DNA of 64,000 bases, taken from assembly GCF_004339765.1 (NCBI RefSeq), contig NZ_SMGO01000002.1:966001-1030000 (forward strand). The letters run 5' to 3'. Shown here piece by piece: positions 1 through 64,000 of this stretch. This DNA is from Albibacterium bauzanense. GTDB taxonomy: Bacteria > Bacteroidota > Bacteroidia > Sphingobacteriales > Sphingobacteriaceae. The notes under the pieces were generated by a model. That model saw nothing but the letters and a program-made list of their open reading frames with translations. It made no database searches and was not told the origin of the DNA. The first letter of the stretch is position 1, and every line of letters starts with the position of its first letter. A program made the position numbers and the translations under genes.

Positions 1-126
1 GTTGCTGATATGTTAAAGTTCAGAAACTTCGGTAAAAAGTCATTAACTGAAATTCAAGAATTAGTAAAATCAAAAGGATTGTCTTTCGGGATGAATCTGA
101 ATAAATTTAAATTAGACGAAGACTAG
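1..126 (+). CDS. rpoA: RNA polymerase alpha subunit, C-terminal end (partial)
   Basis: The window opens inside this gene. The first 41 codons read in frame 1 to a TAG at 124-126 and give the last part of the alpha C-terminal domain, with the helix-hairpin-helix segment [14 protein letters not shown] typical of alpha-CTD, which contacts upstream DNA and activators. It is followed 78 bp later by rplQ, the normal order at the end of the bacterial S10/spc/alpha ribosomal operon. The start and the N-terminal domains lie outside the window. Confidence 0.93.
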
Positions 127-204
127 ATCTTCAATTAATAAGCGACCTGCTGCATAATTCCCTCCTAAAATTAGTCGAGACGGTATGCACAAATTATAAT
201 AAAA

Positions 205-756
205 ATGAGACACGGAAAAAAATTTAATCACTTAGGCCGCACCAACAGCCACCGCCAGGCAATGTTGTCAAACATGGCTACTTCGCTTTTAAAACATAAG
301 CGTATTACCACAACTTTAGCAAAAGCAAAAGCTTTGCGTCAATATGTTGAGCCTCTTATTACTAAATCAAAGACAGACTCAACTCATTCTCGTCGTACTG
401 TTTTTTCTTACTTGAAAGATAAAGACGCTATTACTATCTTGTTCCGCGAGATATCTGAAAAAGTTGCTAACAGACCAGGAGGTTATACTCGTATTATAAA
501 ATTAGCTAATCGTTTGGGAGATAACTCTGAAATGGCAATTATTGAGCTTGTTGATTACAACGAGGTTTACAATAAAGGAGAGGCTAAAGTTGAGAAGAAA
601 ACTACACGTCGCCGTGCTTCTTCTAAGAAAAAAGCAGATGCACCTGAAAAGGCAGAAGCTATTGAAGAAGCTACAATTGTAGAAGCTGCTTCGACAGAAA
701 ATGTAGAAGAAGTTGAAAAAGCAGATGATGCAGAACCAACTGAAGATAAAAAATAA
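205..756 (+). CDS. rplQ: 50S ribosomal protein L17 with long acidic/alanine-rich tail
   Basis: L17 binds 23S rRNA near the polypeptide exit region of the large subunit. The first ~119 residues are the conserved L17 fold, starting [12 protein letters not shown]. The remaining ~64 residues are a low-complexity tail: first a basic patch ([13 protein letters not shown]), then an Ala/Glu/Val-rich acidic stretch ending EPTEDKK. Tails of this kind occur on L17 in Bacteroidota, while the E. coli protein is only about 127 residues. The gene follows rpoA as the last gene of the ribosomal operon and is closed by a strong hairpin terminator at 785-824. Confidence 0.97.
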
Positions 757-784
757 GATTAAACAATACGTTTAATTCAACAAA

Positions 785-824
785 GAAAACACCCAAATCT
801 TATAGGTTTGGGTGTTTTCTTTTT
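785..824 (+). terminator. Rho-independent terminator after rplQ
   Basis: A perfect 13-bp stem (GAAAACACCCAAA at 785-797 with TTTGGGTGTTTTC at 807-819) encloses a 9-nt loop and runs into a T tract to 824. It lies 28 bp after the rplQ stop and closes the rpoA-rplQ operon. Confidence 0.93.
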
Positions 825-1006
825 GGTCAATTTTTCTTGACAACTTTCAATTATTATGGCAAAATTGTGACATCGTGCCATTTTGACACCAGTAGAGATT
901 AAAACATGTGTTTTTATAAGTAATATGGATCAAAGTTGTTGCTTGGTATAAGGTTTGATAAGCTATTAATGTTATTCTTATTAAATAAATTGAAAAAATA
1001 AAACAT

Positions 1007-2923
1007 ATGTCAAAAATTATTGGAATCGACTTAGGGACTACAAATTCCTGTGTTGCAGTAATGGAAGGGAACGAGCCTGTTGTAATTTCTAACAATGAAG
1101 GTAAAAGAACAACACCATCTATTGTTGCATTTGTAGAAAATGGTGAACGAAAAGTTGGAGATCCTGCTAAGCGTCAAGCTATTACAAATCCAACTAAAAC
1201 TATTTCATCTATTAAGCGTTTTATCGGACAAACTTTTAATGAGGTTACATCTGAAATAAAACGTGTTCCTTATACAGTTGTTAAAGGTGATAACAATACA
1301 CCTCGTATTGTTATTGATGACAGGAAATATACTCCTCAGGAGATATCTGCAATGACTTTGCAGAAAATGAAAAAGACTGCCGAAGATTTCTTAGGTCAGG
1401 AAGTAACTGAAGCCGTTATTACGGTTCCGGCTTATTTTAATGATGCACAACGTCAGGCAACAAAAGAGGCTGGAGAAATTGCAGGATTGGTTGTTAAGCG
1501 TATTATTAATGAACCTACTGCTGCTGCTCTGGCTTATGGCTTAGATAAAGCTCATAAGGATATGAAGATTGCAGTATTTGACTGCGGTGGCGGTACGCAT
1601 GACGTTTCAATCCTTGATTTGGGTGATGGTGTATTTGAAGTAAAATCTACGGATGGTGATGTACACTTAGGTGGAGATGACTTTGACCAGGTAATCATTG
1701 ATTGGTTGGTAGAAGAATTTAAAACCGAGAACAACGGCTTTGATTTAACAAAGGACGCTATGGCTTTACAGCGTTTGAAAGAAGCTTCTGAAAAAGCAAA
1801 AGTTGAATTGTCAAGTGCTACTGCAACTGAGATTAATTTGCCTTATATCACTGCAGATCAAACCGGACCTAAGCACTTGGTTCGTAATCTTTCTCGTGCT
1901 AAATTCGAGCAATTAGCAGATAGTTTAATTAAACGTACTATTGATCCTTGTCGTTCTGCATTGAAGAATGCCGGATATGATAAGTCTGATATTGACGAAA
2001 TTATCTTAGTTGGTGGTTCAACCCGTATTCCTGCTATTCAGGAAGCTGTTAAGAATTTCTTTGGAAAAGAGCCGTCTAAAGGTGTAAATCCAGATGAAGT
2101 TGTAGCCTTAGGTGCTGCTATCCAGGGTGGTGTATTAACCGGAGAAGTTAAGGATGTTTTATTACTTGATGTAACACCTCTTTCTTTGGGTATCGAAACC
2201 ATGGGTGGTGTTATGACGAAGTTGATAGAATCTAATACGACCATACCAAGTAAGAAATCTGAAGTTTTCTCAACAGCTTCTGATAATCAACCTTCGGTAG
2301 AAATTCATATTCTGCAAGGAGAGCGGCCAATGGCTGCACAGAACCGTACAATTGGACGTTTCCATTTAGATGGTTTGCCACCTGCACCAAGAGGTATTCC
2401 GCAAATTGAGGTTACTTTTGATATTGATGCAAACGGTATCTTGCATGTTTCTGCTAAAGATAAAGCTACTGGTAAGGAACAGAAAATACGTATTGAAGCA
2501 TCTTCTGGTTTGACAGATGATGAGATCAAGAGAATGAAAGAAGAAGCAGAGGCAAATGCCGAAGTTGATAAAAAAGCGAAAGAAGAGGTTGACAAGATCA
2601 ATGCTGCTGACGCGTTAATATTCTCTACTGAAAAGCAGCTAAAAGAATACGGAGATAAGATCTCAGCTGATAAGAAAGCTCCAATTGAAGAAGGCCTTAA
2701 AAAGGTAAAGGATGCTCATGCAGCACGTGACTTTGATGCATTAGATTCAGCTCAAACCGAATTGCAAGAAGCTTGGAATGCTGCATCTGAAGAGATGTAT
2801 AAGGCATCGCAAGAAGGAGGCGCACAGCAGCCAGAAAATCCATCTGAAGGAGCTTCGGGTCAGGGTGGAGACGATGTAACTGACGTTGACTTTGAAGAAG
2901 TAAAAGAAGACGATCAAAAATAA
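1007..2923 (+). CDS. dnaK: Chaperone protein DnaK (Hsp70)
   Basis: This is the ATP-dependent Hsp70 chaperone that works with DnaJ and GrpE in the cytoplasm. At 638 residues it has the normal length. The N-terminal nucleotide-binding domain starts with [13 protein letters not shown]. The substrate-binding domain follows, with the [19 protein letters not shown] segment, then a helical lid and an acidic tail ending [13 protein letters not shown]. The phosphate-2 loop reads [10 protein letters not shown] where E. coli has DLGGGTFDVS; I believe this form is common in related Bacteroidota. Neither dnaJ nor grpE is adjacent, so it is a stand-alone unit closed by the palindrome at 2931-2981. I found no exact TAnnTTTG promoter or CIRCE element in the 180-bp upstream gap. 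Confidence 0.98.
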
Positions 2924-2930
2924 GTTCGAT

Positions 2931-2981
2931 CTATAAAAAGAGAAAGGGTTCCAATTATTGGAACCCTTTCTCTTTTTATAG
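2931..2981. terminator. Bidirectional terminator between convergent dnaK and nucleotidyltransferase genes
   Basis: A perfect 24-bp inverted repeat (2931-2954 with 2958-2981) has a 3-nt TTA loop. The AAAAAG start and CTTTTT end supply a U tract in both directions. It sits 7 bp after the dnaK stop and 15 bp after the end of the minus-strand gene, so it can stop both transcripts. Confidence 0.93.
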
Positions 2982-2996
2982 ATAATAATTATAATA

Positions 2997-3911
2997 TTAC
3001 TTCCACAGATTTTCAGGATATACTCCTTCTTGAATCAATTTGGAAATGCTCTCCTGAACAATTGGCTTATCTTCTTTATAAGTAACTCCAAACCATTTTT
3101 CAGACGTAGGAATAGTCTTAAACGTAGCTTTATTTTCTTTGATTAGTTCATCTGCCACTAAAGGAATAAAGAACTCAGCTTTCGGGTTTGTATGATTTTC
3201 TTCAACAAACTTTTTAAAGAGATCCAATGTGTCATTGAAAATTGCCGGATTAAAGCCCCAAAAATTCATGGATACACGTGCGTCTAAAGGTAGTTCAACT
3301 TCCTGATCATTCTCTTCAAAAAAGATTTTCTTTTCATCATCTACGTCCTTGAAATAGACCTTTGTTCGTTCTACAATCTCAGTCATGTTCCCTTCGTCAT
3401 CCACTTTACAAACACCTCTGGATACCGATCCATAATCAGATAATGTTTTGTCGGCTCTAAAGCCCATCAAAGCAAATGAATTATCGCTTACTTCCTTTGT
3501 TAAGAAGTCTGCCATCTTTTTAAAAGAATCATAACCATAGTAGTCATCTGCATTAATTACGCAGAAAGGCTCATTGATAGCGTCCTTTGCGGCCAATACA
3601 GCATGGGCTGTACCCCATGGTTTTGCTCTTTCTACTTCTCTTTCTATATCATATTTCTTAAGGTTAAAATCCTGGAAAACATAGTCCGTTTTAACCTTAT
3701 TCTTTAGTTTGGGCTCAAAAATAGATTTAAAGTTTTCTTCAAACTCCTCTTTTATTATAAAGATCACTTTTCCAAAACCAGCACGAATTGCATCATATAT
3801 TGAATAGTCTATTATTGTTTCTCCATTAGGGCCAAATGCGTCAATTTGTTTCATACTGCCATAGCGGCTTGCCATGCCTGCTGCCAGAATTAAAAGGGTA
3901 GGTTTTTTCAT
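2997..3911 (-). CDS. Sugar nucleotidyltransferase family protein
   Basis: This 304-residue protein has the Rossmann-like fold of nucleoside-diphospho-sugar pyrophosphorylases. The N-terminal signature LILAAGMASRYGSMKQ corresponds to the usual LAAGxGTR(x)P loop but carries A-S instead of G-T and lacks the proline. An INADDYYG segment near residue 120 matches the metal-binding Asp region (usually VxxGD). The family joins a nucleotide to a sugar-1-phosphate; the substrate cannot be read from the sequence. The downstream half with KAEFFIPL and a C-terminal TSEKWFGVTYKED block is typical of Bacteroidota homologues annotated only as nucleotidyltransferase. It lies 31 bp from the next minus-strand gene upstream and ends at the shared terminator with dnaK. 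Confidence 0.85.
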   Translation of the reverse strand: MKKPTLLILAAGMASRYGSMKQIDAFGPNGETIIDYSIYDAIRAGFGKVIFIIKEEFEENFKSIFEPKLKNKVKTDYVFQDFNLKKYDIEREVERAKPWGTAHAVLAAKDAINEPFCVINADDYYGYDSFKKMADFLTKEVSDNSFALMGFRADKTLSDYGSVSRGVCKVDDEGNMTEIVERTKVYFKDVDDEKKIFFEENDQEVELPLDARVSMNFWGFNPAIFNDTLDLFKKFVEENHTNPKAEFFIPLVADELIKENKATFKTIPTSEKWFGVTYKEDKPIVQESISKLIQEGVYPENLWK

Positions 3912-3942
3912 ATTTAATTTTTGTAAATTTTTATTTAAAGTT

Positions 3943-5481
3943 TTAGCGCTTTTTCTTTCCGATCAGGAAGGCAGAAATTGCTGTCAGAATAACCCGGCCT
4001 GCGCCTGCAGCTAACGTCCTGATCAAAGTTTTTTGCGCTGCTTCCATAGACGTTTGTCTGTTACTCGTTCTTCCTGTTGTCTTTACTTTATCGTGTTGCT
4101 GTTCAGCACGGATAGTATCTGAGGTATCTTGTTTGACTTTTTCAGCTACAATCTCACTTGCACTGTGGTTGTCAACCAGCTCAGAATACTTTCTGGAAAG
4201 ATCAGAAGACTTCACTAATTGTTGGTAAGTAGCTTCGTTTAAAGGCTCCATACTTGCCCTCGGTGGAATTAAGTGCGTGGCAACTACTTCTGTCGGAATT
4301 CCTTTGTCGTTTAAGACAGTAATTAAAGCTTGTCCGGTTCCTAACTGCGTTAAAACCTGATCGATTTCATAAAACTCTGACCTCGGGTAAGTTTTAACAG
4401 TTTGTCTTAAAGCCTCAGCATCGTTTGGAGTAAAAGCTCGTAAGGCGTGTTGAATACGGTTTCCTAATTGTCCTAATACATTGGCAGGAACATCTGTAGC
4501 AGCTTGCGTACAGAAGAATACTCCCACTCCTTTAGAGCGTATAAGCCTAATAATTTGATCTACATGAGATAAGAAAGTTTTAGAAGCATCCTTGAACAGC
4601 AAATGTGCTTCATCAAAGAAGAAGACCAGATTTGGCTTATCCGGATTTCCTACTTCAGGTAACTTTCTAAATAGTTGATCTAAAAGACTCAATAAAAATG
4701 TAGAAAATAAGATAGGTTGATTTTGTATATCAGAGATATTCAATAGATTGATCACCCCTTTGCCGTCAACCTTTTGAAAAAGATCATTAATATCGAAGGA
4801 TGGTTCACCAAAAACTGTCGACAAGCCCTGTTGTTCAATTCCAACAATCTTTCGTAGAATGGTTCCTGAAGTACTGCTGCTAATTTTACCGTAATCGTTC
4901 TTAATTTCCTCAGCACCCTTGCCTTGAGACAGGTAGCTTAAGAGAGATTTTAAATCAGCGAAATTAACAAGAGCCATTTTATTATCATCCGCATACTTAT
5001 AAAGAGCTGTCAGAACTCCCGTTTGAGTTTCATTGAGTTCAAGGATCCTCGCGAGCATAATAGGGCCAAAATCACTTAAGGTTATTCGCATAGGTATGCC
5101 CTTGTCCCCGGTAAGTGAAAATAACTCAACAGGGAATCCGGCAGGAACAAAAGGTCTTTCAAGAATTTCCCCTCGCTCAATTAAAGCAGGATTGCTTTGT
5201 CCGGCTTCATACAGTCCTGATAAATCGCCTTTTACGTCCAGCATAAAAACAGGAACAGCCTCGTCCGATAATTGCTCAGCGATAAGTTGGAGGGTCCGAG
5301 TTTTACCTGTACCAGTTGCACCAGCAATTAAACCATGACGGTTCATCATCTTCAGTGCTAAATTTACCTGTGCAGGGGCAATGATTTCTTTACCTAAAAT
5401 CCCTGATCCTAAATAAATAAACGCTCCTTTCGGTTTGTATGAGGAGGTTATTTTTTCAATAAAAAGCTCTTTATTCTCCAT
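3943..5481 (-). CDS. HerA-like ATPase, DUF853 (YjgR) family
   Basis: This 512-residue P-loop ATPase belongs to the HerA/FtsK-like DUF853 family, of which E. coli YjgR is a member of unknown physiological role. Walker A is GATGTGKT at residues 54-61 and Walker B is LVFFFDEAH at 285-293. A conserved LDVKGDLSGL block follows Walker A, and an FFCTQ sensor-like motif and a basic C-terminus (GKKKR) follow Walker B. The protein is expected in the cytoplasm as a ring-shaped translocase-like ATPase, by family analogy only. It lies 31 bp before the nucleotidyltransferase on the same strand, so they may be co-transcribed. No nuclease gene such as nurA is adjacent, so a HerA-NurA repair or defence pair is not supported. 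Confidence 0.9.
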   Translation of the reverse strand: MENKELFIEKITSSYKPKGAFIYLGSGILGKEIIAPAQVNLALKMMNRHGLIAGATGTGKTRTLQLIAEQLSDEAVPVFMLDVKGDLSGLYEAGQSNPALIERGEILERPFVPAGFPVELFSLTGDKGIPMRITLSDFGPIMLARILELNETQTGVLTALYKYADDNKMALVNFADLKSLLSYLSQGKGAEEIKNDYGKISSSTSGTILRKIVGIEQQGLSTVFGEPSFDINDLFQKVDGKGVINLLNISDIQNQPILFSTFLLSLLDQLFRKLPEVGNPDKPNLVFFFDEAHLLFKDASKTFLSHVDQIIRLIRSKGVGVFFCTQAATDVPANVLGQLGNRIQHALRAFTPNDAEALRQTVKTYPRSEFYEIDQVLTQLGTGQALITVLNDKGIPTEVVATHLIPPRASMEPLNEATYQQLVKSSDLSRKYSELVDNHSASEIVAEKVKQDTSDTIRAEQQHDKVKTTGRTSNRQTSMEAAQKTLIRTLAAGAGRVILTAISAFLIGKKKR

Positions 5482-5545
5482 GAATCACAATTTACGAATA
5501 ACTAAACAGATATCTCTATTATCCTTTGGTTAATAAAAGTAAAAC

Positions 5546-6655
5546 TTATTTGGCAAAAGACCGATAGTCTTTATCCGCTTCCAAAGAACTCACTACCTCA
5601 TAAAGTAAGCGAATTGCGTTGTCAACATCATCGATATGAGCCATTTCCACTGTCGTATGCATATAACGCAAAGGAAGTGAAATTAGTGCTGACGCTACTC
5701 CCATATTAGAATAGGCAAATGCATCTGTATCAGTTCCTGTAGTTCTTGAGGAAGCTTGTCGTTGAAATGGAATGTTTTTATCCTTTGCCGTATCAACAAT
5801 CAGTCTGTTTAGGTTGATCTGAACTGCCGGAGCGTAAGAAACCACAGGCCCTAATCCACATGCTAAATCACCCTGTACATTCTTCTCAATCATAGGCGTT
5901 GTGGTGTCATGCGTTACATCTGTAACGATCGCTACATTTGGTTGTATACGTTCGGCAATCATTTCAGCACCCTTTAGTCCAATCTCTTCCTGAACCGAGT
6001 TAACAATATATAAACCAAATGGCAGCTTTTTCTTGTTCTCTTTTAGAAGTCTGGCAACCTCAGCAATCATGAAACCTCCAATGCGATTATCCAATGCTCG
6101 TCCAACATAATAACGATCATTTAAAATCATAAATTCATCTTCGTAAGTTATCACAGAACCTACATGAATTCCCAAAGCTTCCACCTCTTCTTTAGATGTA
6201 CATCCACAATCCAGGAAAATGTTCTTTTGATTAGGATTCTCTTCTTTTTCTTTTCCTGATCTGGTATGGATAGCCGGCCAGCCAAATACAGCCTTTCTAA
6301 TTCCCTGGTCAGTATGAATATTAACTCTTTTTGATGGTGCAATTTGATGGTCAGATCCACCATTTCTAATTACATAGATCAGGCCTTCATTATTGATATA
6401 ATTTACAAACCACGAAATTTCATCTGCATGAGCCTCTAATACAACCTTGTATTTAGCCTTCGGGTTAATTACACCTACGGCTGTGCCATAAGTATCTGTA
6501 AAAGATTCATCTACATATTTATTTATATAGTCTAACCAAATCCGTTGACCTTCCCACTCAAACCCCGTAGGAGAAGGATTATTAAGGTAATTTTCTAAAA
6601 AGTCAATAGATTTTTGATTAACAATTTTGCTTTGTATTTTTTTGTTCTTACTCAT
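5546..6655 (-). CDS. M42 family metallopeptidase (aminopeptidase)
   Basis: This 369-residue protein belongs to the M42 (TET-like) dinuclear metallopeptidases, which form large cytoplasmic complexes that trim short peptides. Expected metal ligands are visible: H76 and D78 in EAHADEI, D189 in GRALDNRIGG, E223/E224 in QEEIGLKG and D246 in VTDVTHD, with a final HTTVEMAH region. The length is normal for the family. It is downstream of the acyl-CoA carboxylase gene with a 13-bp gap, so the two probably share a transcript although their functions are not obviously linked. Residue preference cannot be predicted. Confidence 0.92.
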   Translation of the reverse strand: MSKNKKIQSKIVNQKSIDFLENYLNNPSPTGFEWEGQRIWLDYINKYVDESFTDTYGTAVGVINPKAKYKVVLEAHADEISWFVNYINNEGLIYVIRNGGSDHQIAPSKRVNIHTDQGIRKAVFGWPAIHTRSGKEKEENPNQKNIFLDCGCTSKEEVEALGIHVGSVITYEDEFMILNDRYYVGRALDNRIGGFMIAEVARLLKENKKKLPFGLYIVNSVQEEIGLKGAEMIAERIQPNVAIVTDVTHDTTTPMIEKNVQGDLACGLGPVVSYAPAVQINLNRLIVDTAKDKNIPFQRQASSRTTGTDTDAFAYSNMGVASALISLPLRYMHTTVEMAHIDDVDNAIRLLYEVVSSLEADKDYRSFAK

Positions 6656-6668
6656 AAAGATTTAAAAA

Positions 6669-8210
6669 TTATAGTGGAATATTACCATGTTTCTTTTTGG
6701 GGATATTAACAACTTTATTCTCTAACATTTTGAATGCATGGATTAGTTTTTGCCGGGTTTGAGCAGGTTCAATAACCTCATCAACGAAACCCCTTTCAGC
6801 AGCCCGATAAGGATTAGCGAATTTATCTGAATACTCTTTTTCTTTCTCTAACCATTTTGCCTGTTTATCTTCAGCTGTAGTAATTTCTTTCTTGAAAATA
6901 ATTTCAGCAGCACCTTTAGCACCCATAACAGCAATTTCGGCTGTTGGCCAGGCATAATTCATATCTGCACCAATATGCTTACTATTCATTACACAATAAG
7001 CACCCCCATAGGCCTTTCGTGTAATTACGGTAATTCTTGGAACCGTGGCCTCACTAAAGGCAAATAATAATTTAGCTCCGTGTGTAATAATGCCATTCCA
7101 TTCTTGATCGGTACCGGGTAAGAAACCAGGAACGTCTTCAAGCACTAATAATGGAATGTTAAAGCAATCGCAAAAGCGTACAAATCGTGCCCCTTTAATT
7201 GAAGCCTTTATATCTAAAACGCCTGCCAGAGAAGCCGGCTGATTAGCAACAATGCCGATGCTTCTGCCAGCAATTCGGGCGAAGCCAACAACAATGTTTT
7301 CTGCAAAGTCTTTATGGATCTCTAAAAATGACTTTTCATCAGCCAGTTCTTGAATAACTTCCCGAATATCATAAGGTTGTGAAGGATTTTCCGGAATAAT
7401 GCTGTTTAGTTTTATCCGCGACTCATCTTTGGCTTGATATTCTTTTCTTGCAGGTTCATCCTCACAATTCTGAGGCATGTAGCTTAACAGATCTTTTATT
7501 TTGTTAATTGCTTCGAGTTCATTTTCACAAGCAAAATGGGTTACGCCCGATTTACTGGCATGTGTATCAGCTCCGCCTAATTCCTCGGCCGTCACAGCTT
7601 CGTGAGTAACTGTCTTCACTACATTTGGCCCCGTTACAAACATATAGGAAGTGTTTTTCACCATTAAAGTAAAATCTGTGATGGCAGGGGAGTATACAGC
7701 ACCACCGGCACTAGGGCCCATAATAGCAGAAATTTGTGGGATAACTCCTGATGCCAGGGTATTCCGATAGAAGATGTCTGCATAACCACCCAATGATACC
7801 ACGCCTTCTTGAATCCGGGCACCTCCTGAATCATTTAATCCAATAATTGGAACTCCGTTTTGAAGAGCAAGATCCATTATTTTGCAAATCTTCTCAGCAT
7901 AGGTTTCAGATAAAGAGCCACCAAAGACAGTGAAATCTTGCGAGAACACATATACCGCACGCCCGTTGATCGTTCCATAACCTGTAACAACACCATCGCC
8001 GGGGTATTTTTCTTTCTCCATACCGAAGTCAGTACTTCGATGTGAGACGAACATTCCAATCTCTTGAAATGATCCTTCATCGAGTAAAAAAAGAAGTCGT
8101 TCACGTGCGGTGAGCTTTCCTTTTTTGTGTTGGCTTTCAATACGTGCAGCTCCTCCGCCCAGCATAGCAAGGGCCGTTCTATCTTTTAATAGTTGAAATT
8201 TATCTTTCAA
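6669..8210 (-). CDS. Acyl-CoA carboxylase, carboxyltransferase (beta) subunit
   Basis: This 513-residue carboxyltransferase moves CO2 from carboxybiotin to an acyl-CoA, most often propionyl-CoA to give methylmalonyl-CoA. Both crotonase-like halves are present: an N-terminal [13 protein letters not shown] motif near residue 125 and a C-terminal half with [20 protein letters not shown] and the [10 protein letters not shown] glycine loop. The family includes PccB and the MmdA decarboxylase subunit. No biotin carboxylase or biotin carrier gene is next to it, so the partner subunit must be encoded elsewhere, and PccB versus MmdA cannot be settled here. The ATG at 8210 is followed at once by a basic, conserved start ([11 protein letters not shown]). 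A TACCTTTA element on the minus strand about 50 bp upstream is a weak promoter candidate. Confidence 0.93.
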
Positions 8211-8406
8211 TTTAATCGATTTTGAATTACAGAAATGTTTTATTGATAACCTCCGCTAAAGGTAAGAAATTTGTTTGTTTAAGCCTGACTGATAAAAGGA
8301 AATCAAAATCAGATTTTTATTTTGATATTTTTCTTACAAAGCCGCACATAAATTCTTAATATTACAACAATTTTATAATTCTTCTAAAATTAATACCCTC
8401 CAAATA

Positions 8407-9072
8407 ATGTGTACTAAAAAATTTGATAATGAAAAACTCGCTCAGAGTTTTGAAAAAATTATGGCTGGAAACAGAGAATGGGCACAAGAAGTACAGAATG
8501 ATAAGACAGGCCTATTTCATGAACTAGCTAAGGGGCAACATCCAGATTTGTTATGGATAGGGTGCTCTGATAGTAGGGTTCCTGCAAATCAAATAACGGG
8601 CACTCGCCCGGGCGATGTATTTGTACATCGTAATGTTGCAAATCTATGCGTGCATTCAGATATGAACATGTTAAGCGTACTCGATTTTGCTGTAAATATT
8701 CTAAAGGTAAAACATATTATTGTAGCCGGTCATTATGGTTGTGGTGGTATAACAGCCGCTATGAATAGAAAGCAATATGGATTGCTAGACAATTGGTTAA
8801 TCCATTTAAAAGATGTTTACCGGGTTCATGTCGATGAATTAAATGCCATTACAGATTTAAAAAAGAGAGAAGACCGCTTTGTAGAGCTTAATGTGGTAGA
8901 GCAGGTTGCTAACCTGTGTAAAACAACAATAGTACAAAATGCATGGCAAGAACGAGATGACCTTGCCATTCATGGTATGATTATCAAAGTAGAAACCGGT
9001 GAACTTGTTGACTTAAACGTGACAGCTACTCAATCAGATAACAGACTAGAGGAATTCTTTTCTTTCGATTAA
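8407..9072 (+). CDS. can: Beta-class carbonic anhydrase
   Basis: It catalyses the reversible hydration of CO2 to bicarbonate in the cytoplasm, supplying carboxylases such as the adjacent acyl-CoA carboxylase and carA-dependent pathways. At 221 residues it is a typical beta carbonic anhydrase. Zinc ligands are visible: C53 with the D55-R57 dyad in GCSDSRVP, then H109 and C112 in GHYGCGG. It is monocistronic, divergent from the carboxylase gene and convergent with pruA, whose stop codon lies only 6 bp away, so the two 3' ends are nearly touching. Confidence 0.96.
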   Translation: MCTKKFDNEKLAQSFEKIMAGNREWAQEVQNDKTGLFHELAKGQHPDLLWIGCSDSRVPANQITGTRPGDVFVHRNVANLCVHSDMNMLSVLDFAVNILKVKHIIVAGHYGCGGITAAMNRKQYGLLDNWLIHLKDVYRVHVDELNAITDLKKREDRFVELNVVEQVANLCKTTIVQNAWQERDDLAIHGMIIKVETGELVDLNVTATQSDNRLEEFFSFD

Positions 9073-9078
9073 CCAAGG

Positions 9079-10713
9079 TTATTCTTCTTCCATAAAGGGG
9101 TATCGATAGTTTGTTGGCGAGTCAAAAACTTCTTTAATTGTACGTGGAGAAACCCATCGTAATAAATTTATCATTGACCCAGCCTTGTCGTTGGTTCCAG
9201 ACCCTCTGGCACCACCAAAAGGCTGTTGTCCAACAACGGCTCCTGTACATTTATCGTTGATATAAAAATTACCGGCAGCGTTTTTCAAGCTTTCCGTAGC
9301 TTGAGCAATGGCATACCTGTCTTGTGCAATCACTGCTCCTGTCAAAGCATAAATAGAAGTTTCATCAACAAGCTTTAAAGTTTCCTCAAATTGATCGTCT
9401 TCATAAACGAAAATAGTAAGAACAGGTCCGAATAGCTCATCGCATAAGGTAATATAGTTTGGTTTTGAGGCGACAAGTACTGTAGGCTCAATAAAATAAC
9501 CTTTACTTTTATCGTAATTCCCTCCGATAAGAATAGAAACATCGGGGTCATTCTTGGCAGCATCTATATAGCCTGTTAATTTATCGAATGATTTTTCGTC
9601 GATAACTGCATTGATGAAATTGCTAAAGTCTTCAACTCCACCCATCTTAAAAGATGAGATATCGCGAATCATGGCATCTTTTAGCGCAGGCCATAAACTC
9701 GCCGGTATATATACCCTCGAAGCGGCCGAGCATTTCTGGCCTTGATATTCAAAAGCCCCGCGTATAATTGCAGTATTTGCAATTTCTATATTAGCAGAGG
9801 GATGAACGAGAATAAAATCCTTTCCACCAGTTTCTCCAACTATTCGCGGATAGGTTTTGTAGCGATGAATATTCTCGCCGATTGTTTTCCATATATTTTG
9901 AAAAACGGCGGTCGAGCCTGTGAAGTGTATCCCTGCAAAATCCGGATGTTTAAAAATAATATCTCCAGCTTCCGGGCCATCTACATAAATTAAATTAATT
10001 ACTCCATCTGGTAAGCCGGCTTCCTTAAATATCTGCATAATTACATTAGCAGCATAAATCTGCGTATCTGCCGGTTTCCATACAACCACGTTTCCCATAA
10101 GAGCAACACTGCTTGGCAGGTTACCAGCAATGGCAGTAAAATTAAAAGGCGTTAGTGCAAATACAAAGCCTTCCAAAGGTCTGTGTTCAACTTTATTCCA
10201 AACCCCTCGCGGAGATATTGGTGGTTGCTGAGCATAGATCTCACTCATATACTCCACATTAAAGCGGAGAAAATCAATAAGCTCACAAGCAGAATCAATC
10301 TCTGCCTGGTAGGCATTTTTTGATTGTCCAAGCATTGTAGCGGCATTTAGTTTGTTTCTATAAGGTCCGGCAATTAAGTCGGCAGCCTTTAAAAAAATAG
10401 AGGCTCTTTCCTGCCATGCTAATTTCTCCCAATCTCTTTTGGCATCCAATGCTGCTTGAATAGCCGCATGGATATGACTCTTATCACCTTGATGATAATA
10501 GCCTAAAATATGTTGATGATCATGTGGAGGCCGTAAAGCTTTTTTATTATTTGTTCGTACTTCTTTAGCTCCAATATACATTGGAATATCTACTTCAAAA
10601 GAGCGTGCAGCCTCAATGGCTTCTTTTAGTAATTTGCGTTCTGTACTGCCTGGTGCATATGAGAGAACCGTTTCATTAATAGGTATGGGTACCTTGAAAA
10701 ATCCCTTTGACAT
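9079..10713 (-). CDS. pruA: L-glutamate gamma-semialdehyde dehydrogenase (P5C dehydrogenase)
   Basis: It oxidises L-glutamate gamma-semialdehyde (from proline via P5C) to glutamate with NAD+. The 544-residue length and the motifs fit the aldehyde dehydrogenase superfamily: nucleotide-binding LTPFNFTAIAGNLP near residue 187, the glycine motif FTGSTAV, general-base E294 in GETGGKDF and nucleophile C328 in YQGQKCSAAS. The ending PFMEEE is typical of the stand-alone eukaryote-like PruA rather than the PutA fusion. The proline dehydrogenase partner is not in the window. A TAnnTTTG element at 10731-10738 lies 17 bp upstream of the start. Confidence 0.96.
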   Translation of the reverse strand: MSKGFFKVPIPINETVLSYAPGSTERKLLKEAIEAARSFEVDIPMYIGAKEVRTNNKKALRPPHDHQHILGYYHQGDKSHIHAAIQAALDAKRDWEKLAWQERASIFLKAADLIAGPYRNKLNAATMLGQSKNAYQAEIDSACELIDFLRFNVEYMSEIYAQQPPISPRGVWNKVEHRPLEGFVFALTPFNFTAIAGNLPSSVALMGNVVVWKPADTQIYAANVIMQIFKEAGLPDGVINLIYVDGPEAGDIIFKHPDFAGIHFTGSTAVFQNIWKTIGENIHRYKTYPRIVGETGGKDFILVHPSANIEIANTAIIRGAFEYQGQKCSAASRVYIPASLWPALKDAMIRDISSFKMGGVEDFSNFINAVIDEKSFDKLTGYIDAAKNDPDVSILIGGNYDKSKGYFIEPTVLVASKPNYITLCDELFGPVLTIFVYEDDQFEETLKLVDETSIYALTGAVIAQDRYAIAQATESLKNAAGNFYINDKCTGAVVGQQPFGGARGSGTNDKAGSMINLLRWVSPRTIKEVFDSPTNYRYPFMEEE

Positions 10714-10730
10714 AGTAAAAGCTTTAGGTA

Positions 10731-10738
10731 CAAAGATA
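10731..10738 (-). promoter_or_regulatory. -7 element of pruA promoter
   Basis: On the minus strand this reads TATCTTTG, an exact match to the Bacteroidota -7 consensus TAnnTTTG, ending 17 nt before the pruA ATG. No -33 TTTG is at the expected spacing, so it is a partial promoter match. Confidence 0.55.
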
Positions 10739-10780
10739 CTGTTTTATATAAAAACGCATCGTTTGTAATTAGTTATATCA

Positions 10781-10809
10781 TTGTAAACTTAAATTATTGT
10801 TTATTTTTG
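10781..10809 (+). promoter_or_regulatory. lpxK promoter (Bacteroidota type)
   Basis: TTG at 10781-10783 and TATTTTTG at 10802-10809 are 18 bp apart, close to the -33/-7 arrangement used by the Bacteroidota primary sigma factor. The -7 element ends 7 nt before the lpxK ATG, leaving almost no 5' leader. Confidence 0.65.
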
Positions 10810-10816
10810 ATCTGAA

Positions 10817-11875
10817 ATGATTAATACCCTTCGATTACTTTTATGGCCGTTTTCTCTGCTTTATGGATTGGTGATTGCCATTCGTAATTTCCTGTATGAC
10901 AAGAACATTTTTAAGTCTCAAAAGTTTGACCTGCCTGTCATTGTAATTGGAAACCTGGCGGTTGGCGGCACTGGTAAAAGCCCTTTAACCGAATACCTGA
11001 TTCGTTTATTAAGAGATTCTTTTAAAGTAGCAAGCCTCAGCAGAGGTTATGGAAGAGAAACAACCGGATTTATATACGTAGAAACAACGGATAGCTTCAC
11101 AAAAGTTGGAGACGAACCCCTGCAGTTTAAAACCAAATATCCTGAAGTTACTGTTGCGGTATGTGAAGATCGGGTAGAAGGGGTGAAGCGATTAAAAGAC
11201 ACCCATGATGTTATTGTTTTAGATGATGCCTTTCAGCATCGGGCATTAACTCCTGGTTTAAGTATCTTATTATTTGATTATGAAAGCCTGTTTAAACCTC
11301 GCTTGTTGTTGCCTGCCGGTAATTTGCGCGATTCCTTTACACAGCGTAAAAGGGCAGATCTGATTATCATAACAAAAACACCGTCTTCGCTTTCCGAAGA
11401 AAAGAAAACAGCAGCAGTTAAAAGAATGGCAGTAAATGCTAATCAACAAATTTTGTTTTCTTCATTAAGCTATGGAAGCCCTTATAATATATTTAATGCA
11501 TCAGAAACCAAGGACGATTTGCTTAATCAGGAAAGCGATATCTTATTGGTTACCGGTATTGCCAACCCAAAACCTTTATTGAATTATTTAGAAGGTAAGT
11601 GCCATAAAATTGAATTAGTTTCATATCCTGATCATCACAGCTATACAGAAAAGGATATGGAGTTTATTGTTAAAAAGTATACAGCTCTATCTGCTAAGAA
11701 TAAAATCATAGTCAGTACAGAGAAAGACCTTCAGCGTTTAAGGAAATTTTTAAACAACCCTCTTTTAAGCAATTTACCCATCTGGATTATACCTGTCGAA
11801 GCCTGTTTTAACGAAGAAGATAGCCGGCAATTCACTTCTCTTATTTTAAACTATTGCCACAAAAAGGTAAAGTGA
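10817..11875 (+). CDS. lpxK: Tetraacyldisaccharide 4'-kinase
   Basis: LpxK phosphorylates the 4' position of the tetraacyldisaccharide-1-phosphate in lipid A synthesis at the inner face of the cytoplasmic membrane. The 352-residue protein starts with a hydrophobic membrane-associated helix (LLLWPFSLLYGLVIAIRNF). The P-loop is IGNLAVGGTGKS at residues 44-55, and LDDAFQHRAL is the DD..QH motif expected for LpxK. It is followed after 34 bp by a purine nucleoside phosphorylase and then a porin, probably one operon joined by short gaps. Confidence 0.96.
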   Translation: MINTLRLLLWPFSLLYGLVIAIRNFLYDKNIFKSQKFDLPVIVIGNLAVGGTGKSPLTEYLIRLLRDSFKVASLSRGYGRETTGFIYVETTDSFTKVGDEPLQFKTKYPEVTVAVCEDRVEGVKRLKDTHDVIVLDDAFQHRALTPGLSILLFDYESLFKPRLLLPAGNLRDSFTQRKRADLIIITKTPSSLSEEKKTAAVKRMAVNANQQILFSSLSYGSPYNIFNASETKDDLLNQESDILLVTGIANPKPLLNYLEGKCHKIELVSYPDHHSYTEKDMEFIVKKYTALSAKNKIIVSTEKDLQRLRKFLNNPLLSNLPIWIIPVEACFNEEDSRQFTSLILNYCHKKVK

Positions 11876-11909
11876 AGAGATAAATGTATTTTCGTAAAAA
11901 ATAAAGATT

Positions 11910-12722
11910 ATGAACAGAGAGCTAGAAGAAACGTTAAAATATATCAACCAGCATGTCGGCGATTTTAAACCAGAAGTTGGAATCATATTAGGTACCGGCC
12001 TTGGTAAACTAGCTGGTGAAATTGAGATAGAAAAGCAATTGATGTATGCTCATATCCCTAATTTCCCTGTTTCTACGGTTGAGTTTCATTCCGGTAAATT
12101 AATATTTGGTACACTCAACGGTAAAAAAGTGGTTGCTATGCAAGGCCGTTTACATTATTACGAAGGCTATTCCATGCAGCAGATAACTTTCCCGGTACGT
12201 ATTTTAAAGCTGTTGGGTATTCAACGATTATTTGTTTCAAATGCCAGCGGTTCATTAAATCCGGCCATAAAAAAGGGCGATTTGGTCTGTATCGAAGATC
12301 ATATAAACCTCCTTCCTGATAATCCGTTGCGTGGCAGTAATTTAGATAAATTAGGCCCTCGCTTTCCTGATATGAGTAAGCCTTATTGCAGAAATCTGCA
12401 GAAAGAAGCCATACGAATTGCTGCTGAGAAAAACATAAAAATGCATCAAGGTGTTTATGTTGCAATTATGGGTCCCAATCTTGAAACACGTGCAGAATAT
12501 CGTTATATGCGTATCATCGGTGGTGATATTGTAGGTATGAGTACAGTGCCGGAGGTAATAGTTGCCAACCATATGGACTTAAAAGTATTTGCCATATCAG
12601 TTGTTACAGATGAGGGCTTTCATGAAGACCTGCAGCCGGTTTCTTTTGAAGAAATCGTCGAAGTTGCATCACAAACAGAACCATATATGACTGAGATTTT
12701 AAAAGAATTAATAGCTTTGTAA
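11910..12722 (+). CDS. punA: Purine-nucleoside phosphorylase (trimeric PNP type)
   Basis: It cleaves inosine/guanosine with phosphate to the base and ribose-1-phosphate in purine salvage. The 270-residue length and motifs match the low-molecular-mass trimeric PNP family: LGTGLGKL at residues 26-33, the phosphate-binding PVSTVEFHSGK region, GRLHYYEGY, and GPNLETRAEYRYMR with a substrate-binding Glu. VGMSTVPEVIVANHM near residue 210 carries the catalytic Asn/His-type region. It sits between lpxK and the porin, 3 bp before the latter, so translation may be coupled. Confidence 0.95.
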   Translation: MNRELEETLKYINQHVGDFKPEVGIILGTGLGKLAGEIEIEKQLMYAHIPNFPVSTVEFHSGKLIFGTLNGKKVVAMQGRLHYYEGYSMQQITFPVRILKLLGIQRLFVSNASGSLNPAIKKGDLVCIEDHINLLPDNPLRGSNLDKLGPRFPDMSKPYCRNLQKEAIRIAAEKNIKMHQGVYVAIMGPNLETRAEYRYMRIIGGDIVGMSTVPEVIVANHMDLKVFAISVVTDEGFHEDLQPVSFEEIVEVASQTEPYMTEILKELIAL

Positions 12723-12725
12723 AGA

Positions 12726-14741
12726 ATGATGAACTTCCGCTTTTTTATAATTGGAGTCCTTTTATGTCTCACCTCGCAAATCCTTTTTGCACAGGTTCCA
12801 ATAGGAAGTGGAGAACAATGGGGTGAGGATCTTGATTCTCTTCGAAATGCAGAGGAATTAAAGGAAGATTCAATTATTTACAATGCAAGCTACATTCGCT
12901 ATACCACATTAGAGCGTATGAAGCTTGGTACCTATACCGTTCAGATAGATACCGGCTTAAGAGGATTTCAATATTATAACCCTCAAAATAACCCCTACAA
13001 CCCCAGTATCAATAATGGAAGTTATGGTTTAGCAACACGCGATCTGCTCTTTAGTCCATCAAAAACCATAGGTTTTCAGACCGGCTTTCACAGTCTTGAG
13101 CGTTATTTGCTTCACCCGGATTCTATTCGTTACTATCGGGCTCGTTCACCTTTTTCAGAGCTGGGTTTTGTAACTGGCGACCAGGTTTTTCGAGCTACGG
13201 TTGCCCAGAATATTACTCCTAATTGGAGCATTGGCGGTGAAATAAACTTTGCCCTTGCAAAAGGCATTTATCAAAATCAACGATACAATGATTCAAAATC
13301 AGCGGTTTTTTCCTGGTATGAATCTGATAATAACCGATATAATCTTTTAACCAATCTGGTGTTTAATACCTTGGTCGCGACCGAAAATGGATCGGTCTTA
13401 AACGACACGCTTTTTGACGTTAAAGGAAGGCAGCCTAGTGAAGCTGAAATTGTTCGGTTAGTAGGGCAAAGGGAAGAACGCCCACGACAAACCTGGAAAG
13501 ATTATAGTTTCTTTCTTCGCCAAAGCTTCTTTATCGGCAGAATAGATTCTATTAATCCGGGCACGCAGGAGGTACAGATCTTACCTACCCAACGTGTTTC
13601 ACATACTTTACGATTAAGCAGTAAAAAGTTTAAGTTTTATAAAAATGAGGATGATGCAAATGGTGCCTTCCCATTCACGCAAGATCCGGCTATTCTAACC
13701 AAAGATTCGACCCGCTTAAAATCAATCAGCAATGAGTTTGGGTATAGCTTCTATTTGCGGGGTAAATCAACTTCCTTTATAAAGAATGAGGTGAAGCTTG
13801 ATTTACGTCTTCAGAATGAAATATCATGGTTTAATGCCAAAGATGATAAATTTAGCTTCCAGAATACAACCCTTAAAGCCGGTATTGGCTATCGCTTTAG
13901 CGATCGTGTAAACATTGTAGGAGACCTTAATCAGATTGTTGCAGGCAGAAATTTTGGCGACTATCTCTATGAAGCAAATGCAAACTTTTTGCTTAGCAAT
14001 ACCGTTGGCCGTATCATCCTGGGAGGTTATATACAAAACAAATCGCCTGAGTACCTTTTTGAACATGTTAACTACCAATACCATAAGTGGCCTGAGAATC
14101 CAGACGAAGCATTCAATTTTGATAAAACCAAGATCAACAACCTTTCCTTTACTTACGAAAACACCAAACTGGGCTTTACAGGTAAAGCAGAGTATTTCCT
14201 GATGAATAATTATCACTATTATAAGGAAGTTGATAATCCGGATTTTACTGATATACTGATGCGGAAGATAGAACCCACTCAAATAACAGCTAATATCAAT
14301 ATGCTGAAAATCTCGGTGGGAGAGAAGCTCACATTTGGCAGGTTCCATTTTGATAATTATGCCGTATATCAGAAGTCTGATTATATGAGCGTACTGCAAA
14401 CTCCGGAATTGTACACCTGGCATAGTTTCTATTATAATAACATTCTCGTAAAAGTTGTAAACTTTAATATTGGCTTTGATGTGCGTTTTAACACACCGTT
14501 TGTGGCACCTTCTTATGCCATTAATGTTGGCCAGTTTTACAATGATAATGCAGATATTGAATTCTCAACATACCCCGTTGTTGATGTTTGGTTAACAGCA
14601 ACGCTTAAGCGTACAAACTTCTTTCTTCGATACGATTATGCCAATCAAGGACTGCTTTCGAACGGCTATTATACAGTCAGACGTTACCCAATGGCAGATG
14701 CAAACCTTCGATTTGGATTAACATGGAAGTTTTATGATTAA
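12726..14741 (+). CDS. Putative outer-membrane porin (Bacteroidota putative porin family)
   Basis: This 671-residue protein starts with a clear signal peptide (FFIIGVLLCLTSQILFA, cleavage before QVPIG). The rest alternates short polar and aromatic segments typical of an outer-membrane beta-barrel and ends in a strand finishing LTWKFYD with a near-terminal aromatic residue. The overall pattern matches the Bacteroidota 'putative porin' family; the substrate is unknown. It is the third gene after lpxK and PNP with a 3-bp gap to PNP, so it may be co-transcribed with a lipid A gene, a sensible pairing for outer-membrane biogenesis. Either ATG at 12726 or 12729 could start translation. Confidence 0.82.
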   Translation: MMNFRFFIIGVLLCLTSQILFAQVPIGSGEQWGEDLDSLRNAEELKEDSIIYNASYIRYTTLERMKLGTYTVQIDTGLRGFQYYNPQNNPYNPSINNGSYGLATRDLLFSPSKTIGFQTGFHSLERYLLHPDSIRYYRARSPFSELGFVTGDQVFRATVAQNITPNWSIGGEINFALAKGIYQNQRYNDSKSAVFSWYESDNNRYNLLTNLVFNTLVATENGSVLNDTLFDVKGRQPSEAEIVRLVGQREERPRQTWKDYSFFLRQSFFIGRIDSINPGTQEVQILPTQRVSHTLRLSSKKFKFYKNEDDANGAFPFTQDPAILTKDSTRLKSISNEFGYSFYLRGKSTSFIKNEVKLDLRLQNEISWFNAKDDKFSFQNTTLKAGIGYRFSDRVNIVGDLNQIVAGRNFGDYLYEANANFLLSNTVGRIILGGYIQNKSPEYLFEHVNYQYHKWPENPDEAFNFDKTKINNLSFTYENTKLGFTGKAEYFLMNNYHYYKEVDNPDFTDILMRKIEPTQITANINMLKISVGEKLTFGRFHFDNYAVYQKSDYMSVLQTPELYTWHSFYYNNILVKVVNFNIGFDVRFNTPFVAPSYAINVGQFYNDNADIEFSTYPVVDVWLTATLKRTNFFLRYDYANQGLLSNGYYTVRRYPMADANLRFGLTWKFYD

Positions 14742-14755
14742 GTTATTTGAAATAT

Positions 14756-14763
14756 TATCTTTG
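14756..14763 (+). promoter_or_regulatory. -7 element upstream of cyclophilin gene
   Basis: TATCTTTG matches TAnnTTTG and lies 19 nt before the chosen ATG at 14783. Its position downstream of the in-frame ATG at 14747 argues that 14783 is the real start. No -33 TTTG at the proper spacing was seen. Confidence 0.55.
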
Positions 14764-14782
14764 TCAATTAAAATTGAAAAAT

Positions 14783-15220
14783 ATGAGTAAAGCAATAATA
14801 AAAACTGAAAAAGGAGATATGACCGTAGAGTTCTACGATAAAGATGCCCCTAATACGGTAGCGAATTTCCTGAAATTAGCGAAGTCTGGTTATTACGATG
14901 GAGTAACTTTCCACCGTGTAATTCCTGATTTTGTAGTTCAAGGAGGTGATCCAACAGGAACAGGAGCAGGTGGCCCGGGCTATTCAATTGACTGTGAGCT
15001 TGATGGTGAAAATCAATACCACGACCGCGGTGTTTTATCGATGGCACATGCCGGTAGAAATACAGGTGGTTCTCAGTTCTTTATTTGTCATAGCCGCAGT
15101 AATACTGCTCACCTTGACAGAAACCATACTTGCTTTGGTAAAGTAGTTGAAAACGTGGATGTAGTTGATGATATCCGTCAGGGAGATAAAATCACAGGCA
15201 TTGAAATTATAGAAGAATAA
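14783..15220 (+). CDS. Cyclophilin-type peptidyl-prolyl cis-trans isomerase
   Basis: This 145-residue single-domain cyclophilin catalyses cis-trans isomerisation of prolyl bonds. The catalytic block FHRVIPDFVVQGGDPTGTG, the GGSQFFICHS active-site strand and HLDRNHTCFGKV are all present. There is no signal peptide, so it should act in the cytoplasm. I start it at the ATG at 14783 (MSKAIIKTEKG) rather than 12 codons upstream, because homologues begin there and a promoter-like TATCTTTG lies between the two ATGs. The DUF5606 gene follows after 45 bp and probably shares the transcript. Confidence 0.94.
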   Translation: MSKAIIKTEKGDMTVEFYDKDAPNTVANFLKLAKSGYYDGVTFHRVIPDFVVQGGDPTGTGAGGPGYSIDCELDGENQYHDRGVLSMAHAGRNTGGSQFFICHSRSNTAHLDRNHTCFGKVVENVDVVDDIRQGDKITGIEIIEE

Positions 15221-15265
15221 ATAACGGGTTCTGAATCGTTAGAACTGAATCCATAAATAACATAG

Positions 15266-15700
15266 ATGAATTTAAGAGGAATTGTTGCAGTATCGGGAAA
15301 GCCCGGTCTCTTTAAGTTGGTAGGACAGAATAAAGCAGGTTATGTACTTGAAAGTCTGGATGCTCAAAAGATTAAAACGGTAGTAAGTTTATCTGCCAAT
15401 AAAATGGCTTCTCTCGAAGACATTACTATTTTTGGCGATGAGGATGATATCCGTTTGCCTGATGTTTTTGAACAGATGAAGTCTGAAGAAAACCTGCCGG
15501 ATGTTAAAACAGCTACAGGAAGTGATTTACGTGATTTCTTCAGAGTTGTAGCTCCTCATCACGATGAAACCCGTGTTTATAGTTCTGATATAAAGAAAAT
15601 CGTAAGTTGGTTCAAGATCTTAAAAGAGCTGCCTTTGTTTCATGAAGAGGCACCAGAGCCTTTAGATGCAGGAAGAGAGAAAGCTGCGTCAGAAGAATAA
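15266..15700 (+). CDS. DUF5606 domain protein
   Basis: This small acidic 144-residue cytoplasmic protein begins MNLRGIVAVSGKPGLFKLVG, the hallmark of the Bacteroidota-specific DUF5606 family, which has no known function. The N-terminal half looks like a small beta-barrel (GKPGLFKLVGQNKAGYVLE) with a segment naming 'SLSANKMASLEDITIFG'. The C-terminal half is helical and ends in a charged tail. No enzyme motifs are visible. It follows the cyclophilin gene by 45 bp and is closed by a terminator at 15722-15750. Confidence 0.85.
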   Translation: MNLRGIVAVSGKPGLFKLVGQNKAGYVLESLDAQKIKTVVSLSANKMASLEDITIFGDEDDIRLPDVFEQMKSEENLPDVKTATGSDLRDFFRVVAPHHDETRVYSSDIKKIVSWFKILKELPLFHEEAPEPLDAGREKAASEE

Positions 15701-15721
15701 CAAAAAACTAACATAAAAAAT

Positions 15722-15750
15722 AAAAGGGTGTCTTTACAGGCACCTTTTTT
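15722..15750 (+). terminator. Terminator after the DUF5606 gene
   Basis: A 9-bp stem with one bulged G (AAAGG-G-TGTC pairing with GGCACCTTT) is followed by a T tract to 15750. Its T tract overlaps the stop codon of the small minus-strand gene at 15749-15877. Confidence 0.8.
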
Positions 15751-15877
15751 AGTTAGTAAAATAAATAAGCAAAGCAATAATAGCAACTCCTATAATAATT
15801 GCAATGGTCATTGATTTGCTTTCGCTGACTTGGTTGCCACCTTTAAAACGATAGTTTCTTTTTCCAAAATTACTCAT
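15749..15877 (-). CDS. Small single-pass membrane protein (42 aa)
   Basis: A complete 43-codon frame runs from ATG at 15877 to TAA at 15749. The first ~22 residues are polar and basic (MSNFGKRNYRFKGG...), followed by a strongly hydrophobic helix (MTIAIIIGVAIIALLIYFTN) long enough to span the membrane once with the N-terminus probably inside. I do not recognise the family. The clear amphipathic split and the otherwise empty 260-bp gap support a real gene. It lies 84 bp downstream of rlmH on the same strand. It could be an uncharacterised Bacteroidota small membrane protein. Confidence 0.6.
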   Translation of the reverse strand: MSNFGKRNYRFKGGNQVSESKSMTIAIIIGVAIIALLIYFTN

Positions 15878-15961
15878 AGCTTAATTTCCTTTCATTATTT
15901 TAATCAATCTACCCATATGATGAATATAACGACATTTTTCCATAAATAAAAGCTGGTATAT

Positions 15962-16435
15962 CTATTCATGATGATAAGGCTCGCCCTTTAAAATGCTAAA
16001 TGCACGATATAATTGTTCACTAAAGAATAAGCGAACCATTTGATGCGAAAAAGTCATTTTCGAAAGAGAAAGTTTAGCATCAGAACGATCCTCAATGCTT
16101 GCATCAAAACCATAGGGACCGCCAATAACGAAAATAAGATGCTGAGTACTTGATAGCATTTTCTTACTTAGAAAATTAGCGAACTCTACCGATCGGTATT
16201 CCTTGCCTCGTTCATCTAATAATATAACACAATCTCCACTGTTAATATGTTTTAATATTTGTTCAGATTCTTTTGCCTTTTGCTGCTCCTTGCTCAAGTT
16301 TTTACTGTTCTTTATATCCGGAATAACAATCATCTTAAAATTAATATAAAATTTTAAGCGTTTTTGAAAGCTGTCAATACCTTCAATTAAGTAGGAATCG
16401 TCTGTCTTACCAATACAAATAAGGCTTATCTTCAT
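15962..16435 (-). CDS. rlmH: 23S rRNA pseudouridine-1915 N3-methyltransferase RlmH
   Basis: RlmH, a SPOUT-fold methyltransferase, uses SAM to methylate pseudouridine 1915 in helix 69 of 23S rRNA. The 157-residue length is typical. The protein begins MKISLICIGKT, has LLDERGKEYRSVEFA, the SAM-binding loop FVIGGPYGF and the C-terminal SLSKMTFSHQMVRLFFSEQLYRAFSILKGEPYHH block characteristic of the family. It is divergent from the MutS-like gene and is followed on the same strand by the small membrane protein. Confidence 0.97.
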   Translation of the reverse strand: MKISLICIGKTDDSYLIEGIDSFQKRLKFYINFKMIVIPDIKNSKNLSKEQQKAKESEQILKHINSGDCVILLDERGKEYRSVEFANFLSKKMLSSTQHLIFVIGGPYGFDASIEDRSDAKLSLSKMTFSHQMVRLFFSEQLYRAFSILKGEPYHHE

Positions 16436-16523
16436 GAAGGCTGCTTTTTTATAACCTGAAATAACTGTAAAGTTAATTTTTCAAAGCCGTTCTTAAAGAT
16501 TAAATTCGGAATTTATTATAAAT

Positions 16524-18332
16524 ATGAGCTTTCAGAAAGAAGAATACTACCAGAATAATATAACAAGTACCGCTACTAACATTAAACAGTTGAATAGCAA
16601 AATCAACCGTTTCTCGTTTTTACGGCTGGCTTTGATTTTAGTAGGAGGCTTTGCTTTGTTTCAGGTAATACAATCAGAACAACTAACACTTACTTTAATT
16701 ACCTTTTTTGGAATAGTAATCTTGTTTTTCTGGTTGGTCTTCGTTCAAAGTAAACTGGTTAAAAGCAAAGAAGTACTTGAGCGCTTTTTGAAAATAAACG
16801 AAAATGAAATCGCGGTCTATAACAATCGCAGCAGCAATATCTATAGCAATGGAGAAAGCTATGTAGACGATAAGCATTTATATAGCTCTGATTTGGATAT
16901 ATACGGCGATTCTTCGCTGTTTCAACTGGTTAATAGATGCTCGAGCATTGGTGGTATTCGAAAGCTGGCAGAGTGGCTCAATAAGCCTTCAGGGAAACAA
17001 GATATTGAAGCGCGACAGGAGTTTGTTGAAGAGCTATCCGCTGATTTTAACTTTTGGCAAAATATTCAGGCTCAACTGATTTTTACACTCGACAAGCCTA
17101 CTGATTATAAAAAGAAATTAGAAACATATCTTTCTAAGACGATCCCTATAACGTCAATTACGTTTCTTAGAACCTATGTAAAGATCACTCCGTTTTTAAT
17201 GCTTGCCTTATTAGCAGGAAGTTTCTTTTCCTCTAAGCTATTGGCGCTATTTATAATTGTCGGTATCCTTCATCTGCTATTGAGTATTTTCTTTGCCGGA
17301 AAGGTTAACCAAATTATTGTCGATGTAAACATTGCCGGTAGTGCATTGCTATCCTTTTCTTCCGTTTTTCAATCTATTGAACAAAGAGAGTGGAAAAGTA
17401 CATTAGCTAAATCTTTGCTTAATAACATTCAGGCCGAAACGAATAACCTGGTTTCGCTATCCATTAAAAACCTATCCAAGATCTGCGAAAGACTGGATGT
17501 ACGTTTAAATGTCTTTGTCGGAACGGCATTGAATGTGTTTTTGTTATGGGATCTGAAACAGGTGTTTGCTTTGGAAGAATGGCGTAAAACGCAATCATCA
17601 GGCATCTCAGAGGCATTTGATTTACTATCAGAATTTGAAGCGATTGGTAGTATGGCAACCTTGCATTTTAATCGCCCCGATTGGGTTTTTCCTCGTATTA
17701 ATAGCGATCAGACGCATGTATTCGAAGCAAGTCAGCTAGCTCATCCATTTATCAGCGATCAAGAGGTTGTAGCAAATGATTATTCATTAAAAAGCCATTG
17801 TATTGCCCTGATTACAGGCTCTAATATGGCAGGTAAAAGTACTTTTCTTCGAACTGTTGGTATCAATGCTGTATTGGCTTATGCCGGAGCTCCGGTCAAC
17901 GCTTCGTCTATGGAAATATCGGTTATGCAAATGGTTACTTATATGCGTATCCGCGATTCTATTAATGAAAGCACATCTACCTTTAAGGCTGAGTTAAACC
18001 GTATTAAACAAGTGTTAGAGGAAGTGGAAATCAATGCAAATACGTTCTTCTTATTGGATGAAATGTTACGGGGAACGAATTCAGTTGATAAATATCTAGG
18101 CTCAAAAGCAATTATCGAAAAATTGATTGCCAATAAAGGAGTCGGCATGGTGGCAACACATGATTTAAAGCTAGCCGATCTATCAGAAGTATACCCTGAT
18201 TATGTAAGGAACTTCCATTTTGATATTCAGGTTAAAGGAGAAGATATGCTGTTTGATTATCTGTTAAAAGACGGTGCTTGTACAATATTTAATGCATCCT
18301 TACTTCTGAAAAAAATAGGAATCCACATTTAA
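16524..18332 (+). CDS. Membrane-anchored MutS-like ATPase
   Basis: The C-terminal ~200 residues are a MutS-type ABC ATPase: Walker A GSNMAGKSTFLRTVG near residues 432-446, then the conserved LDEMLRGTNSVDK Walker B/signature block and an ATHD switch histidine. The mismatch-recognition domain of MutS is missing. Instead the N-terminal part has hydrophobic hairpins near residues 33-75 (FLRLALILVGGFALF and a second ~20-residue segment) and again near 220-260, suggesting four membrane spans. The middle region resembles MutS core and lever domains. This fits the Bacteroidota MutS-family proteins of unknown function rather than mismatch repair MutS1. The urea transporter gene follows after 17 bp. 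Confidence 0.85.
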   Translation: MSFQKEEYYQNNITSTATNIKQLNSKINRFSFLRLALILVGGFALFQVIQSEQLTLTLITFFGIVILFFWLVFVQSKLVKSKEVLERFLKINENEIAVYNNRSSNIYSNGESYVDDKHLYSSDLDIYGDSSLFQLVNRCSSIGGIRKLAEWLNKPSGKQDIEARQEFVEELSADFNFWQNIQAQLIFTLDKPTDYKKKLETYLSKTIPITSITFLRTYVKITPFLMLALLAGSFFSSKLLALFIIVGILHLLLSIFFAGKVNQIIVDVNIAGSALLSFSSVFQSIEQREWKSTLAKSLLNNIQAETNNLVSLSIKNLSKICERLDVRLNVFVGTALNVFLLWDLKQVFALEEWRKTQSSGISEAFDLLSEFEAIGSMATLHFNRPDWVFPRINSDQTHVFEASQLAHPFISDQEVVANDYSLKSHCIALITGSNMAGKSTFLRTVGINAVLAYAGAPVNASSMEISVMQMVTYMRIRDSINESTSTFKAELNRIKQVLEEVEINANTFFLLDEMLRGTNSVDKYLGSKAIIEKLIANKGVGMVATHDLKLADLSEVYPDYVRNFHFDIQVKGEDMLFDYLLKDGACTIFNASLLLKKIGIHI

Positions 18333-18349
18333 ATCTATATTCATTCTGT

Positions 18350-19192
18350 ATGCGGAATTATGTATTAGTAATCTTGCGCGGTATGGGACAAGTTATGTTC
18401 CAAAACAATGCATTGTCGGGTCTGCTGTTCCTTGCCGGTATATTCTATAATTCGTGGCTACTAGCTTTAGCTGTAGTTTTGGGTACAGTTATTAGTACGG
18501 CAACCGCTCAGCTTTTAAAATATTCGCAAAGCGAAATTGATGATGGCATTTATGGTTTTAATGGTGCTTTGGTTGGCGTTGCTATTTGGTTCTTCTTTGG
18601 TTTTAGCATCATTACTACTGCTGTTTTAATAGCAGGTGCCGCACTTTCTACTCTTCTTATGTATGGAATGAAGAAATTCGTTCCTCCATTTACTGCGCCT
18701 TTTGTGCTGGTTACCTGGTTAATGATCCTCCTTCTTCTTTTTGTTTTACAAGTACCCTTAGTAGCTCCGCCAATTTCGGAGAGCAATTCTTTCGATTTAT
18801 TGTCTACCTTAAGTAAAGGATTTTCTCAAGTCTGGTTTCAGGATAATATAGTAACCGGAATCTTTTTCCTGCTTGCTTTGGCAGTTAATTCACGCACTTC
18901 GGCTATCTATGCATTATACGGATCTGCATTGGGTGCTTTGATAGCCATGCTGCTTTCCCAGCCTATTTCTATGATCAATGCCGGACTTTTTGGTTATAAT
19001 GCAGTTCTCTGTGCCATTGCTTTAGGCGACAAAAAGCTGTCGTCCTTTTTATGGGCTACCTTAGCAATTGCTTTATCTGTTATTCTTAATCTGGGTATAG
19101 GAAGCCTTGGATTTATCACCTTAACTTCGGCTTTTGTTCTTGCAACCTGGGTTGTATTGTATATTCAACGACTATTCCCAAAAGCTCAATAA
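18350..19192 (+). CDS. Urea transporter (UT family)
   Basis: This 280-residue integral membrane protein has about ten hydrophobic helices arranged as two similar halves. Each half holds an LSGLLFLAG- or TGIFFLLAL-like opening and a GFNGALVG or GYNAVLC motif, the signature of UT-family urea channels. It would allow passive urea flux across the cytoplasmic membrane. No urease genes are in the window, so its role here (nitrogen supply, osmolyte) is unknown. It lies 17 bp after the MutS-like gene, suggesting a shared transcript but not an obvious functional link. A short palindrome at 19249-19267 may mark the transcript end. Confidence 0.88.
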   Translation: MRNYVLVILRGMGQVMFQNNALSGLLFLAGIFYNSWLLALAVVLGTVISTATAQLLKYSQSEIDDGIYGFNGALVGVAIWFFFGFSIITTAVLIAGAALSTLLMYGMKKFVPPFTAPFVLVTWLMILLLLFVLQVPLVAPPISESNSFDLLSTLSKGFSQVWFQDNIVTGIFFLLALAVNSRTSAIYALYGSALGALIAMLLSQPISMINAGLFGYNAVLCAIALGDKKLSSFLWATLAIALSVILNLGIGSLGFITLTSAFVLATWVVLYIQRLFPKAQ

Positions 19193-19200
19193 GCTCTTCC

Positions 19201-19235
19201 TGTTTTCATTTCACTTCTCGATTGTTTTCATTTCA
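19201..19235. repeat. Direct repeat, 22-bp period
   Basis: TGTTTTCATTTCA occurs at 19201-19213 and again at 19223-19235 in the spacer after the urea transporter gene. No function is apparent. Confidence 0.6.
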
Positions 19236-19248
19236 TTTCTTATCAATA

Positions 19249-19267
19249 AAAGCTTGGATCAAGCTTT
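19249..19267. terminator. Hairpin after urea transporter gene
   Basis: AAAGCTTG and CAAGCTTT form a perfect 8-bp stem with a GAT loop. There is no T tract after it, so a terminator role is only tentative. Confidence 0.4.
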
Positions 19268-19300
19268 AAAACTCTGTTAGTTAAACAAGAATCAGACACG

Positions 19301-19397
19301 ATTCAAACAAGGTTCAAGCAAGGAACAAATAGGCCTAATACCACTGTTCTGTCCCTGTTTGGTCCCTGTTTGAACCCTGTTTAACCCTTGTTTGAAT
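19301..19397. repeat. 11-bp tandem/inverted repeat cluster between urea transporter and fabG
   Basis: The right side holds four copies of a unit like CCCTGTTTGAA starting at 19353, 19364, 19375 and 19385 (periods 11, 11 and 10). The left side holds two to three copies of the reverse complement (TTCAAACAAGG, TTCAAGCAAGG). The outermost units form a perfect 12-bp inverted repeat (19301-19312 with 19386-19397), so the block can fold into a long imperfect hairpin. It is not a CRISPR: the units abut with no spacers. Confidence 0.8.
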
Positions 19398-19482
19398 AAA
19401 TCAAATTAAAAGCGGGAAGGATTGCTGATTAATTGTTATTTTTAAAAATTATTAAATTGACGAAAAAACGAATATTGATACT

Positions 19483-20226
19483 ATGAAATTACTTGAAGGA
19501 AAAACTGCTTTAATTACAGGTGCGTCTAAAGGAATTGGACGTAGAATAGCAGAAATGTTTGCTGAACAAGGTGCGAATGTAGCATTTACCTATCTTTCAT
19601 CTGTTGAAAAGGGAGAGGCATTGGAGCAGGAGCTTCAGGTTTTTGGAACAAAAGTAAAGGGTTACCGATCAGATGCTTCTAAGTTTGATGAAGCCGAGAC
19701 ATTAATTCAGTCTATTGTAAGTGATTTTGGAACGTTGGATGTTGTGGTAAATAATGCAGGTATCACAAAAGATGGTTTGCTGATGCGGATGAGTGAGGAG
19801 AATTGGGATGACGTTATTGATATCAATCTGAAATCGGTATTTAACGTTACAAAAGCTGCTTCAAAAATTATGATGAAGAACCGAAAAGGTGTTTTTATCA
19901 ATATGAGTTCGGTAGTAGGGGTACAGGGAAATGCTGGTCAGGCAAACTACGCAGCCTCGAAAGCTGGTATAATCGGCTTTTCTAAATCAGTTGCGAAAGA
20001 GCTGGGTTCTCGGAATATTCGCACCAATGTGGTTGCTCCAGGATTTATCCGTACAGAAATGACTGATGTATTGGATCCGAAGGTAGTAGAAGGATGGGAG
20101 CAGGCTATTCCATTGAAACGTGCTGGTGAACCAGAAGATGTTGCTAATCTTTGTGTTTTCTTGGCCTCAGATATGAGTGCTTATATTACCGGACAAGTAA
20201 TACCGGTTGATGGCGGAATGCTTTAA
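19483..20226 (+). CDS. fabG: 3-oxoacyl-[acyl-carrier-protein] reductase
   Basis: FabG reduces 3-oxoacyl-ACP to 3-hydroxyacyl-ACP with NADPH in type II fatty acid synthesis. The 247-residue short-chain dehydrogenase shows the cofactor loop TGASKGIGRR at residues 12-21, the NNAG motif at 90-93 and the catalytic triad S143, Y156, K160 (QANYAASKAG). The ending AYITGQVIPVDGGML is typical of FabG. It is not in a fab operon here. It converges on divIC, with the shared hairpin at 20234-20269 between the two 3' ends. Confidence 0.95.
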   Translation: MKLLEGKTALITGASKGIGRRIAEMFAEQGANVAFTYLSSVEKGEALEQELQVFGTKVKGYRSDASKFDEAETLIQSIVSDFGTLDVVVNNAGITKDGLLMRMSEENWDDVIDINLKSVFNVTKAASKIMMKNRKGVFINMSSVVGVQGNAGQANYAASKAGIIGFSKSVAKELGSRNIRTNVVAPGFIRTEMTDVLDPKVVEGWEQAIPLKRAGEPEDVANLCVFLASDMSAYITGQVIPVDGGML

Positions 20227-20233
20227 TCAGGGT

Positions 20234-20269
20234 TGTTTACGTTATTTTTCATGAATGATAACGTAAACA
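20234..20269. terminator. Hairpin between fabG and divIC, overlapping divIC codons
   Basis: A perfect 12-bp inverted repeat (TGTTTACGTTAT at 20234-20245 with ATAACGTAAACA at 20258-20269) lies 7 bp after the fabG stop. Its left arm reaches into the last divIC codon and its right arm lies fully within divIC. It could end fabG transcripts; the following T tract is weak. Confidence 0.6.
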
Positions 20270-20532
20270 TCTTCGTTATCTTTTTTCATGAAATATTTCT
20301 CGCGAGCGAACTTCTGAAGTTTTTTAGGATCGGAGGTTAAGTCATTCAGATCGCTTTGGATTTTCTCGATCTCCTGTGTATAGAATTTCTTTTCTTGCTG
20401 AAGTTCTCTTAACTGGCTTTGGTAGTGATATTGAGAAGAAAGATCATTGCGATCAAAGAACAACATCCACACTACAAAAGCTAAGCTTGCAATTACATAT
20501 TTGTTTTTGATGATATTCAATAACCGATGCAT
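20242..20532 (-). CDS. divIC: Septum formation initiator DivIC/FtsB-like protein
   Basis: This 96-residue bitopic division protein has a short basic cytoplasmic N-terminus, one membrane helix (YVIASLAFVVWMLFF, about residues 12-26), a periplasmic coiled coil rich in Glu/Gln/Lys (residues ~36-72), and the conserved ending KKLQKFAREKYFMKKDNEDVYVI. In other bacteria FtsB/DivIC joins FtsL and FtsQ to recruit FtsW/FtsI, all encoded later in this window. I start it at 20532 (MHRLLNIIKNKY) because a full promoter ends 4 nt before it, which rules out the ATG 12 codons upstream. The usual neighbour eno is 5.3 kb away, separated by the accessory island. Confidence 0.92.
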   Translation of the reverse strand: MHRLLNIIKNKYVIASLAFVVWMLFFDRNDLSSQYHYQSQLRELQQEKKFYTQEIEKIQSDLNDLTSDPKKLQKFAREKYFMKKDNEDVYVIIHEK

Positions 20533-20536
20533 AAAA

Positions 20537-20568
20537 CAAATATAAACTTTGGAATTGAGAAAGCACAA
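20537..20568 (-). promoter_or_regulatory. divIC promoter, full consensus, leaderless
   Basis: On the minus strand TTTG (20568-20565), a 20-bp spacer and TATATTTG (20544-20537) give an exact Bacteroidota -33/-7 promoter. Only 4 nt separate the -7 element from the ATG, so transcription should start at or beside the start codon. Confidence 0.82.
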
Positions 20569-20630
20569 AAAAACGTGTAAAAAAGAAAAGGTTGATCATT
20601 TTCTGAATGATATAATCTCTCTTTTTCGTT

Positions 20631-20690
20631 TAAGATAGATGGGTCTTATATGAGCCTGATTTATACTCAGATTAACACTGATATCAACTT
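20631..20690. repeat. Left boundary inverted repeat of accessory island
   Basis: This 60-bp stretch matches the reverse complement of 25719-25776 at about 47 of 60 aligned positions. Shared blocks include TAAGATAG, GGTCTT, GCCTGATTTAT, TTAAC and TGATATCAACTT. The two copies face each other around the whole island, as terminal inverted repeats of a mobile element would. The 62 bp between the divIC promoter and this repeat show nothing else I can name. Confidence 0.7.
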
Positions 20691-20710
20691 GTTGTCGTCT
20701 GTTTACCTTG

Positions 20711-20863
20711 CCGCTAAGATTTTTCTGCTTGGCTATGTGGCGGAAATCGAAGCACAAATGTTCGGTTTTGCATAAAAGTTCAATAGAATTACTGCTGTTG
20801 AACCTTATACAAATGTTTCATAGAAGCACTTCAGCCGGCATATTGCCAAACCGATGTTATGTG
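20711..20863. repeat. attC-like site A (end of cassette 1)
   Basis: An imperfect inverted repeat pairs the outer arms CCGCTAAG...GCTTGGCTATGTGGCGG (20711-20743) and GCCGGCATATTGCCAAACCG...GTTATGTG (20834-20863). Read outward, both arms share the order TAA(C/G), then TTGGC-n-AT-n-TG, then CGG. A second inner stem (AAGTTCAATAG with CTGTTGAACCTT) lies inside. This layout (short core, L box, variable loop, L box, core) resembles integron attC sites. The core does not match the RYYYAAC/GTTRRRY consensus exactly. Confidence 0.55.
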
Positions 20864-20880
20864 TTCGGTATTTTCTGTTG

Positions 20881-21765
20881 TTAGTTAATTCCAAGTTCTT
20901 TGTGCATTGTGTGCCATTCTTTTCCAAATTCAATCATCTCTAATGCAGCTTTTCGTTTGTCTTCGGGCAGGCATTGTATGCAAGTTGGATACTGAATGCC
21001 TTTGTAATGTACTTTACAATTAGGGCATAACTCCATATTTTTTAAATCATAGTTAGAAGCACATCTTCTACAAGCAGTTATTGTGTCTGCAAATGAAAGA
21101 TATTTTATGTCGTCAGTTAAATAGAGTAAAAATGCTTCTTTCCCGATTGTTTCTTCATTTTTGGTTTTAGCTTTTTCTCTTTGAAACCAATATTTTATAT
21201 TTGATAAATTGTGATTGTTTTTCCATTTGTCTTTAGATACAAAACACTTGTCTCGAACATCAAGAGCTTCTTCGTCTGCATAAAAAATTGTGATGAGTTC
21301 TTCTAACGATTTATAAATTGGTTCATCAAACTCGTGTTGGCATACTGCACAACGATATTGTGGTAGTTTCCTCACTCTCTTGTTAGGACGGTTGTCTCCA
21401 CAATTTGTGCATAAAGGAACAGCTATGTAATCATAGTTTTTTACAATATGTTTCTTAAATTCTGATTTATCAATGTCAGAATTAGTTTCTTTAAAAATTT
21501 GAGTGTGTTTTCTTGTTATTTCTCTTTCGTAGTCGGAATATTTTTTTGGATGAGAACGATGCTGAATTGTTAAAGTGTCTGTACTGTCACATATTTCGCA
21601 TTTTTCTTTAAGAATTTTAGCTCGTCTTTCTTTCCAATCTTTTGTGTGCCACGACCGTTGTCCTTCTCTGTAATCCTTCCAATATAGTTCCTTGGCAAGT
21701 TCTAATGAGATTTCTCCATCAGTCAACTTTTCCTTTAATTCGATACGTTCGTTATATGTCAACAT
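20881..21765 (-). CDS. HNH-like protein with multiple zinc-binding CxxC pairs
   Basis: I do not recognise a named family. The 294-residue protein has C56-C59 followed by TLTIQHRSHP (H69, H72), which resembles the Cys-Cys...His-His core of HNH nucleases. Four more CxxC pairs follow: C119/C122, C139/C142, C232/C235 and C247/C250, plus C262/C265, enough for about three zinc ribbons. The rest is charged and probably helical. There is no signal peptide, so it should be cytoplasmic. A nucleic-acid-binding or nicking role is a guess from the HNH-like motif. It lies 42 bp downstream of the secreted repeat protein and is the last gene of the island before site A. Confidence 0.65.
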   Translation of the reverse strand: MLTYNERIELKEKLTDGEISLELAKELYWKDYREGQRSWHTKDWKERRAKILKEKCEICDSTDTLTIQHRSHPKKYSDYEREITRKHTQIFKETNSDIDKSEFKKHIVKNYDYIAVPLCTNCGDNRPNKRVRKLPQYRCAVCQHEFDEPIYKSLEELITIFYADEEALDVRDKCFVSKDKWKNNHNLSNIKYWFQREKAKTKNEETIGKEAFLLYLTDDIKYLSFADTITACRRCASNYDLKNMELCPNCKVHYKGIQYPTCIQCLPEDKRKAALEMIEFGKEWHTMHKELGIN

Positions 21766-21807
21766 ACTTCAATCATATTGTTTTAAACTATTTACAAATC
21801 AAAATAT

Positions 21808-22203
21808 TTAATATATTCGAGCTACCATTCTTTTTCCTGCGTCAAAGTTCCATTGTACCTGCCACGCTCTACCGTCTATTTGGTCAAGCAAAATGAAGTT
21901 ATATGTGTTTGTTGTAGGATAAAGAAAAAATCTACCATTCTTCTCTTCATCTTTAGTTACCTGTGAAATGTCAGATAGTGTAGTCTCAAATTGATTGTCT
22001 TTTAGGCTCCATTGGACTTGCCACATTTGTCCATTTCTTGTATTTAATTTGATAAAATTATACGTATTATTTGTAGCAAAGAGCCGATAGACAACAGTGC
22101 TATCCGTAGAAATATTTTGAATAAGAGGTTGGGATGTGCTTTGAGCAAAAGTTAGCATTGTCGTTAATACAAAAATCGATGTCAAAAAAATGTTTTCATA
22201 CAA
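21808..22203 (-). CDS. Secreted protein with two tandem repeats
   Basis: The 131-residue protein has a signal peptide (residues 1-20, ending MLTFA-Q). The mature part holds two similar segments of about 30 residues: residues 39-67 (YRLFATNNTYNFIKLN...MWQVQWSL) and 91-119 (FFLYPTTNTYNFILLD...AWQVQWNF). Each pairs a TYNFI strand with a WQVQW strand, so it probably folds as a small beta protein in the periplasm or outside. I know no function. It shares a short gap with the HNH-like gene and follows site B, so these two genes would form one cassette. Confidence 0.6.
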   Translation of the reverse strand: MYENIFLTSIFVLTTMLTFAQSTSQPLIQNISTDSTVVYRLFATNNTYNFIKLNTRNGQMWQVQWSLKDNQFETTLSDISQVTKDEEKNGRFFLYPTTNTYNFILLDQIDGRAWQVQWNFDAGKRMVARIY

Positions 22204-22251
22204 TCCGTTGTTATTAGTGTTTGTTTCAGGCGTAGTGTCGGTTTATGCTGA

Positions 22252-22446
22252 CACATAACGTTTCGGGGCTTGACGACAGTGGCGGAATAGAAAGCAAAAA
22301 CTTTCAATTATATACCAACCTTAGGATAAGCCAATTACTATTTACTAAATTATAAAAAAAGGAAATATAAATGGCTTATGCGGATAAAGAATTACTAACC
22401 TTGATTTAGCATTTAACCCGCCATTTCGCCAAACCCTTGTTAGCGG
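22252..22446. repeat. attC-like site B (between cassettes 1 and 2)
   Basis: Outer arms ACATAACG...CGGGGCTTGACGACAGTGGCGG (22252-22285) and CCGCCATTTCGCCAAACCC...GTTAGCGG (22418-22446) are imperfectly complementary, with TAAC cores, a CTTG(A/G)CGA or TTTGGCGAAA box and a GTGGCGG/CCGCCA end. An inner 8-bp stem (ATAAGCCA at 22326-22333 with TGGCTTAT at 22372-22379) lies in the loop. At 195 nt it is the longest of the four sites and occupies nearly all the non-coding gap. Confidence 0.6.
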
Positions 22447-22456
22447 TAGTGCTATT

Positions 22457-22852
22457 TTAGATACTTCCAGTAGCGAACAATGCGCACAATGGTAAAGGAA
22501 CGCTGCCTTCAATATTAAACACAACTGTTCCCATTGATGAGCTTCCTTGTCTCATATTTTTCCCGTCATGATTGTACAAAACTGTTCCCATTGAAGAACT
22601 TCCTTGTCTTATATTTTTTCCATCGATATTATATAAAATAGTTCCCATTGAAGAACTTCCTTTGCGAAGATTCTTGCCGTCCCAATTAAATAAAACGGTC
22701 CCCATCGAAGAACTTCCACTTCTGAAATTTTTTCCGTCAAAATTTAAAATTACAGATCCCATTGTAGAACTCCCTTGTCTTAAATTTTTATTGTCCCAAT
22801 TAAATAAAACGGCTCCCATTAAAGAACTTCCTTGTCTAATTTTTCCGCTCAT
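22457..22852 (-). CDS. 19-residue tandem repeat protein
   Basis: The 131-residue protein consists of six tandem repeats of 19 residues, residues 6-119, with the consensus RQGSSSMGTVLFNWDGKNL, followed by a short hydrophobic tail (LPLCALFATGSI). No signal peptide is present. Each repeat has one charged/Ser turn and one hydrophobic strand, which suggests a beta-solenoid or radially symmetric beta fold; it reminds me of proteins called '4-fold beta flower', but I cannot confirm this. It is 28 bp downstream of the DUF4145 gene on the same strand and forms cassette 2 with it. The repeat number may vary between strains. Confidence 0.65.
   Translation of the reverse strand: MSGKIRQGSSLMGAVLFNWDNKNLRQGSSTMGSVILNFDGKNFRSGSSSMGTVLFNWDGKNLRKGSSSMGTILYNIDGKNIRQGSSSMGTVLYNHDGKNMRQGSSSMGTVVFNIEGSVPLPLCALFATGSI
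22496..22837. repeat. 57-bp coding tandem repeats, six units
   Basis: The DNA of the repeat protein contains six 57-bp units in direct order with strong nucleotide similarity, for example recurring 'CCCATTGAAGAACTTCC' on the plus strand. The unit length equals 19 codons, so copy changes would keep the frame. Confidence 0.85.
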
Positions 22853-22880
22853 AATTTCTATATTTTATTTACAAATATTT

Positions 22881-23537
22881 TTATTTTTTATACTTACTTT
22901 GAATGTTAGCAATGTAATGTCGCTTTTGTTCGATACTGTGAATTTCGTCCATAACTAATTGAATTAACTCTTTCAAATCGTTAATATCAAAGTTGTCGTG
23001 ATAACGTAAGTAGTGTGTCATATCATTGCCAAGCCAAGTTGCCCGTTGCAACAAATCTTTTAAATCAGCTTCCTGTGGAGTGCTGAAATTTTCACCGATT
23101 ACACTTGCAAGTAATTTATCTTCAATTTTCCCTTCAAGAGAACTGTCTCTTTGAATTAAATAGTCTTTTACAAGATATTCAATCGCCTTTCTAAAACCCA
23201 TACCAGCAATTTCATCAAGACCTGAATATTCGGCTTTTAATGACTGATTGTACGTTTCAATGAATTTTGATTTAAGTTTTTTTATTGTTTCAGGCCAATA
23301 TGGTCCAATTGGTTGTCCATCTAAAAATCCAACAAACTTTGCTTGTCCTTGTCCTATGACTTGATGCACTGCAATAAATTGTTTACCACATTCTCTAAAA
23401 GTGCACTTCCAAACTGAATAGTTTATTCCTTGTTCAATGTTTTGGGAAATATGTCTTGGTTCTATTCCGTTATGACAATGCGGACATTGACTTGGATTGT
23501 CAACTCTACATTCAAAATTGTTATATACAAATTTCAT
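22881..23537 (-). CDS. DUF4145 (HEPN-clan) protein with N-terminal zinc ribbon
   Basis: The 218-residue protein begins with a zinc ribbon (C18/C21 in CPHC and C45/C50 in CTFREC). Residues ~92-200 match DUF4145: FIETYNQSLKAE, GLDEIAGMGFRKAIEYLVKDY and a final helix pair around WLGNDMTHYLRYHDN. DUF4145 is a member of the HEPN clan and often occurs with restriction or defence proteins. The N171-x3-H175 remnant corresponds to the HEPN active-site area, but the usual Arg is not at the expected place, so catalysis is uncertain. It is the first gene of cassette 2, directly after site C. Confidence 0.75.
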   Translation of the reverse strand: MKFVYNNFECRVDNPSQCPHCHNGIEPRHISQNIEQGINYSVWKCTFRECGKQFIAVHQVIGQGQAKFVGFLDGQPIGPYWPETIKKLKSKFIETYNQSLKAEYSGLDEIAGMGFRKAIEYLVKDYLIQRDSSLEGKIEDKLLASVIGENFSTPQEADLKDLLQRATWLGNDMTHYLRYHDNFDINDLKELIQLVMDEIHSIEQKRHYIANIQSKYKK

Positions 23538-23568
23538 CTGTTCAATATTTCTTTAGGGATCTGTTTAA

Positions 23569-23636
23569 CATTACCGCTAACGTTTTGGCTATGCGCAGTG
23601 TCCCGAAGGGCATTGCGTATAGGTTTCATTGTAATG
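23569..23636. repeat. attC-like site C (between cassettes 2 and 3)
   Basis: This compact 68-nt hairpin has outer ends CATTAC (23569-23574) and GTAATG (23631-23636) and a 12-bp stem with two G-T pairs (CTATGCGCAGTG at 23589-23600 with CATTGCGTATAG at 23611-23622), capped by CCC-GAA-GGG. The sequence CCGCTAACG on the left matches the core end of site B. It fills the gap between the DUF4145 gene and the HEPN gene, whose stop codon lies 7 bp beyond it. Confidence 0.65.
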
Positions 23637-23642
23637 CGTTTT

Positions 23643-24548
23643 TCATTTTATTCCCTTCTCAAAGTCAACTTTTATTATTTCAAAAATTACTAATGCAATC
23701 CAGTTTAGGCCATGATTGATAATAGGCTTAAAAAAGTAATCAGGATATAAAATTTCTGTCGAGCTTAGGTTTTCTTGCCAAGTACCTTTTGTTAGATGGA
23801 AAAATCGATTTCTTATCAAAATCATAAAATCATAGAAACCGATAAAGGATAGTTTGATTTCTTGATTTAAAGTTTGACCCTTTAGTCCTTTTCCTGACAT
23901 AGGTTTACCAGAGATTTTATCAATATAAATTTTATAGTATGCTTCTCTCAAGTCTATTTTGTCAATCGAATCAAAATCAATATCAATAGTTGACTTAAAA
24001 AAATCTTCTTCCTTAAATGTCTCTGATAAAAACCGTTTAAAAAACGCTAACTCCCCATCTTGTTCATTGTTAAAGAATGATTGAAGCTGCTTGTATGTTT
24101 TATCATAATTCTTATGTTTTGAAACATAAATTAGCGGTATGGAATATGAAATCCCCTCAATCACTCTATATAGGTAAAAAAAGGCTTCTAAGTGGTTATT
24201 CTTCTCAACAGCAATAAGACATTTAATGATTTCTGGCTCAATTGAGCCATAGAATTTTGAGTTAAATCTTGAACGCTTAAAGTACTCGTTCAAATCTTTT
24301 AATTTAACTTCATTTGGGTAGTTATTCAGAACAACCGACTGATTAATCTTGTCATTAGTTGAGAATGGAAAGTTTGAGTAGTTTACTCTAAACTTATACA
24401 CCTTATTGTCATAGGTGTCCGTACAATTAATTGTGCCTGAGATCAAACGGAAAATGTTTAATATCTTATTTGCACTCTCAATTCTTAAATTCTGATGTTT
24501 AGTTGTCGATTTAAAAATTGGGTCTTCATATGTATAGCGGTTAATCAT
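23643..24548 (-). CDS. HEPN-motif protein paired with DGQHR-like gene
   Basis: This 301-residue cytoplasmic protein has no family I can name. The C-terminal half contains IRNRFFHL, with R246-N247-x3-H251 matching the R-N-x3-H catalytic motif of HEPN ribonucleases, between hydrophobic helices (FIGFYDFMIL before, WIALVIFEII after). An earlier helix EAFFYLYRVIEGISY (residues 121-135) also looks like HEPN-domain proteins. The N-terminal ~100 residues are beta-rich. Its start overlaps the end of the upstream gene by 8 bp, so the two are translationally coupled and likely work together. HEPN partners in such pairs are often RNA-cutting toxins; that role is an inference. Confidence 0.65.
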   Translation of the reverse strand: MINRYTYEDPIFKSTTKHQNLRIESANKILNIFRLISGTINCTDTYDNKVYKFRVNYSNFPFSTNDKINQSVVLNNYPNEVKLKDLNEYFKRSRFNSKFYGSIEPEIIKCLIAVEKNNHLEAFFYLYRVIEGISYSIPLIYVSKHKNYDKTYKQLQSFFNNEQDGELAFFKRFLSETFKEEDFFKSTIDIDFDSIDKIDLREAYYKIYIDKISGKPMSGKGLKGQTLNQEIKLSFIGFYDFMILIRNRFFHLTKGTWQENLSSTEILYPDYFFKPIINHGLNWIALVIFEIIKVDFEKGIK

Positions 24549-25563
24549 TGGTCAACTCGCTGAAATATTCCAATAACTCCAAACTATCCAATTCTCTGAG
24601 CTTAGAGTAATTCTTGAAGTAATCATATGAAAGTTCTCTTCTTAGTTTTCCTAATTTAATTTTTGAAGGATTAAAGTCTGAAAAAGCCTGGTCGAATGTT
24701 TTAATTGAATTCTCAAATTGGTCTACAGACAATTCTTGAATAGTTTTAAAAGATGTCTTCATTCCTACTGCAAAACCAACCAAGTTGTTAGCTTGTTTCA
24801 ACCATTTTAAAGAAATTGGACTTACTTGAAATTTGGCTATGGCTTTTATTACATTTTCAAACGTAGAATCCTTATCAACTTTTTCTGCAGAAACGATCTT
24901 ACTAACTATAAGTTCGTCCATTTTGTCTTGTATAATTTTCTTATTATCAACCATAGGGCTGTCAGCCATGTATGCCAGATAGGCTTGAACAAAGTCTGAT
25001 TTATTGAAAGAATTCATTTTCATTTTAACAGCTCTTTCTTTTTCAGTTTGAACTTCAATCCCAAGTTCTTTAAAATCGAAAACATTTGCCATCATCACTT
25101 CAACTTGATGTCGAGGTGTCATTGGTTTTTGCCCGTTATTCAGAGTAATCATTCGGTAAAGCAGTTTGTCTACTGAATCACTGAACACAATATTTAGATA
25201 CAATTTTCTTTCCAGGTCTATCTCCTTAGAGTCACTCACTCTCGAAAGAGTATTTAATCGTTGAATACCATCTAATACAAATGATTTTTTATGATTTTTT
25301 TCAAAGTACGCAGCGATATCGTCTTTTTTAGAAGCTTTAGAAATTGTCTTATCCACAAAAGCTATCGTTAATGATGGCATAATACAGCCGTCTACAATGT
25401 CTCGTTCCAGTTTTTCATAGAATTTTTTGTCTTGAAGTTTTCTTTGAAATTCGGTCTTACTAATTAGAGGAACCAACTTTTCAATTGCCTCCTTATAAGT
25501 GATTGAGCCACTAACGACAATTGCGTTAATTACTTCGTCAGAATCAATTTCGTATATATTCAT
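24541..25563 (-). CDS. DGQHR/ParB-like protein (DndB or DUF262-like)
   Basis: The 340-residue protein carries VLDGIQRLNTL at residues 96-106, a variant of the DGQHR or DGQQR motif of DndB-like and DUF262 (GmrS-type) proteins. It is followed by TLNNGQKPMTPRHQVEVM at 140-157, the partner motif of that fold. The C-terminal half is helical with no visible nuclease motif such as HNH/DUF1524. Such proteins occur in DNA modification-linked defence, as regulators or NTP-driven nucleases. It is the first gene after the array promoter and site D and overlaps the HEPN-type gene. The exact family needs a profile search; DndB-like is my first choice. Confidence 0.65.
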   Translation of the reverse strand: MNIYEIDSDEVINAIVVSGSITYKEAIEKLVPLISKTEFQRKLQDKKFYEKLERDIVDGCIMPSLTIAFVDKTISKASKKDDIAAYFEKNHKKSFVLDGIQRLNTLSRVSDSKEIDLERKLYLNIVFSDSVDKLLYRMITLNNGQKPMTPRHQVEVMMANVFDFKELGIEVQTEKERAVKMKMNSFNKSDFVQAYLAYMADSPMVDNKKIIQDKMDELIVSKIVSAEKVDKDSTFENVIKAIAKFQVSPISLKWLKQANNLVGFAVGMKTSFKTIQELSVDQFENSIKTFDQAFSDFNPSKIKLGKLRRELSYDYFKNYSKLRELDSLELLEYFSELTND

Positions 25564-25590
25564 TTTGTTTTTTTCTTTAATGCATTACAA

Positions 25591-25651
25591 CAACACAATT
25601 AACGAAACGGAATTTCGCTAAACCGCTTCTATATCCGTATTACGTAATGTG
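25591..25651. repeat. attC-like site D (promoter-proximal)
   Basis: CAACACAATTAACGAAACGGA (25591-25611, shown here as one arm) pairs imperfectly with TCCGTATTACGTAATGTG (25634-25651), giving a 61-nt hairpin with outer CAC...GTG, TTA(A)CG cores and a closing CGGA/TCCG. It lies between the array promoter and the first gene, the position attI or the first attC would hold in an integron. Confidence 0.5.
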
Positions 25652-25657
25652 TTCTTG

Positions 25658-25687
25658 CAAATATAATATTTACCTGTAAACCAGCAA
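25658..25687 (-). promoter_or_regulatory. Promoter reading into the island array
   Basis: On the minus strand TTG (25687-25685), a 19-bp spacer and TATATTTG (25665-25658) match the Bacteroidota promoter. Transcription would start near the outer edge of site D and read through all six island genes, which lie on the minus strand. It sits just inside the right boundary repeat. Confidence 0.72.
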
Positions 25688-25718
25688 GATAATAACTTTG
25701 CATTTTATAAATAGCGAA

Positions 25719-25776
25719 AAGTTGATATCAACGTTAACCTACATAAATCAGGCTTATACAAGACCAAACTATCTTA
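25719..25776. repeat. Right boundary inverted repeat of accessory island
   Basis: Inverted partner of 20631-20690 (about 47 of 60 aligned positions agree). It starts right at the base of the eno terminator and contains the palindrome GTTGATATCAAC. Together the two copies delimit about 5.1 kb. Confidence 0.7.
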
Positions 25777-25819
25777 AAAAAGAAGAGGTCGGTGAATTCA
25801 CCGACCTCTTCTTTTTTAA
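25774..25819. terminator. eno terminator, 46-bp perfect palindrome
   Basis: The sequence is perfectly self-complementary around GAATTC (centre 25796/25797), with AGAAGAGGTCGGTG on one side and its complement on the other, flanked by A6 and T6 tracts. It starts 10 bp after the eno stop codon and can act in both directions, insulating eno from the island. Confidence 0.93.
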
Positions 25820-25828
25820 ACAGGTTAA

Positions 25829-27130
<1,302 letters not shown>

Positions 27131-27178
27131 TTATTATAAAGGTTCTTAGTGTTAAAAGCACCCTAGTAAAAGGAATGT

Positions 27179-27186
27179 CAAATATA
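27179..27186 (-). promoter_or_regulatory. -7 element of eno promoter
   Basis: The minus strand reads TATATTTG, an exact TAnnTTTG match 60 bp before the eno ATG. No -33 TTTG at proper spacing is visible. Confidence 0.55.
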
Positions 27187-27255
27187 GGATATTTTAATTA
27201 AAATATTATTTCTCTAAATATAATACAATCTAACTAATCTGTTGTGCTTATGAAG

Positions 27256-28353
27256 TTATCGTATTGTATCTATGAAGTTATCAAAAAGGTACACTGAATC
27301 GTGTGGGCCTGGTGAAGCTTCCGGGTGATATTGTACAGAAAATGCTTTCTTTCCTTTAACCCGGATACCTTCAATGGTATTATCGTTCAGGTTTCTATGT
27401 GTGATCTCTACTTTGTCTGATTTCTCTACATCAGCGGCTATGATACCGAAACCATGGTTCTGGCTGGTAATTTCGCATTGGCCGGTAATAATGTTTTTAA
27501 CAGGGTGGTTTATTCCACGATGCCCGTTAAACATTTTCTCTGTTCCGATTCCATTTGCCAGTGCAAGTAATTGATGTCCTAAGCAAATACCAAACATTGG
27601 TTTTTCTGAAGCGATGATATCTTTAACGGTTTCCAGCGCATAAGGCATTGCTGATGGGTCGCCGGGGCCGTTTGATACGAAATAGCCTGCAGGTTTCCAT
27701 TCTTCCATTTCTGCGAAGGTAGTTTTGGCAGGGAATACTTTTACGTAAACATCACGATTGCCGAAGTTTCTCAGGATGTTTTTCTTTATTCCTAAATCTA
27801 ATACAGCTATTCTGTATTCAGAGTTTTCATCTCCGTAATAATAAGCTTCTTTTGTCGATACTTTTGAAGATAGCTCAAGACCTTCCATGGATGGTACTTC
27901 TTTTAAGCGTGTTTTTAGCTCCTCAATGTCCAGGATTTCTGAGGATATGATAGCATTCATTGCTCCTTTGTCGCGGATATGACGAACAAGTGAGCGTGTA
28001 TCAATGTCTGAAATACCGACTAAGTTTTCTTCTTCAAAATAGTTCTGAATAGACTTACTCGACATTTTTCTGCTCGGTGTAATGTTGTAGTTTTTGCATA
28101 CCAGACCTGCTATTTGAATTTTCGCCGATTCCTCTTCATAATCGCTTATACCATAGTTTCCAATATGTGCATTGGTGCTTACCATGATTTGCCCGAAATA
28201 GGATGGGTCTGTAAAAATTTCCTGGTAACCGGTCATTCCAGTATTGAAGCAAATCTCGCCTGTTGTGGTTCCGATTTTTCCGGCTGCTTTACCATAATAA
28301 ACAGTGCCGTCTTCTAATAATAAAATAGCTGGTAGATTTGTGTAAGTAGTCAT
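27256..28353 (-). CDS. carA: Carbamoyl-phosphate synthase small subunit
   Basis: CarA is the glutaminase subunit that supplies ammonia to CarB for carbamoyl phosphate, used for arginine and pyrimidines. The 365-residue protein has the N-terminal CPS domain (LLLEDGTVYYGKAAG...GEICFNTGMTGYQEIFTDPSY) and a class I glutamine amidotransferase domain with the nucleophile Cys in FGICLGHQLLALA and the His/Glu pair in QYHPEASPGPHDS. carB is not adjacent. It lies 137 bp upstream of eno on the same strand; eno has its own promoter element. Confidence 0.97.
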   Translation of the reverse strand: MTTYTNLPAILLLEDGTVYYGKAAGKIGTTTGEICFNTGMTGYQEIFTDPSYFGQIMVSTNAHIGNYGISDYEEESAKIQIAGLVCKNYNITPSRKMSSKSIQNYFEEENLVGISDIDTRSLVRHIRDKGAMNAIISSEILDIEELKTRLKEVPSMEGLELSSKVSTKEAYYYGDENSEYRIAVLDLGIKKNILRNFGNRDVYVKVFPAKTTFAEMEEWKPAGYFVSNGPGDPSAMPYALETVKDIIASEKPMFGICLGHQLLALANGIGTEKMFNGHRGINHPVKNIITGQCEITSQNHGFGIIAADVEKSDKVEITHRNLNDNTIEGIRVKGKKAFSVQYHPEASPGPHDSVYLFDNFIDTIR

Positions 28354-28570
28354 TCTTTTAATTATTTCTTTTTCTAAATAGTAAGGCGTGAAAATTTTCA
28401 GAAATTATCGGATAAAAAAAATGGCCATTGAAGGCCTCAAATAAATGGAAAAGATGATTTATACCGTTGTTTTTGACAGTATCTTTGCATTGGGGAATGA
28501 AGTAAAAGACTTCAATTTTCACAAAGGACAAAGGTAAGAATTTTTTAATATATGTTTAAGCTTTTTTTAA

Positions 28571-30043
28571 TTAAAGTTCTTTACGTAATCGGGCAACGGG
28601 GATATTCATAGCCTCCCGATATTTTGCTACAGTTCTTCTTGCAATGGGATAGCCCTTTTCCTTTAATATATCAGTTAACTTTTCGTCGGCCAGAGGTTTT
28701 CGTTTGTCTTCATTGGCAATGCACTCCTCTAATATTTTCTTGACTTCTTTATTAGATACTTCTTCTCCACTTTCTGTTTGAATGGCTTCTGAGAAAAAAG
28801 ATTTTAATAAGAAGGTGCCGAACTCTGTTTGTACATATTTTGAGTTTGCCACACGTGAAACAGTGGATATATCCATATCAACCCGGTCTGCGATATCTTT
28901 CAGGATCATGGGACGTAAATTTCGGTCATCTCCTGTAAGAAAATATTCGTATTGATAGTTCATGATGGCACTCATGGTTTTTAAGAGCGTTTGCTGTCTT
29001 TGTTTGATGGCATCAATGAACCATTTTGCAGAATCTAGTTTCTGTTTTACAAACTGAACAGCTTCTTTCATCTTCTTATCTTTCTGATCTGATTTTTCAT
29101 AATGCTGAAACATTTCCTGGTAGGATTTGCTTACCCGGAGTTCGGGCGCATTGCGTGAATTTAAAGTCAGAATTAATACACCGTCGTTGTTCTGAATATG
29201 GAAGTCGGGAATAACATGAAGTTGTTTTCCTGCAGCGGCTCCGGAATCGCCCGGTTTGGGGTTTAACTTTAAGATTTCATCGATAATAGCTTTCAGTTCT
29301 TCTGAATTGATGTTCAGAGTTCTTTCTAGCTTGTCATAATGTTTTCTTGTAAACTCTTCGAGGTGATTTTCTATAAGCTGTATAGCCTTTTGTATGGTTA
29401 TGTTATCGCTGTCTTTCTTTCTTAATTGGATTAGTAAGCATTCTTGCAGATTGCGGGCTCCAACACCCGGAGGATCAAAGCGCTGAACTTTTTCCAACAC
29501 ATTGAGGATTTCTTCCTCGCTGGCAATGATATTTTGAGAGAAAGCCAGATCGTCTGTTAAAGATTCGATCGGGCGGCGCAGATAACCATCATCGTCTAAG
29601 CTTCCTATAATCTGATGGCCAATCAGTGAATCTTTTTCTGATAGAGACAGTAAATCTAATTGCTGCTTCAGGTTTTCAAAGAATGAATGCTGAATAGCTA
29701 TTGGAATTTCTTTGCGGTCGTCTTCATCGTCATTGTTATGATTGCTTGAGCCGCTGTAATCATTGATATTGTCATCTTGTAAGTATTCCTCGACATTGAA
29801 TTCTTCGTTATCCGAGGTTTGTTCTTCCTGCGTGGCTTGGTCGCCCGGATCTTTGTCGGGATAATCCTCTTGCGGCTCGTTCATATTTGCAAGGCTGAGA
29901 TCTTCGAGAGCGGGGTTTTCCTCAAGCTCTTCTTTGATTCTTGCATCTAATGAAACGGTAGGCACCTGCAGTAGTTTGATAAACTGTATCTGCTGAGGTG
30001 ATAGTTTTTGTAATAGTTTTTGTTGTAGACTTTGTTTAAGCAT
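28571..30043 (-). CDS. rpoN: RNA polymerase sigma-54 factor
   Basis: Sigma-54 directs RNA polymerase to -24/-12 promoters that need AAA+ activators. The 490-residue protein has the Gln/Leu-rich region I (KQSLQQKLLQKLSPQQIQFIKLLQVP), an acidic region II (Asp/Glu-rich, residues ~60-110), and the C-terminal DNA-binding part ending with the RpoN box ARRTVAKYREAMNIP. I start it at 30043 (MLKQSLQQ) because homologues begin there and a TAAGTTTG element at 30059-30066 overlaps the ATG six codons upstream. No sigma-54 activator gene is in the window. Confidence 0.96.
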   Translation of the reverse strand: MLKQSLQQKLLQKLSPQQIQFIKLLQVPTVSLDARIKEELEENPALEDLSLANMNEPQEDYPDKDPGDQATQEEQTSDNEEFNVEEYLQDDNINDYSGSSNHNNDDEDDRKEIPIAIQHSFFENLKQQLDLLSLSEKDSLIGHQIIGSLDDDGYLRRPIESLTDDLAFSQNIIASEEEILNVLEKVQRFDPPGVGARNLQECLLIQLRKKDSDNITIQKAIQLIENHLEEFTRKHYDKLERTLNINSEELKAIIDEILKLNPKPGDSGAAAGKQLHVIPDFHIQNNDGVLILTLNSRNAPELRVSKSYQEMFQHYEKSDQKDKKMKEAVQFVKQKLDSAKWFIDAIKQRQQTLLKTMSAIMNYQYEYFLTGDDRNLRPMILKDIADRVDMDISTVSRVANSKYVQTEFGTFLLKSFFSEAIQTESGEEVSNKEVKKILEECIANEDKRKPLADEKLTDILKEKGYPIARRTVAKYREAMNIPVARLRKEL

Positions 30044-30058
30044 ATTCTTTATACAGGG

Positions 30059-30066
30059 CAAACTTA
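30059..30066 (-). promoter_or_regulatory. -7 element of rpoN promoter
   Basis: The minus strand reads TAAGTTTG, matching TAnnTTTG, 15 nt before the chosen rpoN ATG. It supports the downstream start codon. No -33 match. Confidence 0.5.
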
Positions 30067-30252
30067 CATTAAAAACTGTAAAAATTTGCTGCTTGACAAA
30101 AATGCAGTTTCTGTTATATATGTTATTAGTGTTAATATAAAAAATCTTGTCGGTATCTTTATATTAATTTTCTTTTCTGGTAAAAATGAGTTTTAATTTT
30201 TCTAATATTGTAATACAATTTTTTCTTATCTATTCATTTAAACGACGAAACA

Positions 30253-30657
30253 ATGGGAATGATTAAAGAATTTAAAGAGTTTGCCATGCGTGGCAGCGTG
30301 GTAGATCTTGCTGTCGGTGTGATTATTGGTGCTGCTTTTGGAAAGATCGTAACATCATTAGTTGATGATATGATTATGCCAATCGTAGGATTTATTACTG
30401 GTGGAATCGACTTTTCTTACATGAAATATGTGATAAAGGAGGGTGATGCCGCTAATAATGTTCCGGATGTGGCCATTATGTATGGTAATTTTATCAATGT
30501 AGTTGTTCAGTTCCTGATTGTTGCTTTCGTCATATTTTTGGTGATAAAAGGGATTAACTCATTACAGAGAAAGAATAAAGCAGAAGAGCCTGCACCTATA
30601 CCTGGACCGACCCAAGAAGAACTACTTGCTGAAATTCGGGATTTGCTAAAGAAATAG
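30253..30657 (+). CDS. mscL: Large-conductance mechanosensitive channel
   Basis: MscL opens on membrane tension to release osmolytes during hypo-osmotic shock. The 134-residue protein has an amphipathic N-terminus ([20 protein letters not shown]), pore helix TM1 ([25 protein letters not shown]), a periplasmic loop, TM2 ([18 protein letters not shown]) and a C-terminal bundle helix ending [13 protein letters not shown]. All parts are typical. It is a single gene, 105 bp before rpmH, which has its own promoter. Confidence 0.97.
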
Positions 30658-30681
30658 ATGTAAAATATTATCGTGTGATTA

Positions 30682-30713
30682 TTTGATAATATAACGATTA
30701 AGGTTTACATTTG
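30682..30713 (+). promoter_or_regulatory. rpmH-rnpA-yidD promoter, full consensus
   Basis: TTTG at 30682-30685, a 20-bp spacer and TACATTTG at 30706-30713 match the Bacteroidota -33/-7 consensus exactly. The leader to the rpmH ATG is about 45 nt. Confidence 0.85.
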
Positions 30714-30762
30714 CATTCTCAATTTTTTTAGAATTAATATACAAGAGTTTTAATATAACGTC

Positions 30763-30921
30763 ATGAAAAGAACATTTCAGCCTTCGCAGCGTAAAAGAAG
30801 AAATAAACACGGATTCAGAGAGCGTATGAGCACTGCAAACGGTAGAAGAGTTTTAGCTGCCAGAAGAGCTAAAGGAAGAAAAAGATTATCTGTATCTGAC
30901 GAAGGTCGTCATAAATCTTAA
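30763..30921 (+). CDS. rpmH: 50S ribosomal protein L34
   Basis: A 52-residue highly basic protein starting [20 protein letters not shown] with the [16 protein letters not shown] core of L34, a small 23S rRNA-binding protein. It was too short for the supplied gene list but is complete: ATG at 30763, TAA at 30919-30921. It has an exact consensus promoter at 30682-30713 and is followed by rnpA and yidD in the usual order. Confidence 0.97.
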
Positions 30922-30994
30922 TTCATTATTAGCTGGTTGCTTTTCTACCTTATTATCCGTTAGGGTTTGAGTGTATTTGAGAAGTACCTGTTAA

Positions 30995-31387
30995 ATGAAA
31001 AAAAATAAATTTAAAAAAGAAGAACGGCTTTGTAATAAAAGACTTATCAATGTCCTTTATGAAAGCGGTTCTTCTTTTATTTTATACCCTTATAAGGTAG
31101 TATTCCATCCGACCGACGAGCTTGCCGTACCTGTGCAAGTTTTGATATCTGTACCTAAACGAAGGTTTAAGCGTGCTGTTGATCGTAATTTATTGAAGCG
31201 CCGGATCCGGGAAGCTTATCGTTTACAAAAGAACAGTTTAATATATCCATCTCTGGGAGATAATCACATTTTGCTTTCTATTCAATATATAGGAAATAAG
31301 ATTGAGCCTTATGATTATATTTTCAGCAAGATGAACGCACTTATGCTTAAATTGCACGATGAATATAGCAAAGTTCATATGGGATAA
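30995..31387 (+). CDS. rnpA: Ribonuclease P protein component
   Basis: RnpA is the protein subunit of RNase P, which with the RNA subunit matures tRNA 5' ends. The 130-residue basic protein has the central signature [25 protein letters not shown] that contains the RNR motif of the family. It follows rpmH by 73 bp and overlaps the start of yidD by 29 bp, so rpmH-rnpA-yidD should be one transcript. The RNase P RNA gene is not in the window. Confidence 0.95.
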
Positions 31388-31613
31388 AGTTATAAAGAAG
31401 TTTTTTGGGTGGTTGTTTTTATTGATCATCCGAATCTATCAGATCTTTATTTCTCCTCTTTTTGGTGCTTCATGTCGTTATACACCAACCTGTTCTCAGT
31501 ATGGCCTTCTCGCCATTAAAAAATATGGCCCTTTTAAAGGGGGGTGGCTGGCTCTGAAAAGAATTGGCCGCTGTCATCCATGGGGTGGCCATGGCCATGA
31601 CCCTGTTCCTTAA
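31359..31613 (+). CDS. yidD: Membrane protein insertion efficiency factor YidD
   Basis: YidD helps YidC insert membrane proteins. The 84-residue protein shows the family pattern: amphipathic N-terminal helix, then [61 protein letters not shown] with conserved Cys residues. It begins 29 bp inside rnpA in another frame, an overlap that is common for this gene pair. The yidC gene itself is not nearby. Confidence 0.95.
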
Positions 31614-31634
31614 AACACATTTATAAATAATAAA

Positions 31635-31642
31635 TATCTTTG
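31635..31642 (+). promoter_or_regulatory. -7 element of tsaB, 3 nt before the start codon
   Basis: TATCTTTG ends at 31642 and the ATG of tsaB begins at 31646, so the transcript would be leaderless. The in-frame ATG at 31640 overlaps the element and is unlikely to be used. No -33 TTTG at the usual distance. Confidence 0.6.
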
Positions 31643-31645
31643 TGC

Positions 31646-32347
31646 ATGAAAATCCTTCAGATTGAAACCGCTACTTCTGTTTGCTCCGTTGCTTTGTCTG
31701 TTTCTGGGACAACGACTCATTTGGCTGAATTGGATGAGCCCAATGCGCATGCTGCTAAGCTAACTCGTTTGATTGAACAGGTTGTGCAGGAAGCATCGTT
31801 GACTTTATCTGATCTGGATGCTATAGCAGTGAGTAAAGGGCCGGGCTCTTATACGGGTTTGCGTATTGGTGTTTCTACGGCAAAAGGATTGTGCTATGGA
31901 CTGGAGATTCCTTTAATAGCCATTGACTCATTGCACTCGTTGGCAGCTGGCTTTGTGCATAAAAATGTAAGCTTGCCTGCAAATGCATTGGTTTGTCCGA
32001 TGATTGATGCACGCCGTTTAGAGGTATATACAGCAGTTTTTAATAAAGATCTGGTATTACAGCAGCCTACTAAAGCTCAGATCATTGATGTAAATTATTT
32101 TGATTCCTTGCCTTCGGATATCCCCTTAGTTTTGTTTGGAGACGGTGCAGATAAGTTTAAAGAGATGTTTGCTGATAAGAAGAATATTCGGGTAGTTTCT
32201 GATTTCAGACAATCTGCCGCTTTTCTTAGCAAGCCGGCTTATGAGGCATTTCTTAATTCTGATTTCGAAGATGTAGCTTATTTTGAGCCTTTTTATCTGA
32301 AAGATTTCGTTCCTATGAAACCTAAGAAAAAGCAAGAAGGAGTATAA
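31646..32347 (+). CDS. tsaB: tRNA threonylcarbamoyladenosine biosynthesis protein TsaB
   Basis: TsaB is the scaffold partner of TsaD and TsaE in forming t6A37 on tRNAs that read ANN codons. The 233-residue protein has the ASKHA fold with LQIETATSVCSVALS at the N-terminus, the segment LDAIAVSKGPGSYTGLRIGVSTAKGLCYG, and a C-terminal YFEPFYLKDFVPMKPKKK tail. I start it at 31646 (MKILQIETA), since the upstream ATG at 31640 overlaps the -7 element. The terminator at 32334-32363 overlaps its stop codon. Confidence 0.94.
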   Translation: MKILQIETATSVCSVALSVSGTTTHLAELDEPNAHAAKLTRLIEQVVQEASLTLSDLDAIAVSKGPGSYTGLRIGVSTAKGLCYGLEIPLIAIDSLHSLAAGFVHKNVSLPANALVCPMIDARRLEVYTAVFNKDLVLQQPTKAQIIDVNYFDSLPSDIPLVLFGDGADKFKEMFADKKNIRVVSDFRQSAAFLSKPAYEAFLNSDFEDVAYFEPFYLKDFVPMKPKKKQEGV

Positions 32348-32363
32348 ATATATACTCCTTCTT
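32334..32363. terminator. Bidirectional terminator between tsaB and nrdJ
   Basis: AAGAAGGAGTATA (32334-32346) and TATACTCCTTCTT (32351-32363) form a perfect 13-bp stem with an AATA loop. The left arm includes the last codons and most of the stop codon of tsaB. It also lies 28 bp after the end of the convergent nrdJ gene. Confidence 0.85.
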
Positions 32364-32391
32364 CTTGTTATTTATCTAATGTCAATCTTGT

Positions 32392-34944
32392 TTACCCACA
32401 TTTAGATGAGCCACAATCTTTACAGGTCAGGCATCCTTCCTGGTAGTGTAAGTTTGTTGAATTACAGTTCTGACACTTTTGCTTAGTTGCTTCAGTACCA
32501 TCCGGAACATAGCGTTTCAAGGCACGGGCAACACCATTTTTCCAGGTATTGATAGATTCATCTAATTGTAAGCTGCTGATCAGGTCAACCACTTTTTCAA
32601 TAGGCATTCCGTGACGCAATGTGCTTGAAATTAGTTTTGCATAATTCCAGTATTCCGGATTGAATTTATAGGATAGTCCTTCAATGGTTGTTTTGTATCC
32701 ACGTTTGTTTTCGTATTGGAAGTCATAACGGGAAGTTCCATCTTCATTGTAGTTTTTGATGATGAGTCCTTTATTCAGCCATCTTGGGATAATTATTCCA
32801 TCCTCATCGTCTGTAAGACCCGTAAATATTTCATAAGGACGATCGTCTATTAATCCGATAAATGCTATCCATTTATCTTTGTTGTTTTGGAAGCGGACAA
32901 TGTCAGCATCTAAAACGGTTGGACGAATGGTCGGGAATATAGAAAGACCTCCTATGGTTTCTTCTTCTTTCTTTTCTTCGTTTGAAATAAGAACTCCGGC
33001 ACGAGATCCATCGCGATAAACGGTTACCCCTTTACATCCTGCTTTCCAGGCTTCCATGTAAAGCTCACCTACAAGATCTTCGGACACATCGTTCGGCATA
33101 TTAATGGTTACGCTAATGGAATGATCTACCCATTTTTGAATAGCACCTTGCATTTTAACCTTCTTAAGATAGTCTACATCATTGGATGTAGCTTTATAAT
33201 AAGGAGATATTTCAATAAACTTATCAAGCTCTGCCTGAGTATAGTTCCTGGTAATATCGTGTCCATTAATTTCCATCCATTCTTTAAAGCGATGGTGGAA
33301 TACTACGTATTCTTCCCAAGAATCACCTACTTCATCTACGAAATCAACGCGCACATTTTTATCATTGGGATTAACTTTTCTTCTTCTTTTGTAAACAGGA
33401 AGAAATACTGGTTCAATTCCAGATGAAGTTTGTGACATCAAACTGGTGGTTCCTGTTGGCGCAATGGTAAGTAAGGCAATGTTTCTTCTGCCATACTCGG
33501 TCATCTGATAATAAAGTTCAGGATCAGCTTCTTTTAAACGCAATACGAAAGGGTTGTTTTTTTCTCTTTCGGTATTGTATATAGCAAATGCACCACGGTC
33601 TTTTGCAGTTAAAACAGATCCACGGTATGCTTCGATAGCCAATGTTTTGTGGATGTTAACTGAAAATTCTACTCCTTCATCGCTTCCATATCTTAAGCCT
33701 AAGGCAGCTAACATATCACCCTCTGCAGTGATTCCTATGCCGGTTCTGCGACCTTCTTTTGCTTTTTTACGGATTTCTAACCATAAGTTATGTTCAACTC
33801 CCTTAATAATGATATCTTCCGGGTCGTTTTCAATCTTTTTTAAGATGGCATCAATCTTTTCTAATTCAAGATCGATGATGTCATCCATGATTTTCTGTGC
33901 ATAATGCACGTGTTTTTTGAACAGATCCCAGTTGAAGCTTGCCTTTTCTGTAAAAGGATTATCAACATAAGAGAATAGGTTGATAGCTAATAAGCGGCAT
34001 GAATCATATGGACAAAGAGGTATTTCTCCGCAAGGATTGGTGGAAACAGTTTTATAACCCAAGTCTGCATAACAATCAGGTAAAGATTCGCGGATGATGG
34101 TATCCCAGAATAGAATTCCCGGTTCAGCAGATTTCCATGCATTATGAACAATCTTTTTCCATATTCTGCCAGCGTCTGTCTGGTTTTGATGGCTAGGATT
34201 GTTGCTTTCAATAGGATACTGCTGTGTATAAGGCGTATTGCTTTCTACAGCACGCATAAAGGCATCGTCTATACGAACGGATACATTGGCACCTGTAACC
34301 TTACCTTGAGTCATCTTGGCATCTATAAAGCTTTCTGCATCTGGATGTTTTATAGCAACTGACAGCATGAGAGCTCCTCGTCGGCCATCTTGTGCTACCT
34401 CACGGGTAGAGTTAGAATAACGCTCCATGAAAGGAACTAGTCCGGTAGATGTTAGCGCAGAGTTTTTTACAGGTGAGCTTTTTGGCCGGATATGAGAAAG
34501 GTCATGACCAACACCTCCTCTTCGTTTCATTAATTGTACCTGTTCTTGATCGATCTTCATAATTCCTCCGTAGGAATCGGAAGGGCCGTCTGAGCCAATT
34601 ACAAAGCAGTTTGAAAGAGAGGCGATTTGGAAAGGATTTCCAATTCCTGTCATCGGGCTGCCTTGAGGTATGATGTATTTGAAATCCTTTACCAGATCGA
34701 ATATTTCATCTTCTGTTAATGGATTTGAATAGTTCTTCTCGATTCTGGCTATTTCACTGGCAATTCTCCGATGCATATCATCCGGAGTTTGCTCAAATAA
34801 AGTTCCGTAAGAATCTTTTAATGCATATTTGTTTACCCAAACGCGAGCAGCAAGTTCATCGCCTTTGAAATATTTGAGGGAAGCCTCGAATGCTTCATCC
34901 AAGGTGTAGGTTTTAGTTTTTTCGGTGGGCTTCGTTATTTCCAT
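32392..34944 (-). CDS. nrdJ: Adenosylcobalamin-dependent (class II) ribonucleotide reductase
   Basis: It reduces ribonucleotides to deoxyribonucleotides using an adenosylcobalamin-generated thiyl radical and does not need oxygen. The 850-residue protein has ASLSNCFVIG (first redox Cys), TNPCGEIPLCPYDSC (catalytic Cys and Glu), the APTGTTSLMSQTSSGIEP loop, and a C-terminal TSCPD-like domain ending in a zinc-type cluster (CQNCNSTNLHYQEGCLTCKDCG) that likely carries the reducing thiols. I start it at 34944 (MEITKPTEK); the 24 extra upstream codons look like leader sequence. Upstream lie TATATTTG (35014-35021) and a palindrome (35065-35084). No B12 riboswitch was seen. Confidence 0.94.
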   Translation of the reverse strand: MEITKPTEKTKTYTLDEAFEASLKYFKGDELAARVWVNKYALKDSYGTLFEQTPDDMHRRIASEIARIEKNYSNPLTEDEIFDLVKDFKYIIPQGSPMTGIGNPFQIASLSNCFVIGSDGPSDSYGGIMKIDQEQVQLMKRRGGVGHDLSHIRPKSSPVKNSALTSTGLVPFMERYSNSTREVAQDGRRGALMLSVAIKHPDAESFIDAKMTQGKVTGANVSVRIDDAFMRAVESNTPYTQQYPIESNNPSHQNQTDAGRIWKKIVHNAWKSAEPGILFWDTIIRESLPDCYADLGYKTVSTNPCGEIPLCPYDSCRLLAINLFSYVDNPFTEKASFNWDLFKKHVHYAQKIMDDIIDLELEKIDAILKKIENDPEDIIIKGVEHNLWLEIRKKAKEGRRTGIGITAEGDMLAALGLRYGSDEGVEFSVNIHKTLAIEAYRGSVLTAKDRGAFAIYNTEREKNNPFVLRLKEADPELYYQMTEYGRRNIALLTIAPTGTTSLMSQTSSGIEPVFLPVYKRRRKVNPNDKNVRVDFVDEVGDSWEEYVVFHHRFKEWMEINGHDITRNYTQAELDKFIEISPYYKATSNDVDYLKKVKMQGAIQKWVDHSISVTINMPNDVSEDLVGELYMEAWKAGCKGVTVYRDGSRAGVLISNEEKKEEETIGGLSIFPTIRPTVLDADIVRFQNNKDKWIAFIGLIDDRPYEIFTGLTDDEDGIIIPRWLNKGLIIKNYNEDGTSRYDFQYENKRGYKTTIEGLSYKFNPEYWNYAKLISSTLRHGMPIEKVVDLISSLQLDESINTWKNGVARALKRYVPDGTEATKQKCQNCNSTNLHYQEGCLTCKDCGSSKCG

Positions 34945-35013
34945 ATCAATTTGGGGTTTTGTATTATTTAATGAACTATATTGATAATATACCTGAGAAT
35001 AAAATAGTATAAA

Positions 35014-35021
35014 CAAATATA
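35014..35021 (-). promoter_or_regulatory. -7 element of nrdJ promoter
   Basis: The minus strand reads TATATTTG, exact TAnnTTTG, 69 nt upstream of the chosen start. It lies inside the in-frame leader of the longer reading frame, which argues against that longer start. Confidence 0.6.
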
Positions 35022-35064
35022 CCTTTTTATAATTTTATTTTAAACTCAAAAATGAAGATTGGTG

Positions 35065-35084
35065 TAAATGTTTACAAACATTTA
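35065..35084. promoter_or_regulatory. Palindromic operator-like site upstream of nrdJ
   Basis: TAAATGTTT (35065-35073) and AAACATTTA (35076-35084) form a perfect 9-bp inverted repeat around AC. It lies 43-63 bp upstream of the nrdJ -7 element, a suitable place for a regulator. It does not match the NrdR-box consensus well. The rest of the 260-bp gap is AT-rich with nothing else I can name. Confidence 0.45.
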
Positions 35085-35205
35085 ATGTTAATATGTTGAT
35101 AACAAGATAATTGTGTTTTTATAATTGTGGAGAAGTTTTATTTTTTGACAATTATATAGAAATCTGTGCTAGAAGAATTAAAAAATTATGTATGGTTTAT
35201 AAGGG

Positions 35206-36768
35206 TTATTCAGCTAGAAACCTGCCATACAGGTTGGTAATGAACTGATCACCGTTTCCGGATAGCTGTAATGAGAAGGCATAGAATTTTTTGAACCCAA
35301 AGTTAGTTGAATTCTGATAGTTTTTTAGAAAAGGTGCGTTTAGATTTCTTTCGATGGCAGCATCTGAGTTTTCACGTTGAATAAAAAGTGAAAAGTTAGA
35401 TGATGTAGCTTGAAGTTCATTGTAGAGAATGTAGTTTTCATCTTTAATCAAAAGGTCATTCTCATTAATGTTTTCTAAGTACGCGGCTAAAATGGATTCT
35501 GTATTTGCTAATACAAGGTATCCGTTTGCATAGGTAAAGAATGGTCTTTTAAAATCTTTGAATGGATCTCCCAGGGAGTAATATAGAAGATTGGAATTGT
35601 CGAATTGGCGACTGCTGCTATCACTGCTTGCTGTACTTATTTTATTGGCAATTTGAGAATATTCTAATGAATCACGAATAGCAATTAATCCGATCTCTTC
35701 TCCTGATTTCAAAGTAAGTTTGGCAAATTCATTTCCCCAGATAGATAGCAGTTCATCGTCAACAACGACATCATTCTCACTTTCAATATACCTGATCTGC
35801 TCTTTTAGCTGCTTTATTTCGTTTCGTTTTTCTAAGATCTTTTCAAGATTATTATGGAAATCTGTATAGTCTGAAATGCCATAAGTCGCGACTTCAGCGG
35901 TATTTCCGGGTAACCAGTTTTTTAATTGATGAGTGACCGGCTCTTGTGAAAGAAAGAGACTTAAATAAGATGAATCGGAGGAAGAGACAGAACTTGTGCC
36001 GCTGAACATAAGTACGTCAGACTTATAATTTAAATCGAGTGTCGATACACCATCCAGAGATTCAAATAAAGGAAGAGCACCTGTTTGTCTTTTAGCGAAT
36101 AAGGAAAGAAATGACTTTAGTTGACTGTGGTTAATATAGAGTTGTAAGGGGGAATTGTTTTTAAGGTTGTTCTCCTGAAACTTTTCCAGAAAAAGCTCAG
36201 AAAGGTGTTCCGATTCTTTATCTAATGAGTGTTCGATCAGTGATTTTGAAAAGCTAAGCATAGCTCTATCCGGTTGAATGGAGGCGTAGACCTTTTTAGA
36301 GATAGAAGGTACGGATAGTTCAAAATAGCTGATATCGCCATTTTCAATCAGCCTTGAATTTGCCGTTGAACTAAAGTTAGCTTTAAAAAGATCAAAGTCA
36401 TCGACAGTTTTAAGAGGAATGTTTAGTAGCCAGTATAAACTATCGTTTTCATTATGAAAAGAAAGATATATGGGCTGCTGGCTTGTAGCAGCTATAAAAT
36501 TATTATTCTCAAGAAAGGTTGTTTTAAGAGTTTTAAGTTCGTTTATCTCTTCTTTTCCAAGTATAAATTCAAAGCCTTTATAATCTTTGAAAAGATCGTA
36601 AAAGGTTGAATCGTTATCGAATGATAGCAATAGTGCAGCATTTGCAGGAATGGCGGCCAGGTATTGCTTTGAAGCATTATGACCTTCATTTAATCGCGAA
36701 AAATATAAACCTGAAACAATGATTATTGCAATTAATAAGAAAACTATAAGAAAGATTGTTTTTTTCAT
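35206..36768 (-). CDS. Membrane-anchored protein of unknown function (DUF3352-like)
   Basis: The 520-residue protein has one N-terminal membrane helix (TIFLIVFLLIAIIIVSGLYF, about residues 3-22) and a long extracytoplasmic part. Its layout of repeated 'IPANAALLLSFDN', 'PIYLSFHNENDSLYWLL' and 'SLDGVSTLDLNYKSDVLMFSGTS' blocks resembles DUF3352-type periplasmic proteins, but I cannot be sure of the family. No enzyme motif is visible. The ATG at 36768 is chosen because TAACTTTG at 36778-36785 overlaps the ATG four codons upstream. It stands alone, divergent from the DUF423 gene. Confidence 0.7.
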   Translation of the reverse strand: MKKTIFLIVFLLIAIIIVSGLYFSRLNEGHNASKQYLAAIPANAALLLSFDNDSTFYDLFKDYKGFEFILGKEEINELKTLKTTFLENNNFIAATSQQPIYLSFHNENDSLYWLLNIPLKTVDDFDLFKANFSSTANSRLIENGDISYFELSVPSISKKVYASIQPDRAMLSFSKSLIEHSLDKESEHLSELFLEKFQENNLKNNSPLQLYINHSQLKSFLSLFAKRQTGALPLFESLDGVSTLDLNYKSDVLMFSGTSSVSSSDSSYLSLFLSQEPVTHQLKNWLPGNTAEVATYGISDYTDFHNNLEKILEKRNEIKQLKEQIRYIESENDVVVDDELLSIWGNEFAKLTLKSGEEIGLIAIRDSLEYSQIANKISTASSDSSSRQFDNSNLLYYSLGDPFKDFKRPFFTYANGYLVLANTESILAAYLENINENDLLIKDENYILYNELQATSSNFSLFIQRENSDAAIERNLNAPFLKNYQNSTNFGFKKFYAFSLQLSGNGDQFITNLYGRFLAE

Positions 36769-36777
36769 GTTTGCTAA

Positions 36778-36785
36778 CAAAGTTA
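36778..36785 (-). promoter_or_regulatory. -7 element of the DUF3352-like gene
   Basis: The minus strand reads TAACTTTG (TAnnTTTG), ending 9 nt before the chosen ATG at 36768. No -33 match at the usual spacing. Confidence 0.55.
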
Positions 36786-36849
36786 AATATTTAAGAGCGA
36801 AGGGAACGAAAATCTAAAAGGTTTATTAAATTTAACCGAAATTAGCATT

Positions 36850-37233
36850 ATGAACAAACGTATTATTCTTATCGCAACGTTATTTGGTCTTACGGGTGTA
36901 ATTCTCGGAGCTTTTGGGGCACATGGACTTGAGGGCAAAGTGAGTGCTATAAGCTTGGATAATTGGAAAACTGCTGTTAGTTATCAGTTCTATCATACAT
37001 TTGCTATATTATACCTATCTACTTTCTCCAGAGCTAAGAACGGCTTGATCAATTTTTCTTTCATCGCTTTTTCGCTGGGTATTATTCTTTTTTCCGGTTC
37101 TCTTTATTTATTAGCAACGCGGGAAATAAGCGGACTTTCTGTTTCGTTCCTGGGCCCTATAACTCCATTAGGTGGTTTGTTTTTTATTTTGGGATGGATA
37201 AGTTTGTTTATAGCAACCATAAGGCATAAATAA
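36850..37233 (+). CDS. DUF423 (YgdD-like) membrane protein
   Basis: This 127-residue protein has four hydrophobic helices with the family's conserved segments GAFGAHGLEGKVSA (start of the loop after TM1), AVSYQFYHTFAILYL and a C-terminal GPITPLGGLFFILGWISL. DUF423 proteins such as E. coli YgdD are small inner-membrane proteins of unknown function. Its stop codon at 37231-37233 is followed at once by the TTG start of priA, so the two are surely co-transcribed. Confidence 0.92.
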   Translation: MNKRIILIATLFGLTGVILGAFGAHGLEGKVSAISLDNWKTAVSYQFYHTFAILYLSTFSRAKNGLINFSFIAFSLGIILFSGSLYLLATREISGLSVSFLGPITPLGGLFFILGWISLFIATIRHK

Positions 37234-39684
37234 TTGAAGACTTATTTCGTAGATGTAATTTTACCCCTTGCAATTGGGAAAACCTATACATATCGTATAC
37301 CCAAGCAATTTAATGATTCAATAGCGGTAGGTAAGCGGGTGGTGGTTCAGTTTGGAAAAACAAAGATCTATTCGGCTATTATTCATAATGTTCATGAGAA
37401 AGCTCCTGAACGCTATGAAGCAAAATACATATTGGATGTACTGGATGAGAAGATTATTGTAAAGGCTGAGCAACTTGCTTTGTGGGAATGGATTGCTGAT
37501 TATTACTTATGCCAGTTAGGTGAAGTGATGCAGGCTGCTTTGCCTTCGGCTTTGAAACTGGCAAGTGAAACTAAGATCATTGCTGCCGATCTGGATACGA
37601 TTGATCGTAATGAATTAAATGAGAAGGAATATCTGATATTGGATGCATTGGAGATATCGCCTGAAATAAAAGTCAGTGATATTATCAAACTATTAGGTCA
37701 GAAGACAGTTTTACCCATCCTAAAAGGTTTACTGGACAAGGGTGTTATTCGTATTTCGGAGGAGATAGCTGAACGCTATAAACCAAAAAAGAAAGCTTTT
37801 GTCAGCTTAAACCCTGTTTATGAAGATCAGGAGGCAAAGCGTGAGTTGTTTGAAAGCTTAAACAGGGCTCCTAAGCAACTGGATGCAGTGATGACTTATA
37901 TTCACTTTAAAAGAAGTCAGGAAAAGATTTCAAAAGCTGAATTGTTGGAAAAATCGGGCTGCGGAAGTTCAGCTTTAACTGCTCTGGTTAATAAAGAAGT
38001 TTTCAATATCCAGGAGGAGGTAGTTAGTCGGATTTCTGAGAACAGTGATGAGTTTTTAAAAGAGGTAATATTAAGTGAAGCGCAACAGAAGGCGTTTGAT
38101 GAAATCAAAGAAGGGTTTATCAATAAAGAGATTGCTTTGTTGTATGGTGTAACGGCATCGGGTAAAACAGAGATTTATATTAAACTTATTCATGAGGTAG
38201 TGGATGAAGGTAAATGTGCTTTATACCTGCTTCCTGAAATTGCGTTAACTACTCAAATAATAGAAAGGCTGCGTTTTCATTTTGGATCGAAGATAGGTGT
38301 ATATCACTCTCGTTTAAGTGAGAATGAAAGAGCTGAGGTTTGGAAGAAAGTGCTTGATGGAGAAATTCAAATTGTATTGGGAGCTCGTTCTTCTGTGTTT
38401 CTTCCATTTTGTGATTTAGGACTGGTGATTGTGGATGAAGAGCATGAGGTTTCTTATAAGCAATTTGATCCGGCACCGCGATACCAGGCAAGGGATACAG
38501 CTATTTTTTTGGGGTATTTGCATCAGGCTAAAGTTTTATTAGGTTCAGCAACACCTTCTATCGAGAGTTATTACAATGCTAAGGCTGGGAAATACACGTT
38601 GGTAGCTTTGAATCAACGTTATGGAACAGCTCAATTACCTGTTATTGAAATTGTCAGTTTAAAATCGGATGTAAAGCAAAAAGCTGCTAATCCGTATTTT
38701 ACACCAACTTTGATCAAGAATATTGAAGAAACGCTGGCAAAGAAAGAGCAGGTTATCTTGTTTCAGAACAGAAGAGGGCATACACCAATTTTGCTTTGTG
38801 CTACCTGTGGCTATTCTCCTAAATGTATTCATTGCGATGTGAGTTTAACATACCATAAGAGCAGCGGACAAATGCATTGTCATTATTGTGGTTTTCGTGA
38901 AGATCTTATCCATGTTTGTCCTGCTTGCGGCTCTACTCATCTTCAGAATAAGGGTTTTGGTACTCAGCGTATTGAAGAAGAACTTGGTTATTTATTGCCG
39001 GATGCAAAGATGGCAAGGCTGGACTTAGATTCAACACGTTCTAAGTATAGTTTTGAAAAGATACTTGCAGATTTTGATGAGCATCGTTATGATATTTTGA
39101 TCGGTACGCAGATGGTTGCCAAAGGTCTTGATTTTGGGAAAGTTAGCTTAATTGGGATCATTAATGCTGATAGTTTGATTAACTATCCTGATTTCCGCGC
39201 ATTTGAAAGAAGCTTTTCGATGTTATCTCAGGTAAGTGGCAGAGCCGGGCGCCGGGATATTCAGGGAAAGGTAATTATTCAGGCTTATGCTACTGGTCAT
39301 CGTATCTTGGAGCAAGTGGTGAATCATGATTATGAAACGATGTTTCTGACTGAAGTAACTGAACGTAAAAGTTATGGTTATCCGCCATTTTACAGGTTAA
39401 TTAAAATAGAAGTTAAGCATAAGGATAATCTTCGGGTTGTAGATTGTGCAAACCGATTGGCAATACAATTACGTCAACAGTTTGGTGAACGTGTATTGGG
39501 GCCTGAAGAGCCTTTAATTGGGCGGATTAGGAATTACTATATCAACACTTTATTGTTGAAAATGGAACGCGCTACTGTCAGTATTTCCAAAGTGAAAGAA
39601 GTTCTTAGAAATACTCTTGAGAGCTATCATACTGATAAACTGAACAAAGGATCATTCTTGCATGTGGATGTAGATCCTTATTAA
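37234..39684 (+). CDS. priA: Primosomal replication restart helicase PriA
   Basis: PriA recognises stalled or recombined forks and reloads the replicative helicase. The 816-residue protein has the N-terminal DNA-binding domain (YFVDVILPLAIGKTYTYRIP), Walker A VTASGKTEIY near residues 305-314, DEEHEVSYKQFDPAPRYQARD, and a zinc module of four CxxC pairs (CATCGYSPKCIHC...CHYCGF...CPACGS), then the C-terminal helicase part with LIGTQMVAKGLDF and QVSGRAGR. The best start is TTG at 37234, directly after the DUF423 stop; no in-frame ATG is available before the conserved N-terminus. Confidence 0.96.
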   Translation: MKTYFVDVILPLAIGKTYTYRIPKQFNDSIAVGKRVVVQFGKTKIYSAIIHNVHEKAPERYEAKYILDVLDEKIIVKAEQLALWEWIADYYLCQLGEVMQAALPSALKLASETKIIAADLDTIDRNELNEKEYLILDALEISPEIKVSDIIKLLGQKTVLPILKGLLDKGVIRISEEIAERYKPKKKAFVSLNPVYEDQEAKRELFESLNRAPKQLDAVMTYIHFKRSQEKISKAELLEKSGCGSSALTALVNKEVFNIQEEVVSRISENSDEFLKEVILSEAQQKAFDEIKEGFINKEIALLYGVTASGKTEIYIKLIHEVVDEGKCALYLLPEIALTTQIIERLRFHFGSKIGVYHSRLSENERAEVWKKVLDGEIQIVLGARSSVFLPFCDLGLVIVDEEHEVSYKQFDPAPRYQARDTAIFLGYLHQAKVLLGSATPSIESYYNAKAGKYTLVALNQRYGTAQLPVIEIVSLKSDVKQKAANPYFTPTLIKNIEETLAKKEQVILFQNRRGHTPILLCATCGYSPKCIHCDVSLTYHKSSGQMHCHYCGFREDLIHVCPACGSTHLQNKGFGTQRIEEELGYLLPDAKMARLDLDSTRSKYSFEKILADFDEHRYDILIGTQMVAKGLDFGKVSLIGIINADSLINYPDFRAFERSFSMLSQVSGRAGRRDIQGKVIIQAYATGHRILEQVVNHDYETMFLTEVTERKSYGYPPFYRLIKIEVKHKDNLRVVDCANRLAIQLRQQFGERVLGPEEPLIGRIRNYYINTLLLKMERATVSISKVKEVLRNTLESYHTDKLNKGSFLHVDVDPY

Positions 39685-39737
39685 TTCTTTCTTATTTATT
39701 AAGTGTATTTTGTTTCAATAGAAAGGCTTTTTTTGTG

Positions 39738-39745
39738 TATTTTTG
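39738..39745 (+). promoter_or_regulatory. -7 element of pcm, 7 nt before the start codon
   Basis: TATTTTTG at 39738-39745 precedes ATG 39753 by 7 nt. It overlaps the first codons of the longer in-frame start at 39735, which is therefore rejected. Confidence 0.55.
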
Positions 39746-39752
39746 GCTAGTT

Positions 39753-40409
39753 ATGGCCTATAAGTTTATTGATAATTACCGGGAAAAAGGAGCTAGAAAG
39801 TTGCTGGTGAAATTGCTCGAAAAGCGTGGTATTGAAGACAAGAGTGTTTTGAGAGCGATAGGAAAAGTTCCACGGCATTTCTTTTTCGACGAAACTTTCT
39901 GGATTAAAGCTTATCAGGATATTGCCTTTCCTATTGGCGATGGCCAAACAATATCTCAGCCTTATACAGTGGCTTATCAAACCGAGTTGCTGCATATTAA
40001 AAAAGGGGACAAAGTTCTTGAAATAGGCACGGGGTCGGGTTATCAGACTTGTATTCTTATGGAATTAGGGGCGGAGGTCTATACCATAGAAAGACAAAGA
40101 AATCTTTATGAACGTGTAATCCAGGTTTTACCTCATATGGGTTACTGGCCTTCTTTCTTTTATGGGGATGGTTCGAAAGGAATTGAAGAGCACGCGCCTT
40201 ACGATAAGATAATAGTTACTGCCGGTGCGCCCATGGTGCCGGAGGTTATGTTAAAGCAACTCAAAATAGGGGGTATTCTTGTGATACCTGTGGGTGATGA
40301 GAAGCAGCAAAAGATGGTGACAATTTTGAGAGTAGGAGAAGATGATTTTGATCGGATAGAATTAGATACCTTTCGCTTTGTTCCTCTTGTGGGCGATGAA
40401 GCCTGGTAA
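39753..40409 (+). CDS. pcm: Protein-L-isoaspartate O-methyltransferase
   Basis: Pcm uses SAM to methylate L-isoaspartyl residues and so repairs aged proteins. The 218-residue protein has the family's N-terminal VPRHFFFDE and GDGQTISQPYTVAYQTELL, the SAM loop VLEIGTGSGYQTCIL, VYTIER (motif with the acidic ribose-binding Glu) and IIVTAGAPMVPEVMLKQLKIGGILVIPVG. The start at 39753 (MAYKFIDNYREKG) fits homologues and the promoter. It is convergent with panB, 14 bp away. Confidence 0.95.
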   Translation: MAYKFIDNYREKGARKLLVKLLEKRGIEDKSVLRAIGKVPRHFFFDETFWIKAYQDIAFPIGDGQTISQPYTVAYQTELLHIKKGDKVLEIGTGSGYQTCILMELGAEVYTIERQRNLYERVIQVLPHMGYWPSFFYGDGSKGIEEHAPYDKIIVTAGAPMVPEVMLKQLKIGGILVIPVGDEKQQKMVTILRVGEDDFDRIELDTFRFVPLVGDEAW

Positions 40410-40423
40410 TTGATATTTCTTAG

Positions 40424-41239
40424 TTAATATTGTTCGTCTGTATTTGGGAAGGTGTTATCTTTCACATCGCTTATATACTGTTGTACGGCACCTTTAATCT
40501 CACCATGTAAATTTAAGTACTGCCTTAAAAATTTAGGCTTGAAGTTTTCGGTCAGCCCCAGCATATCATTTACTACCAATACTTGTCCATCACAACCCAT
40601 TCCGGCTCCTATACCAATTAATGGAATTCGTGAATGGTTTGATAAGTCGGCAGCTAATTTGGCCGGTATTTTTTCCAGAACGACTGCAAAACATCCAGCT
40701 TCCTGAAGGATATGGACGTTGTTTTTCAAGGTGTGAGCCTCTGATTCACTTTTTGCACGTACTCCGAATCCTCCGAATTGATTGACTGATTGAGGTGTTA
40801 GCCCAAGATGTCCTACGACCGGGATGCCTGCTGAAACTATTTTTTCGACTGTTTCCTGGATTTCTGCTCCTCCTTCTAATTTAACACCGTGTGCTCCGCT
40901 TTCCTTCATAATCCGGATTGCTGATTCTAAACCTTTGCTTGATGAACCTTGATAACTTCCAAAAGGTAAGTCGACAATTACCATGGCTCGTTTTACTGCT
41001 CTTACAACAGATGAAGCATGGTAAATCATTTGATCTAAGGTGATTGGTAGTGTTGTACTGTGTCCTGCAAAGACATTGGCAGCAGAATCGCCCACCAATA
41101 TTATCTCAATGCCGGCCTGATCCAGGATAGTCGCCATTGAATAATCATAAGCTGTTAACATCGTTATTTTTTCACCAGAATTCTTCATCTCCATGATGAC
41201 AGAAGTGCTGATGCGTTTCATTTCTTTGTGTTCAGACAT
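40424..41239 (-). CDS. panB: 3-methyl-2-oxobutanoate hydroxymethyltransferase
   Basis: PanB transfers a hydroxymethyl group from methylenetetrahydrofolate to alpha-ketoisovalerate, the first committed step of pantothenate synthesis. The 271-residue TIM barrel has MLTAYDYSMATILDQAGIEIILVGDSAANV (metal-binding Asp in GDS), VIVDLPFGSYQ, a conserved GVKLEGG, VGHLGLTPQSVN and ALVLEKIPAKLA-like blocks (here AVVLEKIPAKLAADLS). Length and motifs are typical. panC and panD are not adjacent. It is divergent from the DtxR-type regulator with a 47-bp gap. Confidence 0.97.
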   Translation of the reverse strand: MSEHKEMKRISTSVIMEMKNSGEKITMLTAYDYSMATILDQAGIEIILVGDSAANVFAGHSTTLPITLDQMIYHASSVVRAVKRAMVIVDLPFGSYQGSSSKGLESAIRIMKESGAHGVKLEGGAEIQETVEKIVSAGIPVVGHLGLTPQSVNQFGGFGVRAKSESEAHTLKNNVHILQEAGCFAVVLEKIPAKLAADLSNHSRIPLIGIGAGMGCDGQVLVVNDMLGLTENFKPKFLRQYLNLHGEIKGAVQQYISDVKDNTFPNTDEQY

Positions 41240-41273
41240 AACACAAATGTAAATAATTCATTTCATTTTTTGC

Positions 41274-41281
41274 TATCTTTG
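41274..41281 (+). promoter_or_regulatory. -7 element of DtxR-type regulator, 5 nt before start codon
   Basis: TATCTTTG ends at 41281 and the ATG is at 41287, implying a leaderless transcript. No -33 TTTG at the expected distance. Confidence 0.6.
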
Positions 41282-41286
41282 TTCGT

Positions 41287-41943
41287 ATGTTAACGATAAC
41301 CGAAGAGAACTATTTAAAAGCATTGCTGCATCTTTCTTCTCGTGAAATAAAGAATCCAGGTGTTGGAACGAATCAACTTGCAGTACAATTAAATGTCCGT
41401 CCGGCTACAGTTAATAATATGGTTAAGAAGTTGAGAGATAAAGAGTTGGTTGATTCTGAGAAGTATGGGAAGATATCTCTTACAAGTAAGGGTAAAGCGC
41501 TGGCTGTACAGATTATCAGAAAGCATCGGTTGTGGGAAACTTTCTTATTCACAAAGCTTGATTTTACCTGGGATGAGGTACATGAAGTAGCTGAACAGCT
41601 TGAACATATTCAGTCTGAAAAGCTAATTGAGAAGTTGGACAAATTTTTGGATTATCCGCAGTATGATCCACATGGAGATGAAATTCCTTCTAAAAATGGT
41701 AAGTTTAAAATTGAAGTTAAAAAGACTTTAGCCGATTGTAAGCCAGGTTCTATATGTGAGGTTGTATCTGTAAAGGATAATGATACCGATTTCTTGCAGT
41801 ATGTAGGTTCTCTTGGTATTGGGATTAATAGCAAAGTGGAAGTGATCAATAAATTAAATTTTGATGGAACACTTTCTTTGCAAATAGATGATAATAAGGT
41901 CAGCGTTTCGCAAAAGATAGCTGAGAATATATATATAAGATAA
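41287..41943 (+). CDS. Metal-dependent DtxR/MntR-family transcriptional regulator
   Basis: The 218-residue protein has an N-terminal winged helix-turn-helix (TEENYLKALLHL...GTNQLAVQLNVRPATVNNMVKKLRDKELV), a dimerisation/metal-binding domain with the conserved RKHRLWETFL, HEVAEQLEHIQSEKLIEKLDKFLDYPQYDPHGDEIP, and a C-terminal FeoA/SH3-like domain (residues ~140-218). It should repress metal uptake or induce export genes when Fe2+ or Mn2+ is bound. Ligand residues on the H..E..H pattern are present, but Fe versus Mn cannot be told. No metal transporter is adjacent; smpB follows after 2 bp. Confidence 0.92.
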   Translation: MLTITEENYLKALLHLSSREIKNPGVGTNQLAVQLNVRPATVNNMVKKLRDKELVDSEKYGKISLTSKGKALAVQIIRKHRLWETFLFTKLDFTWDEVHEVAEQLEHIQSEKLIEKLDKFLDYPQYDPHGDEIPSKNGKFKIEVKKTLADCKPGSICEVVSVKDNDTDFLQYVGSLGIGINSKVEVINKLNFDGTLSLQIDDNKVSVSQKIAENIYIR

Positions 41944-41945
41944 TT

Positions 41946-42404
41946 ATGAATTTGTCGTCAGACATTAATGTAAAGAACAAAAAGGCTTATTTTGAATACC
42001 ATATACTCGATAAATATATTGCTGGTATTTCCTTGTTAGGTACGGAAATTAAGTCGATCAGATCGGGTAAGGTTAATATCAATGATTCATTTTGTTCCTT
42101 TTTGGATGGTGACCTGTATATTCGTAATATGCATATCTCGGAATATTCTCATGGGTCATTTTATAATCATGAGGCACGTAGAGACCGGAAATTACTATTG
42201 ACAAAAAAAGAACTTAAAAAGCTTTTAGTTAAGGGAGAGGAGCGAGGTTATACGATCATTCCTTTAAGAATGTTTATTAGTAATCGCGGTTTTGCTAAAT
42301 TGGAGATAGCTTTAGCGCAGGGTAAAAAAGATTTTGATAAACGAGATACCATTAAGGATCGCGAAAATAAACGCGAGCTTGACCGGGTGATGAAGCGCGG
42401 TTAG
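41946..42404 (+). CDS. smpB: SsrA-binding protein SmpB
   Basis: SmpB binds tmRNA and is needed for ribosome rescue by trans-translation. The 152-residue protein has the OB-fold core INVKNKKAYFEYHILDKYIAGISLLGTEIKSIRSGKVNINDSFC, then NMHISEYSHGSFYNHEARRDRKLLL and the basic C-terminal tail GKKDFDKRDTIKDRENKRELDRVMK that inserts near the decoding site. It lies 2 bp after the DtxR-type regulator. The ssrA gene is not in the window. Confidence 0.97.
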   Translation: MNLSSDINVKNKKAYFEYHILDKYIAGISLLGTEIKSIRSGKVNINDSFCSFLDGDLYIRNMHISEYSHGSFYNHEARRDRKLLLTKKELKKLLVKGEERGYTIIPLRMFISNRGFAKLEIALAQGKKDFDKRDTIKDRENKRELDRVMKRG

Positions 42405-42429
42405 TTGTTCATTCATTACAACAACAGAG

Positions 42430-43428
42430 CTAATCTTGTATTGCTCTCCAGATTAAATCTTTTAATTCCGATAAATTCTTTTGCGTAGCCGCAGATACAA
42501 AAACATAAGGTACGTCTTTCGGAAGTTCCTTTTCCATTTCTTGTTTTAGCTCATCATCCAATAAATCAAGTTTAGTGATTGCTAAAACGCGTGGTTTATC
42601 GATAAGTTCAGGGTTATACTCTGTTAGTTCCTTTAATAGAATTTCATATTCCTGAGTAATACTTCTCTCTGTATCAGAAGGAATGGTAAATAATAATACA
42701 GAATTTCTTTCGATATGTCTTAAGAATCGGTATCCTAATCCCTTGCCTTTTGAAGCGCCTTCAATAATTCCGGGAATATCTGCCATGATAAAAGATTTGT
42801 TATCACGATAAGAAACAATTCCCAGGTTTGGCACGAGTGTGGTAAAGGCATAATCTGCGATCTCTGGTTTAGCTGCAGATACTACTGATAAAAGCGTAGA
42901 TTTACCAGCATTCGGGAAGCCAACTAATCCGACATCTGCCAGAATTTTTAATTCTAATATCATCCAACGTTCTTGACCTGCTTCTCCGGTTTGTGCGAAA
43001 CGCGGCGTTTGTTTGGTTGCGCTTTTGAAGTGCCAGTTTCCAAGACCGCCACGACCGCCGGGGGTTAAGATTTTCGTTTCGCCATCTTCAGTGATTTCAA
43101 AAAGTATTTCACCTGTTTCAGCATCTTTTGCAACCGTTCCTAAAGGGACTTCTAAGATATCATCTTTTCCATCTTTGCCTGTACTAAGTGATTTACCGCC
43201 ATTCTCTCCATTTTCAGCAATTACGTGCTTTCTGAATTTTAAATGGAGCAGGGTCCAGAGTTGTTTATTTCCTTTTAATATAATATGTCCACCACGACCA
43301 CCATCACCTCCATCCGGACCACCTTTGGCTGTATTTTTATCTCTATGGAGATGCGCAGAGCCAGAACCTCCTTGTCCCGAACGGCAGCATATCTTTACAT
43401 AATCAACAAAATTGGAGCCTTGGGACAT
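42430..43428 (-). CDS. obgE: GTPase ObgE/CgtA
   Basis: ObgE is a late-acting large-subunit assembly GTPase that also senses ppGpp in other bacteria. The 332-residue protein has the glycine-rich Obg fold (residues ~1-160, with [16 protein letters not shown]) and a GTPase domain: G1 GFPNAGKST at 170-178, G3 DIPGI, G4 TKLD and a G5 SAA near residue 315. It lacks the extra C-terminal OCT domain of Gram-positive Obg. It follows adk by 12 bp on the same strand, probably in one transcript. Confidence 0.97.
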
Positions 43429-43440
43429 TTCTTTTCTTTT

Positions 43441-44016
43441 TTAATTTAATTTTTCAATAACCTCAGATATCTTTTTAAAGATATCGTCGATTGAGCCAAT
43501 ACCATAAACTGTATTAAGCTTTCCCTGTTGTTTATAAAAATTAGCAACGGGTGTGGTTTTTGATTGATATTCAGCAATACGTTTGCGAATTATTTCCGGA
43601 TTGGCATCATCAGCTCTTCCTGAGTCTTTTCCACGTAAAAGCAATCTCTTTTCCAGTTCATCTTCGTTTACTTCGAGAGAAATCATTCCGGCAATCCGCT
43701 CGTTATGCTTTTGTAACAGAGCATCCAAAGCTTCTGCTTGTGCAACCGTTCTTGGAAAACCATCAAAAATGAAACCTTTAACATTTGGGTTTTCAGTTAA
43801 TTTGTTGCTGATCATTCCTATTACCACTTCGTCAGGGACTAATTTTCCCTCATCCATTAGCTTTTTTGCTTCTAAGCCTAATGTGGTGCCTTTGCTTATT
43901 TCATTTCGAAGTATATCTCCTGTTGATAAATGAATCAGTTGATATTTCTCGATTAGCTTTTGTGATTGAGTTCCTTTACCAGCTCCTGGTGGGCCAAATA
44001 ATACTAAGTTTAGCAT
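43441..44016 (-). CDS. adk: Adenylate kinase
   Basis: Adk converts ATP and AMP into two ADP. The 191-residue protein has the P-loop FGPPGAGKGTQ (residues 7-17), the AMP-binding HLSTGDILRNEI and FDGFPRTVAQAEALD, and the short lid type (LLLRGKDSGRADDANPEIIRKRI) with no zinc Cys. The length fits the short-lid form. It lies just downstream of the tRNA-Arg terminator and 12 bp upstream of obgE. Confidence 0.97.
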   Translation of the reverse strand: MLNLVLFGPPGAGKGTQSQKLIEKYQLIHLSTGDILRNEISKGTTLGLEAKKLMDEGKLVPDEVVIGMISNKLTENPNVKGFIFDGFPRTVAQAEALDALLQKHNERIAGMISLEVNEDELEKRLLLRGKDSGRADDANPEIIRKRIAEYQSKTTPVANFYKQQGKLNTVYGIGSIDDIFKKISEVIEKLN

Positions 44017-44030
44017 AGTAGTATAAAGTT

Positions 44031-44062
44031 AAAAAGCCTAATCAGCTGTTAGATTAGGCTTT
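44031..44062 (-). terminator. Terminator of tRNA-Arg
   Basis: On the minus strand AAAGCCTAATC and GATTAGGCTTT form a perfect 11-bp stem with an 8-nt loop and a T5 tract. It lies 13 bp downstream of the tRNA and 14 bp upstream of the adk ATG. Confidence 0.88.
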
Positions 44063-44075
44063 GTAATGTAAATTG

Positions 44076-44149
44076 TGCACTTGAAGGGAGTCGAACCCCT
44101 AACCTCCTGATCCGTAGTCAGGTGCTCTATCCAGTTAAGCTACAAGTGC
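44076..44149 (-). tRNA. tRNA-Arg (ACG)
   Basis: A 74-nt cloverleaf reads on the minus strand: 7-bp acceptor stem GCACTTG/CAAGTGC, D-arm GTAGCTTAACTGGATAGAGC, anticodon loop CTACGGA with anticodon ACG, T-arm GGGGTTCGACTCCC, and discriminator A. CCA is not encoded. ACG (read as ICG) decodes CGU/CGC/CGA. A terminator lies 13 bp downstream. Confidence 0.96.
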
Positions 44150-44365
44150 GTCCTGAATCGGAATGCAAAGATATGATTCAAATCTAATATCCGAAAATAT
44201 TTCTACTAAAATATTGAATTAATTTTTTAGTCTTCCAGAATGAATAACGGCTGTGCTTGGCATTCAGTTGATTAATGCTTTTCTTTATCGTAATTTTTCA
44301 GTGTAATTAAATCAGATTGAAATTCTTTGACACTATTCTTCACTTTTAATGTTATATTTAGGAGT

Positions 44366-45220
44366 ATGAAAATTTCCAGTTATCTGCAATTTAATGAAAA
44401 AGTTACGATAAAGCGTAAAACGGTTCGCGTCAGGGATATAAGTATTTCTTATTTACTTAAAGATAACCCTCAAGCAGAATCTACAATCATTTTTATTCAC
44501 GGTTTCCCATTTAATAAGAATATGTGGATTGGTCAGTTGGAGGCCTTACCATCTGAGGTTCGAGGGATTGCAATGGACGTTCGTGGTCATGGAAACACAA
44601 CAAGCGGGCATGGATTTTTTAATATTGATGTATTTGCGAAAGATTTAATCGCATTTATTGAAACTTTAAAGTTAGGCAAAGTTGTAGTCTGTGGGATTTC
44701 TATGGGCGGTTATATTGCTTTAAGGGCTTTTGAATTGAGATCTGATTTGTTTTCGGGCATTATTTTAAGTGATACCCATTCTTTTGCAGATACAGATGCA
44801 GGAAAGATTAAGCGATTTGCTACGATTGAGTCGGTATTAAAGCATGGAAAAAGAATTTACGCAATCGGGTTCGTAGCGAATATATTCTCTAAGAAATCTA
44901 TTGATGAGAAGCCTGAGATTGTAGATCTTATAAAAAGTTCTATTCGCAGAAATACGGAATCAAGCATATGTGCTACCTTATTAGCTTTGGCTTCAAGGAC
45001 AGATACGACAGCTGTTCTGAAGGATATATCTGTTCCCGTTTTGATACTTCGTGGGGAGGAGGATAGTATTGTTTCTATGGAGCAAGTGGAAAGTATGGAA
45101 GAATTAATACCAGATGTAAAGCATATCGAAATTCCAGATTGTGGACATCTACCTAATCTGGAGAATCCGGTACGCTTTAATGGAGAAATCAGAAACTTCT
45201 TAATAAGTAAAATTCTTTAG
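44366..45220 (+). CDS. Alpha/beta hydrolase
   Basis: The 284-residue protein has the alpha/beta-hydrolase fold: oxyanion-hole motif FIHGFPFNKNMW, the nucleophile elbow GISMGG, the acid in LILRGEEDSIV and the His in DCGHLPNLENP. The substrate is unknown; similar proteins are esterases or 3-oxoadipate enol-lactonase-like enzymes. There is no signal peptide. I start it at 44366 (MKISSYLQF), where a GGAG ribosome-binding sequence lies 2 bp upstream, rather than at the in-frame ATG 13 codons earlier. It is convergent with the TonB-dependent receptor gene. Confidence 0.9.
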   Translation: MKISSYLQFNEKVTIKRKTVRVRDISISYLLKDNPQAESTIIFIHGFPFNKNMWIGQLEALPSEVRGIAMDVRGHGNTTSGHGFFNIDVFAKDLIAFIETLKLGKVVVCGISMGGYIALRAFELRSDLFSGIILSDTHSFADTDAGKIKRFATIESVLKHGKRIYAIGFVANIFSKKSIDEKPEIVDLIKSSIRRNTESSICATLLALASRTDTTAVLKDISVPVLILRGEEDSIVSMEQVESMEELIPDVKHIEIPDCGHLPNLENPVRFNGEIRNFLISKIL

Positions 45221-45250
45221 ACTCCTGTTTTGTGGATATTCTATCGTAAT

Positions 45251-47134
45251 TTATAATTGTTTCCAGCCATATTTTATACCTAAGCTGAACCAACGTGTAG
45301 GCATAGGCACTGCGCCTGCTTCTTTATATTCGGCATCGAACAGATTGGTTACGTTAGTGTATAGAAGGAGTTTTTTCACTTGGTAATTTATTCGGATATC
45401 TGCAATGCTATAAAGTTTGCCAAGTTCACGTTTTAATAATCGATTTTCTATTTGAAAGGTAAGGTTATTTATGGTATAATTAACTCCTGTAATAAATTGA
45501 TGTCTCAGAGATTCTAGAGCATATTTAGATTGGGTTCCCTTTAAAGTTTTAACTGTCGGATGTAAATAATTATAACTTACATGATAACCTAATGATTGTT
45601 TATTGCCTAAGTCAAAATTCTGACTTATTCTAGCGTGAATGCCTTGCATTTTGTTACTCTTAAGATTAATTGGAGAATAAGGTTGTGACGGGTCTTCTCT
45701 CATCCAATCAATAAAGTTGGTTATATTGCGGAAGAAATATCCGGTTTGAAAGTTCAAATTAGCCTTGTTATACTGGATATTTCCTTCGTAATTCCAAGCA
45801 TTTTCGGATTTAAGAAATTCATTTCCTACGTTTCCCGGAGCTTGGTTTAGGTATAAATCTGTAAAGGAAGGGATTCGCTGCCCAGAACCAATGCTAGTAG
45901 AAATTTTCCAATAATCATTGATAAGGTAGGCTAAATCTATACCCGGATATAGTTGCCATCCATAATTGGTATTGTAGTTGGCATAAAAACCAGCAATGCC
46001 TTTTATCTTCTTTCCCAAAGTGGTTTCTAACTCTGCGTATACCCCATGATTATCTTGATTGTGTTCTCCAATATTGGAGCTGTTGATTTTTTCCAAACGT
46101 GATTCTCCTCCAAAACCAAAGGTTCCTATTCTTGTTTCAAGAGTACTATTCAATTCGAGCATCAAGGCGTTGGTATAGTGTAAAGACCGTCCTTTACTTA
46201 AGTCGTCTTTAAAATACCGATAGTCATCTTCGCTATAACGGTCGCTGATTCTTGGAGATATTGTAAAGTTATTCCATTGATGTTTTGAGGAGAGACTGAA
46301 CATAGAAGATTCGACGAGTTCTTCTGAGTTGATGTCCCCTGGAGCTGCGTAAAAACCATTGGCTCCGAAATGGCTTCGAGCATAACCAGCCATTGCCTGA
46401 ATGCTGTTGTTAGCATCGAAATTATAATTGCCATTATAAAAGAGTCGTGTATTTTTGGATTTCGAGTTGTAACGCTGACCGTTGTAATTGCTTTGAGCAA
46501 TCGAAAAAAGATGACTTTGTTGTTCCGTTCCGAAATTTCCCGTAAACTCAGCGCTTCCGCCACCGTATATACCCGAACCGTCATTCTCCTCTTTATTCTT
46601 AAAAGAACTGCTGGTCTGTATATCCGCGATAATAGAGGAGTATTTTTCTCTTTTGGTTACGATATTAATGGCACCAGTAAGAGCATTGATTCCATAAACT
46701 CGAGCTGCAGCGCCTCTTAATACTTCAATATGATCTATGGCACTCAAAGGGATGGGGATATTCATCATATTATGGGCAGACTGTGAATCAATCATTTTTA
46801 CACCATTTATTAAAACCAAGGTTTGTTCGGATGTTCCTCCGTCAATAGAAATATCAGCCTGTGTTCCAAATGGGCCTCTCTGGCGAATATCCACTCCACT
46901 GACATAGGATAAAACTTCATTGATCGATTTTGCAGGAAACTGTTCGATCTGTTTCTGTGTAATGATCTGAATGTCCCGAGTTGTTTGACTAAAGGGAATT
47001 TGTATCCGATTTCCTTGAATGATAACTTCTTCCAATTCACTGCTTGAATTTTCTCGATTAGGGAATAAATCTTTCTGTTGTGCAAAGGCAGGTAAAGCTA
47101 TTATTACTCCCAAAATAACTATTATCTTTTTCAT
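45251..47134 (-). CDS. TonB-dependent outer-membrane receptor (BtuB-like)
   Basis: The 627-residue protein has a signal peptide of about 18 residues, a plug domain (IQGNRIQIPFSQTTRDIQII ... INEVLSYVSGVDIRQRG ... DISIDGGTSEQTLVLINGVKM ... IEVLRGAAARVYGINALTGAINIVT) and a 22-strand-type barrel ending WFSLGIKYGWKQL. The plug resembles vitamin B12 receptor BtuB and related small-ligand receptors. No carboxypeptidase-like or SusD partner is present, so it is not a SusC. Ligand is not shown by the sequence; no B12 riboswitch precedes it. It is divergent from a MocR-like regulator, its likely regulator, with an 84-bp gap. Confidence 0.88.
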   Translation of the reverse strand: MKKIIVILGVIIALPAFAQQKDLFPNRENSSSELEEVIIQGNRIQIPFSQTTRDIQIITQKQIEQFPAKSINEVLSYVSGVDIRQRGPFGTQADISIDGGTSEQTLVLINGVKMIDSQSAHNMMNIPIPLSAIDHIEVLRGAAARVYGINALTGAINIVTKREKYSSIIADIQTSSSFKNKEENDGSGIYGGGSAEFTGNFGTEQQSHLFSIAQSNYNGQRYNSKSKNTRLFYNGNYNFDANNSIQAMAGYARSHFGANGFYAAPGDINSEELVESSMFSLSSKHQWNNFTISPRISDRYSEDDYRYFKDDLSKGRSLHYTNALMLELNSTLETRIGTFGFGGESRLEKINSSNIGEHNQDNHGVYAELETTLGKKIKGIAGFYANYNTNYGWQLYPGIDLAYLINDYWKISTSIGSGQRIPSFTDLYLNQAPGNVGNEFLKSENAWNYEGNIQYNKANLNFQTGYFFRNITNFIDWMREDPSQPYSPINLKSNKMQGIHARISQNFDLGNKQSLGYHVSYNYLHPTVKTLKGTQSKYALESLRHQFITGVNYTINNLTFQIENRLLKRELGKLYSIADIRINYQVKKLLLYTNVTNLFDAEYKEAGAVPMPTRWFSLGIKYGWKQL

Positions 47135-47191
47135 ATTTGATATTATCCGATATATTTAAAAACTGCGGCGCAAAGATTAAAGTTTAAATGG

Positions 47192-47199
47192 TAACTTTG
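47192..47199 (+). promoter_or_regulatory. -7 element of the MocR-like gene
   Basis: TAACTTTG matches TAnnTTTG and lies 19 nt before the ATG. On the opposite strand a near match (TAATCTTTG, 47179-47171) faces the receptor gene, so the two promoters overlap back to back in the 84-bp gap. Confidence 0.5.
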
Positions 47200-47218
47200 A
47201 TAGTCCGAATTAATTATA

Positions 47219-48706
47219 ATGAGTAGTCCGGTTGGTATTAGTTTTCATTCCTTCATCAAAATAGATCGCCGCAAAGAGGATTCGGTCTATATGCAAATTG
47301 TTTATCAGTTTATCAATGCTGTAAAAAAAAACCTTTTAGAAGACGGCGACCAGCTTCCAGGAAGTAGAAAGATTGCAGAAGAATTGCAGGTTCACAGAAA
47401 AACAATTGTAGCTGCTTTGATGGAACTAGAGGGACAAGGGTGGGTAGATATTATTCCAAACATTGGCACTTTTGTAAAAAATCCCGATCTTTCTTCAATT
47501 AAGCCATTGAACGTCAGAGTTTTTAGACAGCCTCCCGAAAAGGCTCTATTTCAATTTAGAAGAGAATCAATTTTGGATATTCCTATATTGGAAATTCCAG
47601 AACGGTTGTGTTTTACTGATGGTACGCCAGATTATAGAATTATTGGAACCGAAGAATTAGTCCGTTTTTACGCATCGGTGTTGAAGAGAAAAAAGGGAAC
47701 CAGTGAATTGACGAATAATACTGATGGAAATTTGTTTTTTAGGGATCAATTGAGTTATTATCTGAATTTAACCAGGGGGTTTCATCTTTCCAGAAATTTT
47801 TTATTGCCCATAGCTGGTCGAGAACAAGTTTTTTCTATTTTATCGCGCTTATTGATAAACACAGGGGATGTCATATTGGTAGAAAGTTTGAGCTATTTTT
47901 TGCCAAATATGATCTTTAGTCAAGCAGGTGCAAAGTTGAAAATTGTCCCGGTAGATGAGGAAGGGATGGATATTGATTATATTCAGAAACAATTTAAAAT
48001 CGGTGAGATAAGGTGTGTTTATATAAACACCAAATGCCAATATCCCACAACGGTCAGCCTATCCGAAAAGCGAAAGACTCAATTGCTGAGTTTAGCAGAT
48101 CTTTACGATTTTATCGTGATTGAGGATGATGTCGATTTTGAATTTTCAATGGTAAAAGATAAGCGAGAATCTTTATTTAGGAAAGATGGAGGAAGTCGTG
48201 TAATCTATATCGGAGCTTTCGGAAGATTTCTGAATTCTAGCTTTCAAATGAATTTTTTGATTGCTTCAAAGGATCTGTTGGAAGAAGGAAAGAAATACCT
48301 AAATATCTATGGTAAACCTAATTTTATGCTGGAAAAAGCTCTGGGAGAAATTATTAGTCAGGGGGATATGTTCAGGTATCAACGGAAATCCCAAAAAGTA
48401 ATTGTCGAAAGAAAGGAGATGTTTGCTCAGTTGCTCAAGGGCTATTTTAAAAACCAAATTACTTTTCATGTGCCAGATTCTGGACTGGCCTTTTGGATCA
48501 GATTTAATAATCCTTTTTCATTGATTCGGTTACAAGAAAAAGCAAGAGAGGATGGGTTGGTAATTTCTAGTATTTGTCTCTATCAGAATCGAACAATAAC
48601 CGCTGCAAGGTTGAGCTTCGCCCATCTTAATCAACAAGATATGGAGGAAGCCGTCAGATTGCTTTACGAAGCTTATTGCAAGGTTCTAAGTTCTCCAACT
48701 ATGTAG
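47219..48706 (+). CDS. MocR-like (GntR + aminotransferase-fold) regulator with degenerate PLP site
   Basis: The 495-residue protein has an N-terminal GntR winged helix (YMQIVYQFINAVKKNLLEDGDQLPGSRKIAEELQVHRKTIVAALMELEGQGWVDIIPNIGTFV, residues ~24-86) and a C-terminal class I aminotransferase-like domain. The key positions differ from PLP-binding MocR proteins: the lysine in the usual GTFSKTL block is Arg (GAFGRFL, R336), the following LRLGY arginine is Gln (SFQMNFL), and the PSHQ(Y/F)PTG motif reads NTKCQYPTT. The acidic EDDVD (302-306) is kept. It likely senses a ligand without classic PLP aldimine chemistry and controls the divergent receptor. Confidence 0.85.
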   Translation: MSSPVGISFHSFIKIDRRKEDSVYMQIVYQFINAVKKNLLEDGDQLPGSRKIAEELQVHRKTIVAALMELEGQGWVDIIPNIGTFVKNPDLSSIKPLNVRVFRQPPEKALFQFRRESILDIPILEIPERLCFTDGTPDYRIIGTEELVRFYASVLKRKKGTSELTNNTDGNLFFRDQLSYYLNLTRGFHLSRNFLLPIAGREQVFSILSRLLINTGDVILVESLSYFLPNMIFSQAGAKLKIVPVDEEGMDIDYIQKQFKIGEIRCVYINTKCQYPTTVSLSEKRKTQLLSLADLYDFIVIEDDVDFEFSMVKDKRESLFRKDGGSRVIYIGAFGRFLNSSFQMNFLIASKDLLEEGKKYLNIYGKPNFMLEKALGEIISQGDMFRYQRKSQKVIVERKEMFAQLLKGYFKNQITFHVPDSGLAFWIRFNNPFSLIRLQEKAREDGLVISSICLYQNRTITAARLSFAHLNQQDMEEAVRLLYEAYCKVLSSPTM

Positions 48707-48800
48707 AAATTGGTTTCTCCAATTCTTATAAGTCGTTGTGTTTTAAGCGCTATATATACCTTTGATTTCATTTAATAACTTTTTACACAAAAAAATGGAT

Positions 48801-48808
48801 TAGATTTG
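48801..48808 (+). promoter_or_regulatory. -7 element of gap
   Basis: TAGATTTG matches TAnnTTTG, 18 nt before the gap ATG at 48827. A second match, TACCTTTG, lies near 48757. The upstream element overlaps no coding sequence. No -33 TTTG at the expected distance. Confidence 0.5.
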
Positions 48809-48826
48809 TATCTAATTTTAACAGAA

Positions 48827-49834
48827 ATGATTCGTGTCGCAATAAATGGTTTTGGCCGGATTGGCCGAAATACTCTTCGTACTATTCTCAATAGGAAAGA
48901 AAATATAAAAGTTGTTGCAATAAATGATTTAAGTGATAGTAAAACATTGGCTCATTTATTTAAATATGATTCTGTGCATGGTCCTTATCCCGGTGAAGTT
49001 GTTAGTGAGCCTGGAAAAATAATTATTGATGGCAATGTAATCCAGGTTTGTAGAGAAAGAGACCCTGGTATGCTGCCTTGGAGTGAATTGAATATAGATG
49101 TTGTAATTGAATCAACAGGCTTTTTTACTCATAGGGTAGATGCTGAAAAGCATTTATTGGCGGGGGCGAAACAAGTAGTAGTTTCGGCCCCGTCTCCTGA
49201 TAAAGAGATACCAACAGTTGTTTTAGGAGTTAATGATTCCAGCGTTGATCTGAGTTTGCCTATTCTTTCCAATGCCTCATGTACTACTAATAATGTTGCT
49301 CCTTTGGTGAAAATATTGGATGATAATTGGGGGATTATCGATGGATATATTACTACGGTTCATTCTATGACGGGTGACCAAAATTTGCATGACGCGCCGC
49401 ATCGTGATTTGAGAAGGGCTCGGGCAGCGTCTGCTTCTATTATTCCTACCAGTACTGGAGCTGCTAAGGCAATTACCAATGTATTTCCACATTTGGAGGG
49501 TAAGTTAGGAGGAGCTGGAATACGGGTTCCTGTTTTGAATGGTTCTCTAACTGATTTTACATGTATTCTTAGAAAACAGCCAACTGTAGAAGAGATTAAT
49601 GCTGCTTTTAAAACAGCATCTGAAGGCTCTTTGAAAACAATATTGCAATATACAGAAGATCCTATTGTATCGGTGGATATCTTGAATAGTTCTTATTCAT
49701 GCGTTTTTGATTCGTTATTGACTTCTGTGGTTGGGGGTTTAATTAAAGTGGTAGGTTGGTATGATAATGAATTTGGCTATTCTAATCGCTTAGTTGATTT
49801 GCTAAGTTTAATTGAACAAAGAGAATCAAATTAA
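48827..49834 (+). CDS. gap: Glyceraldehyde-3-phosphate dehydrogenase
   Basis: It converts glyceraldehyde-3-phosphate, NAD+ and phosphate to 1,3-bisphosphoglycerate. The 335-residue protein has the NAD-binding AINGFGRIGRN, nucleophile C152 in SNASCTTNN, H179 in ITTVHSMTGDQ and the C-terminal VGWYDNEFGYSNR. Most GAPDHs read SCTTNCLAP; here the second Cys of that motif is Asn, which does not affect catalysis. The start at 48827 (MIRVAINGFG) is standard. It is followed after 6 bp by a GNAT gene and then pgk, so the two glycolytic genes flank an unrelated acetyltransferase. Confidence 0.96.
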   Translation: MIRVAINGFGRIGRNTLRTILNRKENIKVVAINDLSDSKTLAHLFKYDSVHGPYPGEVVSEPGKIIIDGNVIQVCRERDPGMLPWSELNIDVVIESTGFFTHRVDAEKHLLAGAKQVVVSAPSPDKEIPTVVLGVNDSSVDLSLPILSNASCTTNNVAPLVKILDDNWGIIDGYITTVHSMTGDQNLHDAPHRDLRRARAASASIIPTSTGAAKAITNVFPHLEGKLGGAGIRVPVLNGSLTDFTCILRKQPTVEEINAAFKTASEGSLKTILQYTEDPIVSVDILNSSYSCVFDSLLTSVVGGLIKVVGWYDNEFGYSNRLVDLLSLIEQRESN

Positions 49835-49840
49835 CAGGGA

Positions 49841-50278
49841 ATGAAAATAGCATTTATTACTGCTGATGAAACGCTGCATTTAAGAAGCTTGCAATTAAGA
49901 GATGGCTGGGAATTGGAGCGATGTCGTTTTGATTCGGATGAGATAGAAGGAGCCTTTCATTTAGCACAGATCAATGATGATGAGGTAGTTTGCGTTTTAT
50001 CATTGCACCCGCAGGGGTATGAAGGTTTACAAGGCGAAGGTTTTCAATTGAGAGGGATGGCAACTCATCCTCATTATTATAAGAAGGGACTTGGCAAATC
50101 TTTAATAGAATTCGCTATTCAGGATTTAAAAAGTAAAGGGGTTGACTATATCTGGTGCAATGCGCGAAGAAATGCTTATCTTTTTTATGAAAAGATGGGC
50201 TTTAAGTATATGTCAGATGAGTTTGAAATACCTACTGCCGGCCCGCATCGAAAAATGTATTTACTGCTTTCTGTCTGA
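49841..50278 (+). CDS. GNAT family N-acetyltransferase
   Basis: The 145-residue protein has a GNAT fold: FQLRGMATHPHYYKKGLGKSLIEFAI contains the acetyl-CoA-binding R/Q-x-x-G-x-G/A motif (KKGLGKS), followed by NARRNAYLFYEKMGFKYMSDEF typical of motif B. It resembles acyltransferases that modify small metabolites or amines; the substrate is unknown. It sits 6 bp after gap and 68 bp before pgk on the same strand, so it may be expressed with glycolytic genes. Confidence 0.9.
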   Translation: MKIAFITADETLHLRSLQLRDGWELERCRFDSDEIEGAFHLAQINDDEVVCVLSLHPQGYEGLQGEGFQLRGMATHPHYYKKGLGKSLIEFAIQDLKSKGVDYIWCNARRNAYLFYEKMGFKYMSDEFEIPTAGPHRKMYLLLSV

Positions 50279-50346
50279 ATTTGTTTCTGTCGTGAATTAT
50301 TCTAAATTTGTTGCGCGAATAGAATATTTTACAAAGATTATAGATA

Positions 50347-51537
50347 ATGAGAACAATAGATGATATAAGTTTTTCGGGTAAAAAGGCTTTGGTACGTGTA
50401 GACTTTAACGTTCCTTTAGACGAACAGTTTAATGTGACGGATGATACACGTATTCAGGGGGCTTTGCCAACAATAAAGAAAATATTAAATGATGGTGGAG
50501 CGGTTATTTTAATGTCGCATTTCGGTCGCCCGAAAGACGGTCCTACTGATAAATATTCCTTAAAGCATATTGTAAATCATCTTTCAAAAGCATTGGGTAA
50601 ACCTGTGCAATTTGCTACTGACTCTATTGGTGAAGATGCTGTTAAAAAAGCTTCTAACTTAAAATCAGGTGAAGTATTATTACTTGAAAACCTTCGTTTT
50701 TATAAAGAAGAGGAAAAAGGAGATGCTGATTTTGCTAAAAAGTTAGCTGCATTAGGTGATGTTTATGTAAACGATGCTTTTGGTACTGCTCATAGAGCAC
50801 ATGCTTCTACTTCAATTATAGCAAGTAATTTTGCTGATAATAAAGTTGTTGGTTATTTAATGGCAGCAGAATTGGAGAATGCACAAAAAGTTTTAGAACA
50901 TGCAGATAAGCCGTTTACAGCCATTATGGGTGGTGCGAAAGTTTCTGATAAACTGCAGTTAATTGAATCTCTTTTGAATAAAGTTGATAATCTGATTATT
51001 GGCGGAGGAATGGCTTATACATTTATTAAAGCTCAAGGAGGTAAGATAGGTGATTCATTGGTTGAATTAGATAAATTAGATCTGGCTCTTGATTTAATGA
51101 AAAAAGCAGATGAAAAAGGGGTTAATCTGATCCTTCCTACTGACGCAATTATAGCTGATTCTTTTTCGAATGATGCACCGCATTATGCTGGTGCGAATAA
51201 TGAAATTCCTGATGATAAGATGGGTTTAGATATTGGCCCTAAGTCTGCTGAACATTTTGCTCAGATCATTAAGGCTTCTAATACTATTTTGTGGAATGGC
51301 CCGATGGGAGTTTTTGAAATGGATAGTTATGCAAATGGAACTAAATTAGTAGCAAGTGCAATTGTGGCTGCTACTGAAGGAGGAGCTTTTTCATTAATTG
51401 GCGGTGGAGATTCTGCTGCTGCGATATCTAAGTTTAAAATGACAGAGCATGTGAGTTATGTTAGTACAGGTGGTGGAGCTCTTTTAGAATATATGGAGGG
51501 TAAGGAATTACCAGGTGTGAAAGCAATAACTGAATAA
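50347..51537 (+). CDS. pgk: Phosphoglycerate kinase
   Basis: Pgk moves a phosphate from 1,3-bisphosphoglycerate to ADP. The 396-residue protein has the N-terminal [24 protein letters not shown], the hinge and nucleotide loops ([17 protein letters not shown]), and the C-terminal [19 protein letters not shown] ... [12 protein letters not shown] ... [19 protein letters not shown]. All catalytic blocks are intact. A strong terminator follows at 51563-51596. Confidence 0.98.
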
Positions 51538-51562
51538 CAACTGATTATAACCCTATATTTTT

Positions 51563-51596
51563 AATCCCTGATAGCTTCGTTATCAGGGATTTTTTT
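51563..51596 (+). terminator. Terminator after pgk
   Basis: AATCCCTGATA (51563-51573) and TATCAGGGATT (51581-51591) make a perfect 11-bp stem with a 7-nt GCTTCGT loop and a T7 run. It closes the gap-GNAT-pgk unit 25 bp after the pgk stop. Confidence 0.92.
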
Positions 51597-51781
51597 GTGC
51601 TTTAGATTTTTATGCCAATGCATTTTCACATCGTTTTGATTTTTCTGTTATGATAATTAGCAGTGATAAGAGCGTTGTTGGTCTAAAATGAAAGAACTCT
51701 TCTCAATTTTTCTTCTAATAATCTTTGTTATTATTATAATGAGGGGCCTTTTGTCAGGATATAGCTGTGGAAAACTTTTTT
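51597..51781. other. Non-coding spacer upstream of mraZ
   Basis: The stretch between the pgk terminator and the MraZ boxes is AT-rich. A 48-codon frame starting at 51688 with a hydrophobic N-terminus (MKELFSIFLLIIF) runs through the MraZ boxes and the promoter, so I do not call it a gene. I see nothing else here. Confidence 0.5.
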
Positions 51782-51806
51782 GTGGGAGAAAGTGGGAGAA
51801 AGTGGA
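51782..51806 (+). promoter_or_regulatory. MraZ operator: three direct GTGG(G/A) repeats
   Basis: GTGGG at 51782, GTGGG at 51792 and GTGGA at 51802 recur at exactly 10-bp intervals with identical AGAAA spacers. This matches the known MraZ operator plan of TGGG-containing direct repeats spaced by 5 bp. They lie 16-40 bp upstream of the -7 element, over the -33 region, so MraZ bound here could block polymerase and repress the dcw cluster. Confidence 0.82.
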
Positions 51807-51821
51807 AGAAATTCATACTTT

Positions 51822-51829
51822 TACATTTG
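51822..51829 (+). promoter_or_regulatory. -7 element of the dcw cluster (PmraZ)
   Basis: TACATTTG matches TAnnTTTG and lies 21 nt before the mraZ ATG. The -33 position is taken by the MraZ boxes rather than by a TTTG. Confidence 0.6.
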
Positions 51830-51850
51830 ATTAGTTGAAATCTCTAAAGT

Positions 51851-52318
51851 ATGGAACACTTTCTCGGAGAATATGAATGCAAGTTAGACGCCAAGGGAAG
51901 AATGGTGTTGCCAGCTGCGCTCAAGAGGCAAATGCCTGATGTTGAGCGAGAGGGGCTTGTTATTAACCGAGGTTTGGAAAGCCATTTAGTGATTTATACT
52001 CGTCGGGAGTGGAATAAAATAATGGACGAGCTGAGCCGCTTGAATCAGTTTGAGAGAAAGAGCAGAGAGTTTATCCGGAAATTTATGCGTGGAGCTTCTG
52101 AATTGACATTGGATGCATCGGGTCGTGTATTGATTCCAAAATCTTTGCAGGCTTATGCTGATATATCTTCCGAAGTTGTTCTGGCAAGTCAATTTAACAA
52201 GATTGAGGTTTGGTCGAAAGCAAAATATGATGAGCAATGGGAAAATGAAGGGGATGATTTTGCAATTCTTGCGGAGGAGGTTATGGGTAATCTGAGAAGG
52301 AGGGAAGATGGAGAATGA
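51851..52318 (+). CDS. mraZ: Transcriptional regulator MraZ
   Basis: MraZ is a ring-forming DNA-binding protein with two SpoVT/AbrB-like domains that regulates the division and cell-wall cluster. The 155-residue protein has the two repeats: GEYECKLDAKGRMVLPAALK (residues 5-24) and ASELTLDASGRVLIPKSLQAYA (residues ~78-99). It starts the dcw cluster, overlaps rsmH by 11 bp and probably autoregulates through the GTGG(G/A) repeats at 51782-51806. Confidence 0.97.
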   Translation: MEHFLGEYECKLDAKGRMVLPAALKRQMPDVEREGLVINRGLESHLVIYTRREWNKIMDELSRLNQFERKSREFIRKFMRGASELTLDASGRVLIPKSLQAYADISSEVVLASQFNKIEVWSKAKYDEQWENEGDDFAILAEEVMGNLRRREDGE

Positions 52319-53213
52319 GTATCACATACCGGTAATGCTTAATGAGTGTATTGAAGGACTTCATATAAATCCGGATGGAATTTATGTTGATGTAACTTTT
52401 GGTGGTGGAGGGCATTCAAGGGAGATACTAGCAAAATTAAGTGATTTAGGAAGATTGTATGCTTTTGATCAGGATCCTGATGCAAAGAGAAATGTAATTC
52501 TGGATAGTCGTTTTACCTTGATTCAGCAAAATTTCCGCTTTTTGAAGAATAATCTAAGACTTCATGGTGTTGAAACTGTAGATGGAATCTTAGCCGACTT
52601 GGGTATTTCTTCTCATCAGATAAATGAACGTGAACGTGGGTTCTCAACGCGTTTTGATGCACAATTGGATATGCGGATGGATCAAGTAGGAGAATTGAAT
52701 GCAAAAGAAGTTGTTAATAGTTACTCGGAAGAAGAGTTGCATCGGATATTTGGTATGTATGGAGAAGTGCAAAATGCTAAAACATTGGCAAGGGCAATCG
52801 TTTCAGCCCGGTCTCAAGAACCTATTGTTAGTATCGATCAATTAAAATCTTCTATTAGTAGAGTAGCACCCAGAAATAAAGAGAATAAATATTATGCTCA
52901 GGTTTTCCAGGCTTTACGTATTGAAGTAAATAAGGAGCTTGAAGCGCTGGAGGCTTTTTTACAACAGTCGGTTTCTGTCTTAAAACCAGGAGGGCGGTTA
53001 GTTGTAATGTCATACCATTCACTTGAAGACCGACTAGTGAAAAACTATATGTTGAAAGGTAAGTTTAGAGGAGAGGTGGAGAAAGATTTTTATGGGAATG
53101 AGATAAAGCCTTTTAAAGTGATTTCAAAGAAAGTTATTGTTGCTTCGGCTGAAGAAGTTGAAAGGAATAATCGTGCTCGAAGTGCAAAGTTAAGGATTGC
53201 AGAAAGGATCTAA
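52308..53213 (+). CDS. rsmH: 16S rRNA (cytosine-1402-N4)-methyltransferase RsmH
   Basis: RsmH (MraW) methylates N4 of C1402 in 16S rRNA. The 301-residue protein has HIPVMLNECIEGL, the SAM loop VDVTFGGGGHSREIL, the ADLGISSHQINERERGFST block, and the C-terminal GGRLVVMSYHSLEDRLVKNYM plus NNRARSAKLRIAERI. Length and motifs are normal. It overlaps mraZ by 11 bp and is followed by ftsL after 4 bp. Confidence 0.97.
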   Translation: MENEYHIPVMLNECIEGLHINPDGIYVDVTFGGGGHSREILAKLSDLGRLYAFDQDPDAKRNVILDSRFTLIQQNFRFLKNNLRLHGVETVDGILADLGISSHQINERERGFSTRFDAQLDMRMDQVGELNAKEVVNSYSEEELHRIFGMYGEVQNAKTLARAIVSARSQEPIVSIDQLKSSISRVAPRNKENKYYAQVFQALRIEVNKELEALEAFLQQSVSVLKPGGRLVVMSYHSLEDRLVKNYMLKGKFRGEVEKDFYGNEIKPFKVISKKVIVASAEEVERNNRARSAKLRIAERI

Positions 53214-53217
53214 AGCT

Positions 53218-53625
53218 ATGGCGAATACGTATAAGAAACAACCATTGAGTGAGAAAGCACAACAGGAAATGCAAGATTCTGTTGAAGCGAAAGCATCGGC
53301 TACTGAGGAGTTTGTACATAAAGTATTGACTGGTGGAAAGATGTCTTCTGTGACAGTGGTAAATAGTATTCCTTTTTTGCTCTTTTTTGCCTTTTTGGGT
53401 ATAGTATATATCGCTAACAGGCATTATGCAGAGAATACTGTACGTAAGATATCTAACTTAAATGGAGAAGTAAAGGTTTTGAGTTGGGAATTTAAAACCT
53501 TAAAAGCAGACTTAATGCTTAAGAGTACACAGTCTGAGATATTGGCACAGGTTGATACGGTGGGTTTAATGGAGCTGGTTGCACCACCGAGAAAGATTAT
53601 TGTAAAAAAAGAAAGTAAGAAATAG
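53218..53625 (+). CDS. ftsL: FtsL-like cell division protein
   Basis: This 135-residue protein has a polar cytoplasmic N-terminus (~55 residues, rich in Lys/Gln/Glu), one membrane helix (VTVVNSIPFLLFFAFLGIVYIA, about residues 47-68) and a periplasmic coiled coil with the leucine pattern of FtsL. It corresponds to the Bacteroidota FtsL-like protein between rsmH and ftsI. FtsL forms a complex with DivIC/FtsB and FtsQ that activates FtsW/FtsI. I start it at 53218 (MANTYKKQP), not at the ATG 7 codons upstream that overlaps the rsmH end, because the shorter start is typical. Confidence 0.88.
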   Translation: MANTYKKQPLSEKAQQEMQDSVEAKASATEEFVHKVLTGGKMSSVTVVNSIPFLLFFAFLGIVYIANRHYAENTVRKISNLNGEVKVLSWEFKTLKADLMLKSTQSEILAQVDTVGLMELVAPPRKIIVKKESKK

Positions 53626-53640
53626 AAATACTTGGTTGAC

Positions 53641-55710
53641 ATGAATATTAGGACTGACATATTGCTAAGAGCCTATATTTCCTTCGGGATTATGGTAGTG
53701 ATAGCGTTAGCTGTGTTGTATAAGATGTTTATCATTCAATTGGTTCAAGGTGATAAATGGGCTGCTATGGCTGATAGTTTATCCACGCGTTATGTAGATA
53801 TAGAACCTGCCCGTGGTAATATATATTCAGTAGATGGGAGTTTGTTAGCTACATCAGTTCCTGAATATGATATACGAATGGATTTGCTTGCCCCGGGTAT
53901 CATAGACGATGATGTTTTTTACTCGAAGGTAGATTCTCTGGCTAGATCATTATCGTCATTTTTTGGCGATAAATCTTCGGCTCAATATACTCGTTTATTA
54001 CGATCAGCAAGAACTCAGCGGAATCGTTATTTCCTTATAAAGCGTGATGTGAGTTATCAATCAATGAAGAAAATGCGAGCGTTCCCGATTTTTAATCTCG
54101 GTATAATGAAGGGTGGGATGATAGCAGAACAGAAGAATAAAAGAATTTTACCTTTTAAAACCTTAGCTGAACGTACGATTGGTTATAAAAATGAGCATGT
54201 TCAGCCGGTAGGTTTGGAAGGAGCATATGCAAATTATATTGATGGTGAAGGAGGAAAGCGTTTGGTTCAACGTATTGCAGGAGGAGTTTGGATGCCGGTA
54301 AATCCAGATATGGATGTTGCACCTGTTGATGGTGCAGATATTATTTCGACAATTGATATTGGGATGCAGGATGTTGCACAGCGAGCTCTGGAAAATCAAT
54401 TGATTAAAAGTAATGCTGACAATGGTTGTGTTATTTTAATGGAAGTAGCAACTGGTGAAATCCGTGCTGTCGCTAATTATACAAAAGTTTCGGAAGGAGT
54501 ATACCAAGAGAAATTTAATTACGCAATTGCACAAAGTGCAGAACCTGGTTCAACATTTAAATTAGCCTCATTTTTAGTGGCAATTGAGGATGGGAAAATA
54601 GATACGGGAACAGTTGTAGATACAGAAGATGGTACTTACCGGGTTGCTGGTAAAACTATTCGGGATTCTCATAATGGGGGTTATGGAAAGATCAGTGCTA
54701 AAAGAGCTTTTGAGGTTTCGTCTAACACGGCTATTACAAAGCTTATTTACACACATTATAAAGATAATCCGGCAGAGTTTACTAAACACTTGCGCAGACT
54801 TCATTTGAACGAAAAGTTGGGTTTGCAATTTCCAGGTGAAGGTAGTCCGTTAATTAAAACACCGGAGTCAAAATCATGGAGCAAATTATCATTAACACAA
54901 ATATCTTATGGTTATGAGCTGTTGATGACTCCGTTACAGATGTTAACCTTTTATAATGCTGTTGCTAATGATGGAAAAATGATAGCTCCTCTTTTCGTGC
55001 GAGAAATTCGTCGATTGGGGAATACAATAGAAAGATATCAAGCACGCGTTATTGATGAAAGCATTGCTTCTGCTACTACCATTAAAAAATTGCAAGAGAT
55101 GTTGGTAGGAACAGTTGAACATGGAACAGGTACTGTAGCAAAAAATGCATTGTTTAAAGTTGCAGGTAAGACTGGTACAGCTCAAATGGCAGATGGAGCA
55201 TTAGGCTATCGTGGAAATGTAAGATATCAAGCCTCTTTTGCAGGTTACTTTCCTGCAAGTAATCCTAAGTATTCGATGATTGTAGTGATACAGAACCCTC
55301 GGAATGGTTATTATGCGGCTACTGTTGCCGGACCGGTATTTAATGAAATTGCTCAACGTGTTTATGCGGGAGATATTTCTATGTATCAGAGTTATAATTC
55401 GTTTAAGTCGGCTAATAATAATGTGCAGCCTGAGACAAAGAGAGGTTCACAGGAAGCCATTAATCGTTTATATGCAGAATTTGGTGTGACCAGAAATAAT
55501 GCGATTGAAACAACGCCATCTGAAGATAAGGATATTAAGATAGGTAAGGTGCCGGATCTAATTGGTATGGGCCTGAAGGATGCGCTGCATGTTTTGGGTA
55601 ATGCCGGATTTAAGGTATCAGTTAATGGTAAAGGTAAGGTTGTAAATCAATCTTTAGCAGCTGGTGAGCAATTGGCAAAGAATCTTTTAATTTCAATTGA
55701 ACTGAAATGA
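53641..55710 (+). CDS. ftsI: Penicillin-binding protein 3 / FtsI with PASTA domain
   Basis: FtsI is the septal transpeptidase that crosslinks peptidoglycan. The 689-residue protein has an N-terminal membrane helix (ISFGIMVVIALAVLYKMFIIQLV), a pedestal domain, and the transpeptidase motifs SxxK (PGSTFK), SxN (SSN) and KTG (KTGTAQ). A C-terminal PASTA domain (residues ~625-689, starting KVPDLIGMGLKDAL) is typical of Bacteroidota PBP3. ATG at 53641 is preferred over the TTG three codons upstream. The last codons overlap murE by 4 bp (ATGA). Confidence 0.95.
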   Translation: MNIRTDILLRAYISFGIMVVIALAVLYKMFIIQLVQGDKWAAMADSLSTRYVDIEPARGNIYSVDGSLLATSVPEYDIRMDLLAPGIIDDDVFYSKVDSLARSLSSFFGDKSSAQYTRLLRSARTQRNRYFLIKRDVSYQSMKKMRAFPIFNLGIMKGGMIAEQKNKRILPFKTLAERTIGYKNEHVQPVGLEGAYANYIDGEGGKRLVQRIAGGVWMPVNPDMDVAPVDGADIISTIDIGMQDVAQRALENQLIKSNADNGCVILMEVATGEIRAVANYTKVSEGVYQEKFNYAIAQSAEPGSTFKLASFLVAIEDGKIDTGTVVDTEDGTYRVAGKTIRDSHNGGYGKISAKRAFEVSSNTAITKLIYTHYKDNPAEFTKHLRRLHLNEKLGLQFPGEGSPLIKTPESKSWSKLSLTQISYGYELLMTPLQMLTFYNAVANDGKMIAPLFVREIRRLGNTIERYQARVIDESIASATTIKKLQEMLVGTVEHGTGTVAKNALFKVAGKTGTAQMADGALGYRGNVRYQASFAGYFPASNPKYSMIVVIQNPRNGYYAATVAGPVFNEIAQRVYAGDISMYQSYNSFKSANNNVQPETKRGSQEAINRLYAEFGVTRNNAIETTPSEDKDIKIGKVPDLIGMGLKDALHVLGNAGFKVSVNGKGKVVNQSLAAGEQLAKNLLISIELK

Positions 55711-57164
55711 AGAAGCTGAATAATATATTGACAGGAGTAACGATTTTACAGTTAGAAGGATCGTTAGATGTTTCTATCAATCAAATTAATTTCGATTCAA
55801 GAAAGATTACAAAAGGGGATTTATTTATTGCCGTAAAAGGAACTCAAACAGATGGTCATAGTTACATTGAGAAGGCAATTGAAAAAGGAGCGAAAGTTAT
55901 TGTTTGTCAAGAATTACCGGTTAAATTAAATAAAGCAATAAGCTATTGTTTAGTTGCTGATTCTGCTTTTGCATTAGGGGTTATTGCTCATAATTATTAC
56001 GATAAACCTTCGGAGAAGATTAAACTGGTTGGTGTGACCGGTACGAATGGAAAGACTACAGTAGCCACTCTTTTATATCAGTTGTTTGAGGGTTTAGGTT
56101 ATTATTCAGGGTTGCTATCTACGGTGCAGAATAGGATTGGAGATCATATTATTCCATCAACACATACTACGCCGGATCCTATAAGTTTGAACGCTTTACT
56201 TTATGAAATGGTTGAGGATGGTTGTGATTATTGTTTTATGGAGGTTAGCTCACATGCAATTGTTCAACATCGTATCTCGGGTTTGAAATTTACAGGGGGC
56301 TTGTTTACTAATATCTCTCATGATCATCTCGATTTCCATTTAACCTTTGATAATTATATTAAAGCAAAGAAAATGTTTTTTGATACACTTCCTAAAAATG
56401 CTTTTGCTTTAACCAATGTTGATGATAAGAATGGGGTGGTTATGTTGCAAAACACGAAGGCCTACAAGAAAACTTATGGATTAAAGTCGTTGGCAGATTA
56501 TAATGCCCGTATTATTGAAAGTCATTTTAGTGGAATGCTGTTAAACATTGATAAGGAAGAGGTTTGGGTAAAACTTGTTGGCGAATTTAATGCTCATAAT
56601 ATATTAGCAGTGTATAGTACTGCTATGCTGTTGGACCAAGACAGTAAAAAGGTGCTTACTGTTTTGAGCCGTTTAAAGGGGGCAGAAGGAAGATTTGAGA
56701 CTATGATTTCAGCTGATGGTAAAGTTGCTATTGTTGATTATGCCCATACACCAGATGCATTAGAAAATGTATTATTAACTATTCGGCAGCTACGAATGAA
56801 TGAAGTACAGATAATTACGGTAGTTGGCTGTGGCGGAGATCGGGATAAAAGTAAGCGTGCGGTTATGGCAAAGGTGGCAGTTGATTTAAGTGATAAGGTG
56901 ATCTTGACTTCTGATAACCCTCGTAGTGAGGATCCCTTGGTAATTCTTAAGAATATGGAAGCAGGAATTCCTGCGGATATGAAACGTAAGTCTTTTACGA
57001 TTTCGGATCGAAGAGAGGCTATTCGTGCTGCTTGTCATTTGGCCCAGGAAGGTGATATTATTTTAGTAGCTGGTAAAGGTCACGAAACCTATCAAGAGAT
57101 TATGGGAGTTAAGCACCCATTTGATGATAGAGAAGTATTGAAGGAAACTTTTAGGGAACAATAA
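55707..57164 (+). CDS. murE: UDP-N-acetylmuramoyl-L-alanyl-D-glutamate--2,6-diaminopimelate ligase
   Basis: MurE adds the third residue to UDP-MurNAc-L-Ala-D-Glu. The 485-residue protein has the Mur ligase ATP loop GVTGTNGKTTVATLL, the central FTNISHDHLDFH and the C-terminal domain with the DNPR motif (LTSDNPRSEDP), which marks meso-diaminopimelate as the substrate rather than lysine. It starts within the ftsI stop codon and is followed by mraY after 12 bp. murF is not in this cluster, as is usual in Bacteroidota. Confidence 0.97.
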   Translation: MKKLNNILTGVTILQLEGSLDVSINQINFDSRKITKGDLFIAVKGTQTDGHSYIEKAIEKGAKVIVCQELPVKLNKAISYCLVADSAFALGVIAHNYYDKPSEKIKLVGVTGTNGKTTVATLLYQLFEGLGYYSGLLSTVQNRIGDHIIPSTHTTPDPISLNALLYEMVEDGCDYCFMEVSSHAIVQHRISGLKFTGGLFTNISHDHLDFHLTFDNYIKAKKMFFDTLPKNAFALTNVDDKNGVVMLQNTKAYKKTYGLKSLADYNARIIESHFSGMLLNIDKEEVWVKLVGEFNAHNILAVYSTAMLLDQDSKKVLTVLSRLKGAEGRFETMISADGKVAIVDYAHTPDALENVLLTIRQLRMNEVQIITVVGCGGDRDKSKRAVMAKVAVDLSDKVILTSDNPRSEDPLVILKNMEAGIPADMKRKSFTISDRREAIRAACHLAQEGDIILVAGKGHETYQEIMGVKHPFDDREVLKETFREQ

Positions 57165-57176
57165 TAGGCGAAATAT

Positions 57177-58430
57177 ATGCTATACTATTTATTCAGGTAT
57201 CTCGAACAATATGTCCACATCCCAGCGGGTGGTTTGTTTAATTATATTTCGTTTAGAACGGCTATGGCTGTGATTCTATCGTTGATAATTACAACTGTAT
57301 ATGGGGGGCGTTTAATCCGAATGTTACAAAATAGACAGGTGGGAGAAACTGTTCGGAATCTTGGTTTAGTAGGTGAAAGCCAAAAACAAGGTACACCAAC
57401 AATGGGAGGTTTGATCATCCTGGGAGGTATATTGATTCCTACACTTTTATTTGCCAAGCTTGAAAATATATACGTGATTCTGATGTTGGTAACCACGGTT
57501 TGGATGGGAGCGATTGGATTCTTAGATGATTATATTAAAGTATTTAGAAAGAATAAAGAAGGTCTAGCAGGAAGATTTAAAATAATCGGACAGGTGGGAT
57601 TGGGAATAATTATAGCCTGTACAATGCAATATCATCCTGATATTTTAGTTCGACAAAAAGTAGTGGTTAGTCAAACTCCCATCGAAGCACAGTCGGAACT
57701 AGAAGAACAAGTAGGGGCGAACGGACAGAGTTATTATACAGAGAATGTAAAGTCGACGAAAACCAATCTTCCTTTCTATAAGAAGAATGAGTTTGATTAT
57801 GGAAATGTACTTACAATATTCGGTGTTCCTTCAGGTAAATTTGTGTTTCCCTTATTTTTGGTGGTCGTCGTTTTTATTGTTACAGCGGTCTCCAATGGTG
57901 CCAATATTACAGATGGAGTTGATGGTTTAGCTACCGGTATATCGGCTATAATCGGTATAACGCTCGCTATACTCGCTTATGTCTCGGGTAATACTATTTT
58001 CGCCGAATATTTAAATATAATGTATATCCCTGATTCAGGAGAGCTCGTTGTTTTTGCGGGAGCCTTTGTCGGAGCATGCGTAGGTTTCCTTTGGTATAAT
58101 TCTTATCCTGCTCAAGTTTTTATGGGCGATACGGGTAGCTTGGCCATCGGCGGAATTATTGCAGCTTTCGCTATTATGATTCGGAAGGAATTATTGATTC
58201 CGGTTCTCTGCGGTGTATTTCTTATTGAATTAGTATCGGTAATTGTTCAGGTTTCTTATTTCAAATATACAAAGCGAAAGTATGGAGAGGGAATCAGGAT
58301 CTTTTTAATGTCGCCTCTGCATCATCATTTTCAGAAGAAGGGTTATCATGAATCTAAGATTGTAACCCGGTTCTGGATTATTGGGATATTGTTGGCGATC
58401 ATAACTATTGTAACTCTTAAGATTCGGTAA
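57177..58430 (+). CDS. mraY: Phospho-N-acetylmuramoyl-pentapeptide transferase
   Basis: MraY moves phospho-MurNAc-pentapeptide onto undecaprenyl phosphate to form lipid I at the inner membrane. The 417-residue polytopic protein has [13 protein letters not shown], the catalytic [23 protein letters not shown] and [13 protein letters not shown], and a C-terminal [19 protein letters not shown] block. A hydrophilic stretch of about 50 residues near 165-210 ([18 protein letters not shown]...) makes it longer than E. coli MraY (360). It sits between murE and murD. Confidence 0.97.
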
Positions 58431-58433
58431 ACT

Positions 58434-59807
58434 ATGTTAAGTGAACAACAACATATGGAGCAGTCTGAGAAGAAATTGGTCGTTTTGGGAGCAGGAGAGA
58501 GCGGCGTTGGTGCAGCTGTGCTTGCTAAACAAAAAGGTTATGATGTATTTGTGTCGGATTCAGGGCTTATTGCTGAAGATTATAAACAACAGCTTATTGA
58601 CCTTAATATCGAATTTGAAGAAGGGTCTCATACGGAGGGCCGAGTATTAAATGCAGATATAATTGTAAAGAGTCCTGGTATTCCACAGAAAGCTGCAATC
58701 GTTAAAAAAGTAAGAGAGAAAGGTATCGAAGTGTTGTCTGAGATTGAATTTGCAGCTCGATATACTTTAGCAAAGTTGATTTGTATAACTGGGTCTAATG
58801 GAAAATCTACTACGGCTACTTTGACTTGGTTTATTTTACAGAAGGCCGGGTTAAATGTTGGTTTAGCTGGCAATATTGGAAAAAGTTTTGCCTTACAAGT
58901 AGCTAATGAGAGTTTTGATTATTATGTCCTGGAAATAAGCAGTTTTATGCTTGATGATATGACTCAATTGAAAGCTGATTTTGCAGTGCTGTTAAATATA
59001 ACACCCGATCATTTGGATCGATACGACTATAAAATGGAGAACTACGTTGAATCTAAGTTTAAGATAATTCAGAATCAACGCGAAGATGATTTCTTTATTT
59101 ATGATATAGACGATGAAGAAATCCTTAATGGATTAAGAAAATATAAAAGTAAAGCAACTTATATTCCGTTTAGTCAGCAGAAAATACTAAGCGAAGGTGC
59201 TTTCCTGGATGAAAATAGTACAATAATTATAAAAGTTACTAACCAACCTACATTTGCTATGTCAATAAATGAACTGGCCCTACAAGGGAAACATAATGTG
59301 TATAATAATATGGCTTCAGGTATTGTGGCGAAAGTATTAGAGCTCCGGAATGAATCTATTCGTGAGAGTATGGGGGAATACCAAAATATTGCACATCGGC
59401 TAGAGCATGTTGCTCAGATTGCCGGTATAAATTTCATAAACGATTCTAAAGCAACCAATGTAAATTCTGTTTGGTATGCTTTAGAAAGTATGCCTGCAAA
59501 TGTTGTTTTGATTATGGGAGGTGTAGATAAAGGAAATGATTACAATATTTTAAAGGATTTAATTCATAGTAAGGTAAGTGCAATAGTTTGTATCGGTAAG
59601 GATAATGCACGCATTCATGAAGCATTTGATGATGAAACGGATGTGATTGTAAATACAAGCTCAATGAAAGAGGCCGTTACGTTAGCATATCATTTAGCGA
59701 AAAAAGGAGATACCGTATTACTTTCTCCTGCATGTGCAAGTTTTGATTTATTTAAAAATTATGAAGATCGTGGAGATCAGTTTAAAGCTGCGGTTCGCGA
59801 ATTGTAG
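58434..59807 (+). CDS. murD: UDP-N-acetylmuramoylalanine--D-glutamate ligase
   Basis: MurD adds D-glutamate to UDP-MurNAc-L-Ala. The 457-residue protein has the N-terminal UDP-binding LVVLGAGESGVGAAVLA, the ATP loop ITGSNGKSTTATL, LNITPDHLDRYDY, the central substrate part and a C-terminal LLSPACASFDLFKNYEDRGDQFKA, the MurD ending. Two in-frame starts exist: ATG 58434 used here, which follows mraY by 3 bp, or ATG 58455 seven codons later. ftsW follows after 20 bp. Confidence 0.95.
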   Translation: MLSEQQHMEQSEKKLVVLGAGESGVGAAVLAKQKGYDVFVSDSGLIAEDYKQQLIDLNIEFEEGSHTEGRVLNADIIVKSPGIPQKAAIVKKVREKGIEVLSEIEFAARYTLAKLICITGSNGKSTTATLTWFILQKAGLNVGLAGNIGKSFALQVANESFDYYVLEISSFMLDDMTQLKADFAVLLNITPDHLDRYDYKMENYVESKFKIIQNQREDDFFIYDIDDEEILNGLRKYKSKATYIPFSQQKILSEGAFLDENSTIIIKVTNQPTFAMSINELALQGKHNVYNNMASGIVAKVLELRNESIRESMGEYQNIAHRLEHVAQIAGINFINDSKATNVNSVWYALESMPANVVLIMGGVDKGNDYNILKDLIHSKVSAIVCIGKDNARIHEAFDDETDVIVNTSSMKEAVTLAYHLAKKGDTVLLSPACASFDLFKNYEDRGDQFKAAVREL

Positions 59808-59827
59808 AATTATTTAATATTAGGACA

Positions 59828-60994
59828 ATGATAGACAGAGTATTTAGCAAATTAAAGGGTGATCGGTGGATATGGATAATTGTAATTATTCTATCTATAT
59901 GGTCCATGCTTGCTGTTTATAGTTCAGTAGGAACCTTGGCTTATAAGAATAGTAAAGGGTCAGAGGTATATCTTATAAAGCACACTTCTATGATCGTTGG
60001 AGGTTTTGCATTGATGTATTTCTCACATTTGCTTGATTATAGATACTATGCCGGAATTTCAAAAATATTAATGATCGTAACCATTCCAATCTTGTTATAT
60101 ACATTGATTTTTGGAGAAACCATTAATGACGCTAATCGTTGGGTTACGATCCCTGTAATCAATCAGACGTTTCAGACCTCGGATTTGGCAAAGTTAGCTT
60201 TGATAACTTTTCTGGCAAGAATGTTAACTCGAAAGCAGGGTAATATCAAGGATGTAAAGAAAAGTTTTATTCCTGTAATGGGTTCTGTTTGTATCATCTT
60301 CGTATTGATTGCATGGGCTAATTTATCGACTGCCTTGATGTTATTTGGTGTGAGTATTCTACTATTAATAATTGGCAGAATTAGTTTAAAGCAAATCGCA
60401 TTGGTTTGTGTGGGAGGAGGATTGCTTCTTTTATTAGTGATTTTTGTGGGTCCTCGAAGAGATACTTATGTTTCGAGGGTTAATACTTACATGAATGGTG
60501 GAGAGGCTGATCCTGATAAATCTTATCAGGCCGATCACTCTAAGATAGCAATTGCTACAGGAGGCTTCTTTGGTAAGGGACCTGGAAATAGTACAGAGAG
60601 AAATGTGCTTCCTCATCCATATTCTGATTTTATTTTTGCAATAATCGTAGAAGAATATGGTGCTTTGGGAGCTATAGTGCTGATTGCCTTATATATCGTT
60701 TTTATGTATCGATGTATAAGGATTGTAACACAAAGCCCGAAGGCATTCGGTGCTTTGCTGGCTGCCGGTTTAGGGTTTAGTTTAACTATACAAGCTTTAG
60801 CAAATATGGCTGTTGCTGTAGGTTTAGGTCCGGTTACAGGGGTTCCGCTCCCATTAGTGAGCATGGGTGGAACTTCTATACTCTTTACGAGTGTTGCTTT
60901 AGGAATTATATTGAGTGTTAGTAGAAATATTGAAGAAGCAAAATTAGAATCTAATAAAAAAGTAGTTGTGGGAGAGATTCCTGCAATGGGTTAA
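59828..60994 (+). CDS. ftsW: Peptidoglycan polymerase FtsW
   Basis: FtsW, a SEDS glycosyltransferase, polymerises lipid II at the septum with FtsI. The 388-residue polytopic protein has about ten membrane helices, the conserved Asp/Gly block with KAEF-like loops, and the segments FQTSDLAKLALITFLARML, KLALITFLA and GLGPVTGVPLPLVSMGGTS near the C-terminus, where the FtsW/RodA signature lies. Its last base overlaps the first base of murG (TAATG). Cytoplasmic tail is short. Confidence 0.95.
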   Translation: MIDRVFSKLKGDRWIWIIVIILSIWSMLAVYSSVGTLAYKNSKGSEVYLIKHTSMIVGGFALMYFSHLLDYRYYAGISKILMIVTIPILLYTLIFGETINDANRWVTIPVINQTFQTSDLAKLALITFLARMLTRKQGNIKDVKKSFIPVMGSVCIIFVLIAWANLSTALMLFGVSILLLIIGRISLKQIALVCVGGGLLLLLVIFVGPRRDTYVSRVNTYMNGGEADPDKSYQADHSKIAIATGGFFGKGPGNSTERNVLPHPYSDFIFAIIVEEYGALGAIVLIALYIVFMYRCIRIVTQSPKAFGALLAAGLGFSLTIQALANMAVAVGLGPVTGVPLPLVSMGGTSILFTSVALGIILSVSRNIEEAKLESNKKVVVGEIPAMG

Positions 60995-62109
60995 TGGTTA
61001 TGAAAACAGGCAAACGAATAGTAATTAGTGGAGGTGGAACAGGCGGACATATCTTTCCGGCTGTATCGATTGCACGTGCTTTACAACGGATTGCGCCTGA
61101 TACTGAGATTTTATTTGTAGGAGCTCAGGGACGTATGGAGATGGAGAAGGTTCCTGCGAGTGGATTTAAAATTATTGGCTTAGATATTCAAGGATTTAAT
61201 AGAAAGTCTTTATTGAAAAATTGGAATTTGCCTTTTAAATTGTTAGGTAGTCTGAGGAAAGCAAATAAAATCTTGAGTGATTTTAAACCGCACGTTGCAG
61301 TTGGTGTAGGGGGGTATGCTTCAGGTCCGCTTCTTTATGCAGCAGGAAATCAGAATATCCCTTATATTATTCAGGAGCAAAATTCATACGCTGGTATCAC
61401 TAATAAAAAATTAAGCAAGAAGGCAAATAAGATATGTGTGGCCTTTGAAAATATGGATAAGTTTTTTCCAGCTAATAAAATACTTTTAACCGGAAATCCG
61501 ATACGCAGGGAGTCTGTTGATATACAAGGAAAGCGAGAAGAGGCCTTGGAGTTTTTTAATTTATCAGCAAAGAGAAAGACTATTTTATTGACTGGAGGAA
61601 GTTTAGGGTCTTTGACTTTAAATAATAGTGCCTTTGGAGCAATCAATAAAATTATTGATCGCGATCTTCAACTAATATGGCAATGTGGTAGTTACTATTA
61701 TGAGCTGTTTAAAAACAAGCTTCTTCAAGGGTCTGAAGATCAAATTAAGTTGTTTCCATTCTTGCAACGCATGGATTTAGCTTATGCTGCAGCTGATGTA
61801 ATTATTTCAAGAGCTGGTGCGGGGACTATAGCTGAATTGTGTGTTGTTGGAAAGCCTGTGGTTTTGGTTCCTTCTCCAAATGTGGCAGAAGATCATCAAA
61901 CTATTAATGCAAGAGCTTTGGCTGATAAAGATGCCGCTGTTGTGGTAACAGATGATAATGCCCAGGAGTTTTTGATAGATGTAGTTATAGAATTGTTGAA
62001 TAACGAAGTGCATTGTACAGATTTAGCTTTGAATATTATGCGAATGGCGATTTATAATGCTGATGAGGTAATAGCAGATGAAGTGTTAAAATTAGCAGAA
62101 CAGAATTGA
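60994..62109 (+). CDS. murG: UDP-N-acetylglucosamine--lipid I transferase MurG
   Basis: MurG adds GlcNAc to lipid I to make lipid II at the inner face of the membrane. The 371-residue GT28-type protein has the N-terminal glycine loop VISGGGTGGHIFPAVSIARAL, GVGGYASGPLLYAA, the QNSYAGITNKKLSKKA segment, the second G-loop LLTGGSLGSLTLN, and the C-terminal nucleotide-sugar site ISRAGAGTIAELCVVGKPVVLVP with EDHQTINA. It starts one base before the ftsW stop ends and overlaps the first in-frame codon of murC. Confidence 0.97.
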   Translation: MVMKTGKRIVISGGGTGGHIFPAVSIARALQRIAPDTEILFVGAQGRMEMEKVPASGFKIIGLDIQGFNRKSLLKNWNLPFKLLGSLRKANKILSDFKPHVAVGVGGYASGPLLYAAGNQNIPYIIQEQNSYAGITNKKLSKKANKICVAFENMDKFFPANKILLTGNPIRRESVDIQGKREEALEFFNLSAKRKTILLTGGSLGSLTLNNSAFGAINKIIDRDLQLIWQCGSYYYELFKNKLLQGSEDQIKLFPFLQRMDLAYAAADVIISRAGAGTIAELCVVGKPVVLVPSPNVAEDHQTINARALADKDAAVVVTDDNAQEFLIDVVIELLNNEVHCTDLALNIMRMAIYNADEVIADEVLKLAEQN

Positions 62110-62111
62110 AA

Positions 62112-63473
62112 ATGAATATCGATCGAATTAAAAATGTTTATCTAATTGGTATTGGTGGTATCGGAATGAGCGGTCTTGCTCGTTATTTTCATCACCTTGG
62201 TTATTTGGTGAATGGTTATGATAAGACAGAGACTCCTTTAACAAGCGAGCTAATTGCTGAGGGAATAAGCATTGTGTTTGAGGATTCAGAAAATCTTATT
62301 CCTGAGATATTTATTAAAAACATTGATGAAACTCTTGTAATTTATACGCCTGCAGTGCCTGCGGATTCGAAGATTGTTCAGGCTTTCAAGAACTCAGGAC
62401 ATGTTCTTCATAAAAGATCGGAAGTTCTGGGCTTTTTAAGCTCTAGTAAATTTACAATTGCAATTGCTGGTACTCATGGTAAAACCACTACTTCTACACT
62501 TGTTGCACATATTCTAAAAGACAGCGGTTTTGATTGCTCGGCATTTCTAGGTGGTATTTCTATTAACTATAATTCGAATGTTCTATTTTCTTCAGGCAAT
62601 ATTATGGTCGTGGAAGCGGACGAATTTGATCGTTCATTTTTAACGCTCCATCCAGATGTTGCTATTGTGACCTCAATGGACGCTGATCATTTAGATATAT
62701 ATGGAGATCACCAACATCTTATTGATTCATTTAAATTATTTATAGATCAAGTTAAAGATGGCGGAACCCGCATAATTTATGATGGCCTGGATCTGCCAGC
62801 TACTTCGTTTTATAGCATTGATAAAAGAACAGATATATATGCATCTAATATCCGAATAATTGAAAGTGAATTTCACTTCGATTACCATCATGGGGAAGAG
62901 ATTATTAAGGACATTCAATTAGGGATTCCAGGCAGGCATAATGTTAGTAATGCAGTAGCAGCAATAGCAGCAGCGAAGGTGTGTGGAGTGCCTGATGAAG
63001 CAATTAAAAATGCTTTGGCTCGCTTTAGAGGCATAAAACGCCGCTTTCAATATATTGTAAAGAATGAGAATGGTATTTACATTGATGATTATGCCCATCA
63101 TCCAAAAGAGTTAGAGGCATGTTTTGAGGCTGTAAAAAGTATTTATCCAGATCGTACATTGACGGTTTTATTTCAACCTCACTTATTCTCAAGAACACGT
63201 GATTTTGCCGACGATTTTGCTAAGGTATTAAGTTCTGATGGAATTGATAAATTAATTCTATTACCTATATATCCGGCAAGAGAAAAACCTATTGAAGGTG
63301 TTTCATCAGAATGGCTGCTTGATAAAATAGATTTGTCTGATAAGGTTTTATTAACGCCTGAAGGTGCTTTGAAATATATTAAAGAAGAGCGTCCTGAACT
63401 AATTCTAACAGTGGGCGCTGGAGATATTGATCGTTTGGTTAAACCTATAAAAGAAATTTTGACTAATGATTAG
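62112..63473 (+). CDS. murC: UDP-N-acetylmuramate--L-alanine ligase
   Basis: MurC adds L-alanine to UDP-MurNAc, the first amino acid of the stem. The 453-residue protein has the N-terminal VYLIGIGGIGMSGLARYFH, the ATP loop AIAGTHGKTTTSTLVAHIL, MVVEADEFDRSFL, the DADHLDIYG block and the C-terminal IDDYAHHPKELEA and LFQPHLFSRTRDF. I use ATG 62112 rather than TTG 62106, which overlaps the murG stop. It overlaps the ftsQ start by 8 bp. Confidence 0.96.
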   Translation: MNIDRIKNVYLIGIGGIGMSGLARYFHHLGYLVNGYDKTETPLTSELIAEGISIVFEDSENLIPEIFIKNIDETLVIYTPAVPADSKIVQAFKNSGHVLHKRSEVLGFLSSSKFTIAIAGTHGKTTTSTLVAHILKDSGFDCSAFLGGISINYNSNVLFSSGNIMVVEADEFDRSFLTLHPDVAIVTSMDADHLDIYGDHQHLIDSFKLFIDQVKDGGTRIIYDGLDLPATSFYSIDKRTDIYASNIRIIESEFHFDYHHGEEIIKDIQLGIPGRHNVSNAVAAIAAAKVCGVPDEAIKNALARFRGIKRRFQYIVKNENGIYIDDYAHHPKELEACFEAVKSIYPDRTLTVLFQPHLFSRTRDFADDFAKVLSSDGIDKLILLPIYPAREKPIEGVSSEWLLDKIDLSDKVLLTPEGALKYIKEERPELILTVGAGDIDRLVKPIKEILTND

Positions 63474-64000
63474 CTGGATAAAAAATATAAGGTGGAGAAG
63501 GGTATTTCTCAGCATTTTATGGTTGGGTTGCTTAAGCGGTTTGATTTTTTTGATGAGCTTTATATCTATTAAGAGTAATAGTTTGGTTTGTAATGACTTG
63601 CGCGTTCTGATTCCTGGGGAGCAGTCTTTTGTTATTCGTGAAGATATTGATCAGTTATTAATGAAGAAACATGGTGAAATTGTAGGTAGAACATTGACAT
63701 CGCTACCTATTCATGAAATTGAGCAAGATTTACAAGCAATACCGTTCATTGAACAGGCTATGGTGAATGTTGATATGAATGGGATGATGACTGTTAATAT
63801 TAAACAAAGAATAGCTGCTTTGCGTGTTATTAATGCACAAGGTGAAGATTTTTATATAGATGAAAATGCAGTGAAGTTCCCATTGTCTAAACACTACGCA
63901 CCTAATGTTTTGGTAGCTAATGGCCATATAGAAGAGAGGTTTGGAGCAAATACTGATAGCGTTCAAACTGCTTTGTTAATGGAATTATTTGAAACAGCTG
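63466..64000 (+). CDS. ftsQ: Cell division protein FtsQ/DivIB (partial)
   Basis: The frame begins at ATG 63466, overlapping the murC end by 8 bp, and is cut by the window edge after 178 codons. It has a short basic N-terminus (MISWIKNIRWRRVFL), one membrane helix (SILWLGCLSGLIFLMSF) and a periplasmic POTRA-like region (LVCNDLRVLIPGEQSFVIREDIDQLL, then IPFIEQAMVNVDMNGMMTVNIKQRIAALRV). This is the normal FtsQ layout and position after murC; FtsQ links the DivIC-FtsL pair to the division complex. Confidence 0.9.
   Translation, partial: MISWIKNIRWRRVFLSILWLGCLSGLIFLMSFISIKSNSLVCNDLRVLIPGEQSFVIREDIDQLLMKKHGEIVGRTLTSLPIHEIEQDLQAIPFIEQAMVNVDMNGMMTVNIKQRIAALRVINAQGEDFYIDENAVKFPLSKHYAPNVLVANGHIEERFGANTDSVQTALLMELFETA

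What the first reader, a model, noticed from the sequence alone, without database searches (positions are those of the whole stretch)
47219..48706. MocR-like regulator lacking the PLP-binding lysine, divergent from a TonB receptor
The GTFSKTL lysine is R336, the LRLGY arginine is Gln, and PSHQYPTG is NTKCQYPTT, while EDDVD is kept. PLP binding as an internal aldimine is impossible without the lysine, so the aminotransferase domain probably senses another ligand. The 84-bp divergent gap makes the outer-membrane receptor its likely target, linking the sensed ligand to what the receptor imports.
Basis: partly seen in the sequence, partly recalled or inferred. Interest (0 to 1): 0.58.

Follow-up and report, generated by a model that had tools for sequence, protein, structure and literature searches.

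The report
Biotin switch missing its cofactor lysine
This looks like a bacterial gene switch for the vitamin biotin that has lost the lysine its relatives use to hold vitamin B6, and it appears to control a gate that brings biotin (or its precursor) through the outer membrane of a bacterium that cannot make biotin itself.

Summary
The 495-aa MocR-type protein has Arg336 exactly where GabR has PLP-lysine K312; the Y281 and R319 equivalents are Val305 and Gln343. It belongs to the family of BioL, the MocR repressor of biotin synthesis described in Elizabethkingia, whose lysine K340 is needed for repression (PMC12915131). Close orthologs in Sphingobacterium and Flavobacteriia stand divergent from either this TonB receptor or bioB; their lysine column is R/S/C/G, rarely K. 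A direct repeat, TAGTCCG-N16-TAGTCCGG, overlaps the regulator's start codon and lies 30 bp from the divergent promoter's CAAA box in 38 of 39 loci; the same repeat with 30-31 bp spacing stands before unlinked TonB receptors in four genomes whose regulator sits at bioB. The window's genome has no bioB, bioA or BioY, and its BirA has no DNA-binding domain. Best reading: a PLP-independent BioL variant that controls uptake of biotin or dethiobiotin through the TonB receptor. The regulon is well supported; the ligand (biotin/dethiobiotin in the former PLP pocket) is inferred. New variant of a known kind.

The parts
47219..48706 (+). BioL-family (MocR/GntR) regulator lacking the PLP lysine, 495 aa
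47366..47368 (+). codon of Arg50 in the winged HTH (R in 153 of 153 family proteins extracted; R50 of E. meningoseptica BioL is needed for repression, PMC12915131)
48131..48133 (+). codon of Val305, at GabR Tyr281
48224..48226 (+). codon of Arg336, at the PLP lysine (GabR K312, BioL K340)
48245..48247 (+). codon of Gln343, at GabR Arg319; Q in 39 of 39 of the window clade, R in 41 of 41 relatives divergent from bioE/bioF
45251..47134 (-). TonB-dependent receptor (627 aa), proposed importer of biotin or dethiobiotin; nearest solved structure BtuB
47135..47218 (.). 84-bp divergent intergenic region
47201..47207 (+). operator half-site 1, TAGTCCG
47224..47231 (+). operator half-site 2, TAGTCCGG, inside the first codons of the regulator; 23-bp period
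47192..47199 (+). TAACTTTG, fits the Bacteroidota -7 box TAnnTTTG (consensus recalled) of the regulator's promoter
47170..47174 (-). TTTGC (GCAAA on +), putative -7 element of the receptor promoter; its CAAA lies 30 bp from half-site 1

Best explanation
It is a BioL-family regulator that has given up the covalent PLP cofactor. A dimer binds TAGTCCG direct repeats (23-bp period) that overlap its own promoter and start codon and lie just upstream of the divergent receptor promoter. When biotin is plentiful it keeps both genes low; when biotin falls the receptor is raised and imports biotin or dethiobiotin. The former PLP pocket would read biotin status by binding biotin (or dethiobiotin) non-covalently. 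Shown by sequence: missing lysine, dismantled PLP site, shared operator and fixed geometry, biotin gene context, absence of bioB/bioA in this genome. Inferred: repression rather than activation (by analogy with BioL), the imported substrate, and the ligand.
For: R336 at K312 of GabR. Close relatives stand divergent from this receptor or from bioB, in most Sphingobacterium followed by bioA-bioF-bioG-bioC. bioB directly follows the receptor gene in six loci (L041, L051, L059; G346, G232, G261 by coordinates). The repeat is exact in 33 of 35 aligned loci, one mismatch in the other two; spacing to the divergent CAAA box is 30 bp in 38 of 39. In G220, G177 and G221 a second period-23 repeat stands before an unlinked receptor 46-49% identical to the window's, at a spot where relatives keep a lysine-bearing BioL; in G218 before another receptor (33%); spacing 30-31 bp in all four. 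G000: one exact operator match in the genome, this one; no bioB over cut-off, no bioA, no BioY, BirA 254 aa without HTH. K and S columns of the PLP site are invariant and Y nearly so in 41 bioE/bioF-linked relatives but variable in the window clade, while N270, Q274 and Q343 are invariant in its 36 closest members.
Against: No expression, binding or transport data. Lysine-bearing relatives also control TonB receptors (34 of 83) and many of their genomes lack bioB, so loss of the lysine is not tied to uptake or auxotrophy; the independent-pairs test of lysine against partner is not significant. At least four window-clade genomes do have bioA. The loose operator pattern occurs at about or below control rates, so only the exact period, flanks, place and spacing are telling. 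The receptor's best annotated match is vitamin B12 BtuB, far under cut-off. Two window-clade members carry K (L054, L056).
Confidence: 0.68

Rival explanations
1. It still works through PLP: PLP, or a PLP adduct with a biotin-pathway amine such as 8-amino-7-oxononanoate, binds non-covalently in the pocket, held by Asp303.
For: D303 is D in 37 of 39 of the window clade; two members have K; E. meningoseptica BioL is reported to sense this amine (PMC12915131, passage).
Against: Phosphate-binding Arg is Gln in 39 of 39 and the Ser and Tyr columns are variable; G000 has no bioA or bioB, though bioF could not be scored.
Confidence: 0.15
2. The domain senses nothing: it is a fixed repressor or activator, and regulation is by dose or other factors.
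For: For EnuR a passage of PMC8739950 speaks of a constitutive repressor in connection with its PLP lysine; K, S and Y columns are relaxed here.
Against: N270, Q274, Y226 and Q343 are invariant in 36 of 36 and the fold is predicted intact.
Confidence: 0.1
3. The receptor carries another nutrient (for example a cobamide) and the link with biotin genes is regulatory only or accidental.
For: Best matches are TonB-B12/BtuB (158 of 600 bits; PDB E 8.5e-21).
Against: Receptor-bioB gene pairs, shared operator in cis and in trans, and bioB-less genomes.
Confidence: 0.07

Closest known systems
BioL (MocR-family repressor of bioEFD and bioBA, Elizabethkingia/Chryseobacterium; PMC12915131)
   Same: Architecture, R50, biotin gene context, BirA without HTH; TAGTCCGG at the start codon is shared with the lysine-bearing relatives that stand divergent from a bioE-bioF-like pair (35-42% identical to the window protein).
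   Different: No lysine at K340 and most other PLP contacts lost; direct-repeat operator, where the paper used ~50-bp palindromic probes; target is a TonB receptor (or bioB); the paper's main text has no occurrence of 'TonB'.
GabR / PdxR (PLP-dependent MocR regulators)
   Same: Fold: Foldseek best hits are GabR 4n0b and, among other regulators, PdxR 7zpa; direct-repeat operator and overlap of own promoter recall GabR (recalled).
   Different: GabR K312, Y281, R319 are R336, V305, Q343; R430 falls on S451.
BtuB (TonB-dependent vitamin B12 receptor), for the divergent gene
   Same: Full-length match, plug plus barrel.
   Different: Far below the family cut-off; sits with biotin genes in relatives.

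Membership tests
MocR subfamily of GntR regulators | N-terminal GntR winged HTH plus fold-type I aminotransferase domain | tested here: met
MocR subfamily of GntR regulators | Active-site lysine for PLP (GabR K312; PMC6677901 says Asp279 and Lys312 are conserved across all its clusters) | tested here: not met
   R336
BioL | Arg50 in the HTH | tested here: met
BioL | Lysine K340 (K340A derepresses in E. meningoseptica) | tested here: not met
BioL | Linkage to biotin synthesis genes | tested here: met
   met in orthologs (bioB operon or receptor-bioB); in the window's own genome bioB and bioA were not found
BioL | ~50-bp palindromic operator | tested here: inconclusive
   a direct repeat of 23-bp period is what is conserved; the published BioL site was not seen
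BioL | Repression, and sensing of 8-amino-7-oxononanoate | not testable with these tools
   needs protein work
BtuB-type B12 receptor (divergent gene) | Score over the curated cut-off of TIGR01779 | tested here: not met
   158 of 599.7 bits

The most novel reading that the evidence does not exclude
A natural branch of the PLP-dependent regulators has abandoned PLP and senses biotin or dethiobiotin directly in the emptied cofactor pocket, has displaced the PLP-lysine BioL in some Sphingobacterium, and controls a TonB-dependent outer-membrane importer of biotin or dethiobiotin.
Probability: 0.35. Interest if true: 0.8.

Novelty: new variant of a known kind. Interest (0 to 1): 0.64.

Why it matters
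The PLP lysine is described as conserved in all MocR clusters (PMC6677901, passages) and is needed in BioL (PMC12915131), yet here a widespread branch lacks it, and in the wider family its column needs at least 9 changes of state on supported branches. That makes a clean natural experiment on how a cofactor-dependent sensor becomes a cofactor-free one, and it names a concrete candidate for how biotin or its precursor crosses the outer membrane of Bacteroidota.

Tried and rejected
bioF presence as a measure of 8-amino-7-oxononanoate synthesis: TIGR00858 gave matches in 80 of 80 and 69 of 69 genomes with none over the cut-off, because paralogs score like BioF; dropped. Correlation of lysine state with partner: 40 of 40 bioE-divergent and 1 of 1 bioF-divergent keep K, against 34 of 83 TonB and 3 of 20 bioB, but independent pairs are too few, so no claim. 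Lysine loss as a sign of auxotrophy: rejected, many K-bearing TonB-linked genomes also lack bioB. Arenibacter bioB loci elsewhere in the genome (L066-L068): no operator repeat found. Contexts of the other loose-pattern matches (for example second sites in G202, G204, G219) were not examined; only L190, L205-L208, L210 and L215-L218 were. The 2025 PNAS paper on BioL (PMC12704756) is not held, so the original operator and ligand data were not seen. Claims of novelty rest on searches of a library that lacks most subscription papers.

Full report
Check. The ORF 47219-48706 and the receptor 45251-47134 are as stated, 84 bp apart. The protein has a GntR domain and an aminotransferase I/II domain. 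In the phmmer alignment with GabR, R336 stands on K312, D303 on D279, V305 on Y281, A333 on T309, Q343 on R319 and S451 on R430. A model from 42 sequences (mean pLDDT 80.6, pTM 0.67) has GabR and PdxR as best Foldseek hits (E about 1e-30 to 1e-26), so the fold is predicted intact; VIA-align gives Z 34.6 to GabR 4mgr_D (rmsd 8.5 over 438 residues) and 33.7 to PdxR 7pq9 (rmsd 2.6 over 348).

Family. It is the only match of its kind in its genome (E up to 0.001). In genome contigs 33 loci were found, 32 of them 64-74% identical, in Sphingobacterium and Flavobacteriia such as Arenibacter, Aequorivita, Gelidibacter, Mesonia, Psychroflexus and Salinimicrobium; the 33rd, Apibacter muscae, is 37% identical. 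Gene clustering of their flanks shows the divergent neighbour to be either the window's type of receptor or a 360-aa protein that NCBIfam names BioB, over the cut-off; in most Sphingobacterium it is followed by BioA (over the cut-off), BioF (under it), BioG (Pfam) and BioC (under it) (one representative of each scanned). More distant relatives (30-45% identity) in Sphingobacteriaceae and in the family of Apibacter stand divergent from a receptor, from bioB, or from a ~207-aa protein followed by a BioF-like one.

Link with BioL. PMC12915131 (abstract, passages, section 2.2 and the first part of its reference list read) describes BioL, a MocR repressor of bioEFD and bioBA in Elizabethkingia and Chryseobacterium, with R50 in the HTH and PLP lysine K340; R50A and K340A both derepress (about 4-fold) and give auxotrophy; BioL is said to sense 8-amino-7-oxononanoate; BirA there has no DNA-binding domain. 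In my set R50 is present in 153 of 153 proteins and many lysine-bearing ones have K at residue 340. I call the ~207-aa neighbour BioE by its place before bioF, its length and its invariant Glu/His residues, one of them at or near the paper's E26; no Pfam or NCBIfam model names it, so this name is an inference.

Lysine column. Of 151 proteins in the tree, K is kept in 40 of 40 divergent from bioE and 1 of 1 from bioF, in 34 of 83 divergent from a receptor and 3 of 20 divergent from bioB; 7 of 7 with no assigned partner have K, four of these being the outgroup. The state changes at least 12 times on the best tree and at least 9 on starred branches (quick IQ-TREE, SH-aLRT only; several long branches). 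Independent pairs are too few for a test of lysine against partner (p = 1). In the window clade (39) the column is R 27, S 8, K 2, C 1, G 1; the Ser and Tyr columns are equally loose; Arg343 is Gln in 39 of 39. In 41 bioE/bioF-linked relatives Ser, Lys and Arg are invariant and Tyr is 35 of 41. By entropy, K336, S333 and Y305 sit at the 74th, 83rd and 91st percentile in the 36 closest, against the 18th, 18th and 44th in the bioE group, while N270, Q274 and Q343 are invariant in the 36. I read this as loss of PLP binding with a new set of pocket residues under constraint; that last step is inference, since the 36 are on average 71% identical.

Operator. TAGTCCG at 47201 and again at 47224 forms a direct repeat. 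It is exact in 33 of 35 aligned close orthologs (L002, a copy of L033, among them), with one mismatch in L003 and L061; the second half lies inside the first codons, which would explain the constant N-terminus. TAGTCCGG at the start codon occurs in 136 of 151 family genes. The distance from the repeat to the CAAA of the divergent gene is 30 bp in 38 of 39 window-clade loci and 29 in one. In 26 genomes the loose pattern TAGTCC-N15-19-TAGTCC is on the whole no more frequent than its reversed control, and G000 has exactly one, this one. But G220, G177 and G221, whose regulator sits at bioB, have a further exact 23-bp repeat before an unlinked receptor (46-49% identical to the window's), in a gene order (receptor, 313-317-aa gene, glycosyltransferase-like gene) in which L004, L008 and L009 carry a lysine-bearing BioL between the first two; no regulator remnant is found there by tblastn. 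G218 has one before another receptor (33%). Spacing is 30-31 bp in all four. So the receptor promoter, not only the regulator's own, is the likely target, and in these Sphingobacterium the lysine-less regulator seems to have taken over from a lost lysine-bearing one (inference).

Biotin status. Of 28 window-clade genomes tested, 14 have bioB over the cut-off and 14, G000 among them, have none. Of the 14 with bioB, 10 have no bioA at E 1e-120, which fits organisms that finish dethiobiotin made by others. G000 also lacks bioA and BioY; its BirA ORF is 254 aa and starts with the ligase domain. Six loci have bioB directly behind the receptor, and G206 has a bioB remnant with three stops at that place.

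Mechanism. Most likely: repressor of itself and of the receptor, released at low biotin. The half-sites overlap the regulator's own promoter region and start codon, and lie about where the -33 region of the receptor promoter should be (promoter consensus recalled); repression is taken from BioL, and activation, as in GabR, is not excluded. The ligand is unknown; biotin or dethiobiotin is my choice because 14 of 28 genomes have no bioB and 10 more have no bioA, so an intermediate made before BioA is an unlikely signal there.

What is known. PMC6677901 (passages) states that Asp279 and Lys312 are conserved across all MocR clusters; PMC8739950 (passages) reports strict conservation of the lysine in 278 EnuR proteins; PMC5320631 (passages; the main text has no 'biotin' or 'TonB') surveyed MocR regulons. 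PMC6522883, PMC5317091 and PMC10008586 (passages) gave nothing on this question. Searches for a TonB-dependent biotin transporter found no described one in the listings of this library.

Noticed in passing
L045 (G206:C18:30116-30442): A bioB-like remnant with three stop codons lies directly behind the receptor gene in Arenibacter sp. 6A1, suggesting an older receptor-bioB operon; an intact bioB is elsewhere in the genome.
   Followed up: partly
L215, L216, L217 around 5001: Operator left before an unlinked receptor where relatives keep a lysine-bearing BioL: apparent loss of that gene and takeover by the lysine-less regulator.
   Followed up: yes
L173, L175-L178, L180, L182-L184: A separate lysine-less group (H, N or D at the lysine column), also divergent from a receptor, with Arg343 kept and K at the Ser333 column.
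   Followed up: partly
L054, L056 (Aequorivita): Two members nested in the lysine-less clade have K at the column but still Q at 343: reversion or chance.
   Followed up: no
L057: The receptor gene is split into two ORFs in this Aequorivita MAG (frame break or assembly error).
   Followed up: no
window 44327-45220: Alpha/beta hydrolase gene converging on the receptor gene; no homologous ORF clustered with it in the other loci.
   Followed up: no
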